Positions 1-64,000 of a DNA stretch of 64,000 nt are shown here, piece by piece. Positions within the stretch are counted from its first letter, which is position 1; the number at the start of each line of letters is the position of its first letter. A program made the position numbers and the translations under genes. Origin of the DNA: Bdellovibrio sp. BCCA (lineage in GTDB: Bacteria > Bdellovibrionota > Bdellovibrionia > Bdellovibrionales > Bdellovibrionaceae); NCBI RefSeq assembly GCF_037996825.1, contig NZ_JBBNAC010000001.1, forward strand, positions 2,108,001 through 2,172,000, in the 5' to 3' direction. The notes beneath the pieces were generated by a model. That model ran no database searches and was not told where the DNA came from. It saw nothing but the letters and a program-made list of their open reading frames with translations.

Positions 1-96
1 GATCAGGATTTAGAAAAAATCTTTGAGAAAATCCGTCGATTTTCATCTTTTCTCTTTGAATTAAGAACGAAGCTTCCTCATGCGTCTGAGTTCTAA
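1..96 (+). CDS. C-terminal end of a probable HEPN-domain partner protein (partial)
   Basis: An open frame enters from the left edge and ends at TAA 94-96, giving a 31-residue tail that is charged and helical. It overlaps the start of the following nucleotidyltransferase gene by 17 bases, which implies translational coupling. Minimal nucleotidyltransferases of this type are usually encoded directly after a HEPN (HepT-like or HI0074-like) substrate-binding protein, so that identity is inferred from position. The tail itself has no diagnostic motif, because the catalytic RxxxxH motif would lie outside the window. Confidence 0.5.
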   Translation, partial: DQDLEKIFEKIRRFSSFLFELRTKLPHASEF

Positions 97-388
97 GGAA
101 GTTTCAGCAATTAAAAATGCCTTTGCCCAACTTTTTCCCAATGCAGGATGCACCATCTACCTCTTCGGCAGCAGAACTCAAGATAATCGCAAAGGCGGAG
201 ACATCGATTTATTGGTCGTAACGTCCGATCGCTTCAAAGAAGAAATTGTGAATGGTAAATCCCGAATTCGTTTAAAAATCTTTGAAACAATTCCTGAACA
301 GAAAATTGATATAACAGTCGCTACTCCTGTAGAGTTAGTTACTGATACATTTCTTCTATCAATTCAAGATGATTTGATAAGACTTTAG
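80..388 (+). CDS. MNT-type minimal nucleotidyltransferase (HEPN/MNT pair)
   Basis: The 102-residue protein has the minimal nucleotidyltransferase signature: a GSR motif (LFGSRTQDN, about residues 28-36) followed by GGDIDLLV (about 39-46), where the two Asp residues bind metal. A third acidic position is likely in KIDITVAT near residue 77. Family members transfer nucleotides to a partner or tRNA, and many act as antitoxins that AMPylate a HEPN RNase toxin. The gene starts inside the end of the upstream frame (17-base overlap), which supports a two-gene module. Length is normal for the family. Whether this pair is a toxin-antitoxin system or a housekeeping pair cannot be decided without the upstream gene. 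Confidence 0.8.
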   Translation: MRLSSKEVSAIKNAFAQLFPNAGCTIYLFGSRTQDNRKGGDIDLLVVTSDRFKEEIVNGKSRIRLKIFETIPEQKIDITVATPVELVTDTFLLSIQDDLIRL

Positions 389-463
389 CTTACTTAACAC
401 CGTACCCACTTTAAAGAATGAGAAAACTCCAAACCAATTCACGTTATTTGGGTAAACTAAAGT

Positions 464-1246
464 TCATTTTAGAAACATTTCAGCCAAATTTAAAATCGCA
501 TCTGGTTTTTCGCGATGAGGGACGTGGCCGCAGTCGTTGATGATTTCTTTTTGTGCGGGGCCGGTCGCAAGCTCCGTGATCATTTCTGGGAATCTCACCG
601 AGCCGTATTCGTCTTTATCTCCGTGAATGGCCAGCACCGGGCATTGTACTTTTGGAAGATCGTTTTTCAAACTCCAGCTTGCGAAATCTTTTGAGAGCCA
701 AACTTCGGTCCACGCTTCCAGGACCCATTTGGATTTTTCACCGTGGTACTTTTCTAGCTTTGCAAAAACTTTTGGATCTGCAAAATCTATTTTAGCTTTC
801 GAAATTCCTTCGCGTGTTCTATCTTCGACAAAGGCCTGTGCGGATTCTGTGATTATCGCTGTGCAACTGTCCTTGAAGGTTCCCGCCGCGACGACGGCCA
901 TGGCCCCACCCACGCTGTGACCGAAAAGAGCGAAATTTTTAATATCGAGAGCTTTTAAAACTGCGGGAAGATAGATTTCTGCTTCTTCACTTACAAAACG
1001 TACTGAAGGCAGTTCATTTCTTTTATCGGAACGGCCAAAACCCAAACGATCATAGGAAATCACTTCTCTACCCGTTACTTCACACAAACGAAGCGGAAAA
1101 TCTCTCCATATTTCGGTGCATCCCAAGGAGTCATGCAAAAGAATTAGCGGAGCTTTATTTACAAGTCCCGGCTTCCAACGTTTTACATACACCTTTCCAC
1201 CGGGAACATTCACAAAATTTTCTAAAATTTCAGTTGCTGGCTTCAT
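464..1246 (-). CDS. alpha/beta-fold hydrolase
   Basis: This 260-residue alpha/beta hydrolase has the nucleophile elbow GHSVGG (Ser111), a likely acid in HGDKDEYG (Asp212) and a likely catalytic His in CGHVPH (His241). The oxyanion region is LLHDSLG. The cap region is short, as in small esterases, epoxide hydrolases or haloperoxidase-like enzymes, and the substrate cannot be inferred. There is no signal peptide, so it is cytoplasmic. The ATG at 1246 is preferred over an upstream TTG at 1282, because it follows AAGAGA and starts 13 bases after the stop of the DJ-1 family gene, with which it probably forms an operon. Confidence 0.85.
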   Translation of the reverse strand: MKPATEILENFVNVPGGKVYVKRWKPGLVNKAPLILLHDSLGCTEIWRDFPLRLCEVTGREVISYDRLGFGRSDKRNELPSVRFVSEEAEIYLPAVLKALDIKNFALFGHSVGGAMAVVAAGTFKDSCTAIITESAQAFVEDRTREGISKAKIDFADPKVFAKLEKYHGEKSKWVLEAWTEVWLSKDFASWSLKNDLPKVQCPVLAIHGDKDEYGSVRFPEMITELATGPAQKEIINDCGHVPHREKPDAILNLAEMFLK

Positions 1247-1259
1247 TCTCTTATCAAAA

Positions 1260-1859
1260 CTAAGTTTGACTCCAAAATTCAAGAGGCGGCATCACGGCGT
1301 TTTTATAGAGTTCAAACCAATGCTTGCGGTATTCCGGCGTGTACATATTTAAATAGGCCATGATTTCTCGCGTGAATTCAATAGGAGCAACTCCTGCGGC
1401 CGTAATAAGATTTTTATCTGTTACAGCAAGACTCTTAAGATAAAACTTTTCACCGCCATAAGATGGTACGATTTGCTTAAGCATATCCAAATCATTGCTT
1501 GTGTGGGGACGGTTATTCAAAAGGCCCGCGCGAGCGATTGCCACCGTTGCACCACAAATCGCAGCAACAAGAACTCCTTTTGATAGAAGAGCACTTGCAA
1601 GTTCAATCGCATTTTGATTTTGATTTGCGTCCATCCAACTGTCACTGCCAATGAGAATTAGGCCTTCAATAGTGTCCGGTGCTACTTCAGAAAGCGCCCT
1701 TTCAGGAACAATTGTCATTCCGCCAATACTTGAAATACTTTCACCTGTTGATGATGCGATAATAATTTTTTTCTTAGCCTGCCGAAGTTCAGGCAAAAGA
1801 AAAGCACCTTCCCAATCAGCAAATCCCTCTGGCAAATAGACAACCAATGATTTTTCCAT
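1260..1859 (-). CDS. DJ-1/PfpI family protein
   Basis: The 199-residue product has the DJ-1/PfpI nucleophile elbow AAICGATVA with Cys102, an N-terminal strand LVVYLPEGFADWEGAF carrying the conserved Glu17, and a His in RPHTSND near residue 119. Family members include glyoxalase/deglycase-like enzymes, chaperones and peptidases, and the sequence alone does not choose between them. The ATG at 1859 is chosen because TTGGAGACGTG lies directly upstream, whereas the longer frame opens only with TTG. It is the first gene of a likely two-gene operon with the hydrolase that follows. Confidence 0.85.
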   Translation of the reverse strand: MEKSLVVYLPEGFADWEGAFLLPELRQAKKKIIIASSTGESISSIGGMTIVPERALSEVAPDTIEGLILIGSDSWMDANQNQNAIELASALLSKGVLVAAICGATVAIARAGLLNNRPHTSNDLDMLKQIVPSYGGEKFYLKSLAVTDKNLITAAGVAPIEFTREIMAYLNMYTPEYRKHWFELYKNAVMPPLEFWSQT

Positions 1860-2014
1860 CACGTCTCCAATAATTAGATTCAACCACTGAAATATTTGAA
1901 TGACATCAAGAAAAAAAAATCAGTTTGTGTATTTTTACGTCTCAAAAACGCACAAAGTCACATTTTTCTGTATAAAAATTTGCACCGTCTCATCAAAGTC
2001 CCTATGGTGAATCT

Positions 2015-3151
2015 ATGACTCAATCTCCAAGCATTCCCTTCGGGAAATCAGATTTATTGTCGTTAGGTGTGGAGGTGGAACTGCAAATCATTCACCCAGA
2101 AACTCGCAATCTCCACCCGATTTCACCAGATATTCTTCAGGAATGGTCTTTACCTGGACCTCACTTAAAGCCTGAAATATTTCAAAGTATGCTTGAAATC
2201 GACACACCTATTTGTAAATCCGCGCAAGAAGTAGAAGATGAACTTCTGCTTACAGGCCGTGAGCTTCTTCGTATCTGCAAGAAGAATGGCGCACGCTTAG
2301 CCTCGAATGGCACGCACCCGTTCGCTCGGTGGCATAACAGAATTTTTTATCCCGCTGAACGCTATCAATATTTGGTTGAGCGCAACCAGCATATCGCGCG
2401 TCGCTTGATGATCTACGGATTGCACGTTCATCTTGGAATGAAAAGTGGCGAACATTGCATCGAGATGATGAATGAGTTTCTTTACTATTTGCCGCACCTT
2501 TTGGCTTTGTCTGCAAGTTCTCCGTATTGGACGGGACACGATACGGGGCTTTGTTCTTCACGCATCACCGTTTTTGAAGCGCATCCTTCCGGAGGACATC
2601 CTTGTCGTGTAGAAAACTGGAAGGACTTTGAAAATATCGTTTATAAGCTGACAAAAAGCAATTCCATTGGCAGCGTCAAAGATATTTGGTGGGATATGCG
2701 TCCCAGCCCCAACTATGGAACTTTGGAAATTAGAATTTGTGATGGAGTTCCAGGAATTCGCAGAACCTCTCGACTTGTAGCTTTTATCCATCTTTTGGCT
2801 CGACACATTCAACGCCGTCTAGAGCAAGGAATACGCAGACCCATTCCCTCCGACTGGATGATCCGTGAAAACAAATGGCGCGCTTCCCGTCATGGCCTTG
2901 ATGCCGAGATTCTTTTAGATAACGACGCCAATACCAAACCTGTCCTTCAAGACATTGAAGACCTGCTTTCAGAGATGAAAGAAGATATTTCCCAGCTTGG
3001 CTACACGGAATATATGAAGGACTTGCTTGAAATAGATATTAAAAACCCAAGCTATCAACAACAGCGTGACGTCTTTACAAAAAGAGAATCTTTCGAAGAC
3101 GTCGTGGATTTTCTCTGCGACGGTTTTGAAAAAGATCTGGAAGTGGTTTAA
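2015..3151 (+). CDS. ybdK: YbdK-type carboxylate-amine ligase (GCS2 family)
   Basis: This 378-residue protein matches the YbdK/GCS2 family: LGVEVELQIIHPETRNL near the N-terminus (metal-binding Glu residues of the glutamine-synthetase-like fold), NGTHPFARW, GLHVHLGM and the late block WWDMRPSPNYGTLEIRICD. YbdK has weak glutamate-cysteine ligase activity in E. coli, so the physiological reaction is an ATP-dependent carboxylate-amine ligation of uncertain substrate. Length is typical of the family. It has no signal peptide. The start is supported by GGTGA six bases upstream. It stands alone, divergent from the DJ-1 operon, with a 155-base AT-rich promoter region between them. Confidence 0.9.
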   Translation: MTQSPSIPFGKSDLLSLGVEVELQIIHPETRNLHPISPDILQEWSLPGPHLKPEIFQSMLEIDTPICKSAQEVEDELLLTGRELLRICKKNGARLASNGTHPFARWHNRIFYPAERYQYLVERNQHIARRLMIYGLHVHLGMKSGEHCIEMMNEFLYYLPHLLALSASSPYWTGHDTGLCSSRITVFEAHPSGGHPCRVENWKDFENIVYKLTKSNSIGSVKDIWWDMRPSPNYGTLEIRICDGVPGIRRTSRLVAFIHLLARHIQRRLEQGIRRPIPSDWMIRENKWRASRHGLDAEILLDNDANTKPVLQDIEDLLSEMKEDISQLGYTEYMKDLLEIDIKNPSYQQQRDVFTKRESFEDVVDFLCDGFEKDLEVV

Positions 3152-3274
3152 GACTGATCATGCCAGCGCAAAATTCGTCTTGATCTCATTTTGAGACAAG
3201 GCAAATTAAGTCAAAGCGGATATATAAAATCTGAGAGCCTTTCGCTAGGCATTTCTTTTGAAATAAAAATCCGC

Positions 3275-4285
3275 ATGAGAACTTCTCTGTCGGTTTTGCT
3301 ATTTTCATTATTCATCACGATAAACACTTTTGCAGCGGAATCCGTTCGTCTTTTTGAATGGTCTCCAGGAAATACACTGGCTCCCCTTATCATTCCAGTC
3401 AGAAGCAATGAAACCCCTCCTGAAGCCGCGCAAAGATATTTGCGGGAGCTTTCTAAAAATCCGGACCTTATGGAACTCTTTGAGGGTCGCACTCCAGATC
3501 TGCGCTTAGAAGGTTTTAAACCCTTAGAGACGAACTCCCGTGAAACCCGCGCATTGATGATTGCAAATCTTCCCAAAGACTATACGAAGAATTCCCAACG
3601 TGTGGTGAACTTTAAAAAACTTTTTAAACAAGCCAAACACACGTCTTACATTCTACCTATCAATGCAAACTTGGGCCTTACGCAAACTGAAACCCGTGAA
3701 CTCTTCCAGCAGGTGGCGGAAAAATTTCCTTTGATGGTTGCGATGGGCGGCGATGACGTGGACCCTCGTCTTTATAAACAAGAAAATTTCCATGCTCGCA
3801 ATATTACGACGGCTCGCGATCAGTTTGAAATCGCCCTTATCAAGTCTTATGTTTCACAAGAAAAAGGATTTTTATTGGGAGTCTGCCGGGGATCGCAAAT
3901 TTCTTCTGTGGCCTTAGGATACCAATTGATTCAAGACGTCCATTTCCACGTCGGCTCAGAGGTCGCGCATGCGAACGATTGGCATGACGTTGAAATTAAA
4001 GATACAAAATATAATATTCTAAAGTCTCTTGCGGATTCTTCGGGAAAAATGCACGTCAATTCTCTTCATCACCAATCCGTGATCTTTAAAGAAGGCGGCC
4101 CGCTTCAGATCGCGGCGCGCAGTCACGACGGTGTCACCGAAGCCACGGAGTTTAAAAACGGACGCGGTCTTTTATTGCAATTCCATCCGGAACTCATGAA
4201 CAACGAACTGGGCGCAAAAATCCTCTGGAACGTTGTCCAACAAAAAAACCGTGTCATGCCTCGAAGCTGCTCCAAGGTTTTTTAA
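3275..4285 (+). CDS. secreted class I glutamine amidotransferase-like peptidase (C26 family)
   Basis: After a signal peptide (residues 1-20, ending NTFAAES) comes a variable region, then a class I amidotransferase domain with all triad residues: GVCRGSQ (Cys204), QFHPE (His304, Glu306), and the GGDDVDP loop near 158-164. The layout resembles gamma-glutamyl-GABA hydrolase PuuD and gamma-glutamyl hydrolases, which cleave gamma-glutamyl bonds. Export is unusual for PuuD but normal for secreted gamma-glutamyl hydrolases, so a periplasmic or secreted peptide-degrading role is inferred. The start at 3275 gives a clean signal peptide, whereas the longer TTG start at 3191 would bury it. It follows the YbdK-type ligase by 123 bases. 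Confidence 0.8.
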   Translation: MRTSLSVLLFSLFITINTFAAESVRLFEWSPGNTLAPLIIPVRSNETPPEAAQRYLRELSKNPDLMELFEGRTPDLRLEGFKPLETNSRETRALMIANLPKDYTKNSQRVVNFKKLFKQAKHTSYILPINANLGLTQTETRELFQQVAEKFPLMVAMGGDDVDPRLYKQENFHARNITTARDQFEIALIKSYVSQEKGFLLGVCRGSQISSVALGYQLIQDVHFHVGSEVAHANDWHDVEIKDTKYNILKSLADSSGKMHVNSLHHQSVIFKEGGPLQIAARSHDGVTEATEFKNGRGLLLQFHPELMNNELGAKILWNVVQQKNRVMPRSCSKVF

Positions 4286-4328
4286 CAATTACCATTGCGT
4301 CTTATTGCAGGTGTTCTAACATATAACT

Positions 4329-5735
4329 ATGATTGAACAAACTTTCCTGCATCAAAAAGCGTATGCCCTTCAACTTCGCAAAGAGTCCATCGACATTCGC
4401 TTTGAACATCTTGATTCCCTAGAAAAGATGATCGAAAAAAATATCGCGGAAATTACATCGGCCCTAGCGCAGGATTTTAAAAAACCAGAAGCAGAAACGC
4501 TGATCACCGAAGTCTTTCCAGTCTTGCACGAGATTCGTCACATAAAAAAGCACCTAAAAAAATGGGCGCGACCTGAAAAAGTCAGAACTCCGCTTTTACT
4601 GACAGGAACCAAAAATCAAATCTATCGCGAACCACGCGGCGTTTGTTTAATCATCGGTCCTTGGAATTATCCCTTTCAGTTGCTGATGTCTCCCTTGGTC
4701 GCAGCGATCGCCGCAGGCAACTGCGTGTTTTTAAAACCTTCTGAATTCACACCGAATACAAGCCGCCTTGTTGCAAAACTTATTAAAGAAACATTTTCAG
4801 AAGAGCATATCACTGTGGTTGAAGGAGGCCCTGAAAAAACACAAGACCTTCTTCTGCTTCCTTTTGACCATATTTTCTTTACTGGAAGCACCCGGGTGGG
4901 AAAGATCATCATGGAGGCCGCGAGCAAACATCTTAGCAGCGTCACTCTGGAATTAGGTGGTAAATCACCCACTATCGTTGATTCCTCTGCAAACCTTCAA
5001 GACGCCGCTGAAAAAATCGCATGGGGAAAGTTTGTCAATGCGGCTCAAACATGTGTCGCCCCCGATTATCTTTTGGTTCAACAAAGCGTTCTCAACGAAT
5101 TTAAGCGAGAGCTTATCGCCAAGATTGATAGTTTTTACGGGAAATCTGCTTTAGAAAAGAAAAACTCTCCGGATCTTGCGCGCATTATTTCTGGCAAACA
5201 CACCGAAAGACTCAAGCATTTGATTGATGATGCCATCGCCACCAATGCCGAAGTGGTCTACGGAGGAGAGGTAGATCTTGCCACTCACTATGTCGCTCCA
5301 ACCCTGATAGAAAAAGTAGACCCGCATAGCGCTTTGATGAAAGAGGAAATTTTTGGCCCTATTCTTCCGATAGTTACCTACAACGAAATTTCTGAAGCCA
5401 TTCACTTTATCAATGAACGTCCCAAACCGTTGGCGCTGTATATTTACTCTCATAGCGAAATGAATATTCAAGATGTTCTCAAACAGACAACGGCCGGCGG
5501 AGTTTGTGTTAACGACTCTGTCATCCACTTTAGCAACCCTCACCTTCCCTTTGGCGGCGTCGGTGAAAGCGGTCTTGGCAGTTATCATGGGGTTTATGGA
5601 TTTAAGGCCTTCTCTCACGAGAAAGCGGTTCTTCGTCAATCATGGCTGGGGAAAATGCTGCGATTGATTTATCCACCTTACACCGCGAAGAAATTAAATC
5701 TTTTCAAGACGATGCTGCGCTGGAAATTATTCTAA
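4329..5735 (+). CDS. aldehyde dehydrogenase, class 3 (fatty aldehyde type)
   Basis: The 468-residue enzyme has the ALDH signatures: GPWNYPF with Asn113, FTGSTRVGK cofactor loop, general base Glu209 in LELGGKSP and catalytic Cys242 in NAAQTCVAPDY. The C-terminus, after GVYGFKAFSHEKAV, ends in a basic hydrophobic segment (about residues 440-468) like the membrane-associating tail of class 3 fatty aldehyde dehydrogenases. It oxidises aldehydes to acids with NAD(P). A role in detoxifying lipid-derived aldehydes is inferred. The last nine bases overlap the end of the convergent antiporter gene. Confidence 0.92.
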   Translation: MIEQTFLHQKAYALQLRKESIDIRFEHLDSLEKMIEKNIAEITSALAQDFKKPEAETLITEVFPVLHEIRHIKKHLKKWARPEKVRTPLLLTGTKNQIYREPRGVCLIIGPWNYPFQLLMSPLVAAIAAGNCVFLKPSEFTPNTSRLVAKLIKETFSEEHITVVEGGPEKTQDLLLLPFDHIFFTGSTRVGKIIMEAASKHLSSVTLELGGKSPTIVDSSANLQDAAEKIAWGKFVNAAQTCVAPDYLLVQQSVLNEFKRELIAKIDSFYGKSALEKKNSPDLARIISGKHTERLKHLIDDAIATNAEVVYGGEVDLATHYVAPTLIEKVDPHSALMKEEIFGPILPIVTYNEISEAIHFINERPKPLALYIYSHSEMNIQDVLKQTTAGGVCVNDSVIHFSNPHLPFGGVGESGLGSYHGVYGFKAFSHEKAVLRQSWLGKMLRLIYPPYTAKKLNLFKTMLRWKLF

Positions 5736-7946
5736 TAAAAGAATTTTTTCCCGATCACCGACAATCCAAAGAACATCCCCTTTTTGCAGAGTTTCGCTGG
5801 AATCGGGATTTAGAATACGCTGCCCTTCGCGCTCAATGCCAACGACCAAGCCGTGAGTGGCTTCACGCAATCCACAATCGCGAATGCTTTTATTTAAGTA
5901 CGGGGACTTTTCGCTTAAAAGATATTGTTCAAGACTGTATTCAGAATCCGATTCAGGAAAAACCGCGGCTTCGTCATCAGATTCAATAAAAAGCTTAAAA
6001 CCAATCAACTGTTCATCGGTTCCAATGACGTGCACTTGATCGTGGGGCATGAGGGATTCGTTTCTTCCCGGAGCTGTGATACGGCGACGGCCCCGCTCAA
6101 TCAAAGCAATCGTAACGCCAAATTTTTCTCTGATCGAAAGCATATGCAAAGGGACACCAACAAAGGGTGCTTCCGAAGGAATCGTGAATTCCGTAATATG
6201 CGCGTCCCAAGGAGCCAAAGCGCGATTGCTTTTTCTCGCATGTTTCTTTTGAACGTCATCGTGAAGATTTGAGAGGAATCTATTTTCAAACCATTGATAG
6301 ACGTTGCGCAGTTTTTGCGAGAGTACGTAACCGACAACAACAACCATCCACAATGTGATACCAATCGCCCACCCCAACGGAACGAATTGCGCAACCATGG
6401 CCCCTAAAAGCCCCACAGCCAGCATGATTCGTGACACTAGGAAAACGTAGTTGTGACTGCCTTTTCCTTGCTCCATCAAAAGAATTTCAAACTGCTTTGT
6501 TCTTCCGAAAGCCAAGGCCCACAAAAACGGCGCACTTAAAAACAATGTCGCACTTAAAGAAATAAATTTCGCTGGTCCCTCTTCAACTTGTCGTTCAAGC
6601 AAAAACGGTAAAAACACCCGAGCCATTAACAAAAAGATCGCAACAACAACGACAGAGTTTAAAAGCACTTTTAAAATGTAGGCGCGAACCTGTTCTTTCC
6701 ATTCTTTATTTCCCGACATCGAAAAAGAAATCACGCTGTAACTATCCAAAGCGGAAACTACTTTGGCCGGTAAAACTTTTTCTATAAGTCCGTAAACTTT
6801 TTCTGAAGCTCGCAACATATAAGGAGTCGTAAAGGCTGTGACAACAGAAACCGCGACTGCCATGGGATACATTTTTTCGCTGATAACCTTAAGGTTCAAA
6901 CCCAATGTTGCAATGATGAATGAGAACTCACCAATCTGCGCAAGAGCCATTCCCGACTGCACGGAAGACTTTAAGGTTTGTCCAGCTAGTACGGAGCCCA
7001 AGGTGACGCTAAAGGTTTTTCCAACAATAACGACTGCGGAAAGAAGCAAAACCTCACGCCAATAAAGTGCGATCACATGTGGATCAATCAACATTCCGAC
7101 AGAGATAAAAAACACAGCAGAGAAAAGATTTTTGATTGGAGCAACCAAGTGATGAATGCGTTCACCTTCGATTGTTTCAGCAAGGATCGAACCCATGATA
7201 AACGCACCAAGGGCTGAAGAAAACCCCACAGTCGTTGCGAAGACCACCATTAAAAGACAAAGCCCTACCGCCACAACTAAGACGGTTTCTTCTGTCAAAA
7301 GCTTCTGCGCACGTTTTAAAAAAGACGGCAGCATAAAAATGCCTGCAACAAACCAAATTGCCAGGAAGAATGAAAGTTTGACGATGGCACTTAGCATTTC
7401 ACTTCCCGCAAAATCACGGGTTAAAGCCACCGTTGTCAGCAACACCATTAAAAGAACCGCAACAAGATCTTCGATGACAAGGACTCCAAAGACCATGCTG
7501 ACAAATTTTAAGTTTTTAAATCCCAGTTCCTCGATGGTGCGAATGATAATAGACGTCGATGAAATCGATAAAATTCCACCAAGGAATAAACTATCCATGG
7601 TGCTCCATCCAAGAAGACGTCCAGTGACATAACCAAAGACAATCATCAAAGAGATTTCTAAGATCGCCGTAAAACTCGCCGTTCCACCAACGCGAAAAAG
7701 ACGCTTAAAACTAAACTCAAGCCCCAACGCAAAAAGAAGAAAGATCACACCGATTTCGGCCCACAGATTGATGCTTTCCCCGCTCACCACCGTTGGAAAA
7801 ATAGATGTCTTAGGTCCTACTAGGAAGCCTGCGACCAAGTATCCCAATACAATAGGCTGATTTAATTTTTTAAAGAGAAGAGTCACAAGACCGGCGGTTC
7901 CAAGAATGAGCGCCAGATCAGAAATCATCGAGGGTAGATTGTGCAT
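5727..7946 (-). CDS. Kef-type CPA2 cation:proton antiporter with two TrkA-C domains
   Basis: The 739-residue protein starts with a CPA2 (monovalent cation:proton antiporter 2) membrane domain: the motif PIVLGYLVAGFLVGP near residues 31-45, FLLFALGLEFS and many hydrophobic segments through about residue 540. The cytoplasmic tail carries two RCK_C/TrkA-C-like modules, roughly 585-655 (ending HVIGTDEQLIGFK) and 665-739 (ending WIVGDREKILLL), and no obvious Rossmann TrkA-N domain, as in YbaL variants with alternative regulation. It should exchange K+ or Na+ for protons at the inner membrane, gated by ligand binding to the tail. The 3' ends of this gene and the ALDH gene overlap. Confidence 0.88.
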   Translation of the reverse strand: MHNLPSMISDLALILGTAGLVTLLFKKLNQPIVLGYLVAGFLVGPKTSIFPTVVSGESINLWAEIGVIFLLFALGLEFSFKRLFRVGGTASFTAILEISLMIVFGYVTGRLLGWSTMDSLFLGGILSISSTSIIIRTIEELGFKNLKFVSMVFGVLVIEDLVAVLLMVLLTTVALTRDFAGSEMLSAIVKLSFFLAIWFVAGIFMLPSFLKRAQKLLTEETVLVVAVGLCLLMVVFATTVGFSSALGAFIMGSILAETIEGERIHHLVAPIKNLFSAVFFISVGMLIDPHVIALYWREVLLLSAVVIVGKTFSVTLGSVLAGQTLKSSVQSGMALAQIGEFSFIIATLGLNLKVISEKMYPMAVAVSVVTAFTTPYMLRASEKVYGLIEKVLPAKVVSALDSYSVISFSMSGNKEWKEQVRAYILKVLLNSVVVVAIFLLMARVFLPFLLERQVEEGPAKFISLSATLFLSAPFLWALAFGRTKQFEILLMEQGKGSHNYVFLVSRIMLAVGLLGAMVAQFVPLGWAIGITLWMVVVVGYVLSQKLRNVYQWFENRFLSNLHDDVQKKHARKSNRALAPWDAHITEFTIPSEAPFVGVPLHMLSIREKFGVTIALIERGRRRITAPGRNESLMPHDQVHVIGTDEQLIGFKLFIESDDEAAVFPESDSEYSLEQYLLSEKSPYLNKSIRDCGLREATHGLVVGIEREGQRILNPDSSETLQKGDVLWIVGDREKILLLE

Positions 7947-7986
7947 ACGTAAAAGTATGACAAGACTTTATTAATCCCACAAATAG

Positions 7987-8011
7987 AAAAGGCTCCCAGA
8001 GGGAGCCTTTT
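7987..8011 (-). terminator. intrinsic terminator after the subtilisin gene
   Basis: A perfect GGCTCCC/GGGAGCC stem with a 3-base AGA loop is flanked by AAAA and TTTT, so it can act in either direction. It sits 26 bases beyond the stop of the minus-strand protease gene and upstream of the antiporter gene, separating the two transcripts. Confidence 0.85.
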
Positions 8012-8036
8012 CACATCAATTCTTTGTCAGAATTAA

Positions 8037-9662
8037 TTAGTGAGTTTGAAGAGCCGCGTTAACCGCTGCTTCCGCATTCACCAGACCTGAACCGTATTCG
8101 TTAGCAGTGTTAGGTCCCAAAGGTTGAGCTGTTTGCTTCAAGATTGCTTTTACTTGAGCGCCAGTCAAAGACTTGTTCGCCGCTTTCATCAATGCAACCA
8201 CACCAGATACGTGAGGAGTTGCCATTGAAGTACCGTCAAACGCTGCGTAGTCAGTAGCCATCGTTTGCAAAGTCGCTTTAACAGTTTGACCTGCAGCGAT
8301 TTGTTTTACGATTTCTTGACCTACAGTTTGTTCGATCATGAATACCGCGATTGGAAGAACAGAACCGTCTTCAGTCAATGCACCTTGGATCAAACCCGGA
8401 GCGTTGTTGTAGATAACTGCACCCAAAGCACCTGCTTTAATAGCGTTATCAACTTTTTCAGAGAACTTGATTTCGCCACGAGCGATCAAAGCGTATTTAC
8501 CTTTAACATCGATTTTCGCGAAGTCTTCAGCTTTACCAAGACCTGCTGGAACAAGAACGTTTGTCTCAGGAGTCAAAAGTTCTTTCGCGCCTTGGAAAGT
8601 AGAAGCGTTTACTTTACCAGCTTTAGTGCCGATAGAGATTTCAACAGAAGCCTCGCGGCCTGTTCCTTGTGGTACAGAAGAAACTACTGCAACACCCGGA
8701 GCAACAACTGCAAGCTCTGGACCCCATTGAGAGAAGTCTGCTTTTTTAAGAGTATTGTCGATAGCGCCAACTGCGATCACTGTTGGAAGAGCTGCTGGAT
8801 AAGAAACTTTGTTAGTTCCGTTGTTACCAGAAGCTGCTACTACTGTAACACCTGCTTTGTCAGCTTTGTTAACAGCATCGCGCTCAGCAGGAGTCGACCA
8901 TGCGCCACCCAAAGACATAGAGATTACGTCTACTTTTTCTTGGATACCCCAGTTGATACCTTGAGCGATAGCGATGTTAGAGCAACCGTTCTCAGCACAT
9001 ACGCGACCTGCCAAGATTTTTGCTTTTGGAGCTACACCAGTGAAACCTGTTTTATCAAGAACACCAGCGATTGTACCCGCTACGTGTGTACCGTGACCAA
9101 CGTGGTCTGTGAAATCAGAACCATTAGAGTCACCTGTGAAGTCTTGACCTTTTTCAAAGTTTGCAGCCAATGAAGGGTGAGCCTGGTCGATACCAGTATC
9201 AAGTACTAGAACGCGAGCGCCTTCACCTTTTTTAGCAGCTGCCCATGCTTGAGGAGCTTTTACAGCGTAGATACCCCAAGGAGTTCTTTGACCTACTTTT
9301 TGTTGAGATGTTTTCTTAGCCGCTGCCAAGAAACCTTTTACTGGACGTGGAGCTTCGTGGAAGATTTCTTTTTCAACGTAAGCTACAGCAGGATTTGCTT
9401 TAAGTTTTGTAACTTCAGCGTCATCCTTAGTGTTGATGATGAGTGTGTTCAAATTTTCAAGGCTGTCTTCAACTTGGCCTTCTACAGCAGCTGGTTGGCC
9501 GCCCAATTTGAATCCCTTAAGTGCATAAGACCCCTTCATCTTATACGCCATGTGTGCTGATTTGAAAGATTCTTTGTCTTTCATGATTACGATCACGCGC
9601 TCTGCATGAGCTGCTGTCGCAAACAACACTGATAGGATAAGTGCAAACACGTTGCGTTTCAT
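8037..9662 (-). CDS. secreted subtilisin-like serine protease (S8) with PA-domain insert
   Basis: The 541-residue preproprotein has a signal peptide (1-20, ending AHA), an I9 inhibitor-like propeptide (about 21-100), then the S8 domain with Asp155 (VLDTGID), His190 (HGTHVAG), oxyanion Asn280 (ASGNNG) and Ser479 (GTSMATPH). A protease-associated (PA) domain of about 110 residues is inserted between the oxyanion region and the catalytic Ser (about 345-450), as in lactocepin and vibriolysin-type subtilases. It should be an exported endoprotease, and in a predatory bacterium probably acts on prey or environmental protein. GGGGGGA lies before the ATG. Codon use is strongly biased, suggesting high expression. 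Confidence 0.95.
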   Translation of the reverse strand: MKRNVFALILSVLFATAAHAERVIVIMKDKESFKSAHMAYKMKGSYALKGFKLGGQPAAVEGQVEDSLENLNTLIINTKDDAEVTKLKANPAVAYVEKEIFHEAPRPVKGFLAAAKKTSQQKVGQRTPWGIYAVKAPQAWAAAKKGEGARVLVLDTGIDQAHPSLAANFEKGQDFTGDSNGSDFTDHVGHGTHVAGTIAGVLDKTGFTGVAPKAKILAGRVCAENGCSNIAIAQGINWGIQEKVDVISMSLGGAWSTPAERDAVNKADKAGVTVVAASGNNGTNKVSYPAALPTVIAVGAIDNTLKKADFSQWGPELAVVAPGVAVVSSVPQGTGREASVEISIGTKAGKVNASTFQGAKELLTPETNVLVPAGLGKAEDFAKIDVKGKYALIARGEIKFSEKVDNAIKAGALGAVIYNNAPGLIQGALTEDGSVLPIAVFMIEQTVGQEIVKQIAAGQTVKATLQTMATDYAAFDGTSMATPHVSGVVALMKAANKSLTGAQVKAILKQTAQPLGPNTANEYGSGLVNAEAAVNAALQTH

Positions 9663-9682
9663 TTAAATCCCCCCGATTCCAT

Positions 9683-9703
9683 GGACTCCAACTATTGAAG
9701 TCC
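9683..9703 (-). promoter_or_regulatory. hairpin in the 5' leader of the protease mRNA
   Basis: The inverted arms GGACTTCAA and TTGGAGTCC (minus strand, one G-T pair, 3-base loop) form a nine-pair hairpin. It ends about 20 bases upstream of the protease ATG and just before its G-rich ribosome binding site. It could stabilise the mRNA or affect initiation, and this role is inferred from position only. Confidence 0.45.
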
Positions 9704-9998
9704 TTATGGAGGAGCACTTCATTTCAGGTTGTAAGATTTATCAAGACTCTTTTTGGAACCACCTACACTTTTTTTTTCGAGGCAAAAAAGTGAAATTTTC
9801 TGTCATGAATGACGTAGTTCCAAAGTGGCACCCCAGTTCAAAATTAGGACCAGAACGCGTCCAACTATTAATAACTCTTATAGAAGGTATCATTTATTTG
9901 AGGTCAAACTGCTTAATATTAAATCAAAGTTATTGATACTATGCGTCTTCATTTTCTTGTTTCCACGCAGTTTCAAAGTCTCTAAGACAGGGATCTTT
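9704..9998. other. intergenic region, no gene seen
   Basis: AT-rich spacer between the protease start and the 3' end of the glycosyltransferase gene. It must hold the protease promoter (minus strand), but I cannot pick convincing -35/-10 boxes. Short frames here lack ribosome binding sites and recognisable sequence. Confidence 0.5.
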
Positions 9999-10721
9999 TT
10001 ACTCTGAGCGAACTCTTCTCTTCAATTTGAGCACGGTGAAAAGCATCTCAAAACTGTCGCGCACGATGTGCACATGCGACTCTTCCTTATGCTCCCAGCG
10101 AATCGGCACTTCGATCACGGCTTTTTGAAATTTCATTAAGAATAAAATCAATTCCACATCCCAAGAGAAACGCTGCACTTGCAGACGCGGAAGAACTTCG
10201 GTGCGAAAGAAAGAGTCATTGCGAAGAAGTTTGAAGCCACACTGCGTATCTTTAAAGGGAAGCCCGATAAAAAACTTTAAAATTTTATTAAAGGTCTTTC
10301 CCATGGTCTGACGAATCCAATGCTGGCGGATGATGATATCACTTTGCGGGAGAGCGCGGGAACCCATCACCAACGCCGCTTGCGAACTGTGCGCGGCTAA
10401 CTTTTTTAACTCATCCCAGGGAGTTGCCATATCCGCATCGGCGATCAAAATCCATTCGGCAGAAGCCATTTGAAGTCCTGCATGAACTGCAGCTCCTTTA
10501 CCTTGATTGACTGCAAGTGAGTGCAATTTCAAAAGAGGCCAATTCTTTTTTTCTTCTTCCACATAGGACGCGGTTTTATCTGTGGAGCCGTCGTTAACGA
10601 CAATCACCTCTTGAATCACCCAAGGCGCTGGTTGCGCAACGAAAGAATTTAACACCTTCAGTGTTTCCGGCAAACGGTGCTCTTCATTGTAGGCGGGAAT
10701 CACCACAGAAATCGAAATCAT
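9999..10721 (-). CDS. family 2 glycosyltransferase (dolichyl-phosphate glucosyltransferase-like)
   Basis: A 240-residue GT-A protein with the GT2 start SVVIPAYNEEHRLP, VVNDGSTDKT near residues 41-50, NQGKGAAVHAGL near 72-83 and the metal-binding DAD at 95-97 (ADADMATP). The spacing and NQGKG block resemble dolichyl- or polyprenyl-phosphate beta-glucosyltransferases (ALG5/DPM-like), so transfer of a nucleotide-sugar to a polyprenyl phosphate is the best guess. There is no membrane tail. Its ATG overlaps the stop of the upstream 696-residue membrane protein by one base (TGATG), so the two are translationally coupled. Confidence 0.88.
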   Translation of the reverse strand: MISISVVIPAYNEEHRLPETLKVLNSFVAQPAPWVIQEVIVVNDGSTDKTASYVEEEKKNWPLLKLHSLAVNQGKGAAVHAGLQMASAEWILIADADMATPWDELKKLAAHSSQAALVMGSRALPQSDIIIRQHWIRQTMGKTFNKILKFFIGLPFKDTQCGFKLLRNDSFFRTEVLPRLQVQRFSWDVELILFLMKFQKAVIEVPIRWEHKEESHVHIVRDSFEMLFTVLKLKRRVRSE

Positions 10722-12811
10722 CAGTGACCGTGTCCGCCTTCAGAAGACTTGCCGACAGTCGAGCCCACTGGCAAAAAGAAGCTCAAAGGACTTGAGAAAA
10801 ATCTTTTTGCCACCGCTTTACGAATCGCACGACGTTGCGGAGGGTTGATGCCGCGTGCTTTGATGGCCACCCACAAAGCCATTCCAAAACTCACACCGAC
10901 GTTCAACGCTCCAATAAAGAAAATCCCCACGACGGCGCGCCAGAAGGCAGGCGTTTTTAAAAACTCCACACCCAATAAAGGCAATGCTCCTCCTAAGGTT
11001 CCCGACGACAAAGTCACGTGGCGAACATCCAAAGGAAGACCAATGAATTTCATGATCTCAGGGACCATTCCCAACATCACGCCTAAAGAAATATTTCCTA
11101 AAAGACCTGACATGTTTTTTTCTAAAAACACGGCGATGTTGCGCGCGCCATGACGACCAAAGATCGCGCGTAATGTAGGACTGCGTGCTAATGTTTTACG
11201 AAGAGAATGCAAGGCAAACCAATTGTCTCCCCATCCTGCGAAGATACTTGAAAGCCACAAGAGAGTTCCCGTGAAAGCGGCATACAGTACCGCGGGCCCC
11301 AAAATGTCGACAGAGTTAAAAGCATATTGCGCTTTCTGTGGTGACATCAAATGGTGACCGAACAACAGAAAAAATCCAGTATCAATCAACATCACGCAAG
11401 GAACGACAAACATCACGTTTCCTAAAACTGAAGCCACTTGCGAGCGCACCAAATGCACGATCTCTGTAACAAGATTTTCCATCCCCTCTTCAGTTCCGAC
11501 ATCTTGCATTTTTTCGGCTAAAGCTGGTGCCGTCATCGCGGGCTGTTTGGTCCCCAGAGTGAATCCTAACAAATGGATGGCCACGAAACTCAGAGCATAG
11601 TTCACCGAAGCTAAGAAGCCTTCCATAAATCCTGAAAGACCTAAAGCAATGATACCGATTTTGACGTACACCGTGATCGCGGTCACGGCTCCACCACCGC
11701 CGGCTGCTTGCACCATGTGACGGTATTGCTCTTTGGTGCGCGTGATATAATGCTCGCCTGTTTCTGCAGCTCGTTCGACCACCTTGCGTGCGAGAAGAGA
11801 AATATTTTGAGAGAACAAAGAACGAATGCTGCGCAGGTCCTGATTTTCTTCGACAAGTTTTGAAAGAAAACTTGTGACCTTCTTGCTGTCCAATTTTTCC
11901 GTGAGCAAAATTTCCAGAAGACTGTCAATTCTTTGCAGGAAAGTTCTAAGGCGAATCATTTGGAAAACAAGATTGATACTGACACCGAACTCATCCAGAT
12001 GCTTGTGAACTTGACTGAGCTCGCGACGGCATTCCCAGATAATCATGCGAAAGCGCGACGCTTTCTCCAAAGTTAGTGAGGTGTCACCAGAATGATACGC
12101 GTTTGTGAATTCTTCAAGTCCACGCACCAGCGCAAAGAAAGCGGAATCGCGAAAGTTTGGTTTATCCAGACGCTCGCGAATAGCCGGAGAAAGACCAATC
12201 GCGCGCACTTGAATCACCAAGTAGACCAGCGCATCTTCTAAATCTGACTTTAAACGGTTCCAATCGGTTTCATCGGCTTCTACTTCGTAAAAGAAAAGCT
12301 CCGCGATTTTTTCAAAGGTGACGTTATCAATAGATGCCAGCCACATTGGGTCATCTTTATCTGGGAACAAAGCCCAAAACAAATACCCTAATTCGTGATC
12401 CAAGGGCGGCATCGGTAAAACCTTCATCGTCATACGATCTAAAAGCTCACCCCAAAGACCCAACTCTTTTGGAAGACCCGTTTCCGTATAAAGCTCCAGG
12501 CCACTGACCTCATGCACGACTGTTCGCAAAATTCCTGCGACCGATTTCTTCCATTCCGGATTGCGATCAAGGACCATCAAAAGAAAACGCAGGCGCGCCA
12601 CCGGAAGACGGCCGGTTTCTTTTTCTAAATGAGAATCAACCGCCCCCTCGTAGCGAATCCACTGCATCAGCTTCACAAGCCACTGCAATTTGTCTTCAAG
12701 CTGCTTATTGTCTTTTGCCGACGCTAAAAGAACATCCAGATCACTATGGACCTTCCCACTTTGTTGGAATTTGATAAGTCGATTTCTAAACGCTTTAAGT
12801 TTTGTAAACAT
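10721..12811 (-). CDS. large membrane protein of the 'site-specific recombinase' (PF10136, Gcr-like) family
   Basis: This 696-residue protein has a long helical N-terminal half (about 1-365) and a C-terminal half with several membrane segments (about 370-670), including GFTLGTKQPAMTAPALAE and a late block VAIKARGINPPQRRAI. The pattern fits the family named 'site-specific recombinase' after a gonococcal entry. I see no tyrosine or serine recombinase catalytic residues, and the multi-span membrane domain argues against DNA recombination. An envelope function is more likely. It is coupled by a one-base overlap to the downstream glycosyltransferase, consistent with a shared envelope role. Confidence 0.72.
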   Translation of the reverse strand: MFTKLKAFRNRLIKFQQSGKVHSDLDVLLASAKDNKQLEDKLQWLVKLMQWIRYEGAVDSHLEKETGRLPVARLRFLLMVLDRNPEWKKSVAGILRTVVHEVSGLELYTETGLPKELGLWGELLDRMTMKVLPMPPLDHELGYLFWALFPDKDDPMWLASIDNVTFEKIAELFFYEVEADETDWNRLKSDLEDALVYLVIQVRAIGLSPAIRERLDKPNFRDSAFFALVRGLEEFTNAYHSGDTSLTLEKASRFRMIIWECRRELSQVHKHLDEFGVSINLVFQMIRLRTFLQRIDSLLEILLTEKLDSKKVTSFLSKLVEENQDLRSIRSLFSQNISLLARKVVERAAETGEHYITRTKEQYRHMVQAAGGGGAVTAITVYVKIGIIALGLSGFMEGFLASVNYALSFVAIHLLGFTLGTKQPAMTAPALAEKMQDVGTEEGMENLVTEIVHLVRSQVASVLGNVMFVVPCVMLIDTGFFLLFGHHLMSPQKAQYAFNSVDILGPAVLYAAFTGTLLWLSSIFAGWGDNWFALHSLRKTLARSPTLRAIFGRHGARNIAVFLEKNMSGLLGNISLGVMLGMVPEIMKFIGLPLDVRHVTLSSGTLGGALPLLGVEFLKTPAFWRAVVGIFFIGALNVGVSFGMALWVAIKARGINPPQRRAIRKAVAKRFFSSPLSFFLPVGSTVGKSSEGGHGH

Positions 12812-12852
12812 AAGTAAAGTTTACAGAATTACTTTTTAAACGCATCCCCTAC

Positions 12853-12869
12853 GTGCATTTAAAATGCAC
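12853..12869. promoter_or_regulatory. perfect palindrome between divergent genes, probable operator
   Basis: GTGCATTT and AAATGCAC flank a single A, giving a 17-base near-perfect dyad. It lies in the 119-base gap between the minus-strand membrane protein gene and the plus-strand redoxin operon, the right place to control either promoter. The regulator is unknown. Confidence 0.5.
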
Positions 12870-12930
12870 TGCGACGAAAGTATCTCCGCGCAACATTTCG
12901 TGGCATTAACGCACAAAGTCCTCATGTGCT

Positions 12931-13497
12931 ATGAAAGCCATTATGAAAAATGTTTCACTATTGATTTATATTTTCCTCTTGTCCTTGAACGCTCAGGCCC
13001 TTTCGCTTTCGTCAATCCAAGGAACGGATGTCGTCACCGAAAAAGAGCAACAGCTCCACTTTCCTTCGGAAAAGGCCGCCACAGTTGTGGTTTTTCTTTC
13101 AGCGAAGTGTCCTTGCTCGGCAAGCCATGAAGACATTTTGAAAACGCTCAGTGCTGAGTTTAAAGAATTTTCTTTCGTAGGTGTGCACTCCAATTCAGAT
13201 GAAGCTTCTGACCTCACCAAAAAACATTTTTCTGAAAGCTCTTTTGCTTTTCCGATTGTTCAAGATAAAAAAAATACTCTCGCGAATACCTTAGGGGCCT
13301 TAAAAACTCCGCACGTTTTTGTTCTTAATAAAAATGGCGAAGTTCTTTACCAAGGCGGAGTCACAGACAGTCACGTCGGTCCTAGTGCGAAAAAGAATTT
13401 TTTAAAAGATGTTTTAGAAGATCTTCGCGCAGGTAAAACTCCTCGCCACAAAGAGGGCCGTGCACTGGGTTGTTATATCCAAAGGGAGGACGACTGA
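12931..13497 (+). CDS. exported thioredoxin-fold redoxin with a CPC motif
   Basis: The 188-residue protein has an N-terminal signal sequence (about 1-23) and an AhpC/TSA-like thioredoxin fold: VVVFLSAKCPCSASH with Cys60 and Cys62, IVQDKKNTLANTLGALKTPHVFVL with the cis-Pro, and the C-terminal ALGCYI block found in periplasmic redoxins. It should act in the periplasm as a thiol oxidoreductase, or in Sco-like metal or cytochrome maturation, where a CxxxC or CPC pair can bind copper. It heads a four-gene operon with two FixH/YtkA-like proteins and a beta-barrel, and overlaps the next gene (TGATG). Confidence 0.8.
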   Translation: MKAIMKNVSLLIYIFLLSLNAQALSLSSIQGTDVVTEKEQQLHFPSEKAATVVVFLSAKCPCSASHEDILKTLSAEFKEFSFVGVHSNSDEASDLTKKHFSESSFAFPIVQDKKNTLANTLGALKTPHVFVLNKNGEVLYQGGVTDSHVGPSAKKNFLKDVLEDLRAGKTPRHKEGRALGCYIQREDD

Positions 13498-13925
13498 TGA
13501 AATCTCTTTGCGCCTTGCTTTTTTTATTGCTGCCTTTGGCCTGCGCTAGACCGGATTACATTTCTTCTGAAGAGTGGCAGCATTTGAACAATCCGGCAAC
13601 AGCCAACTCTTGCACCGGAGAATTTAAAACCGCTCACCTTTGTGCCATTTTAACTTGGACCAAAACCCCGAACAGCACTGAAGCGCAAGAGTTTGTTTTG
13701 GAATTACAAGGTGATGTCACTATCTCTGACGACCTGGCGATTATTCTATGGATGCCTTCCATGGGACACGGCTCAGCCCCCGTGAAGATCGAAAAGATTT
13801 CCGCCACTCAATATCGAGTCACCAATGTTTATTTTATTATGCCTGGCGATTGGGAAGTGCGCCTGACTTTGAAAAAATCCGGTCAGGTTCTGGATCAACT
13901 CTTTATTCCGATGATGGTCCCATGA
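13497..13925 (+). CDS. FixH/YtkA-like envelope protein, probable lipoprotein
   Basis: The 142-residue product has a hydrophobic leader ending PLAC (Cys16), an imperfect lipobox. It is followed by a beta-rich domain whose core, WMPSMGHGSAPV, is the YtkA/FixH-type motif (Met, Met and His could bind copper), and a late VYFIMPGDWEVRLTL strand. FixH is needed for assembly of copper-containing oxidases. The start at 13497 has GGGAGGA upstream and overlaps the redoxin stop. The next gene overlaps its stop by four bases (ATGA). It is paralogous to the fourth gene of the operon. Confidence 0.75.
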   Translation: MKSLCALLFLLLPLACARPDYISSEEWQHLNNPATANSCTGEFKTAHLCAILTWTKTPNSTEAQEFVLELQGDVTISDDLAIILWMPSMGHGSAPVKIEKISATQYRVTNVYFIMPGDWEVRLTLKKSGQVLDQLFIPMMVP

Positions 13926-14821
13926 ATTTATTGACGGCACTCTTTTTGACTTTTCTTTCTTCCGCTAGTTGGGCTGCAAGTTGCTGTGGTGGTGGTTTTT
14001 CTATTCCTGCTCTGATTTTAGGGGACGACAAAGCGCAAATCACCAGCTCATACTCTTATTCGTCCGTGAGTGATGATGTTCTTAGCAGCGGACGTTGGTT
14101 AAAGCGTGGAGATAATAATTTGTCCCAAACTTTGAAATTAGAAGGTGCTGTTTTGATTTCCGAATCCATGCAAGCAGGATTTAGTCTTCCGGTCATGACT
14201 AAATCTGCTGACGGCTCAGCCGATTCTTCAGGATTAGGAGATGCCGCACTTTATTTTGGTCATGAAACTTTTCCTGAAAAAGGTTATTCGAAATGGAAAC
14301 CTAAGGGTGTTACGTTTCTTCAGCTCACTTTGCCTACCGGAACATCTATTTATGATGCAACGGCGACTACCGCCAATGAAAGCCGTGGTCGCGGGTTTTA
14401 CTCCTTAGGTGCGGGACTGGCACTTTTGAAATCCTGGAAAGTTTGGGATGCCAATTGGAGCTCCGAGGTTCATCGTTCTTTTTCAAAAAATACATCCAGT
14501 GCTTCTTACGGTGGAAATATCGAAGTGACACCTGGCTGGGGCACTTCGCACACTTTGGGAGTTGGTTGGAATCATGGCGATTACCGTGTGGGAAGTTCTT
14601 TAAGCTTTCTTTATGAAGAAGCCATTCAAATTCATGGCGCCACAAACTCAGACGGTGCCGCCCAGAAAAACTTCACGCTGGGAATTTCTGGAAGTTATAT
14701 GCTCAATCTTGAATCCGCTGTGACTGTCAGTTATGCCGATCAAAGTTTGATTGGGAACCCTGTGAATTCAAGCCTATCAAAAACAATTAATTTAAGCTAT
14801 CAACAGCGCTGGCCGCGCTAG
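13922..14821 (+). CDS. predicted outer-membrane beta-barrel protein with CCGGG N-terminus
   Basis: The 299-residue protein has a signal peptide (about 1-18, ending SWA), then the mature start ASCCGGGFSIPALI, followed by alternating strands rich in Gly, Ser, Tyr and Trp, and a C-terminal strand. This suggests an outer-membrane barrel similar to putative transporter/porin families, though I do not recognise the exact family. The paired Cys at the mature N-terminus could bind metal or form a disulfide. The ATG at 13922 overlaps the preceding stop (ATGA). A longer frame from 13748 runs through the upstream gene in another frame and is rejected. Confidence 0.7.
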   Translation: MNLLTALFLTFLSSASWAASCCGGGFSIPALILGDDKAQITSSYSYSSVSDDVLSSGRWLKRGDNNLSQTLKLEGAVLISESMQAGFSLPVMTKSADGSADSSGLGDAALYFGHETFPEKGYSKWKPKGVTFLQLTLPTGTSIYDATATTANESRGRGFYSLGAGLALLKSWKVWDANWSSEVHRSFSKNTSSASYGGNIEVTPGWGTSHTLGVGWNHGDYRVGSSLSFLYEEAIQIHGATNSDGAAQKNFTLGISGSYMLNLESAVTVSYADQSLIGNPVNSSLSKTINLSYQQRWPR

Positions 14822-14829
14822 GAGAATAT

Positions 14830-15282
14830 ATGAAAACATTTTTACAATTAACTCTAGCTGCATTTCTATTTTTAGGCGCAAACAGCGCACAGGCACTTTG
14901 CGAACACGGTGATCATGGCGGCGGCGGCCATCACGACCACAACACTCTTTGTCCTGTGTATTTTGCACTGGCTGATGTTTGCGCCGAAATTGAATTTACA
15001 AAAGGTCCGTTGAACGGTGATGAATCACAATTCTTGGTGAAATTCTTTGACCATAAATCAGCTCACGGTGAACACGTGATGGTGGACCCGCAAAATATTA
15101 AATTGGATTTATGGATGAATATGGGTGGTCACGGCCACGGTTCATCGCCAGTGAAAATCGTTAAACAATCACAAGGCGTTTACTTCGTGTCCGAGGCTTA
15201 CTTTGTTATGTCGGGTCGTTGGAACATTCGATTTAATGTTGATGGTGAACAGTCTGAATTCACCGTCGATGTTCTGCCTTAA
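14830..15282 (+). CDS. His-rich exported FixH/YtkA-like protein
   Basis: A 150-residue protein with a signal peptide (about 1-22), a His-rich stretch CEHGDHGGGGHHDHN at the mature N-terminus and a C-terminal domain with LWMNMGGHGHGSSPV, clearly related to the motif in the product of the second gene of this operon. The His-rich start and Met/His core suggest metal (copper) binding in the periplasm. GGAG precedes the ATG, eight bases after the beta-barrel stop. It ends one base before the convergent KH-domain gene. Confidence 0.78.
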   Translation: MKTFLQLTLAAFLFLGANSAQALCEHGDHGGGGHHDHNTLCPVYFALADVCAEIEFTKGPLNGDESQFLVKFFDHKSAHGEHVMVDPQNIKLDLWMNMGGHGHGSSPVKIVKQSQGVYFVSEAYFVMSGRWNIRFNVDGEQSEFTVDVLP

Positions 15283-15609
15283 TCAGGCTTCGATACAATA
15301 ATAAGGAATTTCCACAACAGCGCGAATCCCTTTTCGCGCCATTGTTGCAGAGATGACGGCACGAATGCCCGTGATATTCTTACCCTTTGCTCCGATAATC
15401 TGCCCTAGGCATCTTTGGTCACACTCTACTTTATAGACTGTGGTCTTATCACCCATTGCAAAACCCACCGTGACAGTTTCTGGGTAATCCACCAAACCTC
15501 GGATAAGACGCTCCAAAAGCTGGCGCCCTTCTTCGCGATCAACGTCCGGGTTTTTGGATTCAGATCTTTTACGGATCACTTTGAGTTCGTTCGGGTCAGA
15601 CATGTTCAT
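15283..15609 (-). CDS. KH-domain RNA-binding protein
   Basis: This 108-residue protein contains a single KH domain (about 30-105) with the GxxG loop in GQIIGAKGKNITGIR, like KhpA-type proteins that bind mRNA and sRNA. An N-terminal region of about 25 charged residues precedes it. Two adjacent ATGs are possible (15609, 15603), with GGAG at 4 or 10 bases. It is convergent with the metal-handling operon and transcribed alone. Confidence 0.8.
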   Translation of the reverse strand: MNMSDPNELKVIRKRSESKNPDVDREEGRQLLERLIRGLVDYPETVTVGFAMGDKTTVYKVECDQRCLGQIIGAKGKNITGIRAVISATMARKGIRAVVEIPYYCIEA

Positions 15610-15850
15610 GCAACTCCAGATTTGTTTGCTACCGAACCTTTCGGCGTTGTAATGATGGGACTAAAGGAAAAAAGTAATACAGAAGTATTATTTCTACTCC
15701 TTTTGGGCGATCCCGATGGTCGCTCTAAGAAACACCAGGAAGTCTCAAAAATCTACAGGTCTCTTAGAGGACTATCTCCAATATAACGAATTTATTCTTC
15801 TGGAGTTCCCATAATTAGAATATTACAAGTGAAAATTCGAAGGAAACATC

Positions 15851-16690
15851 ATGGCTTTTTTAAGAGTTCGATTCATTTCTGTGCTATTCGTCGCTTCTTT
15901 GTTTAGTCTGGTTTCTTATGCGCAAGCGTCTTTAACGGCGGAAGACTCTTCTTGTCGTTGTGACATGAAAGTCGAAGATCCTTTAGAACAGCCGCAACGA
16001 TTTTCTTTCGGTAAATTCAATGGACAGTGTATTGATTCCTGCCGTTTTCGTCCTGTGCATATTTTCAAGGATGAAAAAACACTGCACCTGGGAAACATTC
16101 TTCATTATGGAAAATACTATGAAGCACAGATTCCCCTTCAGGATTTGGACAAAATCGAAGTGGGCTTTGAAGAATTTGTTTTTGGCGTTTATCACGTGTT
16201 TTTGAAATTCACTGTGAAAGAAAACTCGTCAGCTCTTCTTTTAAAAGAGCAGCTTCATCCCGAACATCAATTGCAAACCCGGTCTCTCGTGATTTCTTCC
16301 GAAGGCGTTCCCCCTAAAGATCATAAGTACAGTCTGTGGGAAAGCTTTCAAGGTCATTACCTCCTCGCCCACCGTTTGGTGACCGGTGATGAATTGACCA
16401 GATGGCTTCAAGAATACAAACATCCGGTGATTTTACACACGCTTCAAATTTCTGACACTCAAGTTCCGCAAATTTTCCATAGGGCTATTCAAAAGAGTGC
16501 TTCCAAAAAACTGCAAGACGTCTATCAGCTTTTTTCCAACAATTGCTCAACATCTTCTTTGGGATTCATTGACGAGACGGAAGCCCTTCGCCCCAAAAAC
16601 TTTTGGGAGAAATTTGAAGAATCACTGTCCGTCGCAGGACCTTTAGGAACCTTACGGATTTTAAGTTCCCACGGTCTTATTAAAGAATAA
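15851..16690 (+). CDS. exported protein of unknown function, DUF4105-like NNC motif
   Basis: The 279-residue product has a signal peptide (about 1-27, ending AQA) and a mature N-terminus with two CxC-type Cys pairs. The later motif LFSNNCSTSSLGFID (about 228-242) recalls DUF4105-type proteins, where an NC(T/S) motif is part of a possible cysteine-hydrolase site, and His residues (LLAHRL, HAVILHT-like region) lie upstream. The rest is not recognised. AAGGAAA precedes the ATG. A periplasmic or surface enzyme is possible but unproven. Confidence 0.6.
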   Translation: MAFLRVRFISVLFVASLFSLVSYAQASLTAEDSSCRCDMKVEDPLEQPQRFSFGKFNGQCIDSCRFRPVHIFKDEKTLHLGNILHYGKYYEAQIPLQDLDKIEVGFEEFVFGVYHVFLKFTVKENSSALLLKEQLHPEHQLQTRSLVISSEGVPPKDHKYSLWESFQGHYLLAHRLVTGDELTRWLQEYKHPVILHTLQISDTQVPQIFHRAIQKSASKKLQDVYQLFSNNCSTSSLGFIDETEALRPKNFWEKFEESLSVAGPLGTLRILSSHGLIKE

Positions 16691-16810
16691 CATCCTTGTG
16701 CTAATTATCAGGGACACCGTTTGTATTTTTTTGATCCTGTCTCTTTCTTTTTATAAATCGGACTACTCCTTCTATGCTGCTATTAAATATTTTTTGAAAA
16801 GGGAGAATTT

Positions 16811-16981
16811 ATGAAAAAATCCCCAGGATCAAAAAAAGCATCTATGAGAGCCTCTGCTGAGAAACCTGTTGAACGAAACAATAAAAAAGATATTCCTCAT
16901 AAAAAGGAACCCCATTTTGGTGGCGTGATTCACACACCGTCGGGAACTATCGAGGAAAACGTCGAAGAACAATCTCCTTAG
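16811..16981 (+). CDS. small basic disordered protein, 56 aa
   Basis: A short frame with a strong ribosome binding site (AAAAGGGAGA before ATG) encodes 56 residues rich in Lys, Ser, Glu and Pro without hydrophobic core, ending in an acidic tail. It lies six bases before the amine oxidase gene and probably shares its transcript. No family is recognised. It is the first of many small low-complexity proteins in the 16.8-29 kb region. Confidence 0.65.
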   Translation: MKKSPGSKKASMRASAEKPVERNNKKDIPHKKEPHFGGVIHTPSGTIEENVEEQSP

Positions 16982-16987
16982 ACGGGA

Positions 16988-18277
16988 ATGAAAAAAGTTT
17001 TGATCATCGGCGCCGGAGCCTCAGGATTGTCATGCGCTAAAACTTTGAGCGACGCTGGAGTTGCATGCCAAATTCTGGAGGCTCGCAATCGCATCGGTGG
17101 ACGGATTTGGACATTACAGGCCTCTCCGGCTCACAATGTAGAGCTGGGGGCTGAGTTTATCCATGGCGCGCAGAAAGAATTAATAGATCTTTTAGAACGA
17201 CATCAATTGAGTTTCGAAGATCTTTTGGATCACCACTTGGAGAGAAAAGACTCCGAGTTGAAAAACATTTCGGGATTCTGGGAAAAGGTCGAAAAGGTCA
17301 ATGCGCTTTTAAATCCCAAAATAAAAAAAGACCGCTCCATGCAGGACTTTCTAATAGCGCACCGAAAGAAAATTTCCAACCTTAAAGACCTTTACGTGTC
17401 TTACCTTGAAGGATTTCAGGCCATGGATCTTCACTTAGCAGGAGAAAAAGGTCTGGCGGAATCTGAAAAAAAGGAAGTTCCGGAACTCAACGGCCAAAGT
17501 CAGTTTCGTCCTCTGCCCGGCTATAGCTCGGTGATGGAGGGACTTTTTAAAGATATTAAGCTTTCCTCTACAGAAATTCTTTTTGAACACGAAGTTCAAA
17601 AAGTTTTAACGGATGCAAAAAATCCAACGGTTGTCGCATTAAATCTAAAAAAGAATAAGCTTCAAAATTTCACAGCGCCTTTTTTGGTCTTAGCCCTTCC
17701 CGTCGGAGTTTTAAAAAGTTCCATTTATTTTGATCCTCCCCTTCCGGATTTAACTCAAGCATTAAGAACCGTAGAAATGGGACATGCCTTAAGAATCACT
17801 TTCCAGTTTAAGGAACGCTTTTGGGAAAGGCTTTCGAAAAAGCCCATAGCCTTTTTGCACATAGATACCAAGGAATATTTCCCGACATGGTGGACCCAGA
17901 TGCCACGACGGACTCCTTTTCTCACCGCCTGGCAAGGAGGACCTAAAGCATTTGAAATCAGTCACCTTAAGGAATCAGAACAAGTGCAATTGGCCTTACA
18001 GACTTTGAGTAAAATCACGGATCTTTCATTCGCGACCCTAAAAAAAAATTACGTGAATCATTTTATGCACAATTGGACGCTGGATCCTTATACGCGAGGG
18101 TCGTATAGTTACGTGGGCGTTCACGAAAAAATCTCGTGGAAAAGACTGCAAAAACCATTTCATGAAAATATTTATTTAGCCGGAGAAGCTCTGTCTGAGG
18201 GCGCGGACCGTGGAACAGTTCAGGGTGCATTGAAATCCGGTCGCGAAGCTGCGGAAAAAATCTTACGGCGGATTTAG
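16988..18277 (+). CDS. FAD-dependent amine oxidase (flavin monoamine oxidase family)
   Basis: The 429-residue enzyme begins with a Rossmann FAD site, VLIIGAGASGLSCAKTL, then LEARNRIGGRIWTL, the usual dinucleotide and GGR motifs of the amine oxidase superfamily. It ends with the FAD-binding IYLAGEALSEGADRGTVQGALKSG block (split here by wording; about residues 395-420). Family members oxidise amines, polyamines or amino acids, or desaturate carotenoids. The size and C-terminal motif fit the flavin monoamine oxidase branch. No signal peptide. It follows the 56-residue gene closely, and its last four bases overlap the convergent UdgX gene. Confidence 0.88.
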   Translation: MKKVLIIGAGASGLSCAKTLSDAGVACQILEARNRIGGRIWTLQASPAHNVELGAEFIHGAQKELIDLLERHQLSFEDLLDHHLERKDSELKNISGFWEKVEKVNALLNPKIKKDRSMQDFLIAHRKKISNLKDLYVSYLEGFQAMDLHLAGEKGLAESEKKEVPELNGQSQFRPLPGYSSVMEGLFKDIKLSSTEILFEHEVQKVLTDAKNPTVVALNLKKNKLQNFTAPFLVLALPVGVLKSSIYFDPPLPDLTQALRTVEMGHALRITFQFKERFWERLSKKPIAFLHIDTKEYFPTWWTQMPRRTPFLTAWQGGPKAFEISHLKESEQVQLALQTLSKITDLSFATLKKNYVNHFMHNWTLDPYTRGSYSYVGVHEKISWKRLQKPFHENIYLAGEALSEGADRGTVQGALKSGREAAEKILRRI

Positions 18278-18906
18278 GTTTTTTTTAGTTCTTTAAGAGT
18301 TTTAACTGCTAATTTTAAATCGCTAATCAGTTCCTTTTTCATCTTGTCGGCTTGATCACTTCTGTAGTTTCTTAAAATCGCCGACGGATGCCACGAGAGA
18401 ATCACCAACTCCCCACTGGGAAGTTCTTTAATTATTTTTCCCCGCTCTTTTCCTAGGGTCGGTATCCGGTCTAAAACACTGCGAGCTGCTGTCGCCCCCA
18501 TGGCGACGATGATTTTAGGTTTCAGAACATCCCGTTGTTGTTGTAACCACGGACGACACGCTTTGATCTGTTGATAGTTTGGCTTATCATGCAGGCGTTT
18601 CTTTCCTGAAACGTGATGCTTAAAATGTTTCACCGCGTTCGTTAAATAAACCATGCGATCTTCTAAGCCCGCTTCTTCCATGCAGGCTTTCAAAATTTTC
18701 CCCGCAGGTCCGACGAAAGGCTCCCCTTGCAAATCCTCGTAGTGTCCGGGCTGTTCGCCGACGAGCATAATTTTCGCGGTCACCGCACCTTTCCCAAAAA
18801 CAACCTGTGTTGCATTTTTATAAAGATCGCAATTTTGACAATCGGACGCAGCTTTTTCCAATTTTACGAGCGCTTCTTTTTTTGTTTCTTTTTTTATAAT
18901 AGGCAT
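18274..18906 (-). CDS. udgX: UdgX-type uracil-DNA glycosylase
   Basis: The 210-residue protein has the Fe-S family uracil-DNA glycosylase fold with N-terminal CQNC (23, 26), motif VGEQPGHYED (Glu51, Gln52), PFVGPAG, and HPSAILR (His173). Two features mark it as UdgX rather than family 4: the GEQPG motif, and the extra loop GKKRLHDKP, whose His106 corresponds to the His that makes a covalent bond to the abasic sugar in Mycobacterium smegmatis UdgX. The usual Asp after GEQPG is His here. The start at 18906 gives the family's normal length. In-frame starts at 18981 (ATG) and 19035 (TTG) would add a low-complexity Asn-Glu repeat. Confidence 0.85.
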   Translation of the reverse strand: MPIIKKETKKEALVKLEKAASDCQNCDLYKNATQVVFGKGAVTAKIMLVGEQPGHYEDLQGEPFVGPAGKILKACMEEAGLEDRMVYLTNAVKHFKHHVSGKKRLHDKPNYQQIKACRPWLQQQRDVLKPKIIVAMGATAARSVLDRIPTLGKERGKIIKELPSGELVILSWHPSAILRNYRSDQADKMKKELISDLKLAVKTLKELKKT

Positions 18907-18924
18907 AGCGTGCTTTCTTTTTTC

Positions 18925-18960
18925 TTTTTCATTTTCATTTTCATTTTCATTTTCATTTTG
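18925..18960. repeat. hexanucleotide tandem repeat upstream of udgX
   Basis: Four perfect tandem copies of ATTTTC, flanked by one imperfect copy on each side, lie just upstream of the preferred udgX start. If translation begins at 18981, the repeat encodes an Asn-Glu run. As a 6-base unit it keeps frame when it changes copy number, so slippage would alter spacing or length rather than switch the gene off. Confidence 0.8.
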
Positions 18961-19140
18961 TTTTATTAAATAATTTTGCATGAGAAATTTCCGAGAATTC
19001 GAAGAAATACAAAAGCATGAATTGTATTTTCTCAATTCATATTCACATGCTTGCCTTTATGCGGACTTAAAACTTCTATGACTCCAGAGTTCAAAAATTT
19101 TAGAGCCGAAAAAACGGTTCATTAACAGGAGGACTATTTT

Positions 19141-19875
19141 ATGCCAAGACAATCACACGAAACAGGACGTTCGCGTTCAAGTTCCAGCCGCGGTCGTCAT
19201 GCGGCTTCAAGCCGAGGTTCGCAAGGTCGTAGATCGAGCTCTTCTTCATCTCGCTCATCTTCTCGAGGCGGAGGTCGTGGTTTTGCTTCTATGTCACCTG
19301 AAGAACATCGACGCATTTCTGCAATGGGTGGTCGGGCTAGTCATGGTGGCACAGGACGCAGCCATCAGGATGATTACGATCAAGGCACTCGACGTAGCAG
19401 CTCTTCCCGCAGCGGCGGATCATCACGTCGTGGCTTTGCAGCGATGTCGCCACAACAACGCAGCCGTATCTCAGCTATGGGCGGTCATGCCAGCCATGGC
19501 GGTCACGGCAGAGACTATGAGAGCGATTATGACCGTGATGATGGTCGCAGCAGCAGCAGACAAGGCGGACGACGTAGTAGTGGCGGATCCTCTCGTCGTG
19601 GATTCGCAGCTATGTCACCTGAAAAACGCAGCCGTATCGCAGCGATGGGCGGTCATGCCAGCCATGGTGGCCATGGTCGAGATTATGAAAGTGATTACAA
19701 TGAGGGTCGCCGCGGTCGCAGCTGGAGAGACGAAGATTATGATGAAGATTACGACGATGACAGAATGCACGCTGGTTCTGAAGAAGACGAAGACTACGGA
19801 GATTATGACGAAGATTATGACACTGATTATGAACGCGATGAAGATGAAGACCGAGGATATCGCAGTCGTCAATAA
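19141..19875 (+). CDS. Ser/Arg/Gly-rich protein with three KGG-type motifs and acidic tail
   Basis: This 244-residue protein is almost wholly low-complexity. Three copies of a motif of the form GFAxMSPxxRxRIxAMGGxASHGG occur at about residues 47-70, 98-121 and 154-176. They resemble the KGG motif of stress-induced proteins (YciG and fungal Con-10 relatives). SR/RG-rich linkers separate them and an Asp-Glu-Tyr-rich tail (about 195-240) follows. The mixed RG/Tyr/acidic composition suggests a disordered, possibly condensate-forming or nucleic-acid-binding protein. AACAGGAGGA lies before the ATG and a strong terminator follows. Its tail is shared with the product of the gene at 22612. Confidence 0.8.
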   Translation: MPRQSHETGRSRSSSSRGRHAASSRGSQGRRSSSSSSRSSSRGGGRGFASMSPEEHRRISAMGGRASHGGTGRSHQDDYDQGTRRSSSSRSGGSSRRGFAAMSPQQRSRISAMGGHASHGGHGRDYESDYDRDDGRSSSRQGGRRSSGGSSRRGFAAMSPEKRSRIAAMGGHASHGGHGRDYESDYNEGRRGRSWRDEDYDEDYDDDRMHAGSEEDEDYGDYDEDYDTDYERDEDEDRGYRSRQ

Positions 19876-19878
19876 GCA

Positions 19879-19909
19879 AAAAGCTGGCTCCTGAGAGCCA
19901 GCTTTTTTA
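19879..19909. terminator. bidirectional intrinsic terminator
   Basis: A 12-pair stem (AAAAGCTGGCTC/GAGCCAGCTTTT, 4-base loop) is followed by a T tract. It ends the KGG-motif gene and, read on the minus strand, the small membrane protein gene whose stop is at 19907. Confidence 0.9.
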
Positions 19910-20083
19910 TTCACCCCCAGCCCAAGAAGGCGCGTCACTTGCCGGGAACGATTCTTCCGAAGCTTGATCTACTTTCGCGCTTCGAGGAGAGATTTCATTT
20001 TGTTTTTTACGGTTATAACCCCAGGCAATCGCAGCAGCACCGCTGGCCGCAACTCCCAATAAAATATATGACGTGAGTTTCAT
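19907..20083 (-). CDS. small single-span membrane protein with FPASD motif
   Basis: The 58-residue product has one N-terminal hydrophobic segment (about 5-24), a basic GYNRKK stretch and the C-terminal motif SFPASDAPSW, which recurs in many short stress-related proteins of soil bacteria. Function is unknown. The ATG at 20083 follows GGAAAGGGGGC. A likely promoter is TTGACA, 16 bases, TATTTT upstream (about 20106-20133, minus). It is likely inner-membrane anchored with the tail in the cytoplasm or periplasm. Confidence 0.7.
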   Translation of the reverse strand: MKLTSYILLGVAASGAAAIAWGYNRKKQNEISPRSAKVDQASEESFPASDAPSWAGGE

Positions 20084-20262
20084 AACTGCCCCCTTTCCTT
20101 TCAAAAATAGACTTAAAAAGTTTTATGTCAACCCGTCGGAAGTACGTCACCAAAAGTCTTGAATTTATAATTTAACAACCGCTTCATATGTAAATACCCA
20201 TTTTTGCCTGCAACAATTGCAAAACATATTGGATAGCACAATTCTGCACATAGGAGGTTTCT

Positions 20263-20553
20263 ATGAAAAAACTAATCATGGCAACTTTTGTGTTCTTATT
20301 TGCTAGTGCTAGTATTGCGCAGGACTCTATGTCTGAGAGAACAAATGATGTCAATCAGACACCCAATCCTTACGTTCAAGACAAACAAACTGCCAAAGGC
20401 ACAACGAAACAAAAACGCATCAGTAAAAAAGACAGATGGGAAGAGTCTGACTACTCTACTCAGGAGCAACGTGATCGCCGAAACATGAACAATACCCGGG
20501 ACACAAATACAAATACCAACACAAATTCAACAGACGACAGTCGCAGTTATTAA
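20263..20553 (+). CDS. small exported hydrophilic protein
   Basis: A 96-residue protein with a signal peptide (1-19, ending SIA) and a short mature region that is Lys/Arg/Asp-rich and ends in a Thr-Asn repeat (TNTNTNTN). No family is recognised. ATAGGAGG precedes the ATG and a strong terminator follows, so it is a single-gene unit. It is likely periplasmic or secreted and intrinsically disordered. Confidence 0.7.
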   Translation: MKKLIMATFVFLFASASIAQDSMSERTNDVNQTPNPYVQDKQTAKGTTKQKRISKKDRWEESDYSTQEQRDRRNMNNTRDTNTNTNTNSTDDSRSY

Positions 20554-20559
20554 ATTTTT

Positions 20560-20598
20560 AAAAGCGTAGATTTCACAAATGGAAATCTACGCTTTTTT
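20560..20598 (+). terminator. intrinsic terminator
   Basis: A long stem (AAAGCGTAGATTT paired with AAATCTACGCTTT, 8-9-base loop) followed by six T residues, seven bases after the stop of the small exported protein. Confidence 0.92.
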
Positions 20599-20729
20599 CC
20601 TGTTACAAATCCTCTTTCCGTTTTGTATTTAGTCAGCCCCGGAAAGACCTCCTTGCTCATAGGCGATTTTTTCCTCATTGATAGATCTCCTCATTCAAAA
20701 AAAGCAGAAATAAATAGCAAGGAGATGCT

Positions 20730-21905
20730 ATGGATACGCTGTGTGCCACCCATGATCTTTTGGTCTTTTCACACCTGCGCTGGGACCTTGTGTTTCAACG
20801 GCCACAACATCTGATGAGCCGCTTTGCAAACCATCGCCGAGTTTTTTTCATTGAAGAACCCGTGATTGAGAATATCACTGAACCTTACTTAAGCCTTAAA
20901 GAAGAGTCTCCGGGTCTTTGTGTGGTCATCCCCCACCTACCTTTGAAGATTTCAAACCGTGAGCGCGACGACATGTCACGGGGACTTCTGGACGAGATGA
21001 TTCAAGGAGAAAATATCAAAAACTTCAGTATTTGGTATTACACTCCAATGGCCTTAAACTTTTCTGACCATCTCGTCGGACAAGTTACTATTTATGACTG
21101 TGTTGATGATCTTGTTAACTTCTCACAAACAATGGCGGAAAAAGAAACCGCCTTACTTCGGCGGGCGGACCTTGTCTTCACAGGAGGGAACTCTGTTTAT
21201 GAAGAAAAGAAACAAAAGCACAAAAGGGTTCACTCATTTCCAAGTGCCATCGACACGACTCATTTTTCAAAGGCGCGATTCGCTTTAACGGATCCGGAGG
21301 ACCAGGAAAATCTACCGCGTCCCCGCATCGGTTTTGTCGGCGGCATCGACGGTCGCATGAATTTTTCGCTATTAGAAAATATCGCGGCCTTACGCCCGGA
21401 GTGGCAGTTCATTTTATTGGGACAAGTCGCAAAAACGGTTCAAGACATATTGCCGAAGAAAGAAAATATTCATTATTTGGGAATGAAACGTTATGCGGAT
21501 CTTCCTTTTTACATGAGCTCGTGGAATTGCGCGATGGTTCCCCTAGCTAAACATGAAAGCATCCGTTTTGCGTACTCTACAAAAATTTCCGAATACCTGG
21601 CGGCGGGTCTTCCTGTTGTCACAACGTCTATTGCGGAAACTCGAATATATCACGGCAAAAATCTTTTAGCAGTCGCCGACGATGCCGAAAATTTTGTCAA
21701 AGCTCTGGATATCGTTCTTGCGGAAAAACCCTCTTCGCAACGAATTAAAAGTGTCGATGAATTCTTAAAAAACGCTTCTTGGGATCACACTTGGGAGCGG
21801 ATGTCTCTTTTAGAAATCGACGCTCTGACAAGAAAAAAAGGTTTTTCTCCTCTATTAGCCGAAGGACTGCAAACGAGTTTTAACACTGCCAGAGGCGCAA
21901 AGTGA
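20730..21905 (+). CDS. glycosyltransferase (GT1/GT4-like), paralogue of the gene at 26329
   Basis: The 391-residue protein opens with DLLVFSHLRWDLVFQRPQHL, typical of a GT-B glycosyltransferase group found near nucleotide-sugar genes. The C-terminal half has the donor-binding layout GFVGGIDGRMN, YLGMKRYADLPFYMSSWNCAMVP and KISEYLAAGLPVV. No signal or membrane segments, so cytoplasmic or peripheral. It likely builds a surface or compatible-solute glycan. AGGAGATGCT includes its ribosome binding site. A GTG start of the following relic overlaps its stop, showing that this was once an operon. Confidence 0.85.
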   Translation: MDTLCATHDLLVFSHLRWDLVFQRPQHLMSRFANHRRVFFIEEPVIENITEPYLSLKEESPGLCVVIPHLPLKISNRERDDMSRGLLDEMIQGENIKNFSIWYYTPMALNFSDHLVGQVTIYDCVDDLVNFSQTMAEKETALLRRADLVFTGGNSVYEEKKQKHKRVHSFPSAIDTTHFSKARFALTDPEDQENLPRPRIGFVGGIDGRMNFSLLENIAALRPEWQFILLGQVAKTVQDILPKKENIHYLGMKRYADLPFYMSSWNCAMVPLAKHESIRFAYSTKISEYLAAGLPVVTTSIAETRIYHGKNLLAVADDAENFVKALDIVLAEKPSSQRIKSVDEFLKNASWDHTWERMSLLEIDALTRKKGFSPLLAEGLQTSFNTARGAK

Positions 21906-22322
21906 ACACGTTAAAAATTGGCGCAGGCATTGAAATTCCGTTACAAGCCGACTATTTAAAACAGCTTGCAACCGCCAAAATTGAAAAAGTCTGCTGCCCT
22001 TTTTATTTTTCCTTGAATCCAGATTTCGCCTACCTATGTTCCAGATCTGGTGAACACCAGTCTGGAACTTTTGATTGATAAAGAGTCGGGTATCGTTCAC
22101 TTAGCCAACGAGGGAAAAATGTCCTGGTTCGAACTGGCGTCCCTTGCGCACAAACAATCGGGTTTCAACAAACATGCCTTTTTGATTTCTTGCACCCACG
22201 ATTGCCTCAATTTCCGTGCGCGGCGACCTTTGAACAGCAGTCTTGTCAGCGACAGAATTAAAAGTCTTCCTGCTGTGGAGCAGGCTACGTTCGACTTTCT
22301 TAAAAATCGTCAGCACTTTTAG
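21902..22322 (+). pseudogene. relic of an RmlD-like dTDP-4-dehydrorhamnose reductase
   Basis: A GTG at 21902 overlaps the glycosyltransferase stop (GTGA), but this frame ends at 22078 after 58 residues. A different frame, open from 22017 to 22322, translates to ISPTYVPDLVNTSLELLID, then ESGIVHLANEGKMSWFELA and RPLNSSL, which are C-terminal motifs of RmlD-type reductases. The Rossmann half is missing and the frames do not join, so most of the gene has been deleted. A short independent protein from the GTG at 22050 (90 residues) cannot be excluded but lacks a ribosome binding site. Confidence 0.75.
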
Positions 22323-22398
22323 TTCACAATTTGTTTTATGAATAACAAACCGATTTCTTTCTTTTATTCCGCTAGAGTGAAACAAGGAGGATATTTCC

Positions 22399-22548
22399 AT
22401 GAATAAAAACACCCAAAATCAAAACCGTACAACAAACAAAGATAATGTTTCTAAATCATCTACCACACAAAGATCCGGAGGCACGGATAAAGAAAATTCA
22501 CAGAATCAGAACCGCAGTGAACGTAACAAGAATACTGAAAACAGATAA
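22399..22548 (+). CDS. small Asn/Gln-rich protein (NTQN family), 49 aa
   Basis: A 49-residue frame with a perfect AACAAGGAGG box before the ATG. It starts MNKNTQNQNR and is nearly all Asn, Thr, Gln, Ser, Lys and Arg, with no hydrophobic residues to form a core. It is paralogous to the 57-residue product at 24219 (MSKNTQNPNQ). Function is unknown. It is likely a disordered stress-related protein. Confidence 0.7.
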   Translation: MNKNTQNQNRTTNKDNVSKSSTTQRSGGTDKENSQNQNRSERNKNTENR

Positions 22549-22573
22549 TTTTTTATAAAGACTTAACAAGGAC

Positions 22574-22596
22574 TCCGGATAAATCCGGTTTTTATT
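22574..22596 (+). terminator. short intrinsic terminator
   Basis: CCGGA and TCCGG pair around TAAA and are followed by TTTTTATT, between the NTQN gene and the next gene. The stem is short, so it may be leaky. Confidence 0.6.
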
Positions 22597-22611
22597 GATA
22601 AAGGAGGAACT

Positions 22612-23202
22612 ATGGCAACAAGAGGATCATCCCGCAGGGGGTCCCAAGGCTATTCGCAAAACGAAGATCGCAATCGTGGCTATGGCTACGGCAGCGAAAG
22701 AGGATCACAATCACAATATGGTTCTCAGTATGGTGGACGCGGCACTCGCTCGACTCAAAACTGGGACCAGGACTATGACGAATATCCAAGTCGTGGAAGC
22801 TATCAGGGCGAATCTTATCGCGGTTCTGAAGGACGCAGAACTAGCGGTCGGTACAGTCAAGGCGGCGTAGGTGGCGGTGGTTACTCCGATAGAGAGCGTG
22901 GCTACGGACGAGGCAGCAGCTACCAAGGAGAAGGCTACAATCAAGGTTACGGGAGAGGCTTTAACGAATACGAAGGTCGTAACTATCGTGGCGGCCAAGA
23001 AAGCAGCTCCCGCCGAGGCTTGTCTTCTCGTGGCTCACAAAATCAGGACTGGTATGAAGACGAAGACCTTTATGATAGAGACAACGATTACAATGAGGAT
23101 GAAGAACTGCAAGCCGGTTCTCGAGACTACGATGAAGATTACGATACAGACAATGACGAAGACTATGGAAGAAGCTCTTACCGTAATCAAAACTATCGTT
23201 AG
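22612..23202 (+). CDS. Gly/Tyr/Arg/Ser-rich low-complexity protein with acidic tail
   Basis: The 196-residue protein consists of RG, YG and SRG repeats (about 1-145), followed by an acidic tail with YDEDYDTD and DEDYG motifs (about 150-185) that matches the tail of the KGG-motif protein at 19141. Tyr and Arg spaced by Gly and Ser is the composition of phase-separating RNA-binding proteins, but there is no folded RNA-binding domain. AAAGGAGGAAC precedes the ATG and a long terminator follows, indicating a monocistronic, well-translated gene. Cytoplasmic by absence of a signal. Confidence 0.75.
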   Translation: MATRGSSRRGSQGYSQNEDRNRGYGYGSERGSQSQYGSQYGGRGTRSTQNWDQDYDEYPSRGSYQGESYRGSEGRRTSGRYSQGGVGGGGYSDRERGYGRGSSYQGEGYNQGYGRGFNEYEGRNYRGGQESSSRRGLSSRGSQNQDWYEDEDLYDRDNDYNEDEELQAGSRDYDEDYDTDNDEDYGRSSYRNQNYR

Positions 23203-23209
23203 AATGTCA

Positions 23210-23250
23210 GAGATAATCCACAGAAATTTTTCTGTGGATTATCTCTTTTT
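23210..23250. terminator. bidirectional intrinsic terminator
   Basis: A long stem (AGATAATCCACAGAAA with TTCTGTGGATTATCT) followed by T5 lies between the 3' ends of the low-complexity protein gene and the convergent hemerythrin gene, and can serve both. Confidence 0.92.
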
Positions 23251-23253
23251 ATA

Positions 23254-23790
23254 TTAGGCGTGTCTTGAATTTTGAGTGTGACTAACTTGTGAAACTGTAT
23301 TCAAAAGCAAGGCAATATCTTCATCCAAGGCGCTATCAACCATGCCCAAATAAGTTTGTTTCAAACTTTCCATATTTTCAGCCATTTCTTCGGCGTCATC
23401 AGAACTGAAATATCTTTTTGCGGCTTTAAATATCTCACCTTCTTCTTCTTGCACATGGTGATTTACCAATTCAGTTAATACCGTAAATTTAGCCTTCCAA
23501 GGCTCTTCGTCTACGGAAATGCGAGAAAGTTCATTGAGCACTAAAGCAACAACGTGATGCTCTTCCTCACCTTCCCAAGCCAGCTCCTCGCCTTCTTCTT
23601 CCGTGATCATCTTTAAAGGTTGATAGAAAACTTCTGCCTCTGCCTTAGAATGCGCTGTGAGTTGGTCTCGCACCTCTGAAAATAGGCTTTCTACTTCATC
23701 GAAATCTTCTTCTTCCAGTGCGTTTTCGATTTTATGAAAAAGTGATTTAACTTCTTTGTGATCTTTTTTAAGCAGTTCGTATATCTCCAT
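23254..23790 (-). CDS. hemerythrin HHE domain protein
   Basis: A 178-residue hemerythrin-like protein with the iron ligands in order: DHKEVKSLFHKIE (H, about 11 and 19), HSKAEAEVFY (His and Glu), EEHHVV and NHHVQEEEGEIF. It should bind a diiron centre and sense or handle O2, NO or oxidative stress. The ATG at 23790 has GCGAGGAGGA directly upstream. HHE proteins of this size often sit in stress regions together with DUF4142 and KGG-type genes, as here. No output domain is present. Confidence 0.9.
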   Translation of the reverse strand: MEIYELLKKDHKEVKSLFHKIENALEEEDFDEVESLFSEVRDQLTAHSKAEAEVFYQPLKMITEEEGEELAWEGEEEHHVVALVLNELSRISVDEEPWKAKFTVLTELVNHHVQEEEGEIFKAAKRYFSSDDAEEMAENMESLKQTYLGMVDSALDEDIALLLNTVSQVSHTQNSRHA

Positions 23791-24005
23791 AAATCCTCCT
23801 CGCAAGTCTTCTTTTTATAGGGTAATAGAGTCCGGAGAAAGCCCCAACCGCTCCTGACAAGTCTCGAAATTTACAATGACCGAAGTCGAGATGCACAGGC
23901 ATCCGACACGTTTCCGAAATGTATCTCGGCCATTTTTTGCCACAGTTGTTGAAATTTTCGTTCGGACTCCAGCAAACTGGACATGTCGGAAAAGGAGGAC
24001 GGAAG

Positions 24006-24194
24006 ATGAGAAGACCTGGAAGAAAACATATTAAAGATTCCGAACGAGATCATCCAAATCCTAGTTATCAAACGAAGCGCCAAAACCTGCGACAAGATAA
24101 CACTCGAGATCGCGAAAGTTTTCGGCGTGAGGATCTAGGTTTCACGAATCGTGATACCCGGGGTTATGATTATCAGCATAAAAACAAGTATTAA
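24006..24194 (+). CDS. small Arg/Asp-rich protein, 62 aa
   Basis: A 62-residue, highly charged protein (RRPGRKHIKD start, many Arg, Asp, Gln and Tyr). The ATG at 24006 follows AAAAGGAGGACGG. A longer frame from 23919 has no such support. No family is recognised. It is followed after 24 bases by the second NTQN gene and likely cotranscribed. Confidence 0.65.
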   Translation: MRRPGRKHIKDSERDHPNPSYQTKRQNLRQDNTRDRESFRREDLGFTNRDTRGYDYQHKNKY

Positions 24195-24218
24195 ATCTAA
24201 AACACATAGGAGGCAGTT

Positions 24219-24392
24219 ATGAGTAAAAATACCCAAAACCCTAATCAAAATCAGTCCAGCAACACTTCTTCTCAAAGAGACAGCAGTCAACAAAGAGACT
24301 CAATGAATCCTAATAAAAAAGACACTGGAAGATCTGATAGCTCTTCTAGCTCAAGTTCAGGCAATAAAAGCGGCGGTCAACAAAATAGATAA
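24219..24392 (+). CDS. small Asn/Gln/Ser-rich protein (NTQN family), 57 aa
   Basis: A 57-residue frame with ATAGGAGGC before the ATG. It starts MSKNTQNPNQNQ and ends GGQQNR, with a central Ser run. It is a paralogue of the gene at 22399. The function is unknown; the protein is predicted to be disordered. A bidirectional terminator follows 11 bases after its stop. Confidence 0.7.
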   Translation: MSKNTQNPNQNQSSNTSSQRDSSQQRDSMNPNKKDTGRSDSSSSSSSGNKSGGQQNR

Positions 24393-24402
24393 TGATTATT
24401 TA

Positions 24403-24441
24403 GAAAAAGAAAACGAGGCGCCCCCTCGTTTTCTTTTTTTT
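24403..24441. terminator. bidirectional intrinsic terminator
   Basis: GAAAACGAG and CTCGTTTTC pair with flanking A and T runs, between the convergent NTQN gene and the basic protein gene whose stop is at 24441. Confidence 0.88.
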
Positions 24442-24692
24442 CAATGATGTGCATGACGTCTGGTTTCCCAGCCCTTCTTCGCGGCTCTAGAACGTGCAGC
24501 GTGAGAACTTTTCGATGACGATGCCTTTTTCTTCACACTTTTACCGGCACCACCGGTTTCTTTGTTCGTTGTTGCCCACCCGATCTGTGCGGCTCGTTTT
24601 GCGGAGTAGCCTCGTTTCTTGGCGCTCTCTTCAATATGATGAGCCATGCGCTTTTGTTTGCTGCTGTATTTCTCTTTTGATCCTTGCGGCAT
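24441..24692 (-). CDS. small basic protein of the 'plasmid stabilization' type
   Basis: The 83-residue protein starts MPQGSKEKYSSKQKRMAHHI and continues with WATTNKETGGAGKS, the pattern of a widespread chromosomal family annotated as 'plasmid stabilization protein'. The name is historical and no plasmid function is shown. The C-terminal part is a Lys/Ser/Ala/Arg-rich tail ending GWETRRHAHH, likely to bind nucleic acid. AATAGGAGGA overlaps the stop of the upstream frameshifted gene, so the two are in one operon. Confidence 0.8.
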   Translation of the reverse strand: MPQGSKEKYSSKQKRMAHHIEESAKKRGYSAKRAAQIGWATTNKETGGAGKSVKKKASSSKSSHAARSRAAKKGWETRRHAHH

Positions 24693-24700
24693 AATTCCTC

Positions 24701-24971
24701 CTATTTGTTTTGGTTGTTCTGATTGTTTTGATTTTCACCGCTGTTATAAGTATCGTTTAACCCGGACTTTGAAGAGTTTGAAACTCCGCTCGAGTTGGCC
24801 TTGCTGGTTTTTTTGTGACGCATTTTCTTTTTATGTTTACGACCCGACGGATTGTTCTGTTTATCACTTTGATAACTCTCTGTTGTTGCGGGGATGGATT
24901 CCGGTTCCGAGCTTTGTGCAAAAGCCCCAAGGGAAAAAAAAACAAATTAAAATCATCACGATCTTTTTCAT
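24701..24971 (-). pseudogene. exported small protein gene, frameshifted in a 9-T run in the signal peptide
   Basis: The ATG at 24971 has AAGGAGGGGACC upstream and begins MKKIVMILICFFF, but the frame then runs out after about 35 residues. If one T is removed from the 9-T run (plus-strand A run at 24934-24942), the frame continues FSLGAFAQSSEPES, a perfect signal peptide end. It then proceeds through a basic KHKKKMRHKK region to an Asn-Gln tail ending NNQNNQNK, stopping at 24701 inside the ribosome binding site of the next gene. The full protein would be 89 residues. Mutation, phase variation, transcript slippage or sequencing error would each explain this. Confidence 0.75.
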
Positions 24972-25201
24972 GGTCCCCTCCTTTTCTTTTTAGTATATGC
25001 GGTTGCCTATTTTTTCACCAAAGGAGAAAAAACAGTTCGTTGAGTAGCAGCAAAGTTCGAGCGTTTCTCCTAAGTAATGTCTGAATATAACACCACGATA
25101 CTTTTGTTTTTGTGCATCTTCAGAGCAGAAGTTTTGAAAACTTGTGAAGGGTTTGGCATCAATATCATCTCGAAAAAAATCTTGAAACTGAAGGAGTCGT
25201 T

Positions 25202-26311
25202 ATGAGTGATAAAAAAATCCGCTATGCGGTTGTTGGGCTGGGAAATATTGCACAGGTGGCGGTTCTTCCTGCTTTCAAAGGTGCGAGCGCAAATTCTGAG
25301 CTCACGGCCCTGGTTTCGGGCGATGACGACAAGCTAAAAACTTTGGGAAAGAAATATAAAGTCAAAAATCTTTATAACTATCGGGATTTTGATAAATGTC
25401 TTCACAGCGGAGAAATCGACGCTGTTTATATTGCAACTCCTAACGTAAATCACCACGGGTTTGCAGTAGAGGCAGCACGTGCCGGCATTCATATCTTGAC
25501 GGAAAAACCAATGGCCCTGACCGAAGACGATTGCATTTCGATGCTCGAAGAAGCCGAAGACAACAATGTTAAACTCATGGTTGCCTACCGCTTGCATTTT
25601 GATCCTGCCAATTTACAAGCCATCGAAACAGCCAGGAACGGAAAATTAGGTGAACTAAGAATCTTTAATTCAACTTTCACCTATCAAGTGACAGATCCCA
25701 ATAACATTCGTCTAAAGTACGATATGGGTGGCGGGCCTCTCTATGATATTGGCACTTATTGTATCAACGCCGCGAGATACCTTTTCCAGGACGAGCCGGT
25801 GGAGGTTTTTGCCACAGCTCTCAGCAATCCGCGCGATGAACGATTCTCCGAGGTTGAGGAAATGGCGGCTGTCACTTTGCGCTTCCGTAAAGCACGACTT
25901 GCTAACTTCGTCGTGAGCTTCGGAGCTGCAGCGACGGCAGCATATGACCTAATCGGCTCAGAAGGTTCCCTGCGTTTAGAGCACGCCTACGAATATGCGG
26001 ATGACATGAAGATGACAACAACGATAGACGAAAAAGATACGGTCAAACGTTTTAAAAAACATGATCAGTTCGCTCCGGAGATTGAATATTTCTCTAAATG
26101 CATTCTTAACAACGAAGATCCGGAACCTTCGGCATTAGAAGGACTCTATGATATTCGAATCATCAACGCTATTTTCGAATCAGCAAGAACCAAGCGTTCG
26201 GTCAAACTGGATTATGTTACTAAAAAGAATCGTCCAGACATTGGCCAAAGTGTAAAAAAACCAGCTCACGGAAAACCAGAAACAATTCACGCTCCGAGTC
26301 CTCATGATTGA
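25202..26311 (+). CDS. Gfo/Idh/MocA family oxidoreductase
   Basis: The 369-residue enzyme has the N-terminal NAD(P) fold YAVVGLGNIAQVAVLPAF, the IATPNVNHHGFAVEAARAG stretch, the catalytic EKP motif (Glu101-Lys102-Pro103), and the C-terminal substrate fold with GGGPLYDIGTYCINAAR (DxGxxxxN/H-type motif). This matches glucose-fructose oxidoreductase-like members, which reduce or oxidise sugars. No signal peptide is seen, unlike GFOR itself. GAAGGAGTC precedes the ATG. It is followed after 17 bases by a glycosyltransferase, so a joint role in making a sugar derivative is likely. Confidence 0.9.
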   Translation: MSDKKIRYAVVGLGNIAQVAVLPAFKGASANSELTALVSGDDDKLKTLGKKYKVKNLYNYRDFDKCLHSGEIDAVYIATPNVNHHGFAVEAARAGIHILTEKPMALTEDDCISMLEEAEDNNVKLMVAYRLHFDPANLQAIETARNGKLGELRIFNSTFTYQVTDPNNIRLKYDMGGGPLYDIGTYCINAARYLFQDEPVEVFATALSNPRDERFSEVEEMAAVTLRFRKARLANFVVSFGAAATAAYDLIGSEGSLRLEHAYEYADDMKMTTTIDEKDTVKRFKKHDQFAPEIEYFSKCILNNEDPEPSALEGLYDIRIINAIFESARTKRSVKLDYVTKKNRPDIGQSVKKPAHGKPETIHAPSPHD

Positions 26312-26328
26312 GGCTCAAGGAGGACCCC

Positions 26329-27462
26329 ATGAAAATTCTCTGTGCAGACTCCGATCTTTTGGTGTTTTCCCATGTGAGCTGGAACTCTGAGTTTCAACGT
26401 CCACAACATCTTATGACTCGATACGCGCGTTATCGTCGGGTGTTTTTTGTTGAGCCTCTTTCCTATGAAAACCATGAAGATCCATTTTTAGATCTTCATG
26501 TTCTGGAAGAAAGGCTCTGCATTGTCACCCCTCACTTGGCGAGATCTCTTTCCAAAGAACAGAACCATGAAATCATGACGGTTCTTCTTTTGGGATTGAT
26601 CAACTCCGCCTCTATTGAGAACTATTCATGCTGGTACTATGATCCGCAGGCATTGGCTTTCAGTGACAGATTAACCCCCGACTTTATTGTGTATGACTGC
26701 GTAAAGCCATTGGTAGATTCCGAAGGAAAGAGTTCTTTTACAGGCGAGATGGAAAAAAATTTATTGAAGAAAGCGGATCTGGTTGTCAACGGCAACCCCG
26801 TCCCCCCGGAGGGAAACGGCTTTCGCAAAGCCCGGGAGTTTATTCTAGACCCGGAGGACCAAAAGCACATTGATTTTCCCAGGCTCGGCTTTGTTGGAAT
26901 CATCGATGAGCGCGTGGACTTAAGTTTTCTTAAAGAAGTGGCTCTTCTAAAACCACAGTGGCAGTTTGTTTTAATTGGTCCCATTGTGCAGATCAATGCC
27001 GCCGACCTTCCTGTAGAAAACAATATTCATTATTTAGGAACAAAAAAATACAACGAGCTGGCACCCTACCTTAGCAATTGGGATTGTGCCATTCTGCCAC
27101 TTCGAAAAACCGAGTTGGCCCAATACACAAGTCCAATGAGAATTCCTGAATATCTAGCGGCAGGACTTCCGATTGTTTCAATGGCATTTTTTAATACCTT
27201 GGAACCATATAAGAAAAATCATCTTATCAAAGTAGCCCACACCCCAGATGAATTCATTCACAAGGTGGAATCCCTGCTACCTTTTAAGAACAATGTAGAA
27301 CACCGACAAAAAATCGATCACTTCTTTGAAGAAATGTCCTGGGAAGAAACCTGGAAAAGTATGGCCCAGTTGGAAATCGATCTTCTTGCGAACAAAGCCC
27401 TGACCCAACAATTGGCGAGTCAAAAATCGAATAATAACAACCGAAGTATTTTTAAATCCTAA
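26329..27462 (+). CDS. glycosyltransferase, paralogue of the gene at 20730
   Basis: A 377-residue GT-B protein with the same opening as its paralogue (DLLVFSHVSWNSEFQRPQHL) and the same donor-site order: LGFVGIIDERVD, HYLGTKKYNELAPYLSNWDC and RIPEYLAAGLPIV. Overall it diverges from the paralogue more in the acceptor half, so the two probably use different acceptors. CAAGGAGGA supports ATG 26329, not the TTG at 26308. It is the second gene of an operon starting with the Gfo/Idh/MocA oxidoreductase. Confidence 0.85.
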   Translation: MKILCADSDLLVFSHVSWNSEFQRPQHLMTRYARYRRVFFVEPLSYENHEDPFLDLHVLEERLCIVTPHLARSLSKEQNHEIMTVLLLGLINSASIENYSCWYYDPQALAFSDRLTPDFIVYDCVKPLVDSEGKSSFTGEMEKNLLKKADLVVNGNPVPPEGNGFRKAREFILDPEDQKHIDFPRLGFVGIIDERVDLSFLKEVALLKPQWQFVLIGPIVQINAADLPVENNIHYLGTKKYNELAPYLSNWDCAILPLRKTELAQYTSPMRIPEYLAAGLPIVSMAFFNTLEPYKKNHLIKVAHTPDEFIHKVESLLPFKNNVEHRQKIDHFFEEMSWEETWKSMAQLEIDLLANKALTQQLASQKSNNNNRSIFKS

Positions 27463-27483
27463 TCTTTAAAAAAGGAGATTCTC

Positions 27484-27864
27484 TTGGCAACCAAACTCAG
27501 CGGAAAAAAGAAATCCAAATCGGCAACTAAACGCACACGTCAAAAAGACGCCGCCCATCCATTCGCAGAATATCCGGGATTTGCGGAAGACTATGACTTT
27601 GAGGCACCTCACCGTCACAGTGGGCCTTACCTGCGCTCTGTGGAAGACAATGTCTCTCACTCTCCTCGCACCTCACAAGGACCGCGTCGCGACCGTCAAA
27701 CCGGCCGGGAAGCACCCTACTTCACACAAGGTCGCCGTAATTCTTCAGATCATGAAGAGATGAGTTTCGGAAGCTCAGAACGCCCCCTACGCTCTTTGCG
27801 TCGAACCAAAGTAGATACGCGAGACCGATCTCCACGAGCCCGCCGAGAGCCGCCTCGTCACTAA
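27484..27864 (+). CDS. basic Arg/Ser-rich protein, 126 aa, TTG start
   Basis: The gene begins at TTG, with AAAAAAGGAGA spaced correctly and 21 bases after the glycosyltransferase stop. The product is hydrophilic: Lys-rich start (KLSGKKKSKSATKRTRQK), a short aromatic patch (PFAEYPGFAEDYDFEA) and an Arg/Pro/Ser-rich tail ending RARREPPRH. No family is recognised. It is probably a disordered nucleic-acid-binding protein like others in this region. Confidence 0.65.
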   Translation: MATKLSGKKKSKSATKRTRQKDAAHPFAEYPGFAEDYDFEAPHRHSGPYLRSVEDNVSHSPRTSQGPRRDRQTGREAPYFTQGRRNSSDHEEMSFGSSERPLRSLRRTKVDTRDRSPRARREPPRH

Positions 27865-27865
27865 C

Positions 27866-28000
27866 ATGACCACCATTGTTCTGCTGATCCAGGGATTGTT
27901 TTACTTTGCCACAGGTGTATGGCCGCTTCTGCATTATAAATCTTTTTCGGCCATACTCGGTCTTCTTTTATTTTATTCCAATCGTGGAGAAACATATTGA
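27866..28000 (+). CDS. short membrane protein, possibly truncated
   Basis: A 44-residue frame that starts one base after the previous stop and overlaps the next start. It contains LFYFATGVWPLLHYKSF, which resembles the first span of a four-helix membrane family that normally continues past a TGPKxDxWLV motif. Here the sequence leaves that pattern after SFSAILG, so this may be a truncated relic or an independent small membrane protein. The ribosome binding site is poor. Confidence 0.4.
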   Translation: MTTIVLLIQGLFYFATGVWPLLHYKSFSAILGLLLFYSNRGETY

Positions 28001-28461
28001 AATACCAACACTCAGAAACAGAAAATCTGAAGGACGAAATCACGCATATCGAAAGTGAGACGCGAATGATTTTGCCGGGCGTTCAGACGTTGTTCGGCTT
28101 TCAACTTGTCACCGTTTTCAACGATCGCTTTGCAATTACATTAAATTACAACGAACAAGTTCTGCACTGGGGCGCTATTGCGTGCTCGGCGGTATCTGCG
28201 ATCCTCGTTATTTCACCTGCCGCTTATCACCGACTGGCCGAACCGCATACGGCTTCCCGGCGTTTCACCCATTTTAGCAATCTGTGGCTGAAAAGTTCGC
28301 TCTTCCCTTTGGCTCTGGGGTGTGTGATAGATTTTTTTTTGATCGGAATCGCCATCACTAAAAATTACGTTGTCAGTGGTATCGTGAGTTCGATTCTTTT
28401 TATTGGTTTTATCACTGCTTGGTATATTTTTCCTTTGTTAATAAGACGCAAACTTCCCTGA
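27997..28461 (+). CDS. DUF6328-type membrane protein
   Basis: The 154-residue protein carries ESETRMILPGVQTLFGFQLVTVFNDRF (about 20-46; here as overlapping short motifs) and four hydrophobic segments (about 33-50, 60-78, 100-118, 124-145). The LPGVQxLFGFQL block is the signature of DUF6328. Function is unknown. The start is TTG at 27997, overlapping the preceding stop (TTGA) with GTGGAGAA upstream. It is in line with the oxidoreductase/glycosyltransferase operon and may be its last gene. Confidence 0.75.
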   Translation: MKYQHSETENLKDEITHIESETRMILPGVQTLFGFQLVTVFNDRFAITLNYNEQVLHWGAIACSAVSAILVISPAAYHRLAEPHTASRRFTHFSNLWLKSSLFPLALGCVIDFFLIGIAITKNYVVSGIVSSILFIGFITAWYIFPLLIRRKLP

Positions 28462-28526
28462 TAAAGTACAAGTTGATTTTGCTATTCCTGAATATAACTT
28501 TGATTTGTTCAACAAAAGGAGATTTT

Positions 28527-29042
28527 ATGAATTTATTTAGAGCTGTTTTAGCATCACTAGTTATTGTATTTTCTGCTGTTCACGCGTGGGCTTTATCCGA
28601 TTCAGAAATCGCTGAAGTTCTTATGACCGCCAATGAAGCGGAGATTGACGCCGGCAAAGTTGCAAAATCCAAAGCGGCGGATAAAACCGTGAAAGACTTT
28701 GCTGAACACATGGTCTCAGAGCATGAAGAAAATAAAAAAGAAGGTAAGAAAATCACCAAGGATGAAAAGATCAGTACAAAATCCAACGACACTGCGAAAG
28801 ACCTGAAAAAGGACGCCAAAGAAAAGCTTTCTGATCTTAAGAAAAGGAAAGGCAAAGACTTCGATTTGGCTTACATTCAAAACCAAATCAATATGCACCA
28901 ACAACTTCTGACAGACCTTGAACAAAAGTACATTCCACAAGCACAGAATCCTCAGTTTAAAAACTTCTTGAACGAAACTAAGACACACGTCGAACAACAC
29001 CTCGCAAAAGCCAAAGAAGTCGAAGCGACTCTGACCAAGTAA
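28527..29042 (+). CDS. exported DUF4142 protein
   Basis: A 171-residue protein with signal peptide (about 1-22, ending AWA) and a four-helix DUF4142 domain: LMTANEAEIDAGKVAKSKAADKTVKDFAEHM (two motifs, about residues 30-60) and YIQNQINMHQQLLTDLEQKYIP near 120-141. DUF4142 proteins are ferritin-like bundles, usually periplasmic and stress-related, and the metal ligands are not always kept. AAAAGGAGA precedes the ATG at 28527. A longer frame from 28419 runs through the upstream gene end and is rejected. A terminator follows. Confidence 0.88.
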   Translation: MNLFRAVLASLVIVFSAVHAWALSDSEIAEVLMTANEAEIDAGKVAKSKAADKTVKDFAEHMVSEHEENKKEGKKITKDEKISTKSNDTAKDLKKDAKEKLSDLKKRKGKDFDLAYIQNQINMHQQLLTDLEQKYIPQAQNPQFKNFLNETKTHVEQHLAKAKEVEATLTK

Positions 29043-29062
29043 GCGAATTCTTCTTGAAGAGA

Positions 29063-29094
29063 AAAAAGTCCCGGCTCTCGCCGGGACTTTTATT
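29063..29094 (+). terminator. intrinsic terminator
   Basis: AGTCCCGG and CCGGGACT pair around CTCTCG, followed by TTTATTT, 21 bases after the DUF4142 stop. Confidence 0.9.
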
Positions 29095-29319
29095 TAAGAG
29101 GCTCCGTTTTTTGGTCGCTAACGGCACCCGGAAAGATACCTTTTTACTTTAAGTCCCGTCATCTGCACATGCTTTCCCGTCGTACGCAATCAGAGCCACT
29201 ATTTTTTAAGACTTCCGCATCAAAAACCTCTTTCTTTACCCATTTTGCAGCAAAGGAGGGATTTAAGGAAGGTCGAATTGCCCCTTGATCTTGAGGATCA
29301 ATTTTGAAATAACAGATTA

Positions 29320-29889
29320 ATGAAACAATTTAGAAATCTGTTCGGGCTCTGGATCATTTTAGTTCTTTGTGCATCTTGTTCACACAAAGGGGCTTCTCAT
29401 TATAATAGTTTTCCAAAAACGGCGGCAACTCCCTATCAAGAAGCCGTTTTAGATTTTTATTCGACGAAAGACCCTTACGGAGAGTTCTCAAACTTTGCGC
29501 TCTTCCCAGTTTTTGTCGATGGCGAATGGTGGCCGACAAGTGAGCACTACTATCAAGCTCACAAATATGAAAATACAGAACTACAAAAATGGGTGCAAAG
29601 TGCGCCAACTCCGATGGAAGCAGCCCTTCGAGGACGCGATAAGAACATCGAAAAAAGATCTGACTGGGAACAACGTAAAGATGAATTTATGGAAAAAGCC
29701 GTTTGGGATAAATTCACAAGATATCCGGAGCTTGCGGAGCTTTTGCTTTCGACAGGCTCCGCCCGCCTTTACGAACATACAAAAAATGATTGCTACTGGG
29801 GTGATTGCGGAGACCGCACAGGGAAAAACAAACTCGGTCTTCTTTTAGAAAAAATTCGTTCGGCCCTGCAAAAATCGACTCCGCTTTGA
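29320..29889 (+). CDS. NADAR (YbiA-like) domain with a lipoprotein-type signal peptide
   Basis: The 189-residue protein has a hydrophobic leader ending LVLCASC (probable lipidated Cys20, imperfect lipobox), a short linker, then a complete NADAR domain (about 40-187): FSNFALFPVFVDGEWWPT, SEHYYQAHKY, WEQRKDEFMEKAVWDKF and CYWGDCGDRTGKNKLG. NADAR enzymes are N-glycosidases: YbiA cleaves riboflavin-pathway intermediates, and others remove ADP-ribose from guanine bases. These are normally cytoplasmic, so an exported, membrane-anchored NADAR is unusual. The ATG has no strong ribosome binding site, but the leader fits this start. Confidence 0.85.
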   Translation: MKQFRNLFGLWIILVLCASCSHKGASHYNSFPKTAATPYQEAVLDFYSTKDPYGEFSNFALFPVFVDGEWWPTSEHYYQAHKYENTELQKWVQSAPTPMEAALRGRDKNIEKRSDWEQRKDEFMEKAVWDKFTRYPELAELLLSTGSARLYEHTKNDCYWGDCGDRTGKNKLGLLLEKIRSALQKSTPL

Positions 29890-29891
29890 CC

Positions 29892-30302
29892 TTATTTCGA
29901 AATAAGAGTGCCGATTTGACAACTCAAGGATGTTACACCACCTGCACGATCCACTGTTGAGTAGCCAACGAGACTATGTCCACGAGATGGAACTTCTCGT
30001 GTAATCACGGTGTGTTCCGTTGGCGAAATAACATGCAAAGCGACCAGCGGGGCATCCACTGAATATGGCACTGAGAAACCAAAACTAAAACCGTTAGCTT
30101 CGGCCATCATTTGCACTTCTTCAGAGACAGGTTCGAAGTTTAGAATGAGTGGCGGTAAAAGACTTTGTCTGGATTCTCCGTCAACAGTAGTTCTCATCGT
30201 GCAACGAATGAAAATGACAGCATCTTCCTCAGACGCTTGCGCCGTAACAGCAGAACCAAAAGCAGTACAAAAGCAAAAACACGCTACCAAAATAGACTTC
30301 AT
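29892..30302 (-). CDS. exported protein of unknown function
   Basis: The 136-residue product has a signal peptide (about 1-23, ending AQA) and a beta-rich mature region with two Cys (IRCTMRT, LSCQIGT) placed to form a disulfide linking its ends. No family is recognised. CAGGAGATAAT precedes the ATG. It is convergent with the NADAR gene, with only two bases between the stops. Confidence 0.65.
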   Translation of the reverse strand: MKSILVACFCFCTAFGSAVTAQASEEDAVIFIRCTMRTTVDGESRQSLLPPLILNFEPVSEEVQMMAEANGFSFGFSVPYSVDAPLVALHVISPTEHTVITREVPSRGHSLVGYSTVDRAGGVTSLSCQIGTLISK

Positions 30303-30390
30303 TATTATCTCCTGGGGTGGGATTGTTTTAAGGAGTCATTTTTTAGCACGCGCGTTTTATTTAAGCTCGTTTTATTCCTGTAATACGCTT

Positions 30391-31059
30391 TTACTTAAGA
30401 ATATAGCCAAAGTTTCTAACGGTATAAATCAAAGCCGTTGGAAAATCTTTTTCGATTTTCGCTCTCAGTCTGCAAACGAGAACATCTACGACATTTGTTT
30501 GAGGATCAAAATCATAGTTCCACACTTCTTTAAGAATCATCTGTTTGCTGATCACTTTTTCAGGATTAGAAACGAACAAATTTAAAAGACGGAATTCACG
30601 ATCTTGCAAATCAATTATTTTCCCAGCGCGCGTGACTTGTCTTTTTAGACGATTGATTTCCAAATCTTTAAAACCAAGACGGACCGATTCTCTCGTACCC
30701 TGCGATCGCCTTACTAAGTTTTTCGTGCGTATTTGCAGCTCCGCCATTGAAAACGGCTTGCAAAGATAATCGTCACAACCTGTACTAAAACCTTTCAGCT
30801 TGTCTTCCAAATTTTGATATGCACTTAAGATGAGAATAGGAGTATTCATGCCTTTCTCTCTTAAAGATTGTGCAAAGGTGTATCCGTCCATATCGGGTAA
30901 AGATAAATCAAGAACAATAGCATCGTAGTGAGAGCTTGTGGCTCTTTCAAAAGCTCTAAGACCATTCGGCTCAGCGTCCACTGTGGCGCCCGTATTGATT
31001 AAACCGTCTGTTACGTGACGTGCAATTTCATAGTCGTCTTCAACAACCAAGTATCTCAT
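30391..31059 (-). CDS. OmpR/PhoB-type response regulator (orphan)
   Basis: A 222-residue two-domain regulator: receiver with Asp8/Asp9, phospho-acceptor Asp51 (VLDLSLPDMDG), Ser79 and Lys101 (DDYLCKPF), then a winged-helix output domain (about 130-222) ending VDVLVCRLRAKIEKDF and YTVRNFGYIL. It should bind DNA when phosphorylated. No histidine kinase gene lies next to it in this window, so its partner is elsewhere. AGAGGGGATAAA precedes the ATG. Confidence 0.92.
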   Translation of the reverse strand: MRYLVVEDDYEIARHVTDGLINTGATVDAEPNGLRAFERATSSHYDAIVLDLSLPDMDGYTFAQSLREKGMNTPILILSAYQNLEDKLKGFSTGCDDYLCKPFSMAELQIRTKNLVRRSQGTRESVRLGFKDLEINRLKRQVTRAGKIIDLQDREFRLLNLFVSNPEKVISKQMILKEVWNYDFDPQTNVVDVLVCRLRAKIEKDFPTALIYTVRNFGYILK

Positions 31060-31206
31060 TTTATCCCCTCTAATGTTTTGTGAAACATGGTCATATAGGT
31101 GAAATGAAAAAATGGATAGTTGAATAAGCTAGATTAAGGATGTTTAATTTCGATCGCCCAATCTTTGACGAAATCCATTTTATTTTTTGAAAGAAACACG
31201 GGAATA

Positions 31207-32238
31207 CTAGCGAGCTCGACAAATATAAGGCGGTAACAGTCGATTGATACGGAACTTCCCTGAAGGGTGAATACCGTCGTCCTCTGTACTACACAGATCA
31301 TTGACGGCACCTTTAATAAAAGCCACCTGAAACTCTGACTCCATATTCTGTGTCGCAACTACAAAGGTTTTAATACCCCAAAGATCGGCGGTAATCTCCC
31401 CCATATAGTTCTCAATTTTATTGTGCTTCAGCTCATCCTTTATTGCCATCACGGATTTTAAAGTAGCGCTGTAAGCCTCGGGCATAACACTGAAATCAAA
31501 ATGGTGAGAGAGCTCGTGGCCCAACGTCATAATCAAGGGAACAAGCTGATACTTTTGCGGAATCTCATAATCTTTGGAAAATTCGATGGAGCCGACAATT
31601 TCGCCCGGACAAATGATCACGAACTTTTCGCCTTTTTTATTACTGTCAGCAAAGGCATTATCAAGAAAGTGATTTTTTGTGCAACCCTTATAGATTTTAT
31701 TGATGTCCGCCGCTGTGGGAGCGCCATCTTCGTCGGGATCAAGATCGTTAAAAGAAATCAAACGGATCTCTTGCAAAAGCTCTTGCATCTTTGCTTTGTT
31801 ATCATTCGGAATTTCCCTGGAAAGCTCGATCGCTTGTGACAGCTGCGATTTGATTTCCGCAATTCCTAAATCGGTAGGAACATGATTCTGCTTTAAATAG
31901 ACACGAAATTGTTTGCGTAAAGAAGCATAGAAGACACCCAAGGCTCTTTTGCGTTCAGTCTTCTTTGGCATGTACATGATATCATCCAAGGTAAAAGAGC
32001 TAGGACGATTTTTGGAATCATAAAGATATTCGAAGGTCTCATCCAAAGCGCGATCGCTGAGTTTTTTTTCGATGGCCTCGATACGGGCTTCGCGCGTCTT
32101 GGCATTTTGTTGTCGCTCACAGACCGTTTTGTAAGGAGCCCCACAGAAGTCTGCCAAGGCGTCGGCCTTGGCTCCCGCTGCTAGAAAAATCAGTAAAGCC
32201 ATCGTCAATACATGTAAAAAACGCGCCTGTGGTTTCAT
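31207..32238 (-). CDS. exported small M13-like zinc metallopeptidase
   Basis: The 343-residue protein has a signal peptide (about 1-25), a helical region, and a gluzincin site: HELSHHFDF (His241, Glu242, His245), then GEITADLWG with Glu281 and Asp285 (the ExxxD pattern of M13/neprilysin). It ends with DGIHPSGKFRINRLL, close to the HxPxKxRV block that ends M13 peptidases. M13 enzymes are about 650-700 residues, so this is a compact or partial relative without the large covering domain. An exported, possibly less size-restricted, peptidase is inferred. The last residues YICRAR replace the usual C-terminal CxxW-like end. Confidence 0.75.
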   Translation of the reverse strand: MKPQARFLHVLTMALLIFLAAGAKADALADFCGAPYKTVCERQQNAKTREARIEAIEKKLSDRALDETFEYLYDSKNRPSSFTLDDIMYMPKKTERKRALGVFYASLRKQFRVYLKQNHVPTDLGIAEIKSQLSQAIELSREIPNDNKAKMQELLQEIRLISFNDLDPDEDGAPTAADINKIYKGCTKNHFLDNAFADSNKKGEKFVIICPGEIVGSIEFSKDYEIPQKYQLVPLIMTLGHELSHHFDFSVMPEAYSATLKSVMAIKDELKHNKIENYMGEITADLWGIKTFVVATQNMESEFQVAFIKGAVNDLCSTEDDGIHPSGKFRINRLLPPYICRAR

Positions 32239-32294
32239 GACCGTTCTTTTACAGGATTTTTAAAAAATATAAAAAGGCATTTCCAGACAAGTTA

Positions 32295-32579
32295 TTATGC
32301 AGTTCCGGGCCGGGAACTTATTACAGTGCGAACCTGATAGTTTTCCCCATGAGCCCTACAACCGGAAACCTGAAGGCTTGCATCGCAGAGGGCTTGGACC
32401 ACCAACTTGCCTTTTCCTTTCTCAGCCCAATAGGACTCTCCAGGAGAAAGCACGATATCTTGCCCAGTACCCGGTTGGGTAATCCAGAGGCTTCCTGTCA
32501 GACACGTGATATCCACGTCCTGTTTTGATCGCGTGTAGATCTCACCTTTTAGTAGCCGGAAATGATCTGTCTTTCGCAT
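32295..32579 (-). CDS. DUF2917-like cupin-fold protein
   Basis: A 94-residue protein with the DUF2917 pattern: a beta sandwich with TGSLWITQPGTGQDIVLSPGES and LVVQAL. Function is unknown, and these proteins often pair with a regulator. Here the gene is divergent from a MocR-type regulator with 114 bases between them, so control by that regulator is likely. CAGGAGTCC precedes the ATG. Confidence 0.75.
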   Translation of the reverse strand: MRKTDHFRLLKGEIYTRSKQDVDITCLTGSLWITQPGTGQDIVLSPGESYWAEKGKGKLVVQALCDASLQVSGCRAHGENYQVRTVISSRPGTA

Positions 32580-32667
32580 AAGGACTCCTGAGATCTAACT
32601 TATAACTTTTTCCACAAAGGATACAGATTCAGTTCATATAATTTTTAATGGGTACAGTTTTGTTTTC

Positions 32668-32681
32668 ACTCAATAATGAGT
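32668..32681. promoter_or_regulatory. dyad in the divergent promoter region of the MocR gene
   Basis: ACTCA and TGAGT flank ATAA, 13 bases before the MocR ATG. A GntR/MocR-type protein could bind it for autoregulation. The dyad is short and could be chance. Confidence 0.35.
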
Positions 32682-32693
32682 TATATTTGAATC

Positions 32694-34118
32694 ATGACAA
32701 ACAAAGACCAGCTCCTTTACGAGACAGTAGCCAAAGAAATTGAATCGCAGATCCAAATGGGTGATCTTCGTGTCGGCGAAAAAATCGCCTCTGTGCGAGA
32801 GCAAAGCAAACTTTTTAATGTCAGTATCAATACGGTCCTACAAGCTTACGTTCTTCTTGAAAGCCGTGGAGTTATCGAATCTCGCCCTCAATCTGGCTTC
32901 TACGTTTCAAAAATAGTGACAACAGAAGAGGTGCGCCCAGAAGCTGACGTCCAAACAAAACCCGCCCCGATTTTAATTCCTGATTTGGTATCAGATCTCT
33001 TCGAAGCAGCTGCCAACGATAAGTATGTTCTTTTAGGAGCAGCGTGCTTGTCTCCGGAGCTTCATCCAAACGAAGCCGTGGCCCGTATTACAAGGTCTAT
33101 CTTAAGAACTCACAGTGATGTGAATGCGAAATATGAATTTACTCCCGGTCATTTGCCTTTAAGACAACAAATCGCAAAGAGGCTTTTACGCACCGGACAT
33201 AAAGTCAGCGCTTCTGAAGTCACTATTACTAACGGAGCATTGGATTCTCTTCATCTCGCTTTAAGAGCAATCCTTAAACCAGGAGATACGATTCTCATTG
33301 AGTCTCCCAATTATTTTGGAATTCTTCAATCTATCGCAAGCCTTGGTTTCAAAGTTATTGAAATTCCCGCCAATGCAAGAACAGGTGTTGATCCGGACGA
33401 TGTTAAAAGAATTCTCTCCAAATACAAAATCGGTGCGGCTGTTTTGATGCCGAACTTTAATAATCCTCTGGGATCGGTCATACCCGACGTCAATAAGCGA
33501 GAGCTTGTTAAAATTTTCAGTAAATTCGGAGTTCCCGTGATTGAAGACGACATCTATGGAGATCTTGCGTTTTCTGGAATTCGTCCCAAACTTCTTCGAG
33601 CTTTTGATGAAGAAGGAATTGTGATCTCCTGTTCTTCGTTTTCCAAAACTATTTCTCCGGGGTCCAGAACAGGATGGGCTCTTCCAGGAAAGTTTGAAAA
33701 AGAATTTCGTCGCCTGCAATTAAGCAGCACCGTAGGTTCGAATCGCTTGCAGCAATACGTGATCGCTGAGTTTATGGCGACAGGAGCATTTGAAAGATAC
33801 CTCCGCAAAATTCGACCTGTCTTGCAAGAGCAGCTTCATAGGGTTTCTCAGTCTGTTCTGAAGCACTTTCCGGAAGAAACACGCTTCACACAACCTCAAG
33901 GTGGTTTCATGCTTTGGTTGGAGCTTCCTAAAAAATTTGATTCATTGGAGTTGTACAAATCCGCAGCGGCGAAAAAAATCAGTATAGCACCGGGAGTGAT
34001 TTTTTCTGCCAACGGCAACTACCGCAATTATTTAAGACTGAATTGTGGCAGACTTTGGCGTCCAGAAATTGATGCCGCCATTAAAACTCTTGGCACTTTG
34101 GCGAAACAGCAACTTTAA
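32694..34118 (+). CDS. MocR/PdxR-type regulator (GntR HTH fused to aminotransferase fold)
   Basis: The 474-residue protein has an N-terminal GntR winged helix (about 5-75, with SVREQSKLFNVSINTVLQAY) linked to a fold-type I aminotransferase domain (about 110-470) with PNFNNPLG, DDIYGDL and the PLP lysine Lys318 in SSFSKTISPGSRTGW. MocR proteins bind PLP and usually regulate a neighbouring gene rather than catalyse. The target here is likely the divergent DUF2917 gene. Stop is two bases from that of the convergent mce gene. Confidence 0.92.
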   Translation: MTNKDQLLYETVAKEIESQIQMGDLRVGEKIASVREQSKLFNVSINTVLQAYVLLESRGVIESRPQSGFYVSKIVTTEEVRPEADVQTKPAPILIPDLVSDLFEAAANDKYVLLGAACLSPELHPNEAVARITRSILRTHSDVNAKYEFTPGHLPLRQQIAKRLLRTGHKVSASEVTITNGALDSLHLALRAILKPGDTILIESPNYFGILQSIASLGFKVIEIPANARTGVDPDDVKRILSKYKIGAAVLMPNFNNPLGSVIPDVNKRELVKIFSKFGVPVIEDDIYGDLAFSGIRPKLLRAFDEEGIVISCSSFSKTISPGSRTGWALPGKFEKEFRRLQLSSTVGSNRLQQYVIAEFMATGAFERYLRKIRPVLQEQLHRVSQSVLKHFPEETRFTQPQGGFMLWLELPKKFDSLELYKSAAAKKISIAPGVIFSANGNYRNYLRLNCGRLWRPEIDAAIKTLGTLAKQQL

Positions 34119-34120
34119 AA

Positions 34121-34945
34121 CTAATCTAAATCAGGATTCCATTTTTCCCAATCCTTTGGAGCATTGGCCTGAAGCTGAAATGTTTGAGCATGTTTCGCTT
34201 TTTGTGCCGCAGGCTCCGGCGTGGCAAATTCAATTCCGCCTTTAAGTAAAGCTTCTAGCGAGCTTAATTTTACTTCCGACTTAAAAAGGCCCAACTTCCC
34301 TTGAAATCCGGATTTTCTCCAGAAGACGGTATTTTCACGAATTAATTTCGCGTGAACCCACGGTACACGAATATTCACAAAAACTGTCTGTCCGGTTTTT
34401 GAAAACGTTACTTTTGCGACAGAGCCGACATTCACGCCCCGATAAAAAACGGGATCTCCTTCTCCGATGGACTCTGCATTTTTAGTCTCTAGTTTAAAGC
34501 CCGCTGTTTCGTCTAAGGGATATTTTAAATCGGCCGCTTCACGTCCAGTGAACTCACGCTGCAAATCCCCCGTTCCGGGAAGTGCCCCGATATAGCTTCC
34601 TTCCACAAGGGTATCTAATCCACGGACTTCTTCAAAGCTAATGCGCGGCGATTCAATCCAGAATTTCGCTCCGTTTTGCGCAAAACTTTTAGCATCACGA
34701 TTTAAATCTGCTATCACTTCAATTTTCTTTAGATCCGATGTGATCGTCACATCCTTAACAAGACCAATCTGCACTCCACGAAAACGCACCTCTGTTTTCC
34801 CAGGTTTAATCCGCGTCCCTTCATTAAAGTAAATAGTAATGGTAGGTCCCCGGTGACGATAGTAGTTCCAAAACAACCATCCGGCCAACATCACCGCAAA
34901 AAGTGGAAACAGCCAAAGATACCAAGTGTCTTTAAGGTTTTTCAC
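34121..34945 (-). CDS. pqiB: PqiB-like MCE-domain protein
   Basis: From the GTG at 34945 the protein has 274 residues: one N-terminal membrane segment (about 10-28) and two MCE (MlaD-like) domains, the first with GTRIKPGKTEVRFRGVQIG, the second with IGEGDPVFYRGVNVG. MCE proteins form hexameric tubes that move lipids across the periplasm, with PqiA as the inner-membrane partner. E. coli PqiB has three MCE domains, so this is a shorter version. GGGAGAACGACC precedes the GTG. The start lies inside the end of the pqiA fragment gene (14-base overlap). Confidence 0.88.
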   Translation of the reverse strand: MKNLKDTWYLWLFPLFAVMLAGWLFWNYYRHRGPTITIYFNEGTRIKPGKTEVRFRGVQIGLVKDVTITSDLKKIEVIADLNRDAKSFAQNGAKFWIESPRISFEEVRGLDTLVEGSYIGALPGTGDLQREFTGREAADLKYPLDETAGFKLETKNAESIGEGDPVFYRGVNVGSVAKVTFSKTGQTVFVNIRVPWVHAKLIRENTVFWRKSGFQGKLGLFKSEVKLSSLEALLKGGIEFATPEPAAQKAKHAQTFQLQANAPKDWEKWNPDLD

Positions 34946-35255
34946 GGTCGTTCTCCCAAAGCACTTCCGGATCGAAAAACGCTGAAGAAAGCATCGTAAA
35001 CACGACCACCAAAGCAAATATTCCAGCACCTACTTCCGGTTCCGCATTAGCCCAATGACCCAGCTTCATAATTGAAACTAAAATCGCGAGTAAAAAGATA
35101 TCCAGCATCGACCAGCGGCCAATGGCTTCAACAATCAGATACATCTTCGTTTTAAGTTTAAGATTTTTTCCATTCTTCGCAGTGAGTGCTAGGTAAAACA
35201 GAATAATCAGTTTAACGAACGGAATGAATGCTTGCCAAAAATACGATGATGGCAA
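34932..35255 (-). CDS. pqiA: PqiA C-terminal half (separate frame)
   Basis: The 107-residue product contains FIPFVKLIILFYLAL, EAIGRWSMLDIFLLAIL and a final FDPEVLW, the second half of a PqiA domain with three to four membrane segments. The usual N-terminal half is in the overlapping frame at 35212-35532. GGGGAGTTGCC precedes an ATG at 35255, so it may be translated independently. Otherwise it is the 3' part of a frameshifted pqiA. Confidence 0.8.
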   Translation of the reverse strand: MPSSYFWQAFIPFVKLIILFYLALTAKNGKNLKLKTKMYLIVEAIGRWSMLDIFLLAILVSIMKLGHWANAEPEVGAGIFALVVVFTMLSSAFFDPEVLWENDREKP

Positions 35256-35532
35256 CTCCCCACGAACCAGCGTTGCCTAATGACACGATCCCCTGCCAGA
35301 CCGTGGACGTGCTTTTGTTTCCGTAAATTTCTAAACTGACAAAAGGAAAAAAATTAGCGGGCACATAGAGAATCAACGCCGTCATTGCAAACACCAAAGT
35401 TGCATGCGCGGATACGGTGGGAATCCGATTCATAGTCCCACAGCGAGGGCATTCCACAGACCACGATTTTCCTTCTGGAACTGGAAGAAGAGTGCCGCAC
35501 ACTTTGCATCTAGAACGCGATGTCTCAGCCAT
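35212..35532 (-). CDS. pqiA: PqiA N-terminal half (separate frame)
   Basis: The 106-residue product has a zinc-ribbon-like start (CKVCGTLLPV and CPRCGTM, four Cys), a membrane segment and QGIVSLGNAGSWGVAIIVFLAS, the first half of PqiA. It ends in a short aberrant tail IHSVR. The expected continuation FIPFVKL is present in the next frame, 44 bases overlapped. PqiA, PqiB and partners form a lipid-transport system across the envelope. Confidence 0.8.
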   Translation of the reverse strand: MAETSRSRCKVCGTLLPVPEGKSWSVECPRCGTMNRIPTVSAHATLVFAMTALILYVPANFFPFVSLEIYGNKSTSTVWQGIVSLGNAGSWGVAIIVFLASIHSVR

Positions 35533-35675
35533 TCTCGTATCTTATTTATTGATTCGCCGCCGTCACCTCCTTTTCTGCTGTTGATTGTCACTGCTTTTCT
35601 CCAAAACTTATGTTTTTTATTTGATTTATCGAAAAAAATTGAAAGAATAATTGAACTCTCGGCGGGAGGTTACCC

Positions 35676-36128
35676 ATGAAGATTCTCTTACTGCTTTCAC
35701 TTCTTTTTGTCTCGGCATGCACAACTCAAGTTGCTCGCAAGACGCCTGCCGCCACGGTCAAGGCATTGAATGATCTCAACATCGTTGCAGAAAAAGGTGC
35801 TAACAAGAACACCACGACTTCTTTGGATATCGTGATGATTTATGATCCGTCAGTAACAGGAACTCTTCCGAGAACGGCGACAGATTGGTTTGCGCGAAAG
35901 TACCAATTAATCAACGATATCGCTGGAAGGGTCGAGATCGTTTCTTTACAAATTCCGCCTGGAACATCCGTTCCGGTTCCGTTGCCTGCAAGAATCGTCA
36001 ACGCTTCCGCTGTCTACGCTTACGTAAACTACCCAAGCAAACCAAACCAACCCGCGACAAATCTTACGCTCTATCAGAAGGCGACGATCTACTTAAAACC
36101 GGAAGCTGTTGCGCTGTCGAAGAATTAA
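35676..36128 (+). CDS. lipoprotein of unknown function
   Basis: A 150-residue protein with a clean lipobox (LFVSAC, Cys15) and a beta-sandwich-like mature part with IVMIYDPSVTGTLPRTA, LQIPPGTSVPVPLP and AVYAYVNYP. The order of these elements loosely recalls TssJ-type secretion lipoproteins, but I cannot confirm it and no other secretion genes are nearby. GGGAGGTTACCC precedes the ATG. Confidence 0.6.
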   Translation: MKILLLLSLLFVSACTTQVARKTPAATVKALNDLNIVAEKGANKNTTTSLDIVMIYDPSVTGTLPRTATDWFARKYQLINDIAGRVEIVSLQIPPGTSVPVPLPARIVNASAVYAYVNYPSKPNQPATNLTLYQKATIYLKPEAVALSKN

Positions 36129-36159
36129 ATCAGTTTGCCGCCATAACAAAGTCACGCTC

Positions 36160-36190
36160 TTGACAGATTAGGACACTCGTCCTACATTAT
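36160..36190 (+). promoter_or_regulatory. sigma70-type promoter of the TetR/tag genes
   Basis: A perfect -35 TTGACA (36160-36165) is followed after 17 bases by TACATT (36183-36188), or by CATTAT at 36185-36190. The first TetR-type operator fills the spacer. Confidence 0.7.
36169..36184. promoter_or_regulatory. operator 1 of the TetR regulator
   Basis: The dyad TAGGACACTCGTCCTA has six-base perfect arms (TAGGAC/GTCCTA) and lies between the -35 and -10 boxes. Confidence 0.75.
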
Positions 36191-36198
36191 TCAAACAC

Positions 36199-36214
36199 TA
36201 GGACAAGTGTCCTA
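36199..36214. promoter_or_regulatory. operator 2 of the TetR regulator
   Basis: TAGGACAAGTGTCCTA has seven-base perfect arms and the same TAGGAC half-site as operator 1. Its centre is 30 bases from operator 1, about three helical turns, so both sites face the same side of the DNA. Confidence 0.8.
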
Positions 36215-36242
36215 ATATGAAATTCTAGGTGGCAGTATTTTT

Positions 36243-36812
36243 ATGGCATTAGATAAAACAACTCGACGGCAAATCGTTGAAGCGGCAGATCTGCTTTTCT
36301 ATCATAGAGGTTTTGAATGCACTTCTTTTGCAGACATCGCCGCGAAAGTGAAAATCTCGCGCGGAAATTTTTATCATCACTTTAAATCCAAAGATGAAAT
36401 ACTTGAAGCAGTCATTGAGTTGCGCCTGGAACGCACCCAAGAAATGCTAAACAATTGGGAATCCATCGGCCAAAACCCGACGGAGCGAATTGGAAAGTTT
36501 ATTCAAATGCTGATTATGAATCAGGCGAAGATAAAGCTTTATGGCTGTCCCGTGGGAACTCTTTGTACCGAATTAGCAAAAATGGATCATGCTTCCAAAT
36601 CTCATGCTAATAAACTTATGAGCTTATTTAAAACTTGGCTGAGCGGACAGTTTTTAGCAGCGGGTCGCAAAAAAGATGCTGATGAACTCGCTATGCATCT
36701 TTTGTCACGCAGCCAAGGGATTGCGACCTTGGCCAATACTTTTCAGGACGAGAAGTTCATTAAAAATGAGGTTCGTCACATGGAAGAATGGTTGAAAGCC
36801 CAAATTGCTTAA
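36243..36812 (+). CDS. TetR/AcrR family repressor
   Basis: The 189-residue protein has an N-terminal TetR HTH (about 8-55) with FADIAAKVKISRGNFYHHFKSKDEI (as FADIAAKVKISRGNFYHHFK) and a ligand domain containing YGCPVGTLCTELAK, typical of the LmrA/YxaF subgroup. It should repress its own promoter, where two matching palindromes lie. The tag gene follows after 27 bases, so it may be in the same transcript. Inducer unknown. Confidence 0.9.
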   Translation: MALDKTTRRQIVEAADLLFYHRGFECTSFADIAAKVKISRGNFYHHFKSKDEILEAVIELRLERTQEMLNNWESIGQNPTERIGKFIQMLIMNQAKIKLYGCPVGTLCTELAKMDHASKSHANKLMSLFKTWLSGQFLAAGRKKDADELAMHLLSRSQGIATLANTFQDEKFIKNEVRHMEEWLKAQIA

Positions 36813-36839
36813 ATATTTTTCGGAGAGAAACAATAAACT

Positions 36840-37445
36840 ATGAATAATATCGTAACTTCCGCTGATGGAAAAAAGCGTTGCAAATGGTGCGAGTCAGCTC
36901 CTGATTTTCTAAAATATCACGACGAAGAATGGGGTTTTCCTGTTCGCGATGATTATCGCTTATTCGAAAAACTAAGTCTTGAGGGTTTTCAATCGGGACT
37001 TAGTTGGCGCACAATCCTTGCCAAGCGCGAAAGCTTTCGCACAGCCTTTCATCAATTTGACTTTAACAAGATCGCAAAATTTACGCAGAAAGATGTCACT
37101 CGATTATTAAAAGATGAAGGCATTGTCCGCCACAAAGGAAAAATTGAAGCTGTTATTAACAATGCCAAGAAAGCTCAAGAAATCGTTGAACGCCATGGAT
37201 CTCTTGCTGCTTTTATATGGAGCTTTGAGCCGGACAAAAAAGACCTCGCGAGACCTCAGACCGCTTCCACCTCGGCTGCCTCTATGGCGCTATCCAAGGA
37301 ATTAAAGAAACAGGGTTGGAAATTTGTTGGCCCCACGACCGTATATGCTTTCATGCAAGCTATGGGTCTTATAAATGATCATGCCGAAGGCTGCATTATT
37401 AGAGCTAAAGCAGAAGCTAAGCGGCGAAGTTTTAAAAAGCCATAA
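36840..37445 (+). CDS. tag: DNA-3-methyladenine glycosylase I
   Basis: A 201-residue Tag protein: RCKWCESAPDFLKYHDEEWG (zinc Cys and His), LSLEGFQSGLSWRTIL, the catalytic-pocket Glu/Trp region, KFVGPTTVYAFMQAMGL and the final zinc ligands NDHAEGC. It removes 3-methyladenine from alkylated DNA. Length is slightly longer than E. coli Tag (187). Location behind the TetR gene suggests TetR-controlled expression, not the usual Ada control. Confidence 0.93.
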   Translation: MNNIVTSADGKKRCKWCESAPDFLKYHDEEWGFPVRDDYRLFEKLSLEGFQSGLSWRTILAKRESFRTAFHQFDFNKIAKFTQKDVTRLLKDEGIVRHKGKIEAVINNAKKAQEIVERHGSLAAFIWSFEPDKKDLARPQTASTSAASMALSKELKKQGWKFVGPTTVYAFMQAMGLINDHAEGCIIRAKAEAKRRSFKKP

Positions 37446-37478
37446 TCTGGAAATTTGAGCAGCATGATTTCTTTCGCG

Positions 37479-37507
37479 TTGACTTAAAACAGGTTCAGCT
37501 CTAAATT
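37479..37507 (+). promoter_or_regulatory. probable promoter of tRNA-Cys
   Basis: TTGACT and TAAATT are separated by 17 bases. The -10 box ends 14 bases before the tRNA 5' end. Confidence 0.6.
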
Positions 37508-37521
37508 AAGCTTCCTCTAAA

Positions 37522-37595
37522 GGTGATGTGGCCGAGGGGTTAGGCTCAGCTCTGCAAAAGCTGCTACAGCGGTTCAAATCCGCTCGTCACCTCCA
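37522..37595 (+). tRNA. tRNA-Cys (GCA)
   Basis: The cloverleaf is complete: acceptor GGTGATG/CGTCACC, anticodon stem CAGCT/AGCTG with loop CTGCAAA (anticodon GCA), T arm with GGTTCAAATCC, discriminator T (the usual identity base for tRNA-Cys) and encoded CCA. Confidence 0.95.
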
Positions 37596-37603
37596 AATTT
37601 TTC

Positions 37604-39055
37604 CTAACACCCAAGACGTTTCAATGCTTCAAATGGCAAATAAGTCGCTTTAAGGGCTTTTTCGACGTGCTTCGGAGTCAGCTTTTCGGCCTTTTCCAAG
37701 TCGGCATAGCTTCTTGCGACTCGGAGCGTTGCGAGATCGCGACGACGGGATGCCAATTCTCTTGGGAAAAGTTCCTGCAAATAAAAGCTCGGCAAATCTT
37801 GGATAAGTTCTTCCCACTTCCAACGACCTGCTACTTTTGTGAAGCGCGGATCTTTCACGGCCATTTCACTTCGGAAGCCTCTGACATCTTCCAAAGTTTT
37901 TAAAATTTCCACTCCAGAAACCACACCACTGAGTTCCCGTTTTTGCGTAAAGAAGATCAATTGAAAACGATCTACCAGTGGCCCCGACAATCTTTCCATA
38001 TAAGACTGACATTTTTTAAGAGATCTTCCGCACACAACTTTGGCTTGCGGAACCCAATCTCCACACGGACATAAATTTGTTGTCGCAATTACTAAGGCTT
38101 CAGCGGGATGCTCTTCGATAAAACGTCCGCGTCGCAAGCGAATGCAAAACTCCTCCATCGGCTCACGCAAAGCTTCTTGCGCGCGAGGATTGAACTCTAA
38201 CAATTCATCTAAAACTAAAATACCTTTGTGTGCCCTTGTGATCTCACCTTTAAAAGGAGGAACACCCCCACCAATAAGGCCGAGGGGCGACGTTGAATGA
38301 TGGGGGTGCACCATGGGACGCCAACTTAAGGATTCTCCACCAGAACCTTTGTTGGATTTAATAATTTCATGAAGGTCTTCTTGCGAAGGAGCCTGCAATA
38401 ACGAAAGCAATGATTTCGCAATGGTGCTTTTGCCCGATCCTGCAGGACCTGCAAGAAGCAACGAGTGCTCGCCGATTGCGACAAGCTTTAACATCTCTGC
38501 TTGCCGCTCGGGAAATTCCAGATCTAGACCAAACAAAGGACGTTCAACTTTATATTCTCTTGGCATTCCTGGAAGAATTTTGGGAGAAGCCAAATCACGA
38601 AGCTCTGTCAAACGCGCGCGAGTGAAAGGAACTTTGTTTTCTTCGGAGGTCCCCGTCCACACCGTCAGATCTTCCAGAGGATCAAAATCTTCTCGCAGAT
38701 CATCGGGCTCAAAAACACCCCCATTTAAAGACAACTCTCCATAAACTAATACAGATTCTTCTTGAGGCTTGGGAACTTGTTCACTTTCCCACAAAAGTCC
38801 CAAAGCCACCGCCAACTCCAAACCGCGCGAAGATTTTTTCAAATGCGACGGACGAAGATTGACCAGCACTTGTTGAGCTTTCGGAAATTCAAAACCTTGC
38901 GAGCGAATCGCACTTTTAATTCGGTGTATGCTTTCTCGAATGGCCTGATCAGGCAAACCTAAGAATTGAATTTGAGGAAGTCCTGGAATGAAGTTCAACT
39001 CCACTTCCACAGGAACAAGACGGTCATTTTCGCGAATAAGGGATTGTATTTTCAT
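37604..39055 (-). CDS. comM: ComM/YifB family Mg-chelatase-like AAA+ ATPase
   Basis: A 483-residue protein with an N-terminal ChlI-like domain (GLPDQAIRESIHRIKSAIRS as GLPDQAIRESIHRI, NLRPSHLKKSSRGLELAVALG), Walker A GPAGSGKST (about 203-211), Walker B ILVLDELLEF, and a C-terminal domain with VARSYADLEKAEKLT. ComM is a branch-migration helicase that helps integrate DNA during natural transformation. The ATG at 39055 is preferred over TTG 39073, although neither has a strong ribosome binding site. The stop lies nine bases beyond the tRNA on the other strand. Confidence 0.92.
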   Translation of the reverse strand: MKIQSLIRENDRLVPVEVELNFIPGLPQIQFLGLPDQAIRESIHRIKSAIRSQGFEFPKAQQVLVNLRPSHLKKSSRGLELAVALGLLWESEQVPKPQEESVLVYGELSLNGGVFEPDDLREDFDPLEDLTVWTGTSEENKVPFTRARLTELRDLASPKILPGMPREYKVERPLFGLDLEFPERQAEMLKLVAIGEHSLLLAGPAGSGKSTIAKSLLSLLQAPSQEDLHEIIKSNKGSGGESLSWRPMVHPHHSTSPLGLIGGGVPPFKGEITRAHKGILVLDELLEFNPRAQEALREPMEEFCIRLRRGRFIEEHPAEALVIATTNLCPCGDWVPQAKVVCGRSLKKCQSYMERLSGPLVDRFQLIFFTQKRELSGVVSGVEILKTLEDVRGFRSEMAVKDPRFTKVAGRWKWEELIQDLPSFYLQELFPRELASRRRDLATLRVARSYADLEKAEKLTPKHVEKALKATYLPFEALKRLGC

Positions 39056-39101
39056 GCACGGGCGACAAAGCAAAAGTGGGCCCGCAGTTAAAAGAAAAGC
39101 A

Positions 39102-39126
39102 AAGGGCCTCTCACTGAGAGGCCCTT
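39102..39126 (-). terminator. intrinsic terminator of the xer gene
   Basis: AAGGGCCTCTC and GAGAGGCCCTT pair with a 3-base loop, followed on the minus strand by a T-rich stretch, 17 bases past the recombinase stop. Confidence 0.88.
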
Positions 39127-39142
39127 ACGAGGTTCGGACAAT

Positions 39143-40021
39143 CTACTTTTCCACTTCCGACATACGCGAAAGAGGATGGTGATCTTCGATTGTTCGTGAC
39201 ATCGTATTGGTGGTCACATTCGTATAAATCTGTGTTGTCTGAATACTTGCGTGTCCCAATAACATTTGAATCGAACGCAAGTCTGCACCACTCTCTAATA
39301 AAGCCGTTGCGCATCCATGACGGAATCTGTGCGGATTCACAGGTTCCGGGAAGCCAGCTTTCGCCGACCATGCTGCCAACCATCTCCATACATCCACACG
39401 CGAAGGACGGTGCCCGCGATCGTTGATCAAGATAGAGGGAGAATTTTCTTTAACCAAAGCAGGACGGTGCTCTTTCAAATAAGCCGTGAGATTTTCAGCC
39501 AGCTTTTCAGTTAAAGGAACCAAACGTTCTTTGCTTCCTTTACCGAGAACTTTAATCCAACGGTCTGTCGCATTGAAATCAACAACATTTAACGCAATCA
39601 ACTCAGAAACACGGCAACCCAATCCATACAAAAACAACAACGTCAGTTGATTGCGCGCTGTTTTCACAGCATCTTGCACTTCGGCCGCATCAAACAACTG
39701 TTGAAACTCTTGCGGAGTCAAAACTTTTGGAAGACCCACTTTCACTTTCGGTGGACGAAGCTCACGCAGCTCTTCGCACTTCATTCCGCGCGTCTCACAG
39801 AACTTAAAGTAAGTTCTCAGAGAAGAAATCACGCGGGCTTGCGAACGTGTCGAGAGTTTATTTTTTTTCATAAACTCATAAAAGCCACTGACTGATTTAT
39901 TGGTTTTACGATACTCGATATAGAGTTCCAGGTCGCGGCGATATGCCATCACCGTATTCTGGGAACGTCCTCGTACATTTTGCAGCTCATCAAAGAAGTC
40001 GATCCAAAGAGGTAATTCCAT
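39143..40021 (-). CDS. tyrosine recombinase, XerC/XerD type
   Basis: A 292-residue recombinase with a SAM-like N-terminal domain (about 1-90) and a catalytic domain holding the full set: Arg137 (GLGCRVSEL), Lys161 (GKGSKERLVPL), His231 and Arg234 (HRFRHGCAT), His257 (LGHASI) and Tyr266 (IYTNV). It should resolve chromosome dimers at dif. Whether it is XerC or XerD is not clear. No phage or integron features lie nearby, so a chromosomal Xer role is preferred. The ATG 40021 is chosen over a TTG 42 bases upstream. Confidence 0.9.
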   Translation of the reverse strand: MELPLWIDFFDELQNVRGRSQNTVMAYRRDLELYIEYRKTNKSVSGFYEFMKKNKLSTRSQARVISSLRTYFKFCETRGMKCEELRELRPPKVKVGLPKVLTPQEFQQLFDAAEVQDAVKTARNQLTLLFLYGLGCRVSELIALNVVDFNATDRWIKVLGKGSKERLVPLTEKLAENLTAYLKEHRPALVKENSPSILINDRGHRPSRVDVWRWLAAWSAKAGFPEPVNPHRFRHGCATALLESGADLRSIQMLLGHASIQTTQIYTNVTTNTMSRTIEDHHPLSRMSEVEK

Positions 40022-40071
40022 ACTTCTTATTAGACCTAGACTTTCCTCTAAGCGCAAGAGCAAAGATAAAA

Positions 40072-40100
40072 ATAAAAAACCCCGGTTTTTACGCCGGGGC
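40072..40100 (-). terminator. intrinsic terminator of the lipoprotein gene
   Basis: CCCCGG/CCGGGG stem with a TTTTTACG loop (plus strand), followed on the minus strand by GTTTTTTATTTT. It lies 26 bases past the stop at 40126. Confidence 0.88.
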
Positions 40101-40125
40101 TTGGTGATTCATTTTCAAGATCTTG

Positions 40126-40752
40126 TTAGTTGAAAATTCCGTAGAAAGTTTGTGAGCAGTTGTAACCGTTCACTCTTAGAACCGTCACCTTCGCATAAAG
40201 TCTTTGACCTGAGGAAGTCAAAAGGCCGCCCGCCATCATTGGATCTGGAGAGTCTACACGCATTTCAATAGAACCTGTTGTTGTCAAAAGAGTAGGTACT
40301 ACGATATCGCCACCAGCAAATCCCATTTGACCCACAGAGTACGTTTGCAATGCATAAGTGCCAGGTTGGATCACGCATGAAGGATTGTAAGGGTCGATCT
40401 CTTGTCTTGCTACGACCATTTGTCCCTGCATCGCGATAGGTCCCTCGTAGTTGCGATAGTTATTACCTGATGCATTAGGAGTGATGCGTGTTGATTGACC
40501 AACCAATTGCATGTTTGAGAACGTGATATTTCCGTTCGCACTTTGCATTTGGAAAGTTGTCAAAACAACAGGAGTCGGGATAGAGCCCGCGCAGTTTGTG
40601 CATCCACTTCCGTAAATTGGAGGAACCACTGCACCACCGCCGCCACCGCCGTTGTTACAAGCCGCCAAAGCGAGAACCATTCCCAGCGCTGCGAAAGCTC
40701 GTAAGATGTACTTTGCTGGAAAACTTAAAGTTTTATAGTTAAGTCTTTCCAT
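40126..40752 (-). CDS. lipoprotein with Gly-rich linker
   Basis: A 208-residue lipoprotein: long n-region, hydrophobic core and lipobox LAAC (Cys32), then NNGGGGGGAVVPP and a beta-rich domain (about 60-208) with two further Cys pairs (CTNC near 51-54; one late NGYNC). No family recognised. TAGGAGAAG precedes the ATG. It is likely on the outer membrane and perhaps at the surface. The next gene upstream on this strand also encodes a lipoprotein with a Ser/Gly linker. Confidence 0.72.
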   Translation of the reverse strand: MERLNYKTLSFPAKYILRAFAALGMVLALAACNNGGGGGGAVVPPIYGSGCTNCAGSIPTPVVLTTFQMQSANGNITFSNMQLVGQSTRITPNASGNNYRNYEGPIAMQGQMVVARQEIDPYNPSCVIQPGTYALQTYSVGQMGFAGGDIVVPTLLTTTGSIEMRVDSPDPMMAGGLLTSSGQRLYAKVTVLRVNGYNCSQTFYGIFN

Positions 40753-40814
40753 TTTTCTTCTCCTAGTAATTCCGGGTTAAAAATCTTTCGTAAATCTTTG
40801 TTAAATCGTTATTT

Positions 40815-40877
40815 AAGCTGCTTCAGCCTGCGCGCCATCCGGCGCTCCGGCACTGCCCGCTACCGCGGCGCCGACTA
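40815..40877. repeat. GC-rich dispersed repeat, copy 3 (divergent)
   Basis: It opens with AAGCTGCTTCAGC, shared with the copies at 51916 and 62484, and then has a GC-rich imperfect palindromic run including GGCACTGCCCGCTACCGCGG that resembles the copy inside the MFS gene (52811). It fills the gap between two lipoprotein genes and reaches the stop of the second. Confidence 0.6.
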
Positions 40878-41645
40878 CTTCATAGCTGCCGCTTTATCCA
40901 ATCCGCTGAAAGTTCCCAACAATCTGTAGCCGTCACCTGGGTATGGAGTGTTTTTGTTGATCACAGCTGAAGCGCGGCAGTTGTAAGGACCTTCGTAGAT
41001 GTACCAGCATTTTCTGTAAGGTGATTGTTGAGCGTAAGATTGCGCGAAGTTTTTGTAGTACACGCGACCTGACACTGCACCTGAACCTTGAGCGTCACCT
41101 TGATTGATATAGTTATCGAATACTAGAACGATCGCACCGTAAGCATCTTGGAAGAAAGCTGAGAAGTAGTACTTACCGTTGATGATAAACCATCTGTTGA
41201 ATTCAGCTTCCATAAGGCCCGCGTCTTTCAACTTATACATATCAACGTTAGTGCCTGAACCGGCTTCAAAACGACCTTCATAGTTGTAACCAGTATCTAC
41301 GTAAGAGATTTTCACTGAACCTGCATAACGACCGTTTCCAGCGTTTTGCAAATCCACAGTCAACTTGAAGTTGGATGGATTGTTCAATGGATGCATTGCT
41401 ACGTAAGAGTTAAATTCAGCAATAGATACCGGAGTGAAGTTCACTGTATTAGAACCTGTTGAAGAACCCGTTGAAGTTCCTGAACCAGGACCTTCTGGAG
41501 AAACAGGTGTTGAACCATCATTAGTGATTGGCTGATAAACTCCGTTTGCAGAGTTTGTTTGGAACTCATTGCTCTTACCGCAACCAACACCTGCAAGTGC
41601 AAACACTGCTAGAAGGAAGATCAGTTTTGAGTTGAATGTTTTCAT
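40875..41645 (-). CDS. lipoprotein with Ser/Thr/Gly-rich linker
   Basis: A 256-residue lipoprotein with signal sequence ending AGVGC (Cys22), a flexible linker rich in Ser, Thr, Gly and Pro (about 25-68), and a folded beta-rich domain (about 70-250) with many Tyr and Asn and one Cys pair (CWYIYEGPYNC). No family recognised. Low codon complexity and GAGAGGC upstream of ATG suggest good expression. A surface or periplasmic location is inferred. Confidence 0.72.
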   Translation of the reverse strand: MKTFNSKLIFLLAVFALAGVGCGKSNEFQTNSANGVYQPITNDGSTPVSPEGPGSGTSTGSSTGSNTVNFTPVSIAEFNSYVAMHPLNNPSNFKLTVDLQNAGNGRYAGSVKISYVDTGYNYEGRFEAGSGTNVDMYKLKDAGLMEAEFNRWFIINGKYYFSAFFQDAYGAIVLVFDNYINQGDAQGSGAVSGRVYYKNFAQSYAQQSPYRKCWYIYEGPYNCRASAVINKNTPYPGDGYRLLGTFSGLDKAAAMK

Positions 41646-41851
41646 ATCAGCCTCTCTTTAAGAAGTTCGGTTTTAAAAAGAACCTCTCACCAAGACTCTA
41701 TTGCGATGCCTGTGCCAACCTTGCCTAACCCACATAACCCTCTGAAACCACGGATCTTTTATGAGGTTTCTCAGGGTGACACAAATGGGGGTTGAGCGTC
41801 TAATGTCTGCGGAAGGAGCGCAAAAAGGGCACACAGTCACATCTTGAGACA
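41646..41851. other. intergenic region with an imperfect inverted repeat
   Basis: This spacer holds the promoter of the lipoprotein (minus strand). CCCTCTGAAACC at 41738-41749 and GGTTTCTCAGGG at 41765-41776 form an imperfect 10-of-12 inverted repeat with a 15-base loop, possibly an operator. No reading frame is convincing. Confidence 0.45.
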
Positions 41852-41900
41852 TCTAAAAGTTCGACAAAAAACTAAATATTAGAGATCTTTCCTCGGTTTA
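41852..41900 (+). repeat. 49-bp direct repeat, copy A (upstream of pilin operon)
   Basis: This segment matches 45980-46028 at 43 of 49 positions without gaps, including TCTAAAAGTTCGAC at its start and TTTCCTCGG near its end. It lies 116 bases before the first pilin gene, on the same strand, and is probably a promoter or regulator-binding element. Confidence 0.8.
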
Positions 41901-42016
41901 TCTCAAAACCCGCCGCTGAAAATTAGAGTTTTTCGAACAGCAACACTTAATTTTTTCAGCTCCATATAAAATCTCAAATTTTTAACGATAATAACTAGGT
42001 ATGCTAAGGAGTCGAA

Positions 42017-42982
42017 TTGCTTCCAGATCAACATGAAGACTTGAAAAACCAAAGAGGTTCCATTCTCGTCTACGTCCTCGTGATGATTGCGGCGCTTTCT
42101 ATTTTTAGTATTTCGTTTAGCAGCACCATCACGAATCTTCAGAAGCATGTGTCTCATTCTAAGACTTCCATCAATACGAATTTCGACTTAACTCAAATGG
42201 TCCGCCTGATAAAGCTACCTAACGGGTTGGCGGAATCGGCAGGACTTGCCGACAATAGTTTACTCTACACTTGTCTTAATGGTGGAACGACATCAACCTG
42301 TGCAGAGAATTGCTGCGTTCACGGAACCACTGCAGGATTTTATTATGTGGACCCTTCTGACACCAACACCAACGTTTCACTTAAAAGAAAACTTCTCGGC
42401 CCACAGAGTGCTCCGACGTCCTATTATTTCAACGGAGCTCCTTGTACACCGACGGCCAACAACTCGGCCGAATGTGCTTATAGCCTTTGGGGGACCTTTA
42501 CAACGGTGTGTCCCGGAGGCTCCGCAACATGCGAGCACGCAGAGCATTTAAAAATTTCCGTTCATTTGCGCGCCAATCCGAAGGCCTTTACCAATCAAGT
42601 TTTGATGAAGGATCAAGATGTGGATTTTATCTACTTCAATGATCGCAACTACAAACCTTCCATCGTTCCGATTCCAGATGTGACCCTTTATCTGGGCGAC
42701 GGGATAGACAAAGAAGTTTCTGTTCTCGGTGACTCAGGCAATCCGTCCGAAATCCAAAATTTTGTTTTCACTAAATGTATTAGCGAAAATCCAGGAACAG
42801 TTCAACTCACGACTCCCGCAGATCAACCCTTCAGCGGAGGAGTTGCGAAAATCAGACTCAAGGCCCTAGCACAGGGCGACGCAAAAATCACAATGCAAAT
42901 CAGCGACGGCGCCCTTGAGAATAATCTTTCCAAAGAATATTCATTGAATGTCAAAGTCATTCCAGGAGTTTCACCGCCATGA
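42017..42982 (+). CDS. PilX-like pilus assembly protein with C-terminal Ig-like domain
   Basis: From TTG 42017 (TAAGGAGTCGAA upstream) the 321-residue protein begins with a short hydrophilic leader and a hydrophobic helix RGSILVYVLVMIAALSIF, like PilX-type minor pilins without Glu5. The middle is Cys-rich. The C-terminal ~95 residues (YKPSIVPIPDVTLYLGDG... NNLSKEYSLNVKV) match the C-terminus of the third pilin in this operon and look like an Ig/cadherin-like domain. Its stop overlaps the next ATG. Confidence 0.75.
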   Translation: MLPDQHEDLKNQRGSILVYVLVMIAALSIFSISFSSTITNLQKHVSHSKTSINTNFDLTQMVRLIKLPNGLAESAGLADNSLLYTCLNGGTTSTCAENCCVHGTTAGFYYVDPSDTNTNVSLKRKLLGPQSAPTSYYFNGAPCTPTANNSAECAYSLWGTFTTVCPGGSATCEHAEHLKISVHLRANPKAFTNQVLMKDQDVDFIYFNDRNYKPSIVPIPDVTLYLGDGIDKEVSVLGDSGNPSEIQNFVFTKCISENPGTVQLTTPADQPFSGGVAKIRLKALAQGDAKITMQISDGALENNLSKEYSLNVKVIPGVSPP

Positions 42983-45036
42983 AAACTTCTTTAACCACCA
43001 CTCAAAAAGGTTTTACTCTTGTTGAAATCCTCGTCGCCCTGGGAGTTTTCAGTTTTGTCGTCACAGGAGTGATGTCTTTCTCGGCCTGGATTATTCGCTC
43101 TGTGCAAACAGAAGCCTCGAAGTCCGATCGAAACGTTGAAAATCTTGAAATGCTAAAACTCTTCACGCAGCCCGTTTATTTTGGCGCTTTAAGCAAGTAC
43201 CCGGACAATGCGCAACTCAAGTCCTGCATGACAACGGACACCGTAGAGTGCGACAGCAGCGTAGAGTATTCTGTAAATCCTTTCGACTTAGCGACGAATC
43301 AACCGTTGGGCTTAGCCAGCGGTTCGGTAGATCCTACAATCAAAGATCAGATTTTCTTTAAAGTTCACTGCCCCAACAATGCATTGAAATGTGATAAAGC
43401 AGACTACTTCACGGTGATTGTGAAAACGTACTTCGATCAACACGGAATTAGTTTTTCTAGCATTGAAAAACAAGGTGTCGTGGTTCCCGAGTTTAACAAT
43501 GTTGTGACCTATGTACCCGATGCGACTTTAGCACCGGGGCGTCCCATCAACGTCCTTTTGTTTTTGGATAACTCTAACAGTATGGCTTTTGCAAAAGATC
43601 AAATTAAGGATGCTTTGGATGCGCTTATAAATAAGATTTCTAAGATGGATGTCACTTTGGGGATTTATACGTTAAGCACGTCCTCATATTCAAAACCATC
43701 TTATTATTACTATGACAGCGATGGTCAGCAAGTCTTCATGACCGCGCCCCCTAAAACTCCTGGATTTGTTTACTACGAATTAGATACCGCCATAGCCACT
43801 TACCCATCCCGATACACAAATCAAGATCCGTCATATCTTCTCACCTCGCTCGGTTCTTCCTACAGGACCTTCGAATTCCTCTCAACAGATTCCGACACCG
43901 TTAGAGCCACCAAAATAAGTGCGGTAAAAAATCTCGTGGAATACTTGCTTGCTAATCCTGGCGCCGGAATGGACACGCCTTTATGTAATTTAGTTCGTCT
44001 ATTAGAGGCTCCAGGCCCCTTCGCTCCGTTTAATTTTGACTCTATGACTCCCACGGCGATGTTCATTATTTCAAACGAAGACGATGAGTCCAATGCTAAG
44101 CCCAGCTACCAGGGCGGTTGCCAAAAATCTGAGACAATAAAATGGACAATAGATCCGGACTACTATCACTATTGGGGAAAAGCACAGACCTATAAAATGG
44201 ACGTTGAAGCCAATGCCACTATGGACGGAGCTCCCTATCATGCAGCAGTGCCCATTACTTATGAAGTTCCTTACGACGCGACTAAACCCCCGGGCGCGGA
44301 CTGTCTGACCGATGCAAACTCTAAGATCAGTCAAATTGAAACTGCCTTCGTTAATATTTATTCTGGTTTAGCATGGACATATAAAGTCGGTGACGGTTTC
44401 ACAATCAAAAAATGCACCGTCGACAATTCCACTACAATACCTATCAGTTTGAGAAACCTGACCCCTCAGGATATCTGTCAGCAAATTGCCAACGGTCAGA
44501 AGAAGATGAAGGCCTCTTATGTCGAAGGCAGCTGCTACGAAAACTTTCAACCCGGAGGCTCGGGCGCCACTGGCGGCTACATTAGCACAACCTCATTCTT
44601 TTCATCAACAATAGACAATGTCGTTGACACGACTTACGCCGCCATTCAAAAAACTCTGGGCTTGGAAAATCTTTATTACACAGCGGTTGTCCATCCTGAT
44701 GCCACGACTTGCACGATCACTCCGGGCTCTCAGGTTGGCACCCGCTACATGAATCTTGCAAAAAAACCAGGAGTGAAATCTTCCGTCATTCCGGTGTGTA
44801 ATACGAGTTATACCGGACAAATGGATAAAATCGTTCAGTGGACCGAAACCCTTGGCGCTAACGATATTCAACTCACGCCTTCTGTGGCCGCCAATATGAG
44901 TGGCGTTGAAATCGTCCGATCAGGAGTGACCATAAAACTTATTGCCAATGTGGATTATCAACTTTCCGGAACAATTCTTATTTTCAAAACCGGGCTTCTT
45001 CAGCCTAATGATCTGGTAAAGGTGTATTTAAAGTAG
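42979..45036 (+). CDS. modular prepilin with a von Willebrand A domain
   Basis: The 685-residue protein has a class III prepilin leader: QKG then FTLVEILVALGVFSF (Glu5 present), so it is processed by prepilin peptidase and enters a type IV-like pilus. After a Cys-rich pilin head a vWA domain follows (about 190-400) with MIDAS motif DNSNS (197-201), a Thr in GMDTPL and an acidic ISNEDDE. The C-terminal third is beta-rich. vWA-bearing pilins, such as PilB of Streptococcus sanguinis, sit at pilus tips and bind host ligands. A prey-adhesin role is inferred. Confidence 0.85.
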   Translation: MKTSLTTTQKGFTLVEILVALGVFSFVVTGVMSFSAWIIRSVQTEASKSDRNVENLEMLKLFTQPVYFGALSKYPDNAQLKSCMTTDTVECDSSVEYSVNPFDLATNQPLGLASGSVDPTIKDQIFFKVHCPNNALKCDKADYFTVIVKTYFDQHGISFSSIEKQGVVVPEFNNVVTYVPDATLAPGRPINVLLFLDNSNSMAFAKDQIKDALDALINKISKMDVTLGIYTLSTSSYSKPSYYYYDSDGQQVFMTAPPKTPGFVYYELDTAIATYPSRYTNQDPSYLLTSLGSSYRTFEFLSTDSDTVRATKISAVKNLVEYLLANPGAGMDTPLCNLVRLLEAPGPFAPFNFDSMTPTAMFIISNEDDESNAKPSYQGGCQKSETIKWTIDPDYYHYWGKAQTYKMDVEANATMDGAPYHAAVPITYEVPYDATKPPGADCLTDANSKISQIETAFVNIYSGLAWTYKVGDGFTIKKCTVDNSTTIPISLRNLTPQDICQQIANGQKKMKASYVEGSCYENFQPGGSGATGGYISTTSFFSSTIDNVVDTTYAAIQKTLGLENLYYTAVVHPDATTCTITPGSQVGTRYMNLAKKPGVKSSVIPVCNTSYTGQMDKIVQWTETLGANDIQLTPSVAANMSGVEIVRSGVTIKLIANVDYQLSGTILIFKTGLLQPNDLVKVYLK

Positions 45037-45037
45037 C

Positions 45038-45970
45038 ATGCTTAGAGACAACAAAGGACTCTCAGTCATAGAACTTATGGTCGGAATTGGTATCTTGGCT
45101 ATATCTGCCGTCGTCGTTTTCATGCCTCAGATTGAAATTCAAAAAAGGATTTCTGACGTTGATAAAAAAGCTTCGCGAATTATACAAAACAACGATTTAA
45201 AACAAAAAATTCTCGCTACGGAAACGTCCCTTTCTCGAAGTGCTTTAATCTCTCCTGAAAATGATGCTCTTTGTCCCTGCACTCAGGGCGGAAACTTTTT
45301 TTCCAATTCCACCAAGGTCTGCTTCCGAAGCCAGTGTCAGGCCAATCAAGATGTCTATTTTTCTTTCTTCGATCCCAAGGCGACGTCTCTGACTCGGCTC
45401 AGTGGAACAATGGCAGCTCCTGTCTATTACTCAAAATCGGGGGAGCCTTGTCCTAACTCCGCAGCTCCGCCGGGAAGCGATCCTGAAAAAATCTGTGGGT
45501 ACAAAGCAGTTACAAAATACAGAGCCCACTGCCCTGGAGACCTATCCGCTTGTGACCATGCGGACTATCTCATTTTGACACTGGAGCTTTTTCCTTTGGA
45601 AGCTGGATCACAGCTTAAGTACGAAAAGACTCAGTTCATTTATTCAGTTCCTTTAAATTACAAACCTATCATCGCGGCGATTTCCGATCTTTCGCTAAAC
45701 GTGGCCGAACAGAAAAAAATCGCCGTCACGGCGGATGCTGGGGACCCTTCAGAAATTCAAAAATTTATCTTTCAGTTATGCGAAAGCCAACAGCCCAACG
45801 TGGTCGAGGTTAAATGCTATAAGTTTGTAAATGGAGTGGCTCAAATCATTCTTACTGGAAAAACCCCTGGCACGACCCAAGTCCGTCTGCAGATCAATGA
45901 CGGCGGGTTTGAAAACAATCTCTCAAATCCTCTCAGCTTCAACGTAACAGTCCCACCACCCCCTCCTTAA
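45038..45970 (+). CDS. modular prepilin with C-terminal Ig-like domain
   Basis: A 310-residue pilin with leader NKG then LSVIELMVGIGILAIS (Glu5). The head has several Cys (CPCTQGG, CFRSQC, CPGDLSAC). The C-terminal domain (about 205-305; NYKPIIAAISDLSL to NNLSNPLSFNVTV) is homologous to that of the first gene in the operon, showing an intra-operon duplication. It ends in a Pro tail. The ATG is one base after the vWA gene's stop. Confidence 0.83.
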   Translation: MLRDNKGLSVIELMVGIGILAISAVVVFMPQIEIQKRISDVDKKASRIIQNNDLKQKILATETSLSRSALISPENDALCPCTQGGNFFSNSTKVCFRSQCQANQDVYFSFFDPKATSLTRLSGTMAAPVYYSKSGEPCPNSAAPPGSDPEKICGYKAVTKYRAHCPGDLSACDHADYLILTLELFPLEAGSQLKYEKTQFIYSVPLNYKPIIAAISDLSLNVAEQKKIAVTADAGDPSEIQKFIFQLCESQQPNVVEVKCYKFVNGVAQIILTGKTPGTTQVRLQINDGGFENNLSNPLSFNVTVPPPPP

Positions 45971-45979
45971 AGAGAACTG

Positions 45980-46028
45980 TCTAAAAGTTCGACGAAAAAA
46001 TAAATATTTAAGATTTTTCCTCGGCTTA
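45980..46028 (+). repeat. 49-bp direct repeat, copy B (downstream of pilin operon)
   Basis: Gapless match (43/49) to copy A. It starts ten bases after the last pilin stop and ends 40 bases before a possible 25-residue membrane peptide gene. Confidence 0.8.
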
Positions 46029-46068
46029 CCGAAATGGGATTTGTACAGAATTTATAAAGGAAATAGTC

Positions 46069-46146
46069 ATGACAATCACAGCAACAAACGTATTGATCTT
46101 GGGCGCCGTTTTCATGTTTGCAGCCCGAGTCTTTTTGGGATTCTAA
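46069..46146 (+). CDS. possible 25-residue membrane peptide
   Basis: ATAAAGGAAATAGTC precedes an ATG opening a 25-codon frame made almost entirely of one hydrophobic segment (NVLILGAVFMFAARVFLGF). It follows copy B of the repeat and may use it as promoter. The evidence is the ribosome binding site and composition only. Confidence 0.42.
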   Translation: MTITATNVLILGAVFMFAARVFLGF

Positions 46147-46164
46147 TTTTTAGACTTCGATAAA

Positions 46165-48000
46165 TTAAAATTTTGCGTGCAGATAAATCATCCCCTGCAC
46201 TTTCTTTTCCGTTGTGCCCATCACAGGACTGACTGGTCCGACAACTCCAAATGGTGTGATTTGATTTCCCCGCGTTTGTGAAACCGACGCTCCCACTTCT
46301 ACCAGCTTGCTTAACTTTTTAGTCCAATCAATGTGAATCGAAGAAACTGGAACCGTGTCATAAAACGGGTCTTTGCTTTTATTTGAAACTATTCTGCCAA
46401 GGTCCGCTCCGACCGAAAAGGTACCTAGTTTTTCCGTTGGAACAACCGCCTTGATTGAGTTTTTCAAAGCGACAGCGGAAGTAACATTCACGCCTTCGAG
46501 AAAATAAACATCCGTTCCCACAACAAGGTAAGCTTCTTTTTTGTCAGGTTTACTTGTGTCGTAGATCACACCAATACGATCATAAGTCGTCGTCAACTGA
46601 CCATGATGTTTTTGCTCAATGTCCCGTGGCTGCCAACTCCAAGTTCTATCTGCGGATACAGTGAGGTTGAGATCTTTCCACTGGTGATCGACGCCGGTTT
46701 TGATTTCATTGCGAACTCCAGAAGAGGTTGTCTTTTTTTGATCTCCGCCGAGAGGTCTTAAATCCAAAGCCACTGTGTTGATTTCGATTTTGCCTGTCGT
46801 ATCGTTGATGCGAGCTTCGCCTTTTAAGTGAGAGCCAAAAAATAAACTGCTGCGCTCCCCTTCTTTAAAACTTCTTGTCATAGCATCAAATCCGGGCGCT
46901 GAAATTTTTAAAGCACCACCGTAAACTTCCGCTGTCGCACGCACTTCATCAACCAACATGCCATCGGTAACAATGCTTGTTCCCGTGCGCGCTGAAACTC
47001 CCGCGGCTTCCAAACGGTAAGCCCCTTCGTCCGTCATCACTTTTGTTCCAAGCATAAATCCTTTTACTGAATCTGTTCCAAACTGCGCGGAAATAGTTTG
47101 TTCGTTTTGACTGGCTCTCACCGTCAAAGCGGCGGAGTCAGGCTTGAATCGTGCCACACCTTCAATCGAGTCTTGCACCCATTGGGCTGTTGCGGGTACG
47201 TATTCGTGTATTTTTCCGGGACGAGATTCTACGTATTGCGCTCCCGTAAGAACACCTAAGACTTTTGCAGAAACATCAACGGCAGACTGCAGATTTTTTT
47301 GTTTTGTATTATAAATCTGTGAATAATTTTGAACGTAATATTCGCCGGTTTTTGGATCGCGAAAATGCAAGATCGCGTGCCCACCGGCGTTGTCTTTCGT
47401 AAGATCTTGCTGCCATTGCCCCGTATGACGCCCCACTGCCTCAAAGCCCAAATTTTTTGCGACTTCGCCCAAAAGTTTGTGAATGTCTCCACAAACGCCA
47501 CCTTCTTTGGCAGCCTTCACGGCATTTTGATAAACGGACTCTAGATTTTTATTTTCTTTTCCTGTTTCACTATAGCCATTAGACAAGCGACTGCCGAGCA
47601 TGCTTAAGAACAATAACTTTTCTTCCGGCTTTAATCCGGCGACATTTCCCTTGGTAAACTTCAAAGCGTCATTGAAATTGCTTTGACTCAGAAATTGCGT
47701 GTAATAACTATTTACCACCACAAGTCGGTCACTGGAAATATTGAGATCTTGTGGATTTTTAAAAACGACATCGAGTTCTTTACCGACAGGTTTGGTATCG
47801 ACCATAAAGTAGGCGTCGACCCATTTTGAATTTCCCGTTTTAATTGCTTTTGCGACTTTTTCGAGTGCACCGACAGAGCTGACTTCTTCTTTGGATTCAG
47901 TTGAACAGTTAAGGCAAGGTCCTTCTGCTTCCGTTGCAAAAAGCGAGATAGAAAATCCTAAAACCCCGACGATGCTGGCAAGAACGATCTGTTTTCTCAT
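46165..48000 (-). CDS. transglutaminase-like cysteine-peptidase domain fused to a C-terminal beta-barrel
   Basis: The 611-residue protein has a signal peptide (about 1-22), a Cys pair (CLNC), a helical region, and a transglutaminase-like triad candidate: GGVCGDIH (Cys170), GGHAILHFRD (His208) and Asp215. From about 270 it becomes beta-rich with alternating strands and ends in IYLHAKF, a terminal Phe typical of outer-membrane barrels. An enzyme anchored to or passing the outer membrane is inferred. Catalysis could be peptidase, amidase or crosslinking. No family name is assigned. Confidence 0.65.
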   Translation of the reverse strand: MRKQIVLASIVGVLGFSISLFATEAEGPCLNCSTESKEEVSSVGALEKVAKAIKTGNSKWVDAYFMVDTKPVGKELDVVFKNPQDLNISSDRLVVVNSYYTQFLSQSNFNDALKFTKGNVAGLKPEEKLLFLSMLGSRLSNGYSETGKENKNLESVYQNAVKAAKEGGVCGDIHKLLGEVAKNLGFEAVGRHTGQWQQDLTKDNAGGHAILHFRDPKTGEYYVQNYSQIYNTKQKNLQSAVDVSAKVLGVLTGAQYVESRPGKIHEYVPATAQWVQDSIEGVARFKPDSAALTVRASQNEQTISAQFGTDSVKGFMLGTKVMTDEGAYRLEAAGVSARTGTSIVTDGMLVDEVRATAEVYGGALKISAPGFDAMTRSFKEGERSSLFFGSHLKGEARINDTTGKIEINTVALDLRPLGGDQKKTTSSGVRNEIKTGVDHQWKDLNLTVSADRTWSWQPRDIEQKHHGQLTTTYDRIGVIYDTSKPDKKEAYLVVGTDVYFLEGVNVTSAVALKNSIKAVVPTEKLGTFSVGADLGRIVSNKSKDPFYDTVPVSSIHIDWTKKLSKLVEVGASVSQTRGNQITPFGVVGPVSPVMGTTEKKVQGMIYLHAKF

Positions 48001-48036
48001 ACCGTTCTTTTCGGGAAATTAGAGCTGAAACTGAAA

Positions 48037-49200
48037 CTACTTAAGTCGAGCTAGAGGATAATAATGCGTTAAGATTTGCTTATAATTGCGACCACCTTGT
48101 CCCAAGGCTTTACTGCCCCACTGACAAAGTCCTACGCCGTGACCGAAACCTTGTCCTTGAAACTGAAAGCTCTCTCCGATTTTTTTCATTTCAAAAAGCG
48201 AACTGCGCAAATCCTGAAATCCCAACAGTTGGCGAAAGTCATTGGCCGAAATCAATTTCGATGGGGCATCGTTGAAAGCCACACGCACAGCTTTGATACG
48301 GTTTTCTGATGGAATTTTAATAAACTCCAAGGAAGAAAAATTTTCGACATGCAAACGACGACTTAGCTCTTCTTTACTAAGGCTCAATTTCCAATGAGCG
48401 CGAGGGTTTGTCGGACAAGAAGTGTCCACCGTAGTTCCCGCATTCACGCCATAGTTCCAGACATTTTGTGGTGTTGTGGTTTTGCCGCCGCAATCTGAAT
48501 GGAAAAAGGCTTTAAGAACTTTGTTGTTAGAAGCGTAAAGCTTAATTCCTTCCGTTTCACGAACCGCTTGAACGGCTTTTTTGATGAGCGGATCATTTTC
48601 ATCTTCCGCAAGCACGTGACGAAACACTTGATCGAGAATGCTGCTTTCTAAGTGATAGGGTTTATCCTTACGCTCCTCCATCACAGCCAAAGCATAAGAT
48701 CTTGCCGCTACCGCTTGCGCTTTCAAAGTTTCCAGCGGCCATGACAAGGGCATTTCACTGGCAAGAACTCCGACGACGTAATCTTCCAAAGGCATAACAC
48801 CTACAACATCGACATTCTTGTTTGCGTTCATGTTGAGAAGAACTCGCGACGGTAATGCCTGCGCTCCGACGCGAAGGTTTTCACCTTGAATGAGCAAATA
48901 TTTTTCAGAAAAAAGATGTTCGGGATCTTGGTTGTTCACGCGCAAGGCCCAAACTTTTTTCCCTTCCTTTTCGAGCAAACGAACTTCAGCTTGTGCGTTT
49001 CTTGGGATAGCAACAGGCTTATAAGGTTGGTTGAGATTTTGAAAACGAAGAGCCAAGCCAGAGATCTGAACTTTTTTAGGTGCGCTCATCAAGCGCACCC
49101 GGACGACCTCGGAAGATGCCGATCTAGCATCCGAAAGAAAACTGACATACACAAAGATGAAACACAAAGAGGCCCAAATCAGTTTCACTGCAATTTCCAT
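48037..49200 (-). CDS. SpoIID/LytB domain protein
   Basis: A 387-residue exported protein (signal about 1-28) with the SpoIID domain: PLEDYVVGVLASEMPLSW, LKAQAVAARSYALA, FFHSDCGGKTTTPQNVWNYG and the end motif GQGFGHGVGLCQWG. SpoIID enzymes are lytic transglycosylases that cut denuded peptidoglycan glycan strands. Outside spore formers they help remodel cell walls. In a Bdellovibrio-like cell this could act on own or prey wall. It is 36 bases upstream of the barrel gene and probably cotranscribed. Confidence 0.88.
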   Translation of the reverse strand: MEIAVKLIWASLCFIFVYVSFLSDARSASSEVVRVRLMSAPKKVQISGLALRFQNLNQPYKPVAIPRNAQAEVRLLEKEGKKVWALRVNNQDPEHLFSEKYLLIQGENLRVGAQALPSRVLLNMNANKNVDVVGVMPLEDYVVGVLASEMPLSWPLETLKAQAVAARSYALAVMEERKDKPYHLESSILDQVFRHVLAEDENDPLIKKAVQAVRETEGIKLYASNNKVLKAFFHSDCGGKTTTPQNVWNYGVNAGTTVDTSCPTNPRAHWKLSLSKEELSRRLHVENFSSLEFIKIPSENRIKAVRVAFNDAPSKLISANDFRQLLGFQDLRSSLFEMKKIGESFQFQGQGFGHGVGLCQWGSKALGQGGRNYKQILTHYYPLARLK

Positions 49201-49245
49201 CCGTAGAAATTTGCCAAAACTTCATGTTCTGACCTCTTAATTAAA

Positions 49246-49271
49246 CCTCATCCATCCAGGAGGATGAAAGT
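49246..49271 (-). terminator. weak intrinsic terminator after the slipin gene
   Basis: TCATCC and GGATGA pair around eight bases and are followed on the minus strand by GGTTTAATTAAG. The T tract is poor. Confidence 0.4.
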
Positions 49272-50021
49272 CTAGTTTTTCTTTTGCATCTCAACTAGGG
49301 GCTTAATGATGTCCAGCGGCAAAGGGAAAATGATCGTATTGGATTTGTCGCCAGCGATTTCCGTCAAAGTCTGCATGTAAGCGAGCTGCAATGCAGAAGG
49401 TGATCCCGCCAAAGTCAGCGACGCCTCTTGAAGTTTTTGCGCTCTTTGCACTTCCCCTTCGGCACTGATGACTTTTGCACGACGTTCACGCTCTGCTTCC
49501 GCTTCACGCGCCATCGCTCTTTGCATTTCTTTTGGCAGATCGATTTGTTTTACTTCGACCATCGTGACTTTAATACCCCACGCCTCCGTGTGCTTATCTA
49601 AAATACCTTGAAGGGCCGAATTGATTTTATCACGGTGCTCGAGCACATCATCAAGCGGGTATTGTCCCATCACTGAACGCAAAGTCGTTTGCGCCAACTG
49701 GCTTGTCGCGAAATAATAATCTTCAATTTTTGTGATCGCCTCAAGAGGAGATACCACTTTGAAATACACAACAGCATTCACCTGCATACTCACGTTGTCT
49801 TTTGTGATGACGTCTTGAGGTTGCACGTCCATCGCCACAGTACGCGTGTCGATTTTGATCATGCGTTCAACAAATGGAATAAGAAGAATCAAACCGGGAC
49901 CTCGAACGCCGACGGCTTTACCAAGACGAAGAACAACACCACGTTCCCAATCGTTTAGAATTTTGATCATGGAACTTAAGATGATCCCGCCAATAACAAC
50001 TATCGCTATTAAAAATTCCAT
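49272..50021 (-). CDS. slipin/stomatin (SPFH) membrane protein
   Basis: The 249-residue protein has one N-terminal membrane segment (about 2-20) and an SPFH domain: [50 protein letters not shown] (two motifs), and a charged helix with [19 protein letters not shown]. It should oligomerise in membrane microdomains. NfeD homologues process stomatin-like partners, and the NfeD gene lies directly upstream (13 bases). The ATG at 50021 gives better ribosome binding site spacing than GTG 50027. Confidence 0.92.
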
Positions 50022-50034
50022 TCGCACGTACTCC

Positions 50035-51309
50035 TTATTTTACTTTTTTTACATTCAATGTGAGTCCCTGTCTTGCAGTGACATGCACTCGATCATTTTC
50101 TTTTAATGAATCCTCAGAGACAAACTTCCACGTTTCTCCCATGATTTGAATCTGCCCACGATGGCCGTTGGCTTCGATTGTAACCACAATGCCATCTACC
50201 TTTGTTAAATCCGAATCAACATCACTGGATTTGTGACGAATCGTTTTCACAGCGAGATATCCAACCGCTAAGAAGAATAAACCCAACACTGAGACAACAG
50301 AAATAATTAATGAGAGCGGAAGAGTGTATCCCGTCGTCTGCGCATCAAACAAAAATAAACTTCCGACAAACACGGCGATCAACCCTCCAATACCGAGCGC
50401 TCCAAAACTTGGCAGGAAAATTTCTAAAACTAAAAAAGCAATTCCTAAAAGAATGAGCGCAAGTCCTCCCCACGCCACATCTAGTTTGTGGAAAGCCACC
50501 AAAGAAAGAAGCAAACCAATACCACCAATCACACCTGGAGCGATCATTCCGGGATGGGTGATTTCAACATAAAGAAGTGCCAAACTTCCCATAAATAATA
50601 AATACGCAAATTCGGGATCTGCGATGAAGCTGAGAACTTTATAGCGCAAGTCCGGCGTGAACTCTTGAAGATCACCTACTTTTACGGCGAGTTCTTTTTT
50701 CTCATCCACCAAAACAATCCGACCCTGAGCCTTCTGCAGAAAATCAATTTCATTTCCCGCTAATATATCCAAGGCTTTTTCTTTAACGGCGTCTTCTACA
50801 CTCAAAGCGCGTGCTTCGGTCACAATCTCTTTTGAGAATTTCAAACTTCGCCCGCGCAGTCTCGTCACACCTTCCATCCAGCTGACCGTGTCGTTGACAA
50901 GTTTTTTGCGCAGATCTTCAGGTGTCTTTTCTCCGGTGCCTAAAATCGGTGTCGCTGCACCGATGTTTGTAGCAACAACTCCACCGTTGACGTGACAAGC
51001 TTGCAAAATAATAGCCCCTGCACTGCCTGCGTGACCACCGCTTGGTGTGATCAAACAGAGATAAGGAATAGGAGACGCTAAAATGCGTTCCACAATCAAA
51101 CGCGTGCTTTGTAAACTCCCGCCGGGAGTATTCATACGCACGTAAATGGAGTCGCACTTTTTTTCTTTGGCTCTTTTTTCAGCGCGTTCTAAATAGTCCG
51201 TTGTCGAAGCAGAAATAGCTTCGTTGATTGTCACACCGACCGTGCAATTGGCCTGAGCTTTAAAAGTTCCTAAAAAAAGGACGCATAAAAAAAGAGCCAG
51301 GTTTTTCAT
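50035..51309 (-). CDS. nfeD: NfeD-family membrane serine protease
   Basis: A 424-residue long-form NfeD: signal peptide (1-20), ClpP-like serine protease domain with TPGGSL and [10 protein letters not shown] (Ser96) and a basic LRKKL patch near 133-137 that could supply the catalytic Lys, four to five membrane segments (about 215-345), and a C-terminal OB-fold NfeD domain (about 360-424) with VKVGDRV-like ending. It cleaves the C-terminus of stomatin partners. AAGGAGCTGGGC precedes ATG 51309, which overlaps the upstream stop (ATGA). Confidence 0.92.
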
Positions 51310-51809
51310 AAGCCCAGCTCCTTCATCACCTTTTGCAAATCGTTCCACACGACTTTTTTGGCGGCCGCATCTTCGAGCAAATAAGCAGGACTGTAGGTCT
51401 CAATCCACTTCCCGGGGCCTTTAAAAATCAACTCTCCAATATCTTTAGGAAAGGAGCTAAAGACCACAACCACTTTGCTTTCACAAATTTTTGCGAGTTC
51501 GGAGGGAAGCTGAGAGCGATCGTCAACAGTGCAATCCAACTCCAACACTTGAATGTTTTTTAATTTCATCGCCGCTTTCATTTTATCAAAAAGATCGCGC
51601 ACGTCTTTATTGAAAAAACTTTCTTTGGCTTGAGTTAGGATGTTTAAAAAAACCAACTCATAGTGCTGAAACTCGTGGGCCGTGAAAGGGCCTTCTGCTG
51701 AAAAAAAACGCGTCTTAACCTCATCACCTGTGCGACCGGCTTCCCCTGGCGACAGCATGACATTTTGAAGTCCAAGAACGTCTTGCAGATATTGAATATA
51801 GTCTTTCAT
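51306..51809 (-). CDS. uracil-DNA-glycosylase-like protein without catalytic motifs
   Basis: The 167-residue product ends ETYSPAYLLED, AAAKKVVWNDLQKVMKEL, which strongly recalls the C-terminus of family 4 uracil-DNA glycosylases (HPAYLLRN...VWEDLQ), and has VVVVFSS where those have a strand before it. But it lacks GE(A/Q)PG, the Fe-S cysteines (only two Cys) and the catalytic His (Ser in TYSPAYLL). It is therefore a degenerate relative. The fold may serve binding, as in DNA polymerase III psi, which shares this fold. It overlaps nfeD by four bases. The start is uncertain (51809 or 51830). Confidence 0.6.
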   Translation of the reverse strand: MKDYIQYLQDVLGLQNVMLSPGEAGRTGDEVKTRFFSAEGPFTAHEFQHYELVFLNILTQAKESFFNKDVRDLFDKMKAAMKLKNIQVLELDCTVDDRSQLPSELAKICESKVVVVFSSFPKDIGELIFKGPGKWIETYSPAYLLEDAAAKKVVWNDLQKVMKELGL

Positions 51810-51915
51810 TTCAGCCCCAATTGAGCGCATTTTACTCTAGACTAAAGGCGGTAGACTAATAAAACCGGATGCTAATGCGGCGCTCAAGGGATGTGAGGTC
51901 ACATATAATAGACTT

Positions 51916-51971
51916 GAAGCTGCTTCAGCTCCGGGCCGCGGGCCCTGCGCTCTGCCGGCATCCGCCGGTCT
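51916..51971. repeat. GC-rich dispersed repeat, copy 1
   Basis: A 56-base element starting GAAGCTGCTTCAGCT (AGCTG/CAGCT hairpin), then GGGCC-GCG-GGCCC and a GCCGG-rich third palindrome. It matches the copy at 62484 at about 50 of 56 positions. It lies upstream of a small Cys-rich protein gene. Confidence 0.78.
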
Positions 51972-52019
51972 CAAGTTGAGATGATTTCTGCCGATAAGAT
52001 CTCAAGACACGGAGGTCGT

Positions 52020-52226
52020 ATGGAAGTTTTCAGATTCAACATTATTCCTACTGAAGAATTTAATAAAAGAGAAGATTTCCGCAAAGCCGTGAACAACTGC
52101 GAGATCTGTGGGGCGGCTCTTGAGTTTAGTTATAAGCAGGAAAATGCTTTTGCAGTTCTTCAAGAAGATGCGAAGTGTTCATGCTGTGATTCTGAAAAAG
52201 AATCGACTCGTCACCGCGTGCATTAA
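52020..52226 (+). CDS. small Cys-rich (zinc-ribbon-like) protein
   Basis: A 68-residue protein with CEICGAA near residue 27 and CSCC near 57, a likely CxxC...CxxC/CxC zinc knuckle. No family recognised. CACGGAGGTCGT supports ATG 52020; a frame from 51981 is longer but unsupported. Its stop overlaps the stop of the convergent MFS gene. Confidence 0.68.
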   Translation: MEVFRFNIIPTEEFNKREDFRKAVNNCEICGAALEFSYKQENAFAVLQEDAKCSCCDSEKESTRHRVH

Positions 52227-53425
52227 AAGGCAGCACGCAGGCCTTTCGCAAAACCGATCAGCATTAAAAGAATTCCGGCAATAAGAAGAGCCATCGATGA
52301 GTGGCTCAATTTTGCAATCGCTCCCCACGTGACGGAACCTAATGCCATTCCTGCATAAAACACTGCGAGGAATACTCCCAGCATCGTAGCTTTTAAATGG
52401 GATTTTCCGGTGATCTGTCTTGAACTCATGTTCATAAGTGTTGCCAGGACCAACCACCCTGTGCCAGCTAAGAACATCGCGGCACATAAGAATCCGTAAT
52501 TAGGTGCAAAACCTAAAATCAAAACTCCCAAGGCATAGATGATGTAAGAGCCCGCTAAAGATTTGTGAGTGCGATGCGGAAGCATGATTTTATCTGATAA
52601 AATTGCACTGAGGCACGCGCCCAAACCAAAGAAACCTAAGAGGGATCCGTATTGCAGGGAGCTGAGTCCCATCTCAACGCGACCTCTTGTTGGATACAAG
52701 GCCCAGAGTGAAGAAGCACAAAACGTGACAAGAAAAATTTCGATCCAAAGTTTTAAATTGTGCAGAGAAAAAAGTGGAATCCAATCTTCGGGTTGGAGTT
52801 TTATTTTTGGAGCTGCGGCTGCTTCAGCACTGCCCGCTGCCGCGTGTACTGGCCAGCGATAGAAAAAAATGATGAGACCTAAAAACGAAATGCTATTCAC
52901 AAAAAAGGCACTACCGGGACCGAAACCGCTTAAGAGACCTCCACCAATTGTGGGTCCTAAGACGCGTGTGATGTTGATACCCATGTAGTAAACGAGCACG
53001 GCTTGCGCTTGCAGATGCGAAGGAACTAAATCAGTAAGTACCGACTGAAATGCTGGATTTGTTAAGGCGAGCCCAATACCCATCACAACGGACAATCCTA
53101 AAAGGCTTAGCTCCGTGACTTTTTCTTGCCAAACTAAATACGCTAAAAGACCTGCGGCAAAAAACATAAGACCTTGAGCGAAGAGCAAAATATTTCTGCG
53201 ATGACCAAGGTCCGCGACGTATCCTGCAGGAATACTTAAAAATAAAATCGGCAAGCTGCTTGAAAAAGAAAGAAGAGAAATTACAAGAGGTGATGTATTT
53301 AAATGTGTCATCACCCATCCGGCAGCCACGTCTTGAATCCAGGTTCCGAGATTTGACAAAAACGCACAGATCCAGAAGGACCTATACACAGAAAATTTCA
53401 TTGGAGACCAAACGGATTCGTTCAT
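52223..53425 (-). CDS. MFS transporter (enterobactin-exporter-like group)
   Basis: A 400-residue transporter with 10-12 hydrophobic spans. The start SFWICAFLSNLGTWIQDVAAGW and the loop PAGYVADLGHRRNILL mark the MFS_3 (EntS-like) group of exporters. The central cytoplasmic loop contains an Ala-rich insert, HAAAGSAEAAAAP, encoded by GC-rich DNA resembling the dispersed repeat. Substrate unknown. No good ribosome binding site distinguishes the starts at 53425 and 53401. Confidence 0.85.
   Translation of the reverse strand: MNESVWSPMKFSVYRSFWICAFLSNLGTWIQDVAAGWVMTHLNTSPLVISLLSFSSSLPILFLSIPAGYVADLGHRRNILLFAQGLMFFAAGLLAYLVWQEKVTELSLLGLSVVMGIGLALTNPAFQSVLTDLVPSHLQAQAVLVYYMGINITRVLGPTIGGGLLSGFGPGSAFFVNSISFLGLIIFFYRWPVHAAAGSAEAAAAPKIKLQPEDWIPLFSLHNLKLWIEIFLVTFCASSLWALYPTRGRVEMGLSSLQYGSLLGFFGLGACLSAILSDKIMLPHRTHKSLAGSYIIYALGVLILGFAPNYGFLCAAMFLAGTGWLVLATLMNMSSRQITGKSHLKATMLGVFLAVFYAGMALGSVTWGAIAKLSHSSMALLIAGILLMLIGFAKGLRAAF
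52811..52850. repeat. partial GC-rich repeat inside the MFS gene
   Basis: GGCTGCTTCAGC followed by ACTGCCCGCTGCCGCG resembles copy 3 at 40815 (CACTGCCCGCTACCGCG). It encodes the Ala-rich cytoplasmic loop insert of the transporter. Confidence 0.5.
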
Positions 53426-53501
53426 GACATCTGAATCATACAACGGAAAATCTTTGCGGGCGATCTTTGTTTCAGAAAAAATAAAAGTATCAGGAGGCCC
53501 T

Positions 53502-53906
53502 ATGAAACTCTTAATGAGTATTTTACTCGGGTTTTTTCTTTCTCATCCCTGTTTTGCAAAATCAGATGCCGTAGAGATTTCAGTCAGCCCTTCTTCTCTT
53601 TCATCACAATCAGGCCGCTACTATTACTATAACTTCGGAAACGTACGCCTGAATTTCAGCGAGTGGGCCGACATCACCCTGCGCAATACGGGGGTGGAGC
53701 CCTTAAATATTCGTGGCGTCTTCATTATGGGCTCTGGTTATTGGGCGTGGAGCAATTGTCCAAACTTTTTAATTCCGGGACAAACCTGTCTAACCCGAGT
53801 GGAGTTCCGTCCTTGGTACGAAGGCTACTTCACCGGCCGACTTCGTTTTGCATTTTGGGATGATAGCATTTACGTCGACCTATATGGCTGGGGCGTTCGT
53901 TGGTAG
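53502..53906 (+). CDS. exported single ASH-domain protein
   Basis: The 134-residue protein has a signal peptide (about 1-20, ending CFA) and one ASPM/SPD-2/Hydin-like immunoglobulin domain: EISVSPSSLSS, FSEWADITLRNTGVEPLNIRGV, and CPNFLIPGQTCLTRVEF. In bacteria these domains usually repeat in large surface proteins; here one stands alone. CAGGAGGCCC supports ATG 53502. Its stop is four bases from the convergent murJ stop. Confidence 0.75.
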   Translation: MKLLMSILLGFFLSHPCFAKSDAVEISVSPSSLSSQSGRYYYYNFGNVRLNFSEWADITLRNTGVEPLNIRGVFIMGSGYWAWSNCPNFLIPGQTCLTRVEFRPWYEGYFTGRLRFAFWDDSIYVDLYGWGVRW

Positions 53907-53910
53907 GAGC

Positions 53911-55473
53911 TTATTTAATTCGGCGGAGGACTTTTTGCAGAAGGCTGTGCGCTTGTTCAATTTTCGCTGCGTAACCTAGAGCGAAATAGAGAACTCCGTA
54001 GATGGAAAGACCTACAATCGCGCGCCAAATAATATGGACACTTTTTTCCATTCCGTAGTGAACGATCGCGGCACCGGCGCCCGCACTGATAAGTGCTATC
54101 ATCCAAACTTTGATTTGGTATTTGAAGCTTAAACCTGTTTTTCCGATTTTTTTATTCAGGGCTTTTCTTAGGAAATAAAACTCGATCCATCCGGCAAGCC
54201 CAGCCGATGCTGTCAACCCTGGTGTTCCCCATTGGGAATCAAAACCCAAAGCCTTAGGAAGATAGAATGCAAAGAGAACTCCCAACAATGTCGTGAAAAT
54301 CACGCGCACAATGGCGAATTGCAACGGAGTTCTTGTGTCTTTCAACGAATAGAACGTGGAAGAGTACAGACGTCCTAATGTTGAAGCCAACAAACCCACT
54401 GTAGAACCCGCTAAGACCATCCATACGTAGCGTGTGTTTTCTTCTTGGAACTCCCCTGTTTGGAAAACAGCACCGACAATTAGGTTTCCTAAAAGCAAAA
54501 ATCCCACAACAGAAGGAATGATAAAGAAAGCGATTTGCTCTAAACCGCGATTGAGTCTTCCCTGTAGGTATTCCTTGATTTCATGCTCAGAGCCTGTCGC
54601 TTGCGACATCGCCGGAAGCTCTGCAACAGAAACACTCATTCCGAAAAGACTTACTGGCAATAAATAAAGAGTCTGCGCATAAGCCAGCGCCGAGACCGCA
54701 CCGGTTGGTAAAAGACTCGCAAGCATGTTGTCGATGTATGCGCTGATTTGCACAACACCGCGAGAAATAACAACTGGAACAAAATTTTTTACGACGGTTC
54801 TCACATGACTGATTTGCGTATTCAGTGACGGATAAATCTTTTTACCAAGACGAAGCGCTGACGGAAGCTGTATCGCAAATTGCAAAAAGCTTCCTGCAAC
54901 TAAACCCCATGAAACCGTTGTTGCTAATTCAAATTGCCCTTGCTTAGAGCCCCAGATTGCAAGAGTTGCAATGATCGTGACGTTCCAAATAACCGGAGCC
55001 ACATAAGAAAGAAAAAACTTCCTGTGAGAATTTAGAATCCCCAAACACCAAGCGGACATAACAAGAAAGCCAGTCCCTGGGAAAAGAATCTGCACAATCT
55101 TGATCGTCAATTCCCTTTTTTCTCCCTGGAAACCCGGCGCAATCAAGTCAATCAAAAATGGTGTGGCGAAAACACCGACTAAAACCAAAAGCGATGTCAT
55201 GACGAAAAGTAAACTTCCGATAACAGAAGCCACCTTCGCCGCCTCTTCGTCATGTTTTTTTGCTAAGAGCTGTGCATAGACGGGAATAAAACTTGCTGAA
55301 AGAACTCCCTCACCAAAAAGATTCTGCAAGAAGTTGGGAATCTTAAGAGCCGCTTTAAAAGCATCCCCGGCGTCGGAGTTTCCAAAGAAGTGAGCAAAAA
55401 CACGTTCACGGACAAGACCCGCAATACGACTTAAGAAAATTCCCAAACCCACTAAAAGGGCATGACTCTTCAC
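53911..55473 (-). CDS. murJ: lipid II flippase MurJ
   Basis: The 520-residue protein has the MurJ start LGIFLSRIAGLVRERVFAHF with the conserved Arg residues, DAFKAALKIPNFLQNLFGEGVLSASFIPVY (two motifs), and about 14 membrane spans. It flips the peptidoglycan precursor lipid II across the inner membrane and is essential in most bacteria. Its ATG overlaps the uvrC stop by four bases (ATGA), so it is translated with the uvrB-uvrC operon. Confidence 0.93.
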   Translation of the reverse strand: MKSHALLVGLGIFLSRIAGLVRERVFAHFFGNSDAGDAFKAALKIPNFLQNLFGEGVLSASFIPVYAQLLAKKHDEEAAKVASVIGSLLFVMTSLLVLVGVFATPFLIDLIAPGFQGEKRELTIKIVQILFPGTGFLVMSAWCLGILNSHRKFFLSYVAPVIWNVTIIATLAIWGSKQGQFELATTVSWGLVAGSFLQFAIQLPSALRLGKKIYPSLNTQISHVRTVVKNFVPVVISRGVVQISAYIDNMLASLLPTGAVSALAYAQTLYLLPVSLFGMSVSVAELPAMSQATGSEHEIKEYLQGRLNRGLEQIAFFIIPSVVGFLLLGNLIVGAVFQTGEFQEENTRYVWMVLAGSTVGLLASTLGRLYSSTFYSLKDTRTPLQFAIVRVIFTTLLGVLFAFYLPKALGFDSQWGTPGLTASAGLAGWIEFYFLRKALNKKIGKTGLSFKYQIKVWMIALISAGAGAAIVHYGMEKSVHIIWRAIVGLSIYGVLYFALGYAAKIEQAHSLLQKVLRRIK

Positions 55474-57362
55474 TCTTCAACCTCAGCTTCTTCTTCATCC
55501 GGTTCATTTAATTGAAGCAGAATACGCTCTGCCAGCACCCTATTAAAGCCTTTAAGTTGCGCAATTTCTTCGGGTACCGCCGTCTTGATTTCATCAATAG
55601 AGTTGAAATGAGTCAAAAGAACTTTCTTTCTTTTTTCACCTAAACCCACCACGTAATCAAGTTCACTCTCTAAAGAGGTTCCTTCACGTAGCTTACGGTG
55701 GTAAGTGATCGCAAAACGATGGGCCTCATCGCGGATGCCGGTCAAAATGTGCAACGCTTCGGCATTGTGCTTAAAGGTCACCGGATTGGCCCGGCCTGGA
55801 AGGAAGAATCTTTCTTCTGTGGACTCCACCTCTTGTTTTTGGAAGTCGCTTTCGGTACGAGCTTTGGCTAAACCCACCACCGGAATGTCATTTCGTCCGA
55901 TCTCCGTGAGGATTTTAATAGCCTGAGCCAACTGCCCCTTACCACCGTCGATCACAATCAATTGTGGATCGTCGTATTCCCTATGCTTAAAGCGGCGACT
56001 TAAAACTTCATACATGGAAGCAAAGTCATCAATGCCCTTCACAGTTCTAATTTTATAACGACGATAGTGTTCTTTCGCCGGAACACCTTCTTCAAAGACA
56101 ACCTGAGACGCCACCGTCTCTGCACCTTGGAATGTTGAAATGTCATAACACTCGATACGACGAGGAAGCTCTGGCAAATGTAGTTTCTCTTTAATCTCAT
56201 CCAAACCACGAAGTTTTTCTTCGGATTTAGAAACGTATTTCAAGAAATGTGACTTAGAGTTTTCGTTCGCCATTTCCACTAAGTTGCGACCACGCTCATC
56301 CGTTGCAAAACGCACGACGGACTTATTGCCCGAGCGTTCTTTTAAAACCTCGGCCATCAATTTTGTTAAATCATTGCCGATATCAAGCGGTAACAACACT
56401 TCATCAGGAATAAAGTTGTCTTCGTAGTATTGATTGAGGAAGTCCACCAACCATTCCCGTGGATCTTCACCCGCATCATTAGGATCAAAGTGAGGTAAGA
56501 AATGCGATCTAGTACCGATCACGCGACCCGCACGAACGTGGACTGTCTCAACAAGACATCCTCGCTCGTCACCATAAAAGCCCACGGCATCTTGATCTTT
56601 TTCAGAAGTGTCATTGATCACGGCTTGTTTTTCTAAGATCGCTTTAATCGCCTGAACAGAGTCACGCAGACGAGCGGCGACTTCGAATTTTTCTTCTTCT
56701 GCCGCCGTCATCATTTTTTCCGTGATACTTTTGATGACCTTCTTGTTTTGGCCTTTCAAGAAAAGCTTCGCGCCTTCCACCTCTTCGCGGTAGTCTTCTT
56801 TGGAAATATATTCTACACACGGAGCCGTACAGCGACCGATTTGATAAGTCATACAGGGACGAGTGCGTGTCTTAAACATCGCATCGCCACAGTCGCGGAT
56901 TTTAAAAGTGCGATTCAGAAAACGAATGGTCGCCTGAACGGCAAAGCCCGAAGTGTACGGACCAAAATACAATGAGCCGTCTTTTTTCACCTTACGTGCT
57001 AAATACAGACGCGGATATTCGTCACTCCACGAAAAACGAATGTATGGATAGGCTTTATCGTCACGGAGACGAATGTTGTACTTCGGTCGATGTTTCTTAA
57101 TAAGCGAAGCTTCAAGTAAGAAAGCTTCCACTTCAGTTTTTGTCAGAATGTATTCAACTTCACAGATATTCGAAACGAGCAAACGCGTTTTCGGTGAATG
57201 ATCTTTATTGTCTGTGAAATAACTTCGAACACGATTGCGCAGATTTTTCGCTTTTCCGATATAGATAATCTTATCGGAAATATTTTTCATAAGGTAAACC
57301 CCACTCTGCGTGGGGAATTCTTTGACCTTCTCCCGGCATTCGTCGAACTTACTTGAGGCCAT
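55470..57362 (-). CDS. uvrC: excinuclease ABC subunit C
   Basis: A 630-residue UvrC: GIY-YIG nuclease domain ([20 protein letters not shown] near 19-38), Cys-rich ACxxYxxxRCxxPC-like motif ([14 protein letters not shown]), UVR domain near 215, RNase H-like C-terminal nuclease ([17 protein letters not shown]) and terminal helix-hairpin-helix. It makes both incisions in nucleotide excision repair with UvrAB. ATG 57362 has GGAGG upstream and overlaps the uvrB end by 14 bases. A GTG at 57398 is less likely. Confidence 0.95.
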
Positions 57363-59427
57363 CCTTAACAACCTCCGCACTGTCCGATTCGACTTCACCG
57401 CTTCTCAAAGTTAATTCAGTAATTTGCAGGCGTTTGATTTCATCGCGGATTTTCGCCGCTTCTTCAAACTCAAGGTTCGCTGAATACTCTTTCATTTTGG
57501 CACGCAGCTTTTCAATTTCTTGCTGGATCTTTTCTGGCTGATGCGCAAATTTATTCTTCATTGCGCCGGCTTTAGCCTCACCCGTAAGAACCGTATTCGC
57601 CAAAGTCCCGTCGAAGACCTCACCAAGACCTTCTTTGATTCTTTTACGAATCGACTGCGGAGTAACACCGTGGGTCTGATTGTATTCTTGTTGAATACGA
57701 CGACGACGATCTGTTTCACCGATCGCCTTTCGCATGCTTTCAGTCACTGTATCACCGTAAAGAATCACTCGCCCGTTGATATTCCTCGCGGCACGGCCAA
57801 TCGTTTGAATCAAAGATCTTTCGGAGCGCAGGAAACCTTCTTTATCCGCATCGGTGATGCCGACAAGACTGACTTCAGGAATATCCAAACCCTCACGCAA
57901 AAGGTTGATACCAACAAGAACATCGAAAACTCCCAAACGAAGATCGCGCAGAATTTCAGTTCGCTCCACCGTTTGAATGTCACTGTGCAGATACTTTACT
58001 TTGATTCCAAGACTTTCATAATACTCGGTTAAATCCTCTGCCGAACGTTTTGTCAAAGTCGTGATGAGAACACGCTCTTTGTTTTTAATGCGCTCGCGGA
58101 TCTCTTTAAGAAGATCATCCACTTGATGTTTCACCGGACGAACTTCGACAATAGGATCAATCAATCCTGTTGGACGAATAATCTGCTCGACGATGATCCC
58201 TTCGGATTTTTGCAATTCATAAGTACCCGGGGTCGCTGAAACATAAACGACCTTATCCATCATGCTTTCAAACTCTTGAAAGTTCAGAGGCCTATTGTCT
58301 AAAGCTGATGGCAAACGGAAACCGTGCTCTACAAGAGTCGACTTACGAGCGCGGTCACCACGATACATGCCCCCAATTTGCGGAACCGTGACGTGGGACT
58401 CGTCAATAAAAGTAACGAAATCTTTTGGGAAGTATTCAAGCAATGTTGGAGGAGGCTCACCGGGCCCCCGTCCTGTCATATGACGAGAGTAGTTCTCAAT
58501 CCCCTGACAGAAACCCATTTGCTCCATCATTTCGATATCGTAGTAAGTTCTTTGCTCCAGACGTTGAGCTTCTAAGAACTTCATTTCTTGATTTAGCACA
58601 ACCAAACGCTCGCGCAATTCCTCTTGAATGGTCTTAATCGCGCGTTTCAAGTTGTCGTCACTAGTGACGTGGTGACTTCCCGGATAAATGCCGATCTGAT
58701 CGATCTCTTCCAACACTTGTCCTGTCAGAGGATCAATCCACGAAAGTCTTTCGATAAAATCACCGAAGAACTCGACACGAACCGCACGTTCTTCTTCGTA
58801 AGGAGGAAAGATCTCAACATTATCCCCGCGCACACGCACAGTGCCACGAGAGAAATCGACGTTGTTTCTTTGATATTGAATGCGAATAAGTTCTCGGAGT
58901 AAGTGATCTCGTTTCATTTCCGTATTGGAAACGATTTGAATCATCATGCCTTCATACGCTTCCGGAGAACCCAAACCGTAGATACAAGAAACCGAGCTCA
59001 CGATAATAACATCGCGACGATCAAACAAAGAACGCGTCGCCGAGTGGCGCATGCGATCGATCTGTTCATTGATCGCGGAATCTTTTTCGATATAAGTGTC
59101 TGTGGAAGGAATATAAGCTTCTGGCTGATAGTAATCGTAATAACTAACAAAGTACTCAACGGCGTTGTGAGGAAAAAGCTCTTTGAACTCTGCATAGAGC
59201 TGCGCCGCCAAAGTTTTATTCGGAGCCAACACCAGTGCTGGTTGATTCAACTTCGCAATCGTGTGCGCCATCGAAAAAGTTTTTCCCGATCCCGTCACGC
59301 CTAACAATGTTTGATGTTTCAAACCCGCATCAAAATTCTCAAGCATCTGCTGAATCGCGCGCGGCTGATCCCCAGAAGGTTGAAACTCCGACACCAGTTG
59401 AAAGTTCTTTTTATAAGTAGAGCCCAT
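57349..59427 (-). CDS. uvrB: excinuclease ABC subunit B
   Basis: A full-length 692-residue UvrB: Walker [10 protein letters not shown] (about 44-52), beta-hairpin [16 protein letters not shown] box, motif VI region TIGRAARN and a C-terminal UVR helix pair (about 640-675) that contacts UvrC. It is the damage-verification helicase of excision repair. It heads the uvrB-uvrC-murJ run, an unusual mix of DNA repair and wall synthesis in one translationally coupled unit. Confidence 0.96.
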
Positions 59428-59469
59428 CCCTCTAAGCCTACCATAATTTCAAAAGGTGCCTGCTTCTTT

Positions 59470-59531
59470 TTTCTGGCTACAACGCATCAACTTGCGAGTG
59501 AAACTTAGATATGATGCCGTGTAGCCAGAAA
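59470..59531. promoter_or_regulatory. long inverted repeat upstream of the acylase gene
   Basis: TTTCTGGCTACA (59470-59481) and TGTAGCCAGAAA (59520-59531) are perfect 12-base arms separated by 38 bases, ending 18 bases before the acylase ATG. It could be a pair of operator half-sites or a leader hairpin that hides the start region. Confidence 0.55.
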
Positions 59532-59549
59532 CCGTAGTAGACTTTGGGC

Positions 59550-61865
59550 ATGAAATTTTTAAAACGAAGCCTGCTCGGCCTTGTCATTCTTCTTGGTATT
59601 GCTTCTCTCGGAATTTATTTTTTCCTTAAAAGTTCTCAAGCCCCCATGGATGGGACTTTGAAAATTCAGAACCTCTCACATCCGGTGAAAGTGACTCGTG
59701 ATACTTTTGGAATTCCTCACATTCGCGCGGAAAATAAACTCGATGCCTTAAGAGCGTTGGGATTTGTTCAGGCCAGTGAACGTCTTTTTCAGATGGAGCT
59801 TTCTCGCCGCATGACTCAAGGTGAGCTGAGCGAAGTCTTTGGTGAAATCGCATTAAAGAGTGACAAACTTTATCGCAGCTTGATGCTGAAACGGTCCGTT
59901 GAAAGAATGCTCGCTCTTGAAAAATCCCAAGGCCGTTTTGATCAGCAAGTATGGAATGAGATGGAGGCGTACTTTGATGGCATCAATCAGTATATCGCCA
60001 CTCGCCCGCTTCCGTATGAGATGAAGATTTTGGGGCTTAAACCTCGCCCATTCACGCCTCTTGATGCCTACATCATGACAGGTCACATGGCTTACAGCTT
60101 TGGAATTGCTCTAAAGGCTGACCCCTTAATGACGAAGCTTGCTGACAAACTTCCTCTCAATCAGTTTCAGGCCCTGAGAAATGACCCACTGAAGGCACCC
60201 ATTAAAATTGCGGCGACTTCAGCTTTGGACCGCTGGTCCTCCGCTCTGCATGCTATCACTCCCGAAGGACTCTTTATTCCTTCATTCGAAGGGAGTAACG
60301 CGTGGCTTGTAGGGCCCGAGCGCTCGCAATCGGGAAAAAGTATTTTCGCAAATGACCCGCATATTGGTTACAGCTCTCCGGCTGTTTGGTTTGAAGCACA
60401 CATCCAAACGCCGGAGTTTGAAATTTACGGACACTATCTGCCTTTAGTTCCGTTTGCAGTTTTAGGTCACAACCGTCATCACGCTTGGGGTTTTACTATG
60501 TCCCTTGCAGACGACATGGATCTTTTCCGTGAAACTTTAGATAAGGAAAAGAAAACAGTTTTATTTAAGAACAAACCTCAACCTTATCAAGAGTGGACAG
60601 AAGTTATTAAAATCAAAGATCAACCGGATCTTGTGCTCAATATGATTGAAACTTCTCATGGCCCTATCATGGATGAGTTTTTGTCAGAGAAAAATTTGGC
60701 ACTCAAATGGGCCTTCCACCGTCCTGAAAACAATCCGATGCGTGCTTTAAGAAATATGGCAGAAGCTAAAGACATCAATGCCTTTGAGGCGGCTCTGCAG
60801 TATGGCACAGCGCCTGGACTTAACGTGATGTATGCCGATGCAGAGAATATCGCATGGTGGGTTTTTGGCGATATTGCCGTTAAGAAAAATCCAAACTCGG
60901 ATATGATTCTCAATGGCAGCACTGGAACTGACGAATACGAACGCCTTCTTCCGTGGAATGAAAAACCACACTCTGTCAATCCAGAGTCAGGCTTTATCGT
61001 GACAGCGAACTCTCGTCCTCAAGGATTGAACGCGAATATTCGCGGCGACTGGCAGTCTGACGATCGCTTCCAAACAATTTCTCGTGCCCTTGCCGAAAAA
61101 GATCAGTGGAGTGTGGAAGAATTCAAAGCGCTTCAAACTGAAAATTTCAATTATCAGAATAAAAATATTCTGAATAAAATGTTTGAGCATGTTCGCCTCA
61201 ACGATACCGAAAATGCGAAATACAAAAATAAACTCGAAGCCCTTAAGTCTTGGAATATGCAGTCCGATGTGAATTCCAAAGAGGCGAGCCTCTTCCATCA
61301 ATGGAACAACGAAAATATTTTATTGATGCTTGAAGATTTCGACGAAGACACAAGAGCTGCTTATCTCAACACTCCTTACGCTTGGGTGTTCTATGAAAGA
61401 GCTATCTTAAATCCAACTTCGACATGGTGGACTCATAAGAATTATACAAAGGTTGTAACAAAGGGTTTTATGGCCGCGGCCGAAAAACTTTCTAACAATC
61501 CAACTTGGGGAACACTGCACACGATTGAATACATGCATCCATTAGGAAGAAGTTACCCTTTGAATAAGATCTTCAATCTTGGTCCTTATCCAATGCCGGG
61601 CTCCTACAACGACATCAACAACAATAAAATGCGCTCCATGGGTGGCGACTTTAAAGTCGTTGCCGGACCGTCCACTCGCCGTATTATCGACTTTGCAAAT
61701 CCACAAAAAAGCTGGGGCATCAATCCCATCGGAAACTCCGGACACATGCTTTCTCCTTTCTACAAGGACCAAGTGCAAATGTTCCTCGACGGAAAATATC
61801 GTCCACAACTGATGGATGAAAAAGACATCGCTGCCGCAAAAACCCATGAACTCATTCTTGAGTAA
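59550..61865 (+). CDS. penicillin acylase family N-terminal nucleophile hydrolase
   Basis: The 771-residue precursor has a membrane/signal segment (about 5-28), an A chain with DTFGIPHIRAEN and QASERLFQMELSRR, and the autocleavage site FEG|SNAWLVGPERS, whose Ser249 becomes the N-terminal nucleophile of the B chain. NDPHIGYSSPAVWFEAH follows. Family members cleave amide bonds of beta-lactams or acyl-homoserine lactones. Substrate here is unknown, and quorum-signal quenching or prey-product breakdown are possibilities. It is exported and self-processed in the periplasm. Confidence 0.92.
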   Translation: MKFLKRSLLGLVILLGIASLGIYFFLKSSQAPMDGTLKIQNLSHPVKVTRDTFGIPHIRAENKLDALRALGFVQASERLFQMELSRRMTQGELSEVFGEIALKSDKLYRSLMLKRSVERMLALEKSQGRFDQQVWNEMEAYFDGINQYIATRPLPYEMKILGLKPRPFTPLDAYIMTGHMAYSFGIALKADPLMTKLADKLPLNQFQALRNDPLKAPIKIAATSALDRWSSALHAITPEGLFIPSFEGSNAWLVGPERSQSGKSIFANDPHIGYSSPAVWFEAHIQTPEFEIYGHYLPLVPFAVLGHNRHHAWGFTMSLADDMDLFRETLDKEKKTVLFKNKPQPYQEWTEVIKIKDQPDLVLNMIETSHGPIMDEFLSEKNLALKWAFHRPENNPMRALRNMAEAKDINAFEAALQYGTAPGLNVMYADAENIAWWVFGDIAVKKNPNSDMILNGSTGTDEYERLLPWNEKPHSVNPESGFIVTANSRPQGLNANIRGDWQSDDRFQTISRALAEKDQWSVEEFKALQTENFNYQNKNILNKMFEHVRLNDTENAKYKNKLEALKSWNMQSDVNSKEASLFHQWNNENILLMLEDFDEDTRAAYLNTPYAWVFYERAILNPTSTWWTHKNYTKVVTKGFMAAAEKLSNNPTWGTLHTIEYMHPLGRSYPLNKIFNLGPYPMPGSYNDINNNKMRSMGGDFKVVAGPSTRRIIDFANPQKSWGINPIGNSGHMLSPFYKDQVQMFLDGKYRPQLMDEKDIAAAKTHELILE

Positions 61866-61982
61866 ATGCAAACGCACAGGAGTCTAAGTGACACTGGACT
61901 CTTGTATCCTCGCACCTTACAAAAAGATTAGGTCTCGCTCAGAATTCCCTGTGCCACTATCACTCTGTAAGAAGGAGATGTT

Positions 61983-62474
61983 ATGGCATTGCAACTCTTT
62001 ACATTTTTCTTTGCGACACTCTTAGCCGGAACCGTGTTTGCTTATCCCAACGTGGGAGACAAAGTTCAATGGACAGGCACCGTGAAACAACCTGATGGTT
62101 CGTTAATGGAAGTAAAAATCATCAAAGAAGTGACGAGCTTTAATAAAAAAGAAAATAAGTGGACTGTAAAATACGAAGCAACAATGGGAAGCGAAACTTC
62201 GACTCAGCTCATTCAAGTGGACAATCTCTACTCCCCTGACCGCTACAAAGAAATGATGGCCAATTGCATGCTTCAAGGCGGAGTTGTTGAGAAAATCTCT
62301 ACACCAGCTGGCAACTACGACACTTGCAAAATGACGACGGTCGCATCCGATGGGAGCACTGTTGAAAAATGGTGGGGAAATATTCCATTCGGTGTTGTGA
62401 GCAAAAATACCCGCACCAACAACACCGCTCTTTTGAAAAAACCTGATCTTAATTCTGTGATCGCAGGACTCTAA
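61983..62474 (+). CDS. exported protein of unknown function, 163 aa
   Basis: The protein has a signal peptide (about 1-20, ending VFA) and a beta-rich domain with VGDKVQWTGTVKQPDGS, a Cys pair (NCMLQGG, DTCKMTT) and KWWGNIPFGVV. A pattern of this kind occurs in small lipid-binding or DUF-type periplasmic proteins, but I do not recognise the family. AGAAGGAGATG gives a strong ribosome binding site. A dispersed repeat follows its stop. Confidence 0.68.
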   Translation: MALQLFTFFFATLLAGTVFAYPNVGDKVQWTGTVKQPDGSLMEVKIIKEVTSFNKKENKWTVKYEATMGSETSTQLIQVDNLYSPDRYKEMMANCMLQGGVVEKISTPAGNYDTCKMTTVASDGSTVEKWWGNIPFGVVSKNTRTNNTALLKKPDLNSVIAGL

Positions 62475-62483
62475 ACAGACAAT

Positions 62484-62537
62484 GAAGCTGCTTCAGCTTC
62501 GGGCCGCCGGCCCTACGCTCTGCCGGCGTCCGCCGAC
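62484..62537. repeat. GC-rich dispersed repeat, copy 2
   Basis: Close match to copy 1 (51916), starting GAAGCTGCTTCAGCT and with the GGGCC and GCCGGC palindromes. It fills the gap between two convergent genes and ends directly at the cysS stop codon, so it may act as part of a shared terminator. Confidence 0.8.
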
Positions 62538-64000
62538 CTACTTCGTTACTTCCCAGAAGCTGCCTTCTGGAGTGTCGCTCACTGAAATACCCATTTCGGT
62601 GAGCTTCGCGCGCAATTCGTCAGACTTCGCAAAATCTTTGGCGGCGCGGGCTGCTGTTCTTTCTGCAATCACAGCTTCCACTGCCGAGCGCTCAATTTTC
62701 ATTTGCGCAAGCAAACGGCTGTCTAGATCTTGCAAGAATGCTTGAGCTGGTTGTTGGAACAAGCTCATCAAGGCACCCACGCGATGAACGAAGTTACGAT
62801 ACGCCAGTGCTTTTCCCTGAACTGCTGGATTTACTTTTAAACCACGACGAACTTGATTGTTAAACTGACGAGTCACTTCAAACAACGCCGCAAAAACTTC
62901 TGGAGTTCCGAAGTCGTCATTCAACGCTGTTGTTACTTTATCCCAAGCTTCCTTCGTGATTTTTTCAAAACCAGGTTCAGGTGGTAAAATACTATAATCA
63001 GATCCAGAAATAACTGGGAGATAACTTTCTGCCACGGCAAGTGCTGAATAAATCCGCGCAAGTCCTGTTACTGCACGACCAATAGAATCATCCGAGAAAT
63101 CACTGACACTGCGATAATGCACATTGAGCATCATCCACTTGTAAACCTCCGGCGGATTCACCTCCAGGAACTCACGCATAGAAACGATATTCCCCAAAGA
63201 CTTCGACATTTTTTGAGAACCGAAGTTGATCATATTCCAGTGCATCCAGTACTTAACGAACTGCTTATGAGTGCAGCCTTCACTTTGCGCGATTTCATTT
63301 TCATGGTGCGGGAAAATCAAATCCATACCGCCACCATGAATATCAATCTGATCACCAAAAATATCTTTGATCATCGCTGAGCATTCAATATGCCAGCCCG
63401 GACGTCCAGGCCCCCATGGAGAAGGCCAAGAAATTTCGCCCGCTTTCGCAGACTTCCAAAGAGCAAAGTCTTCAGCATTGTGCTTCTTTTCATCCACATC
63501 AATGCGAGATCCCGCTTGTTGATCTTCCACTTTGCGACCACTCAATTTTCCGTATCCATCAAAAGATGAAACGGAGTAGTTCACGTCGCCGTCGGCCTGA
63601 TAAGCCATTTTATTTTCAATTAATTTCGAAATCACAGCACGAATGCCGTCCATGTGCTCAGTGACTTTCGGATTGAAGTCATGAGGACGTAAACCCAATG
63701 TCGCAAAATCTTTTTTGTATTCAGCGATATAAAGTTCCGAAACATCTCCCGCCGATTTCCCCATTTCATTGGCGCGCGCGATGATTTTATCATCCACATC
63801 GGTGAAATTCAGAGCGTACTGAACTTTATAACCAAGCTCCTCCAACCAATTGCGAACCAGGTTAAAAAATACAACACCGCGAAAGTTTCCCACGTGCAGG
63901 AAATTATAAACCGTCGGACCGCAGACGTAGATTTTCACTTCACCTGGAGTGAGCGGTTTAAATTCCTCTGTCTGGCGACTGAGCGTGCTGTAGATTTTTA
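62538..64000 (-). CDS. cysS: cysteinyl-tRNA synthetase (5' end outside the window)
   Basis: The frame continues past an internal GTG at 63938 to the window edge (KIYSTLSRQTEEFKPLTPGE before VKIYVCGPTVY), so the true start is beyond 64000. Signatures: zinc Cys in CGPTVY, HIGH-type HVGN, HIECSAM and FPHHENEIAQSE zinc ligands, and KMSKSLGN. It charges tRNA-Cys, whose gene is at 37522. Nearly all of the usual ~480 residues are present. Confidence 0.95.
   Translation of the reverse strand, partial: KIYSTLSRQTEEFKPLTPGEVKIYVCGPTVYNFLHVGNFRGVVFFNLVRNWLEELGYKVQYALNFTDVDDKIIARANEMGKSAGDVSELYIAEYKKDFATLGLRPHDFNPKVTEHMDGIRAVISKLIENKMAYQADGDVNYSVSSFDGYGKLSGRKVEDQQAGSRIDVDEKKHNAEDFALWKSAKAGEISWPSPWGPGRPGWHIECSAMIKDIFGDQIDIHGGGMDLIFPHHENEIAQSEGCTHKQFVKYWMHWNMINFGSQKMSKSLGNIVSMREFLEVNPPEVYKWMMLNVHYRSVSDFSDDSIGRAVTGLARIYSALAVAESYLPVISGSDYSILPPEPGFEKITKEAWDKVTTALNDDFGTPEVFAALFEVTRQFNNQVRRGLKVNPAVQGKALAYRNFVHRVGALMSLFQQPAQAFLQDLDSRLLAQMKIERSAVEAVIAERTAARAAKDFAKSDELRAKLTEMGISVSDTPEGSFWEVTK

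Follow-up and report, generated by a model that had tools for sequence, protein, structure and literature searches.

Small hydrophilic protein genes clustered with stress and sugar enzymes in an island of Bdellovibrio sp. BCCA

Why do about ten genes for tiny, low-complexity proteins lie crowded among genes for an amine oxidase, a uracil-DNA binding protein, a hemerythrin and sugar-modifying enzymes in Bdellovibrio sp. BCCA? The island in question occupies 12.3 kb (positions 16811-29094) of the window, i.e. the whole stretch of 64,000 nt that was analysed, and the original prediction saw in it a coordinated programme, perhaps of desiccation, oxidative or attack-phase dormancy stress.

Small hydrophilic proteins of the island

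The clustering of small hydrophilic ORFs in the island is far from chance. Eight ORFs that are small, very hydrophilic and preceded by a strong Shine-Dalgarno (SD) box lie within its 12.3 kb, and the rest of the window has none. A background sample of 400 kb of the same genome contained one, probably spurious, and 398 kb drawn from nine congeners plus one further member of the family contained none. The density in the island against the own-genome sample gives a Poisson P of about 1e-17, with criteria chosen after the fact. Of the ten small genes first named as encoding low-complexity or disordered products, nine are open, hydrophilic and of low complexity; FoldIndex is negative for all ten products, the gene at 24701 is a piece of a frameshifted ORF, and one further gene on the minus strand (19907-20083) had been overlooked, which makes 11 in total. 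Consensus SD boxes had been claimed for almost all of them, and 6-7 bases of AAGGAGG indeed precede the start in 8 of the 11 (nine if the frameshifted 24701 gene is counted from its real start) versus 48 of 305 genes of at least 150 aa in the same genome (P about 2e-6); the box of 16811 is weak. Judging from these boxes, the ribosome-binding sites of the small genes are suited to efficient translation.

The ORF at 16811-16981 (+; SD of 4 bases) encodes a 56-aa hydrophilic protein that matched no family, and 6 bases separate it from the amine oxidase gene that follows, to which it is probably coupled. The 244-aa product of 19141-19875 (+) is R/S/G-rich, with a charge of +19 in the body and -19 in the last quarter, an acidic D/E/Y tail, and three KGG repeats by which it belongs to PF10685 (E=3e-13, 50 bits in three stretches, Pfam gathering cut-off 20.4). 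The overlooked gene at 19907-20083 (-) encodes a 58-aa protein with a EESFPASDAPSW motif at its end, and its counterparts in congeners lie beside a KGG gene (L048) or near the Gfo/Idh oxidoreductase gene (L187). The product of 20263-20553 (+; SD 6) is a 96-aa secreted disordered protein with a signal-peptide-like start. An N/Q-rich protein of 49 aa (22399-22548, +; SD 7), resembled by ORFs in six other genomes, is followed by a 196-aa R/G/Y-rich protein with an acidic tail (22612-23202, +; SD 7), whose counterpart in G010 adjoins Gfo/Idh. The 62-aa conserved protein of 24006-24194 (+) has homologues in 8 of 59 relatives, all congeners, and in 1 of 163 genera, with 20 invariant residues among 6 sequences. 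Next to it, 24219-24392 (+; SD 6) encodes a 57-aa N/Q/S-rich protein; the N/Q-rich proteins were rejected as one homologous family, their alignment being mostly compositional with only M1 invariant. The 83-aa basic protein of 24441-24692 (-), of the 'plasmid stabilization protein' type, has homologues in 16 of 59 relatives and also on rhizobial plasmids. The supposed 40-aa gene at 24701 forms the 3' part of a secreted hydrophilic ORF (24701-24972, -; start near 24972, SD AAGGAGG) with a one-base frameshift, an additional T within a T9 run, which is either real decay or a sequencing error. Finally, 27484-27864 (+; TTG start, SD 6) encodes a 126-aa hydrophilic basic protein that matched no family. 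Of the two sequence features of hydrophilins, more than 6% glycine and marked hydrophilicity, 16811, 19141, 22612, 24219, 24441 and the 24701 fragment show both, and glycine is too low in 20263, 22399, 24006 and 27484.

Enzymes, sugar genes and transcription signals

The enzyme names given originally are borne out by domain matches. A FAD amine oxidase (16988-18277, +; PF01593, E=1.7e-54) is followed by a UdgX-family uracil-DNA binding protein (18274-18909, -; TIGR03914, 245.6 bits, cut-off 189.95) with its true start probably at about 18906. The loop GKKRLH of the latter aligns with GKRRIH of solved UdgX, so the conserved histidine loop is present; in UdgX the loop histidine forms a covalent bond. 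On a Rhizobium plasmid, UdgX lies 5 kb from a homologue of the 83-aa protein, with ligD close by. The gene of the hemerythrin HHE protein (23254-23790, -; PF01814, E=4e-13) is divergent from the 62-aa gene, likewise in L053, L054 and L055, and that of the DUF6328 membrane protein (27997-28461, +; PF19853, E=1e-17) adjoins that of the DUF4142 secreted protein (28527-29042, +; PF13628, E=5e-32), in G010 as well. No catalase domain was found among the island proteins in domain searches. The Gfo/Idh oxidoreductase (25202-26311, +) is closest to glucose-fructose oxidoreductase (GFOR), with the Zymomonas enzyme as closest solved relative (E=6e-66 over residues 3-338) and a match to aldose-aldose oxidoreductase at E=3e-61. 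It resembles Zymomonas GFOR over the full length but lacks the N-terminal export signal, as the ORF begins MSDKKIRYAVVGLG and the alignment starts from residue 3. Homologues of this Gfo/Idh have GH15 and trehalose genes as neighbours in Sphingomonas, and in a cyanobacterium the neighbour is GH15.

The other sugar genes encode two glycosyltransferases, GT1 (20730-21905, +; PF13692, E=2e-13), 49-54% identical to those of intact cassettes, and GT2 (26308-27462, +; PF13692, E=4e-12; better start 26329, SD 7), 43% identical to GT1 and adjoining the Gfo/Idh gene, and a decayed GH1-RmlD fusion (21902-22322, +; PF04321). The C-terminal remnant of the fusion is clear (44% identity to the intact copy in L057), and for an N-terminal GH1 remnant at 21902-22050 BLAST gave chance-level matches only. 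The GT/GH1-RmlD/Glf/GalE cassette is thus incomplete, Glf and GalE being absent. One could take the region for an envelope polysaccharide locus, with GT, GH1-RmlD, Glf, GalE, GH2 and Gfo/Idh as core and the disordered proteins as accessories of its assembly, since in G001, G009, G018 and G019 an R/S/G-rich gene after Gfo/Idh ends a complete sugar cassette and several of the small proteins are secreted. However, the small genes are intact in the window despite the loss in the cassette, the intact cassette at the second site L057, 1.1 Mb away, has no disordered genes beside it, and in G010 the small genes accompany DUF4142, DUF6328 and Gfo/Idh with no sugar cassette within the 5.6-kb contig, which makes this explanation quite improbable.

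Private terminators had also been proposed for many of the small genes. Hairpins are clear after 19141 (19880-19905, between convergent genes, read in sequence), 20263 (20560-20596, +; 15-pair stem), 22612 (23209-23246, strong, between convergent genes; 17-pair stem), 24219 (24405-24437, between convergent genes, read in sequence) and 28527 (29064-29091; 12-pair stem, T-run scored on the minus strand), but the region is not clearly enriched (20 terminators found versus 13.9 +/- 3.8 expected). A comparison of 56 upstream regions with 266 controls, in which a weak or degenerate motif could escape notice, gave no k-mer or dyad that was significant after correction, so the expected shared upstream motif did not appear. 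The island contains no regulator gene, the window has no gene for a sigma factor, and a search for Rfam elements found none. With no common upstream motif and no regulator, coordinated regulation of the island is unproven.

Recurrence and selection among relatives

Gene order of the island is not conserved among relatives, and the synteny check showed that its content is kept, with the genes reshuffled, throughout the genus and in another genus of the family. Hemerythrin, the 62-aa family, the R/S/G/Y-rich protein, the GFOR-like enzyme, glycosyltransferase, DUF4142, DUF6328 and the 'plasmid stabilization'-type protein turn up together repeatedly in rearranged arrays (L053, L054, L055, L185, L187, L188, L192 and L200), and further partner genes in relatives are CsbD-like, Mn-catalase-like, GH15 and trehalose genes. 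Relatives' Gfo/Idh loci hold 18 small disordered ORFs in 16 loci versus none in 20 stretches chosen at random (Mann-Whitney P=9e-5), with 7 of the 16 loci, six of them distant, holding no small ORF that fits the criterion. In G001 and G019 the KGG, GT and 83-aa genes lie far apart, over several loci. The dN/dS of small-gene homologues in close congener pairs is about 0.01-0.11, with one ORF at 0.37, thus most of the small genes are real proteins. Given that the content persists without a fixed order and that purifying selection acts on the small genes, it is likely that these genes share a common physiological role.

Alternatively, the island may be a tolerant site where recently acquired accessory genes of soil bacteria piled up without common function, the small proteins being unrelated passengers. 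The flanks also vary (of 22 relatives searched, 3 have the left-flank protein and none the right-flank one), GT counterparts occur in Acidobacteria, Bacteroidota and Alphaproteobacteria, the 83-aa type is shared with rhizobial plasmids, and one gene is decayed (GH1-RmlD) and one frameshifted (24701-24972). But the recurrence of the same partners at other sites in other species and the strong purifying selection on the small genes argue against such an assemblage, as do the flat G+C (0.41-0.46), the fact that no integrase was seen within the island, and the position of the sole tRNA, 8 kb off; we regard it as unlikely. A mobile element was rejected on the flat G+C and the borders without tRNA. 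The clustering could also reflect joint horizontal transfer instead of joint regulation.

The attack-phase part of the original prediction found no support, as nothing in the analysis of the island links it to that phase. A predation programme, in which secreted disordered proteins would work in prey contact like Bd0108, itself disordered (PMC4267844), could claim the secreted, small and disordered product of 20263 with its weak match to the Bd0108 model NF053838. This match (15.4 bits) falls under the cut-off of 40, so that 20263 was rejected as a Bd0108 relative, and moreover many congeners lack the island set or have it only in part and no pilus genes were recognised near the island, leaving the programme very improbable.

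Known counterparts and a proposed role

No match to this set was found in the open papers searched, but the original remark that no described system consists of it holds only in part, since similar mixed clusters exist in Acinetobacter baumannii and on rhizobial plasmids. In A. baumannii, a BfmR-controlled desiccation cluster (dtpA, dtpB, katE, dtpC) encodes the hydrophilins DtpA and DtpB together with KatE and DtpC, a predicted diiron protein, and by description it is like the island in uniting several hydrophilins with oxidative-stress proteins (PMC13232832). The island differs in having no catalase, more small genes of other families, sugar enzymes, UdgX and glycosyltransferases, and no known regulator. 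Plasmid p2 of Rhizobium lentis holds the 83-aa type protein with UdgX, ligD and glgX, and a plasmid stress island of Sphingomonas holds Gfo/Idh with GH15 and treYZ, but the annotated genes of these islands do not include hemerythrin, the 62-aa family or R/G/Y-rich genes. The product of 19141 is like the KGG proteins GsiB, YciG and YmdF in its three repeats above the curated cut-off, and differs in the replaced KGG lysine (MGG), the long R/S/G-rich body and the acidic D/E/Y tail; YciG and YmdF depend on sigma-S, and YciG counts among the hydrophilins (PMC5437024). PMC4177126 connects Zymomonas GFOR with sorbitol formation under osmotic stress. On the best reading, most island parts are already known, and a lineage-specific 62-aa family and charge-segregated R/S/G/Y proteins are added to them.

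We therefore favour, with somewhat better than even confidence, a modular, frequently reshuffled set for surviving desiccation, osmotic or oxidative stress, to which the KGG protein, UdgX and the GFOR-like enzyme fit, as do the CsbD-like, Mn-catalase-like, GH15 and trehalose genes of relatives; the stress part of the original prediction thus agrees with the partner genes, but its coordination lacks an upstream motif and a regulator in the island. The KGG, R/G/Y-rich, N/Q-rich and 83-aa proteins would accumulate under drying, osmotic or oxidative stress and act as hydrophilins that shield nucleic acids and proteins when the cytoplasm is short of water, where the functional literature covers KGG and UdgX only and the roles of the other hydrophilic proteins are a general inference. 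The GFOR-like enzyme may supply compatible solute in the form of a polyol/aldonate pair. Hemerythrin and amine oxidase may deal with oxygen, iron or amines, UdgX may cap lesions caused by uracil, and remodelling of the envelope may fall to the glycosyltransferases and the small secreted proteins. Expression would proceed from many short transcription units, not one operon, and the island would be undergoing gain, loss and scrambling, the present copy having presumably lost Glf, GalE and most of GH1-RmlD. In G017 the domain of the 62-aa family and an R/Y-rich body form one fusion protein, a physical link between the two. It is conceivable, if rather doubtful, that the R/S/G/Y-rich proteins, with their basic body and acidic Tyr/Asp tail, and the genus-specific 62-aa family make up a dedicated protective-condensate system, phase-separating with nucleic acids and with one another in non-growing predator cells as a bacterial counterpart of RGG/Tyr-type condensate proteins.

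If the genes of this stress-survival set prove to be co-induced, they would open a way to study, gene by gene, how predatory bacteria endure desiccation and starvation from one prey to the next. Furthermore, the island supplies bacterial disordered proteins under strong selection, among them a 62-aa family confined to the genus with 20 invariant residues, for testing the roles of disordered proteins in stressed cells.

Gene content of the island

The island (16811-29042) comprises 11 small ORFs, one decayed gene and a set of enzymes assigned by Pfam as an FAD amine oxidase, a protein of the uracil-DNA glycosylase superfamily (UdgX according to NCBIfam), two related glycosyltransferases (GTs), a hemerythrin, a Gfo/Idh oxidoreductase (25202), and DUF6328 and DUF4142 proteins. 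The product of 19141 has 244 amino acid residues with three KGG repeats and is charge-segregated (tail -19, body +19). The gene placed at 24701 in the original prediction does not stand on its own, being the 3' part of an ORF from about 24972 that has a signal-peptide-like start and a perfect Shine-Dalgarno (SD) box; a single surplus T in a nine-T run breaks this ORF. A 58-residue gene (19907-20083, minus strand) had been overlooked. The decayed gene (21902-22322) is a remnant of a GH1-RmlD gene; over its C-terminal part it shares 44% identity with an intact copy that lies 1.1 Mb off. That copy belongs to an intact GT/GH1-RmlD/Glf/GalE cassette with GH2 at a second site in this genome (L057:4722-12246), which adjoins flagellar and sigma-28-like genes. 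A hexamer tandem repeat (TTTTCA, 6.7 copies, 18920-18959) immediately precedes the likely start of udgX on its upstream side and may tune expression. The second contig (209,039 bases) of this two-contig, 4.01-Mb genome is possibly a plasmid.

Density, SD strength and selection

Using one mechanical ORF caller throughout, we counted ORFs of 38-250 residues that match AAGGAGG over 5 or more bases, have a GRAVY under -1.3 and contain few order-promoting residues. The predicted dense cluster was borne out, since eight such ORFs lie in the island, none in the remaining window and one, probably spurious, in a 400-kb sample of this genome; a slightly looser criterion gave none in twenty 20-kb stretches of relatives. 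The contrast with the background is large, while the Poisson value (P ~1e-17) is only indicative because the criteria were set after the island was seen. The small genes also have stronger SD boxes than ordinary genes (at least 6 bases in 9/11, with the true start used for the frameshifted gene, versus 48/305).

In close congener pairs, homologues of the small proteins, rather than the window's own copies, gave dN/dS values of 0.01 for the 62-residue family (24006), 0.02-0.03 for the 83-residue type (24441), 0.03-0.07 for R/S/G-rich proteins (as 19141), 0.07 for a secreted small protein, 0.11 for N/Q-rich proteins (22399, 24219; few changes) and 0.37 for one less conserved ORF. The 62-residue family, found in 1 of 163 genera in a phylum sample, has 20 invariant residues across six sequences.

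Arrays in relatives and regulation

The genomes compared include 23 congeners, and one of them, G032, is from another genus. Its gene order was identical in no relative examined, so that conserved synteny fails as to order and holds as to recurrence of the same partners. In three congeners (G001, G018, G019) the hemerythrin gene is divergent from the 62-residue gene, followed by GH2, GT, GH1-RmlD, Glf, GalE, Gfo/Idh and an R/S/G-rich gene, with ADH and SRPBCC genes before GH2 in G001 and G019. Another congener (G010) has hemerythrin, DUF4142, DUF6328, R/G/Y-rich (as 22612), N/Q-rich and Gfo/Idh genes within 4 kb. In G017, an R/Y-rich body is fused N-terminal to a 62-residue family domain (L187:7278-7847) and accompanied by ADH, SRPBCC, Gfo/Idh and the counterpart of the 58-residue gene (SFPASD gene); inspection by eye also places a GH15-like gene upstream. 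The array of G032 holds ADH, SRPBCC, Gfo/Idh, N/Q-rich, hemerythrin, 83-residue type and DUF4142 genes. In G007, a KGG gene is convergent with an SFPASD gene beside the sugar cassette, and a separate locus unites hemerythrin, Gfo/Idh and CsbD-like genes. Altogether, 16 Gfo/Idh loci of relatives contain 18 small disordered ORFs versus none in 20 random stretches (P=9e-5), and the most distant Gfo/Idh loci contain none; KGG and 83-residue loci also have extra small ORFs, the anchor gene itself being counted there.

By eye, R/S/G/Y-rich proteins with a BON-like domain are encoded near 83-residue type genes in G023 and G032 (L202:9338-10294, L192:14879-15835). Cyanophycin synthetase, IadA-like and CphB-like genes directly adjoin the hemerythrin/62-residue pair in G001, G018 and G019 (L053:1-4578, L054, L055:14232-18893). 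The synthetase, carried by 6 of 24 genus members, lies away from the island in the window's genome (first contig, 1652313), and our search of a library of open papers turned up no study of Bdellovibrio cyanophycin.

The closest named matches of the island's GT include Bacteriovorax, Bacteriovoracaceae and Bdellovibrionales. Of 80 GT loci from beyond the order (Acidobacteria, Bacteroidota, Alphaproteobacteria and other groups), 61 also have Glf. The 83-residue type is annotated as 'plasmid stabilization protein' on rhizobial plasmids, on one of them together with UdgX, ligD and glgX. Among proteins of solved structure, glucose-fructose and aldose-aldose oxidoreductases are nearest to the Gfo/Idh protein. 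In Sphingomonas its gene adjoins GH15 and trehalose genes, and in a cyanobacterium GH15; its neighbours in Paraburkholderia and Agrobacterium are unremarkable.

The upstream motif search suggested earlier came back empty, with no shared motif in 56 regions versus 266 controls, and the seven sigma-factor genes detected in the genome all lie outside the window. It is possible that the island genes were transferred jointly without joint regulation.

A putative stress-survival system

The original prediction knew of no described system made of this set. The kind of system is already known, because Salmonella KGG proteins are sigma-S dependent (PMC5437024) and a gene cluster of A. baumannii, needed to survive drying, places hydrophilins alongside oxidative-stress genes (PMC13232832). 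What is new is the detail, namely the gene set itself, the lineage-specific 62-residue family and the charge-segregated R/S/G/Y proteins. The presence of these genes, their co-location, the selection on homologues and the SD strength are established, and each step of their function is inferred. Most likely, the disordered hydrophilic proteins would build up in non-growing, stressed cells, where they would protect macromolecules, a polyol solute may come from the Gfo/Idh enzyme, hemerythrin and UdgX would lessen oxidative and DNA damage, and the GTs and secreted proteins may have the envelope as their target.
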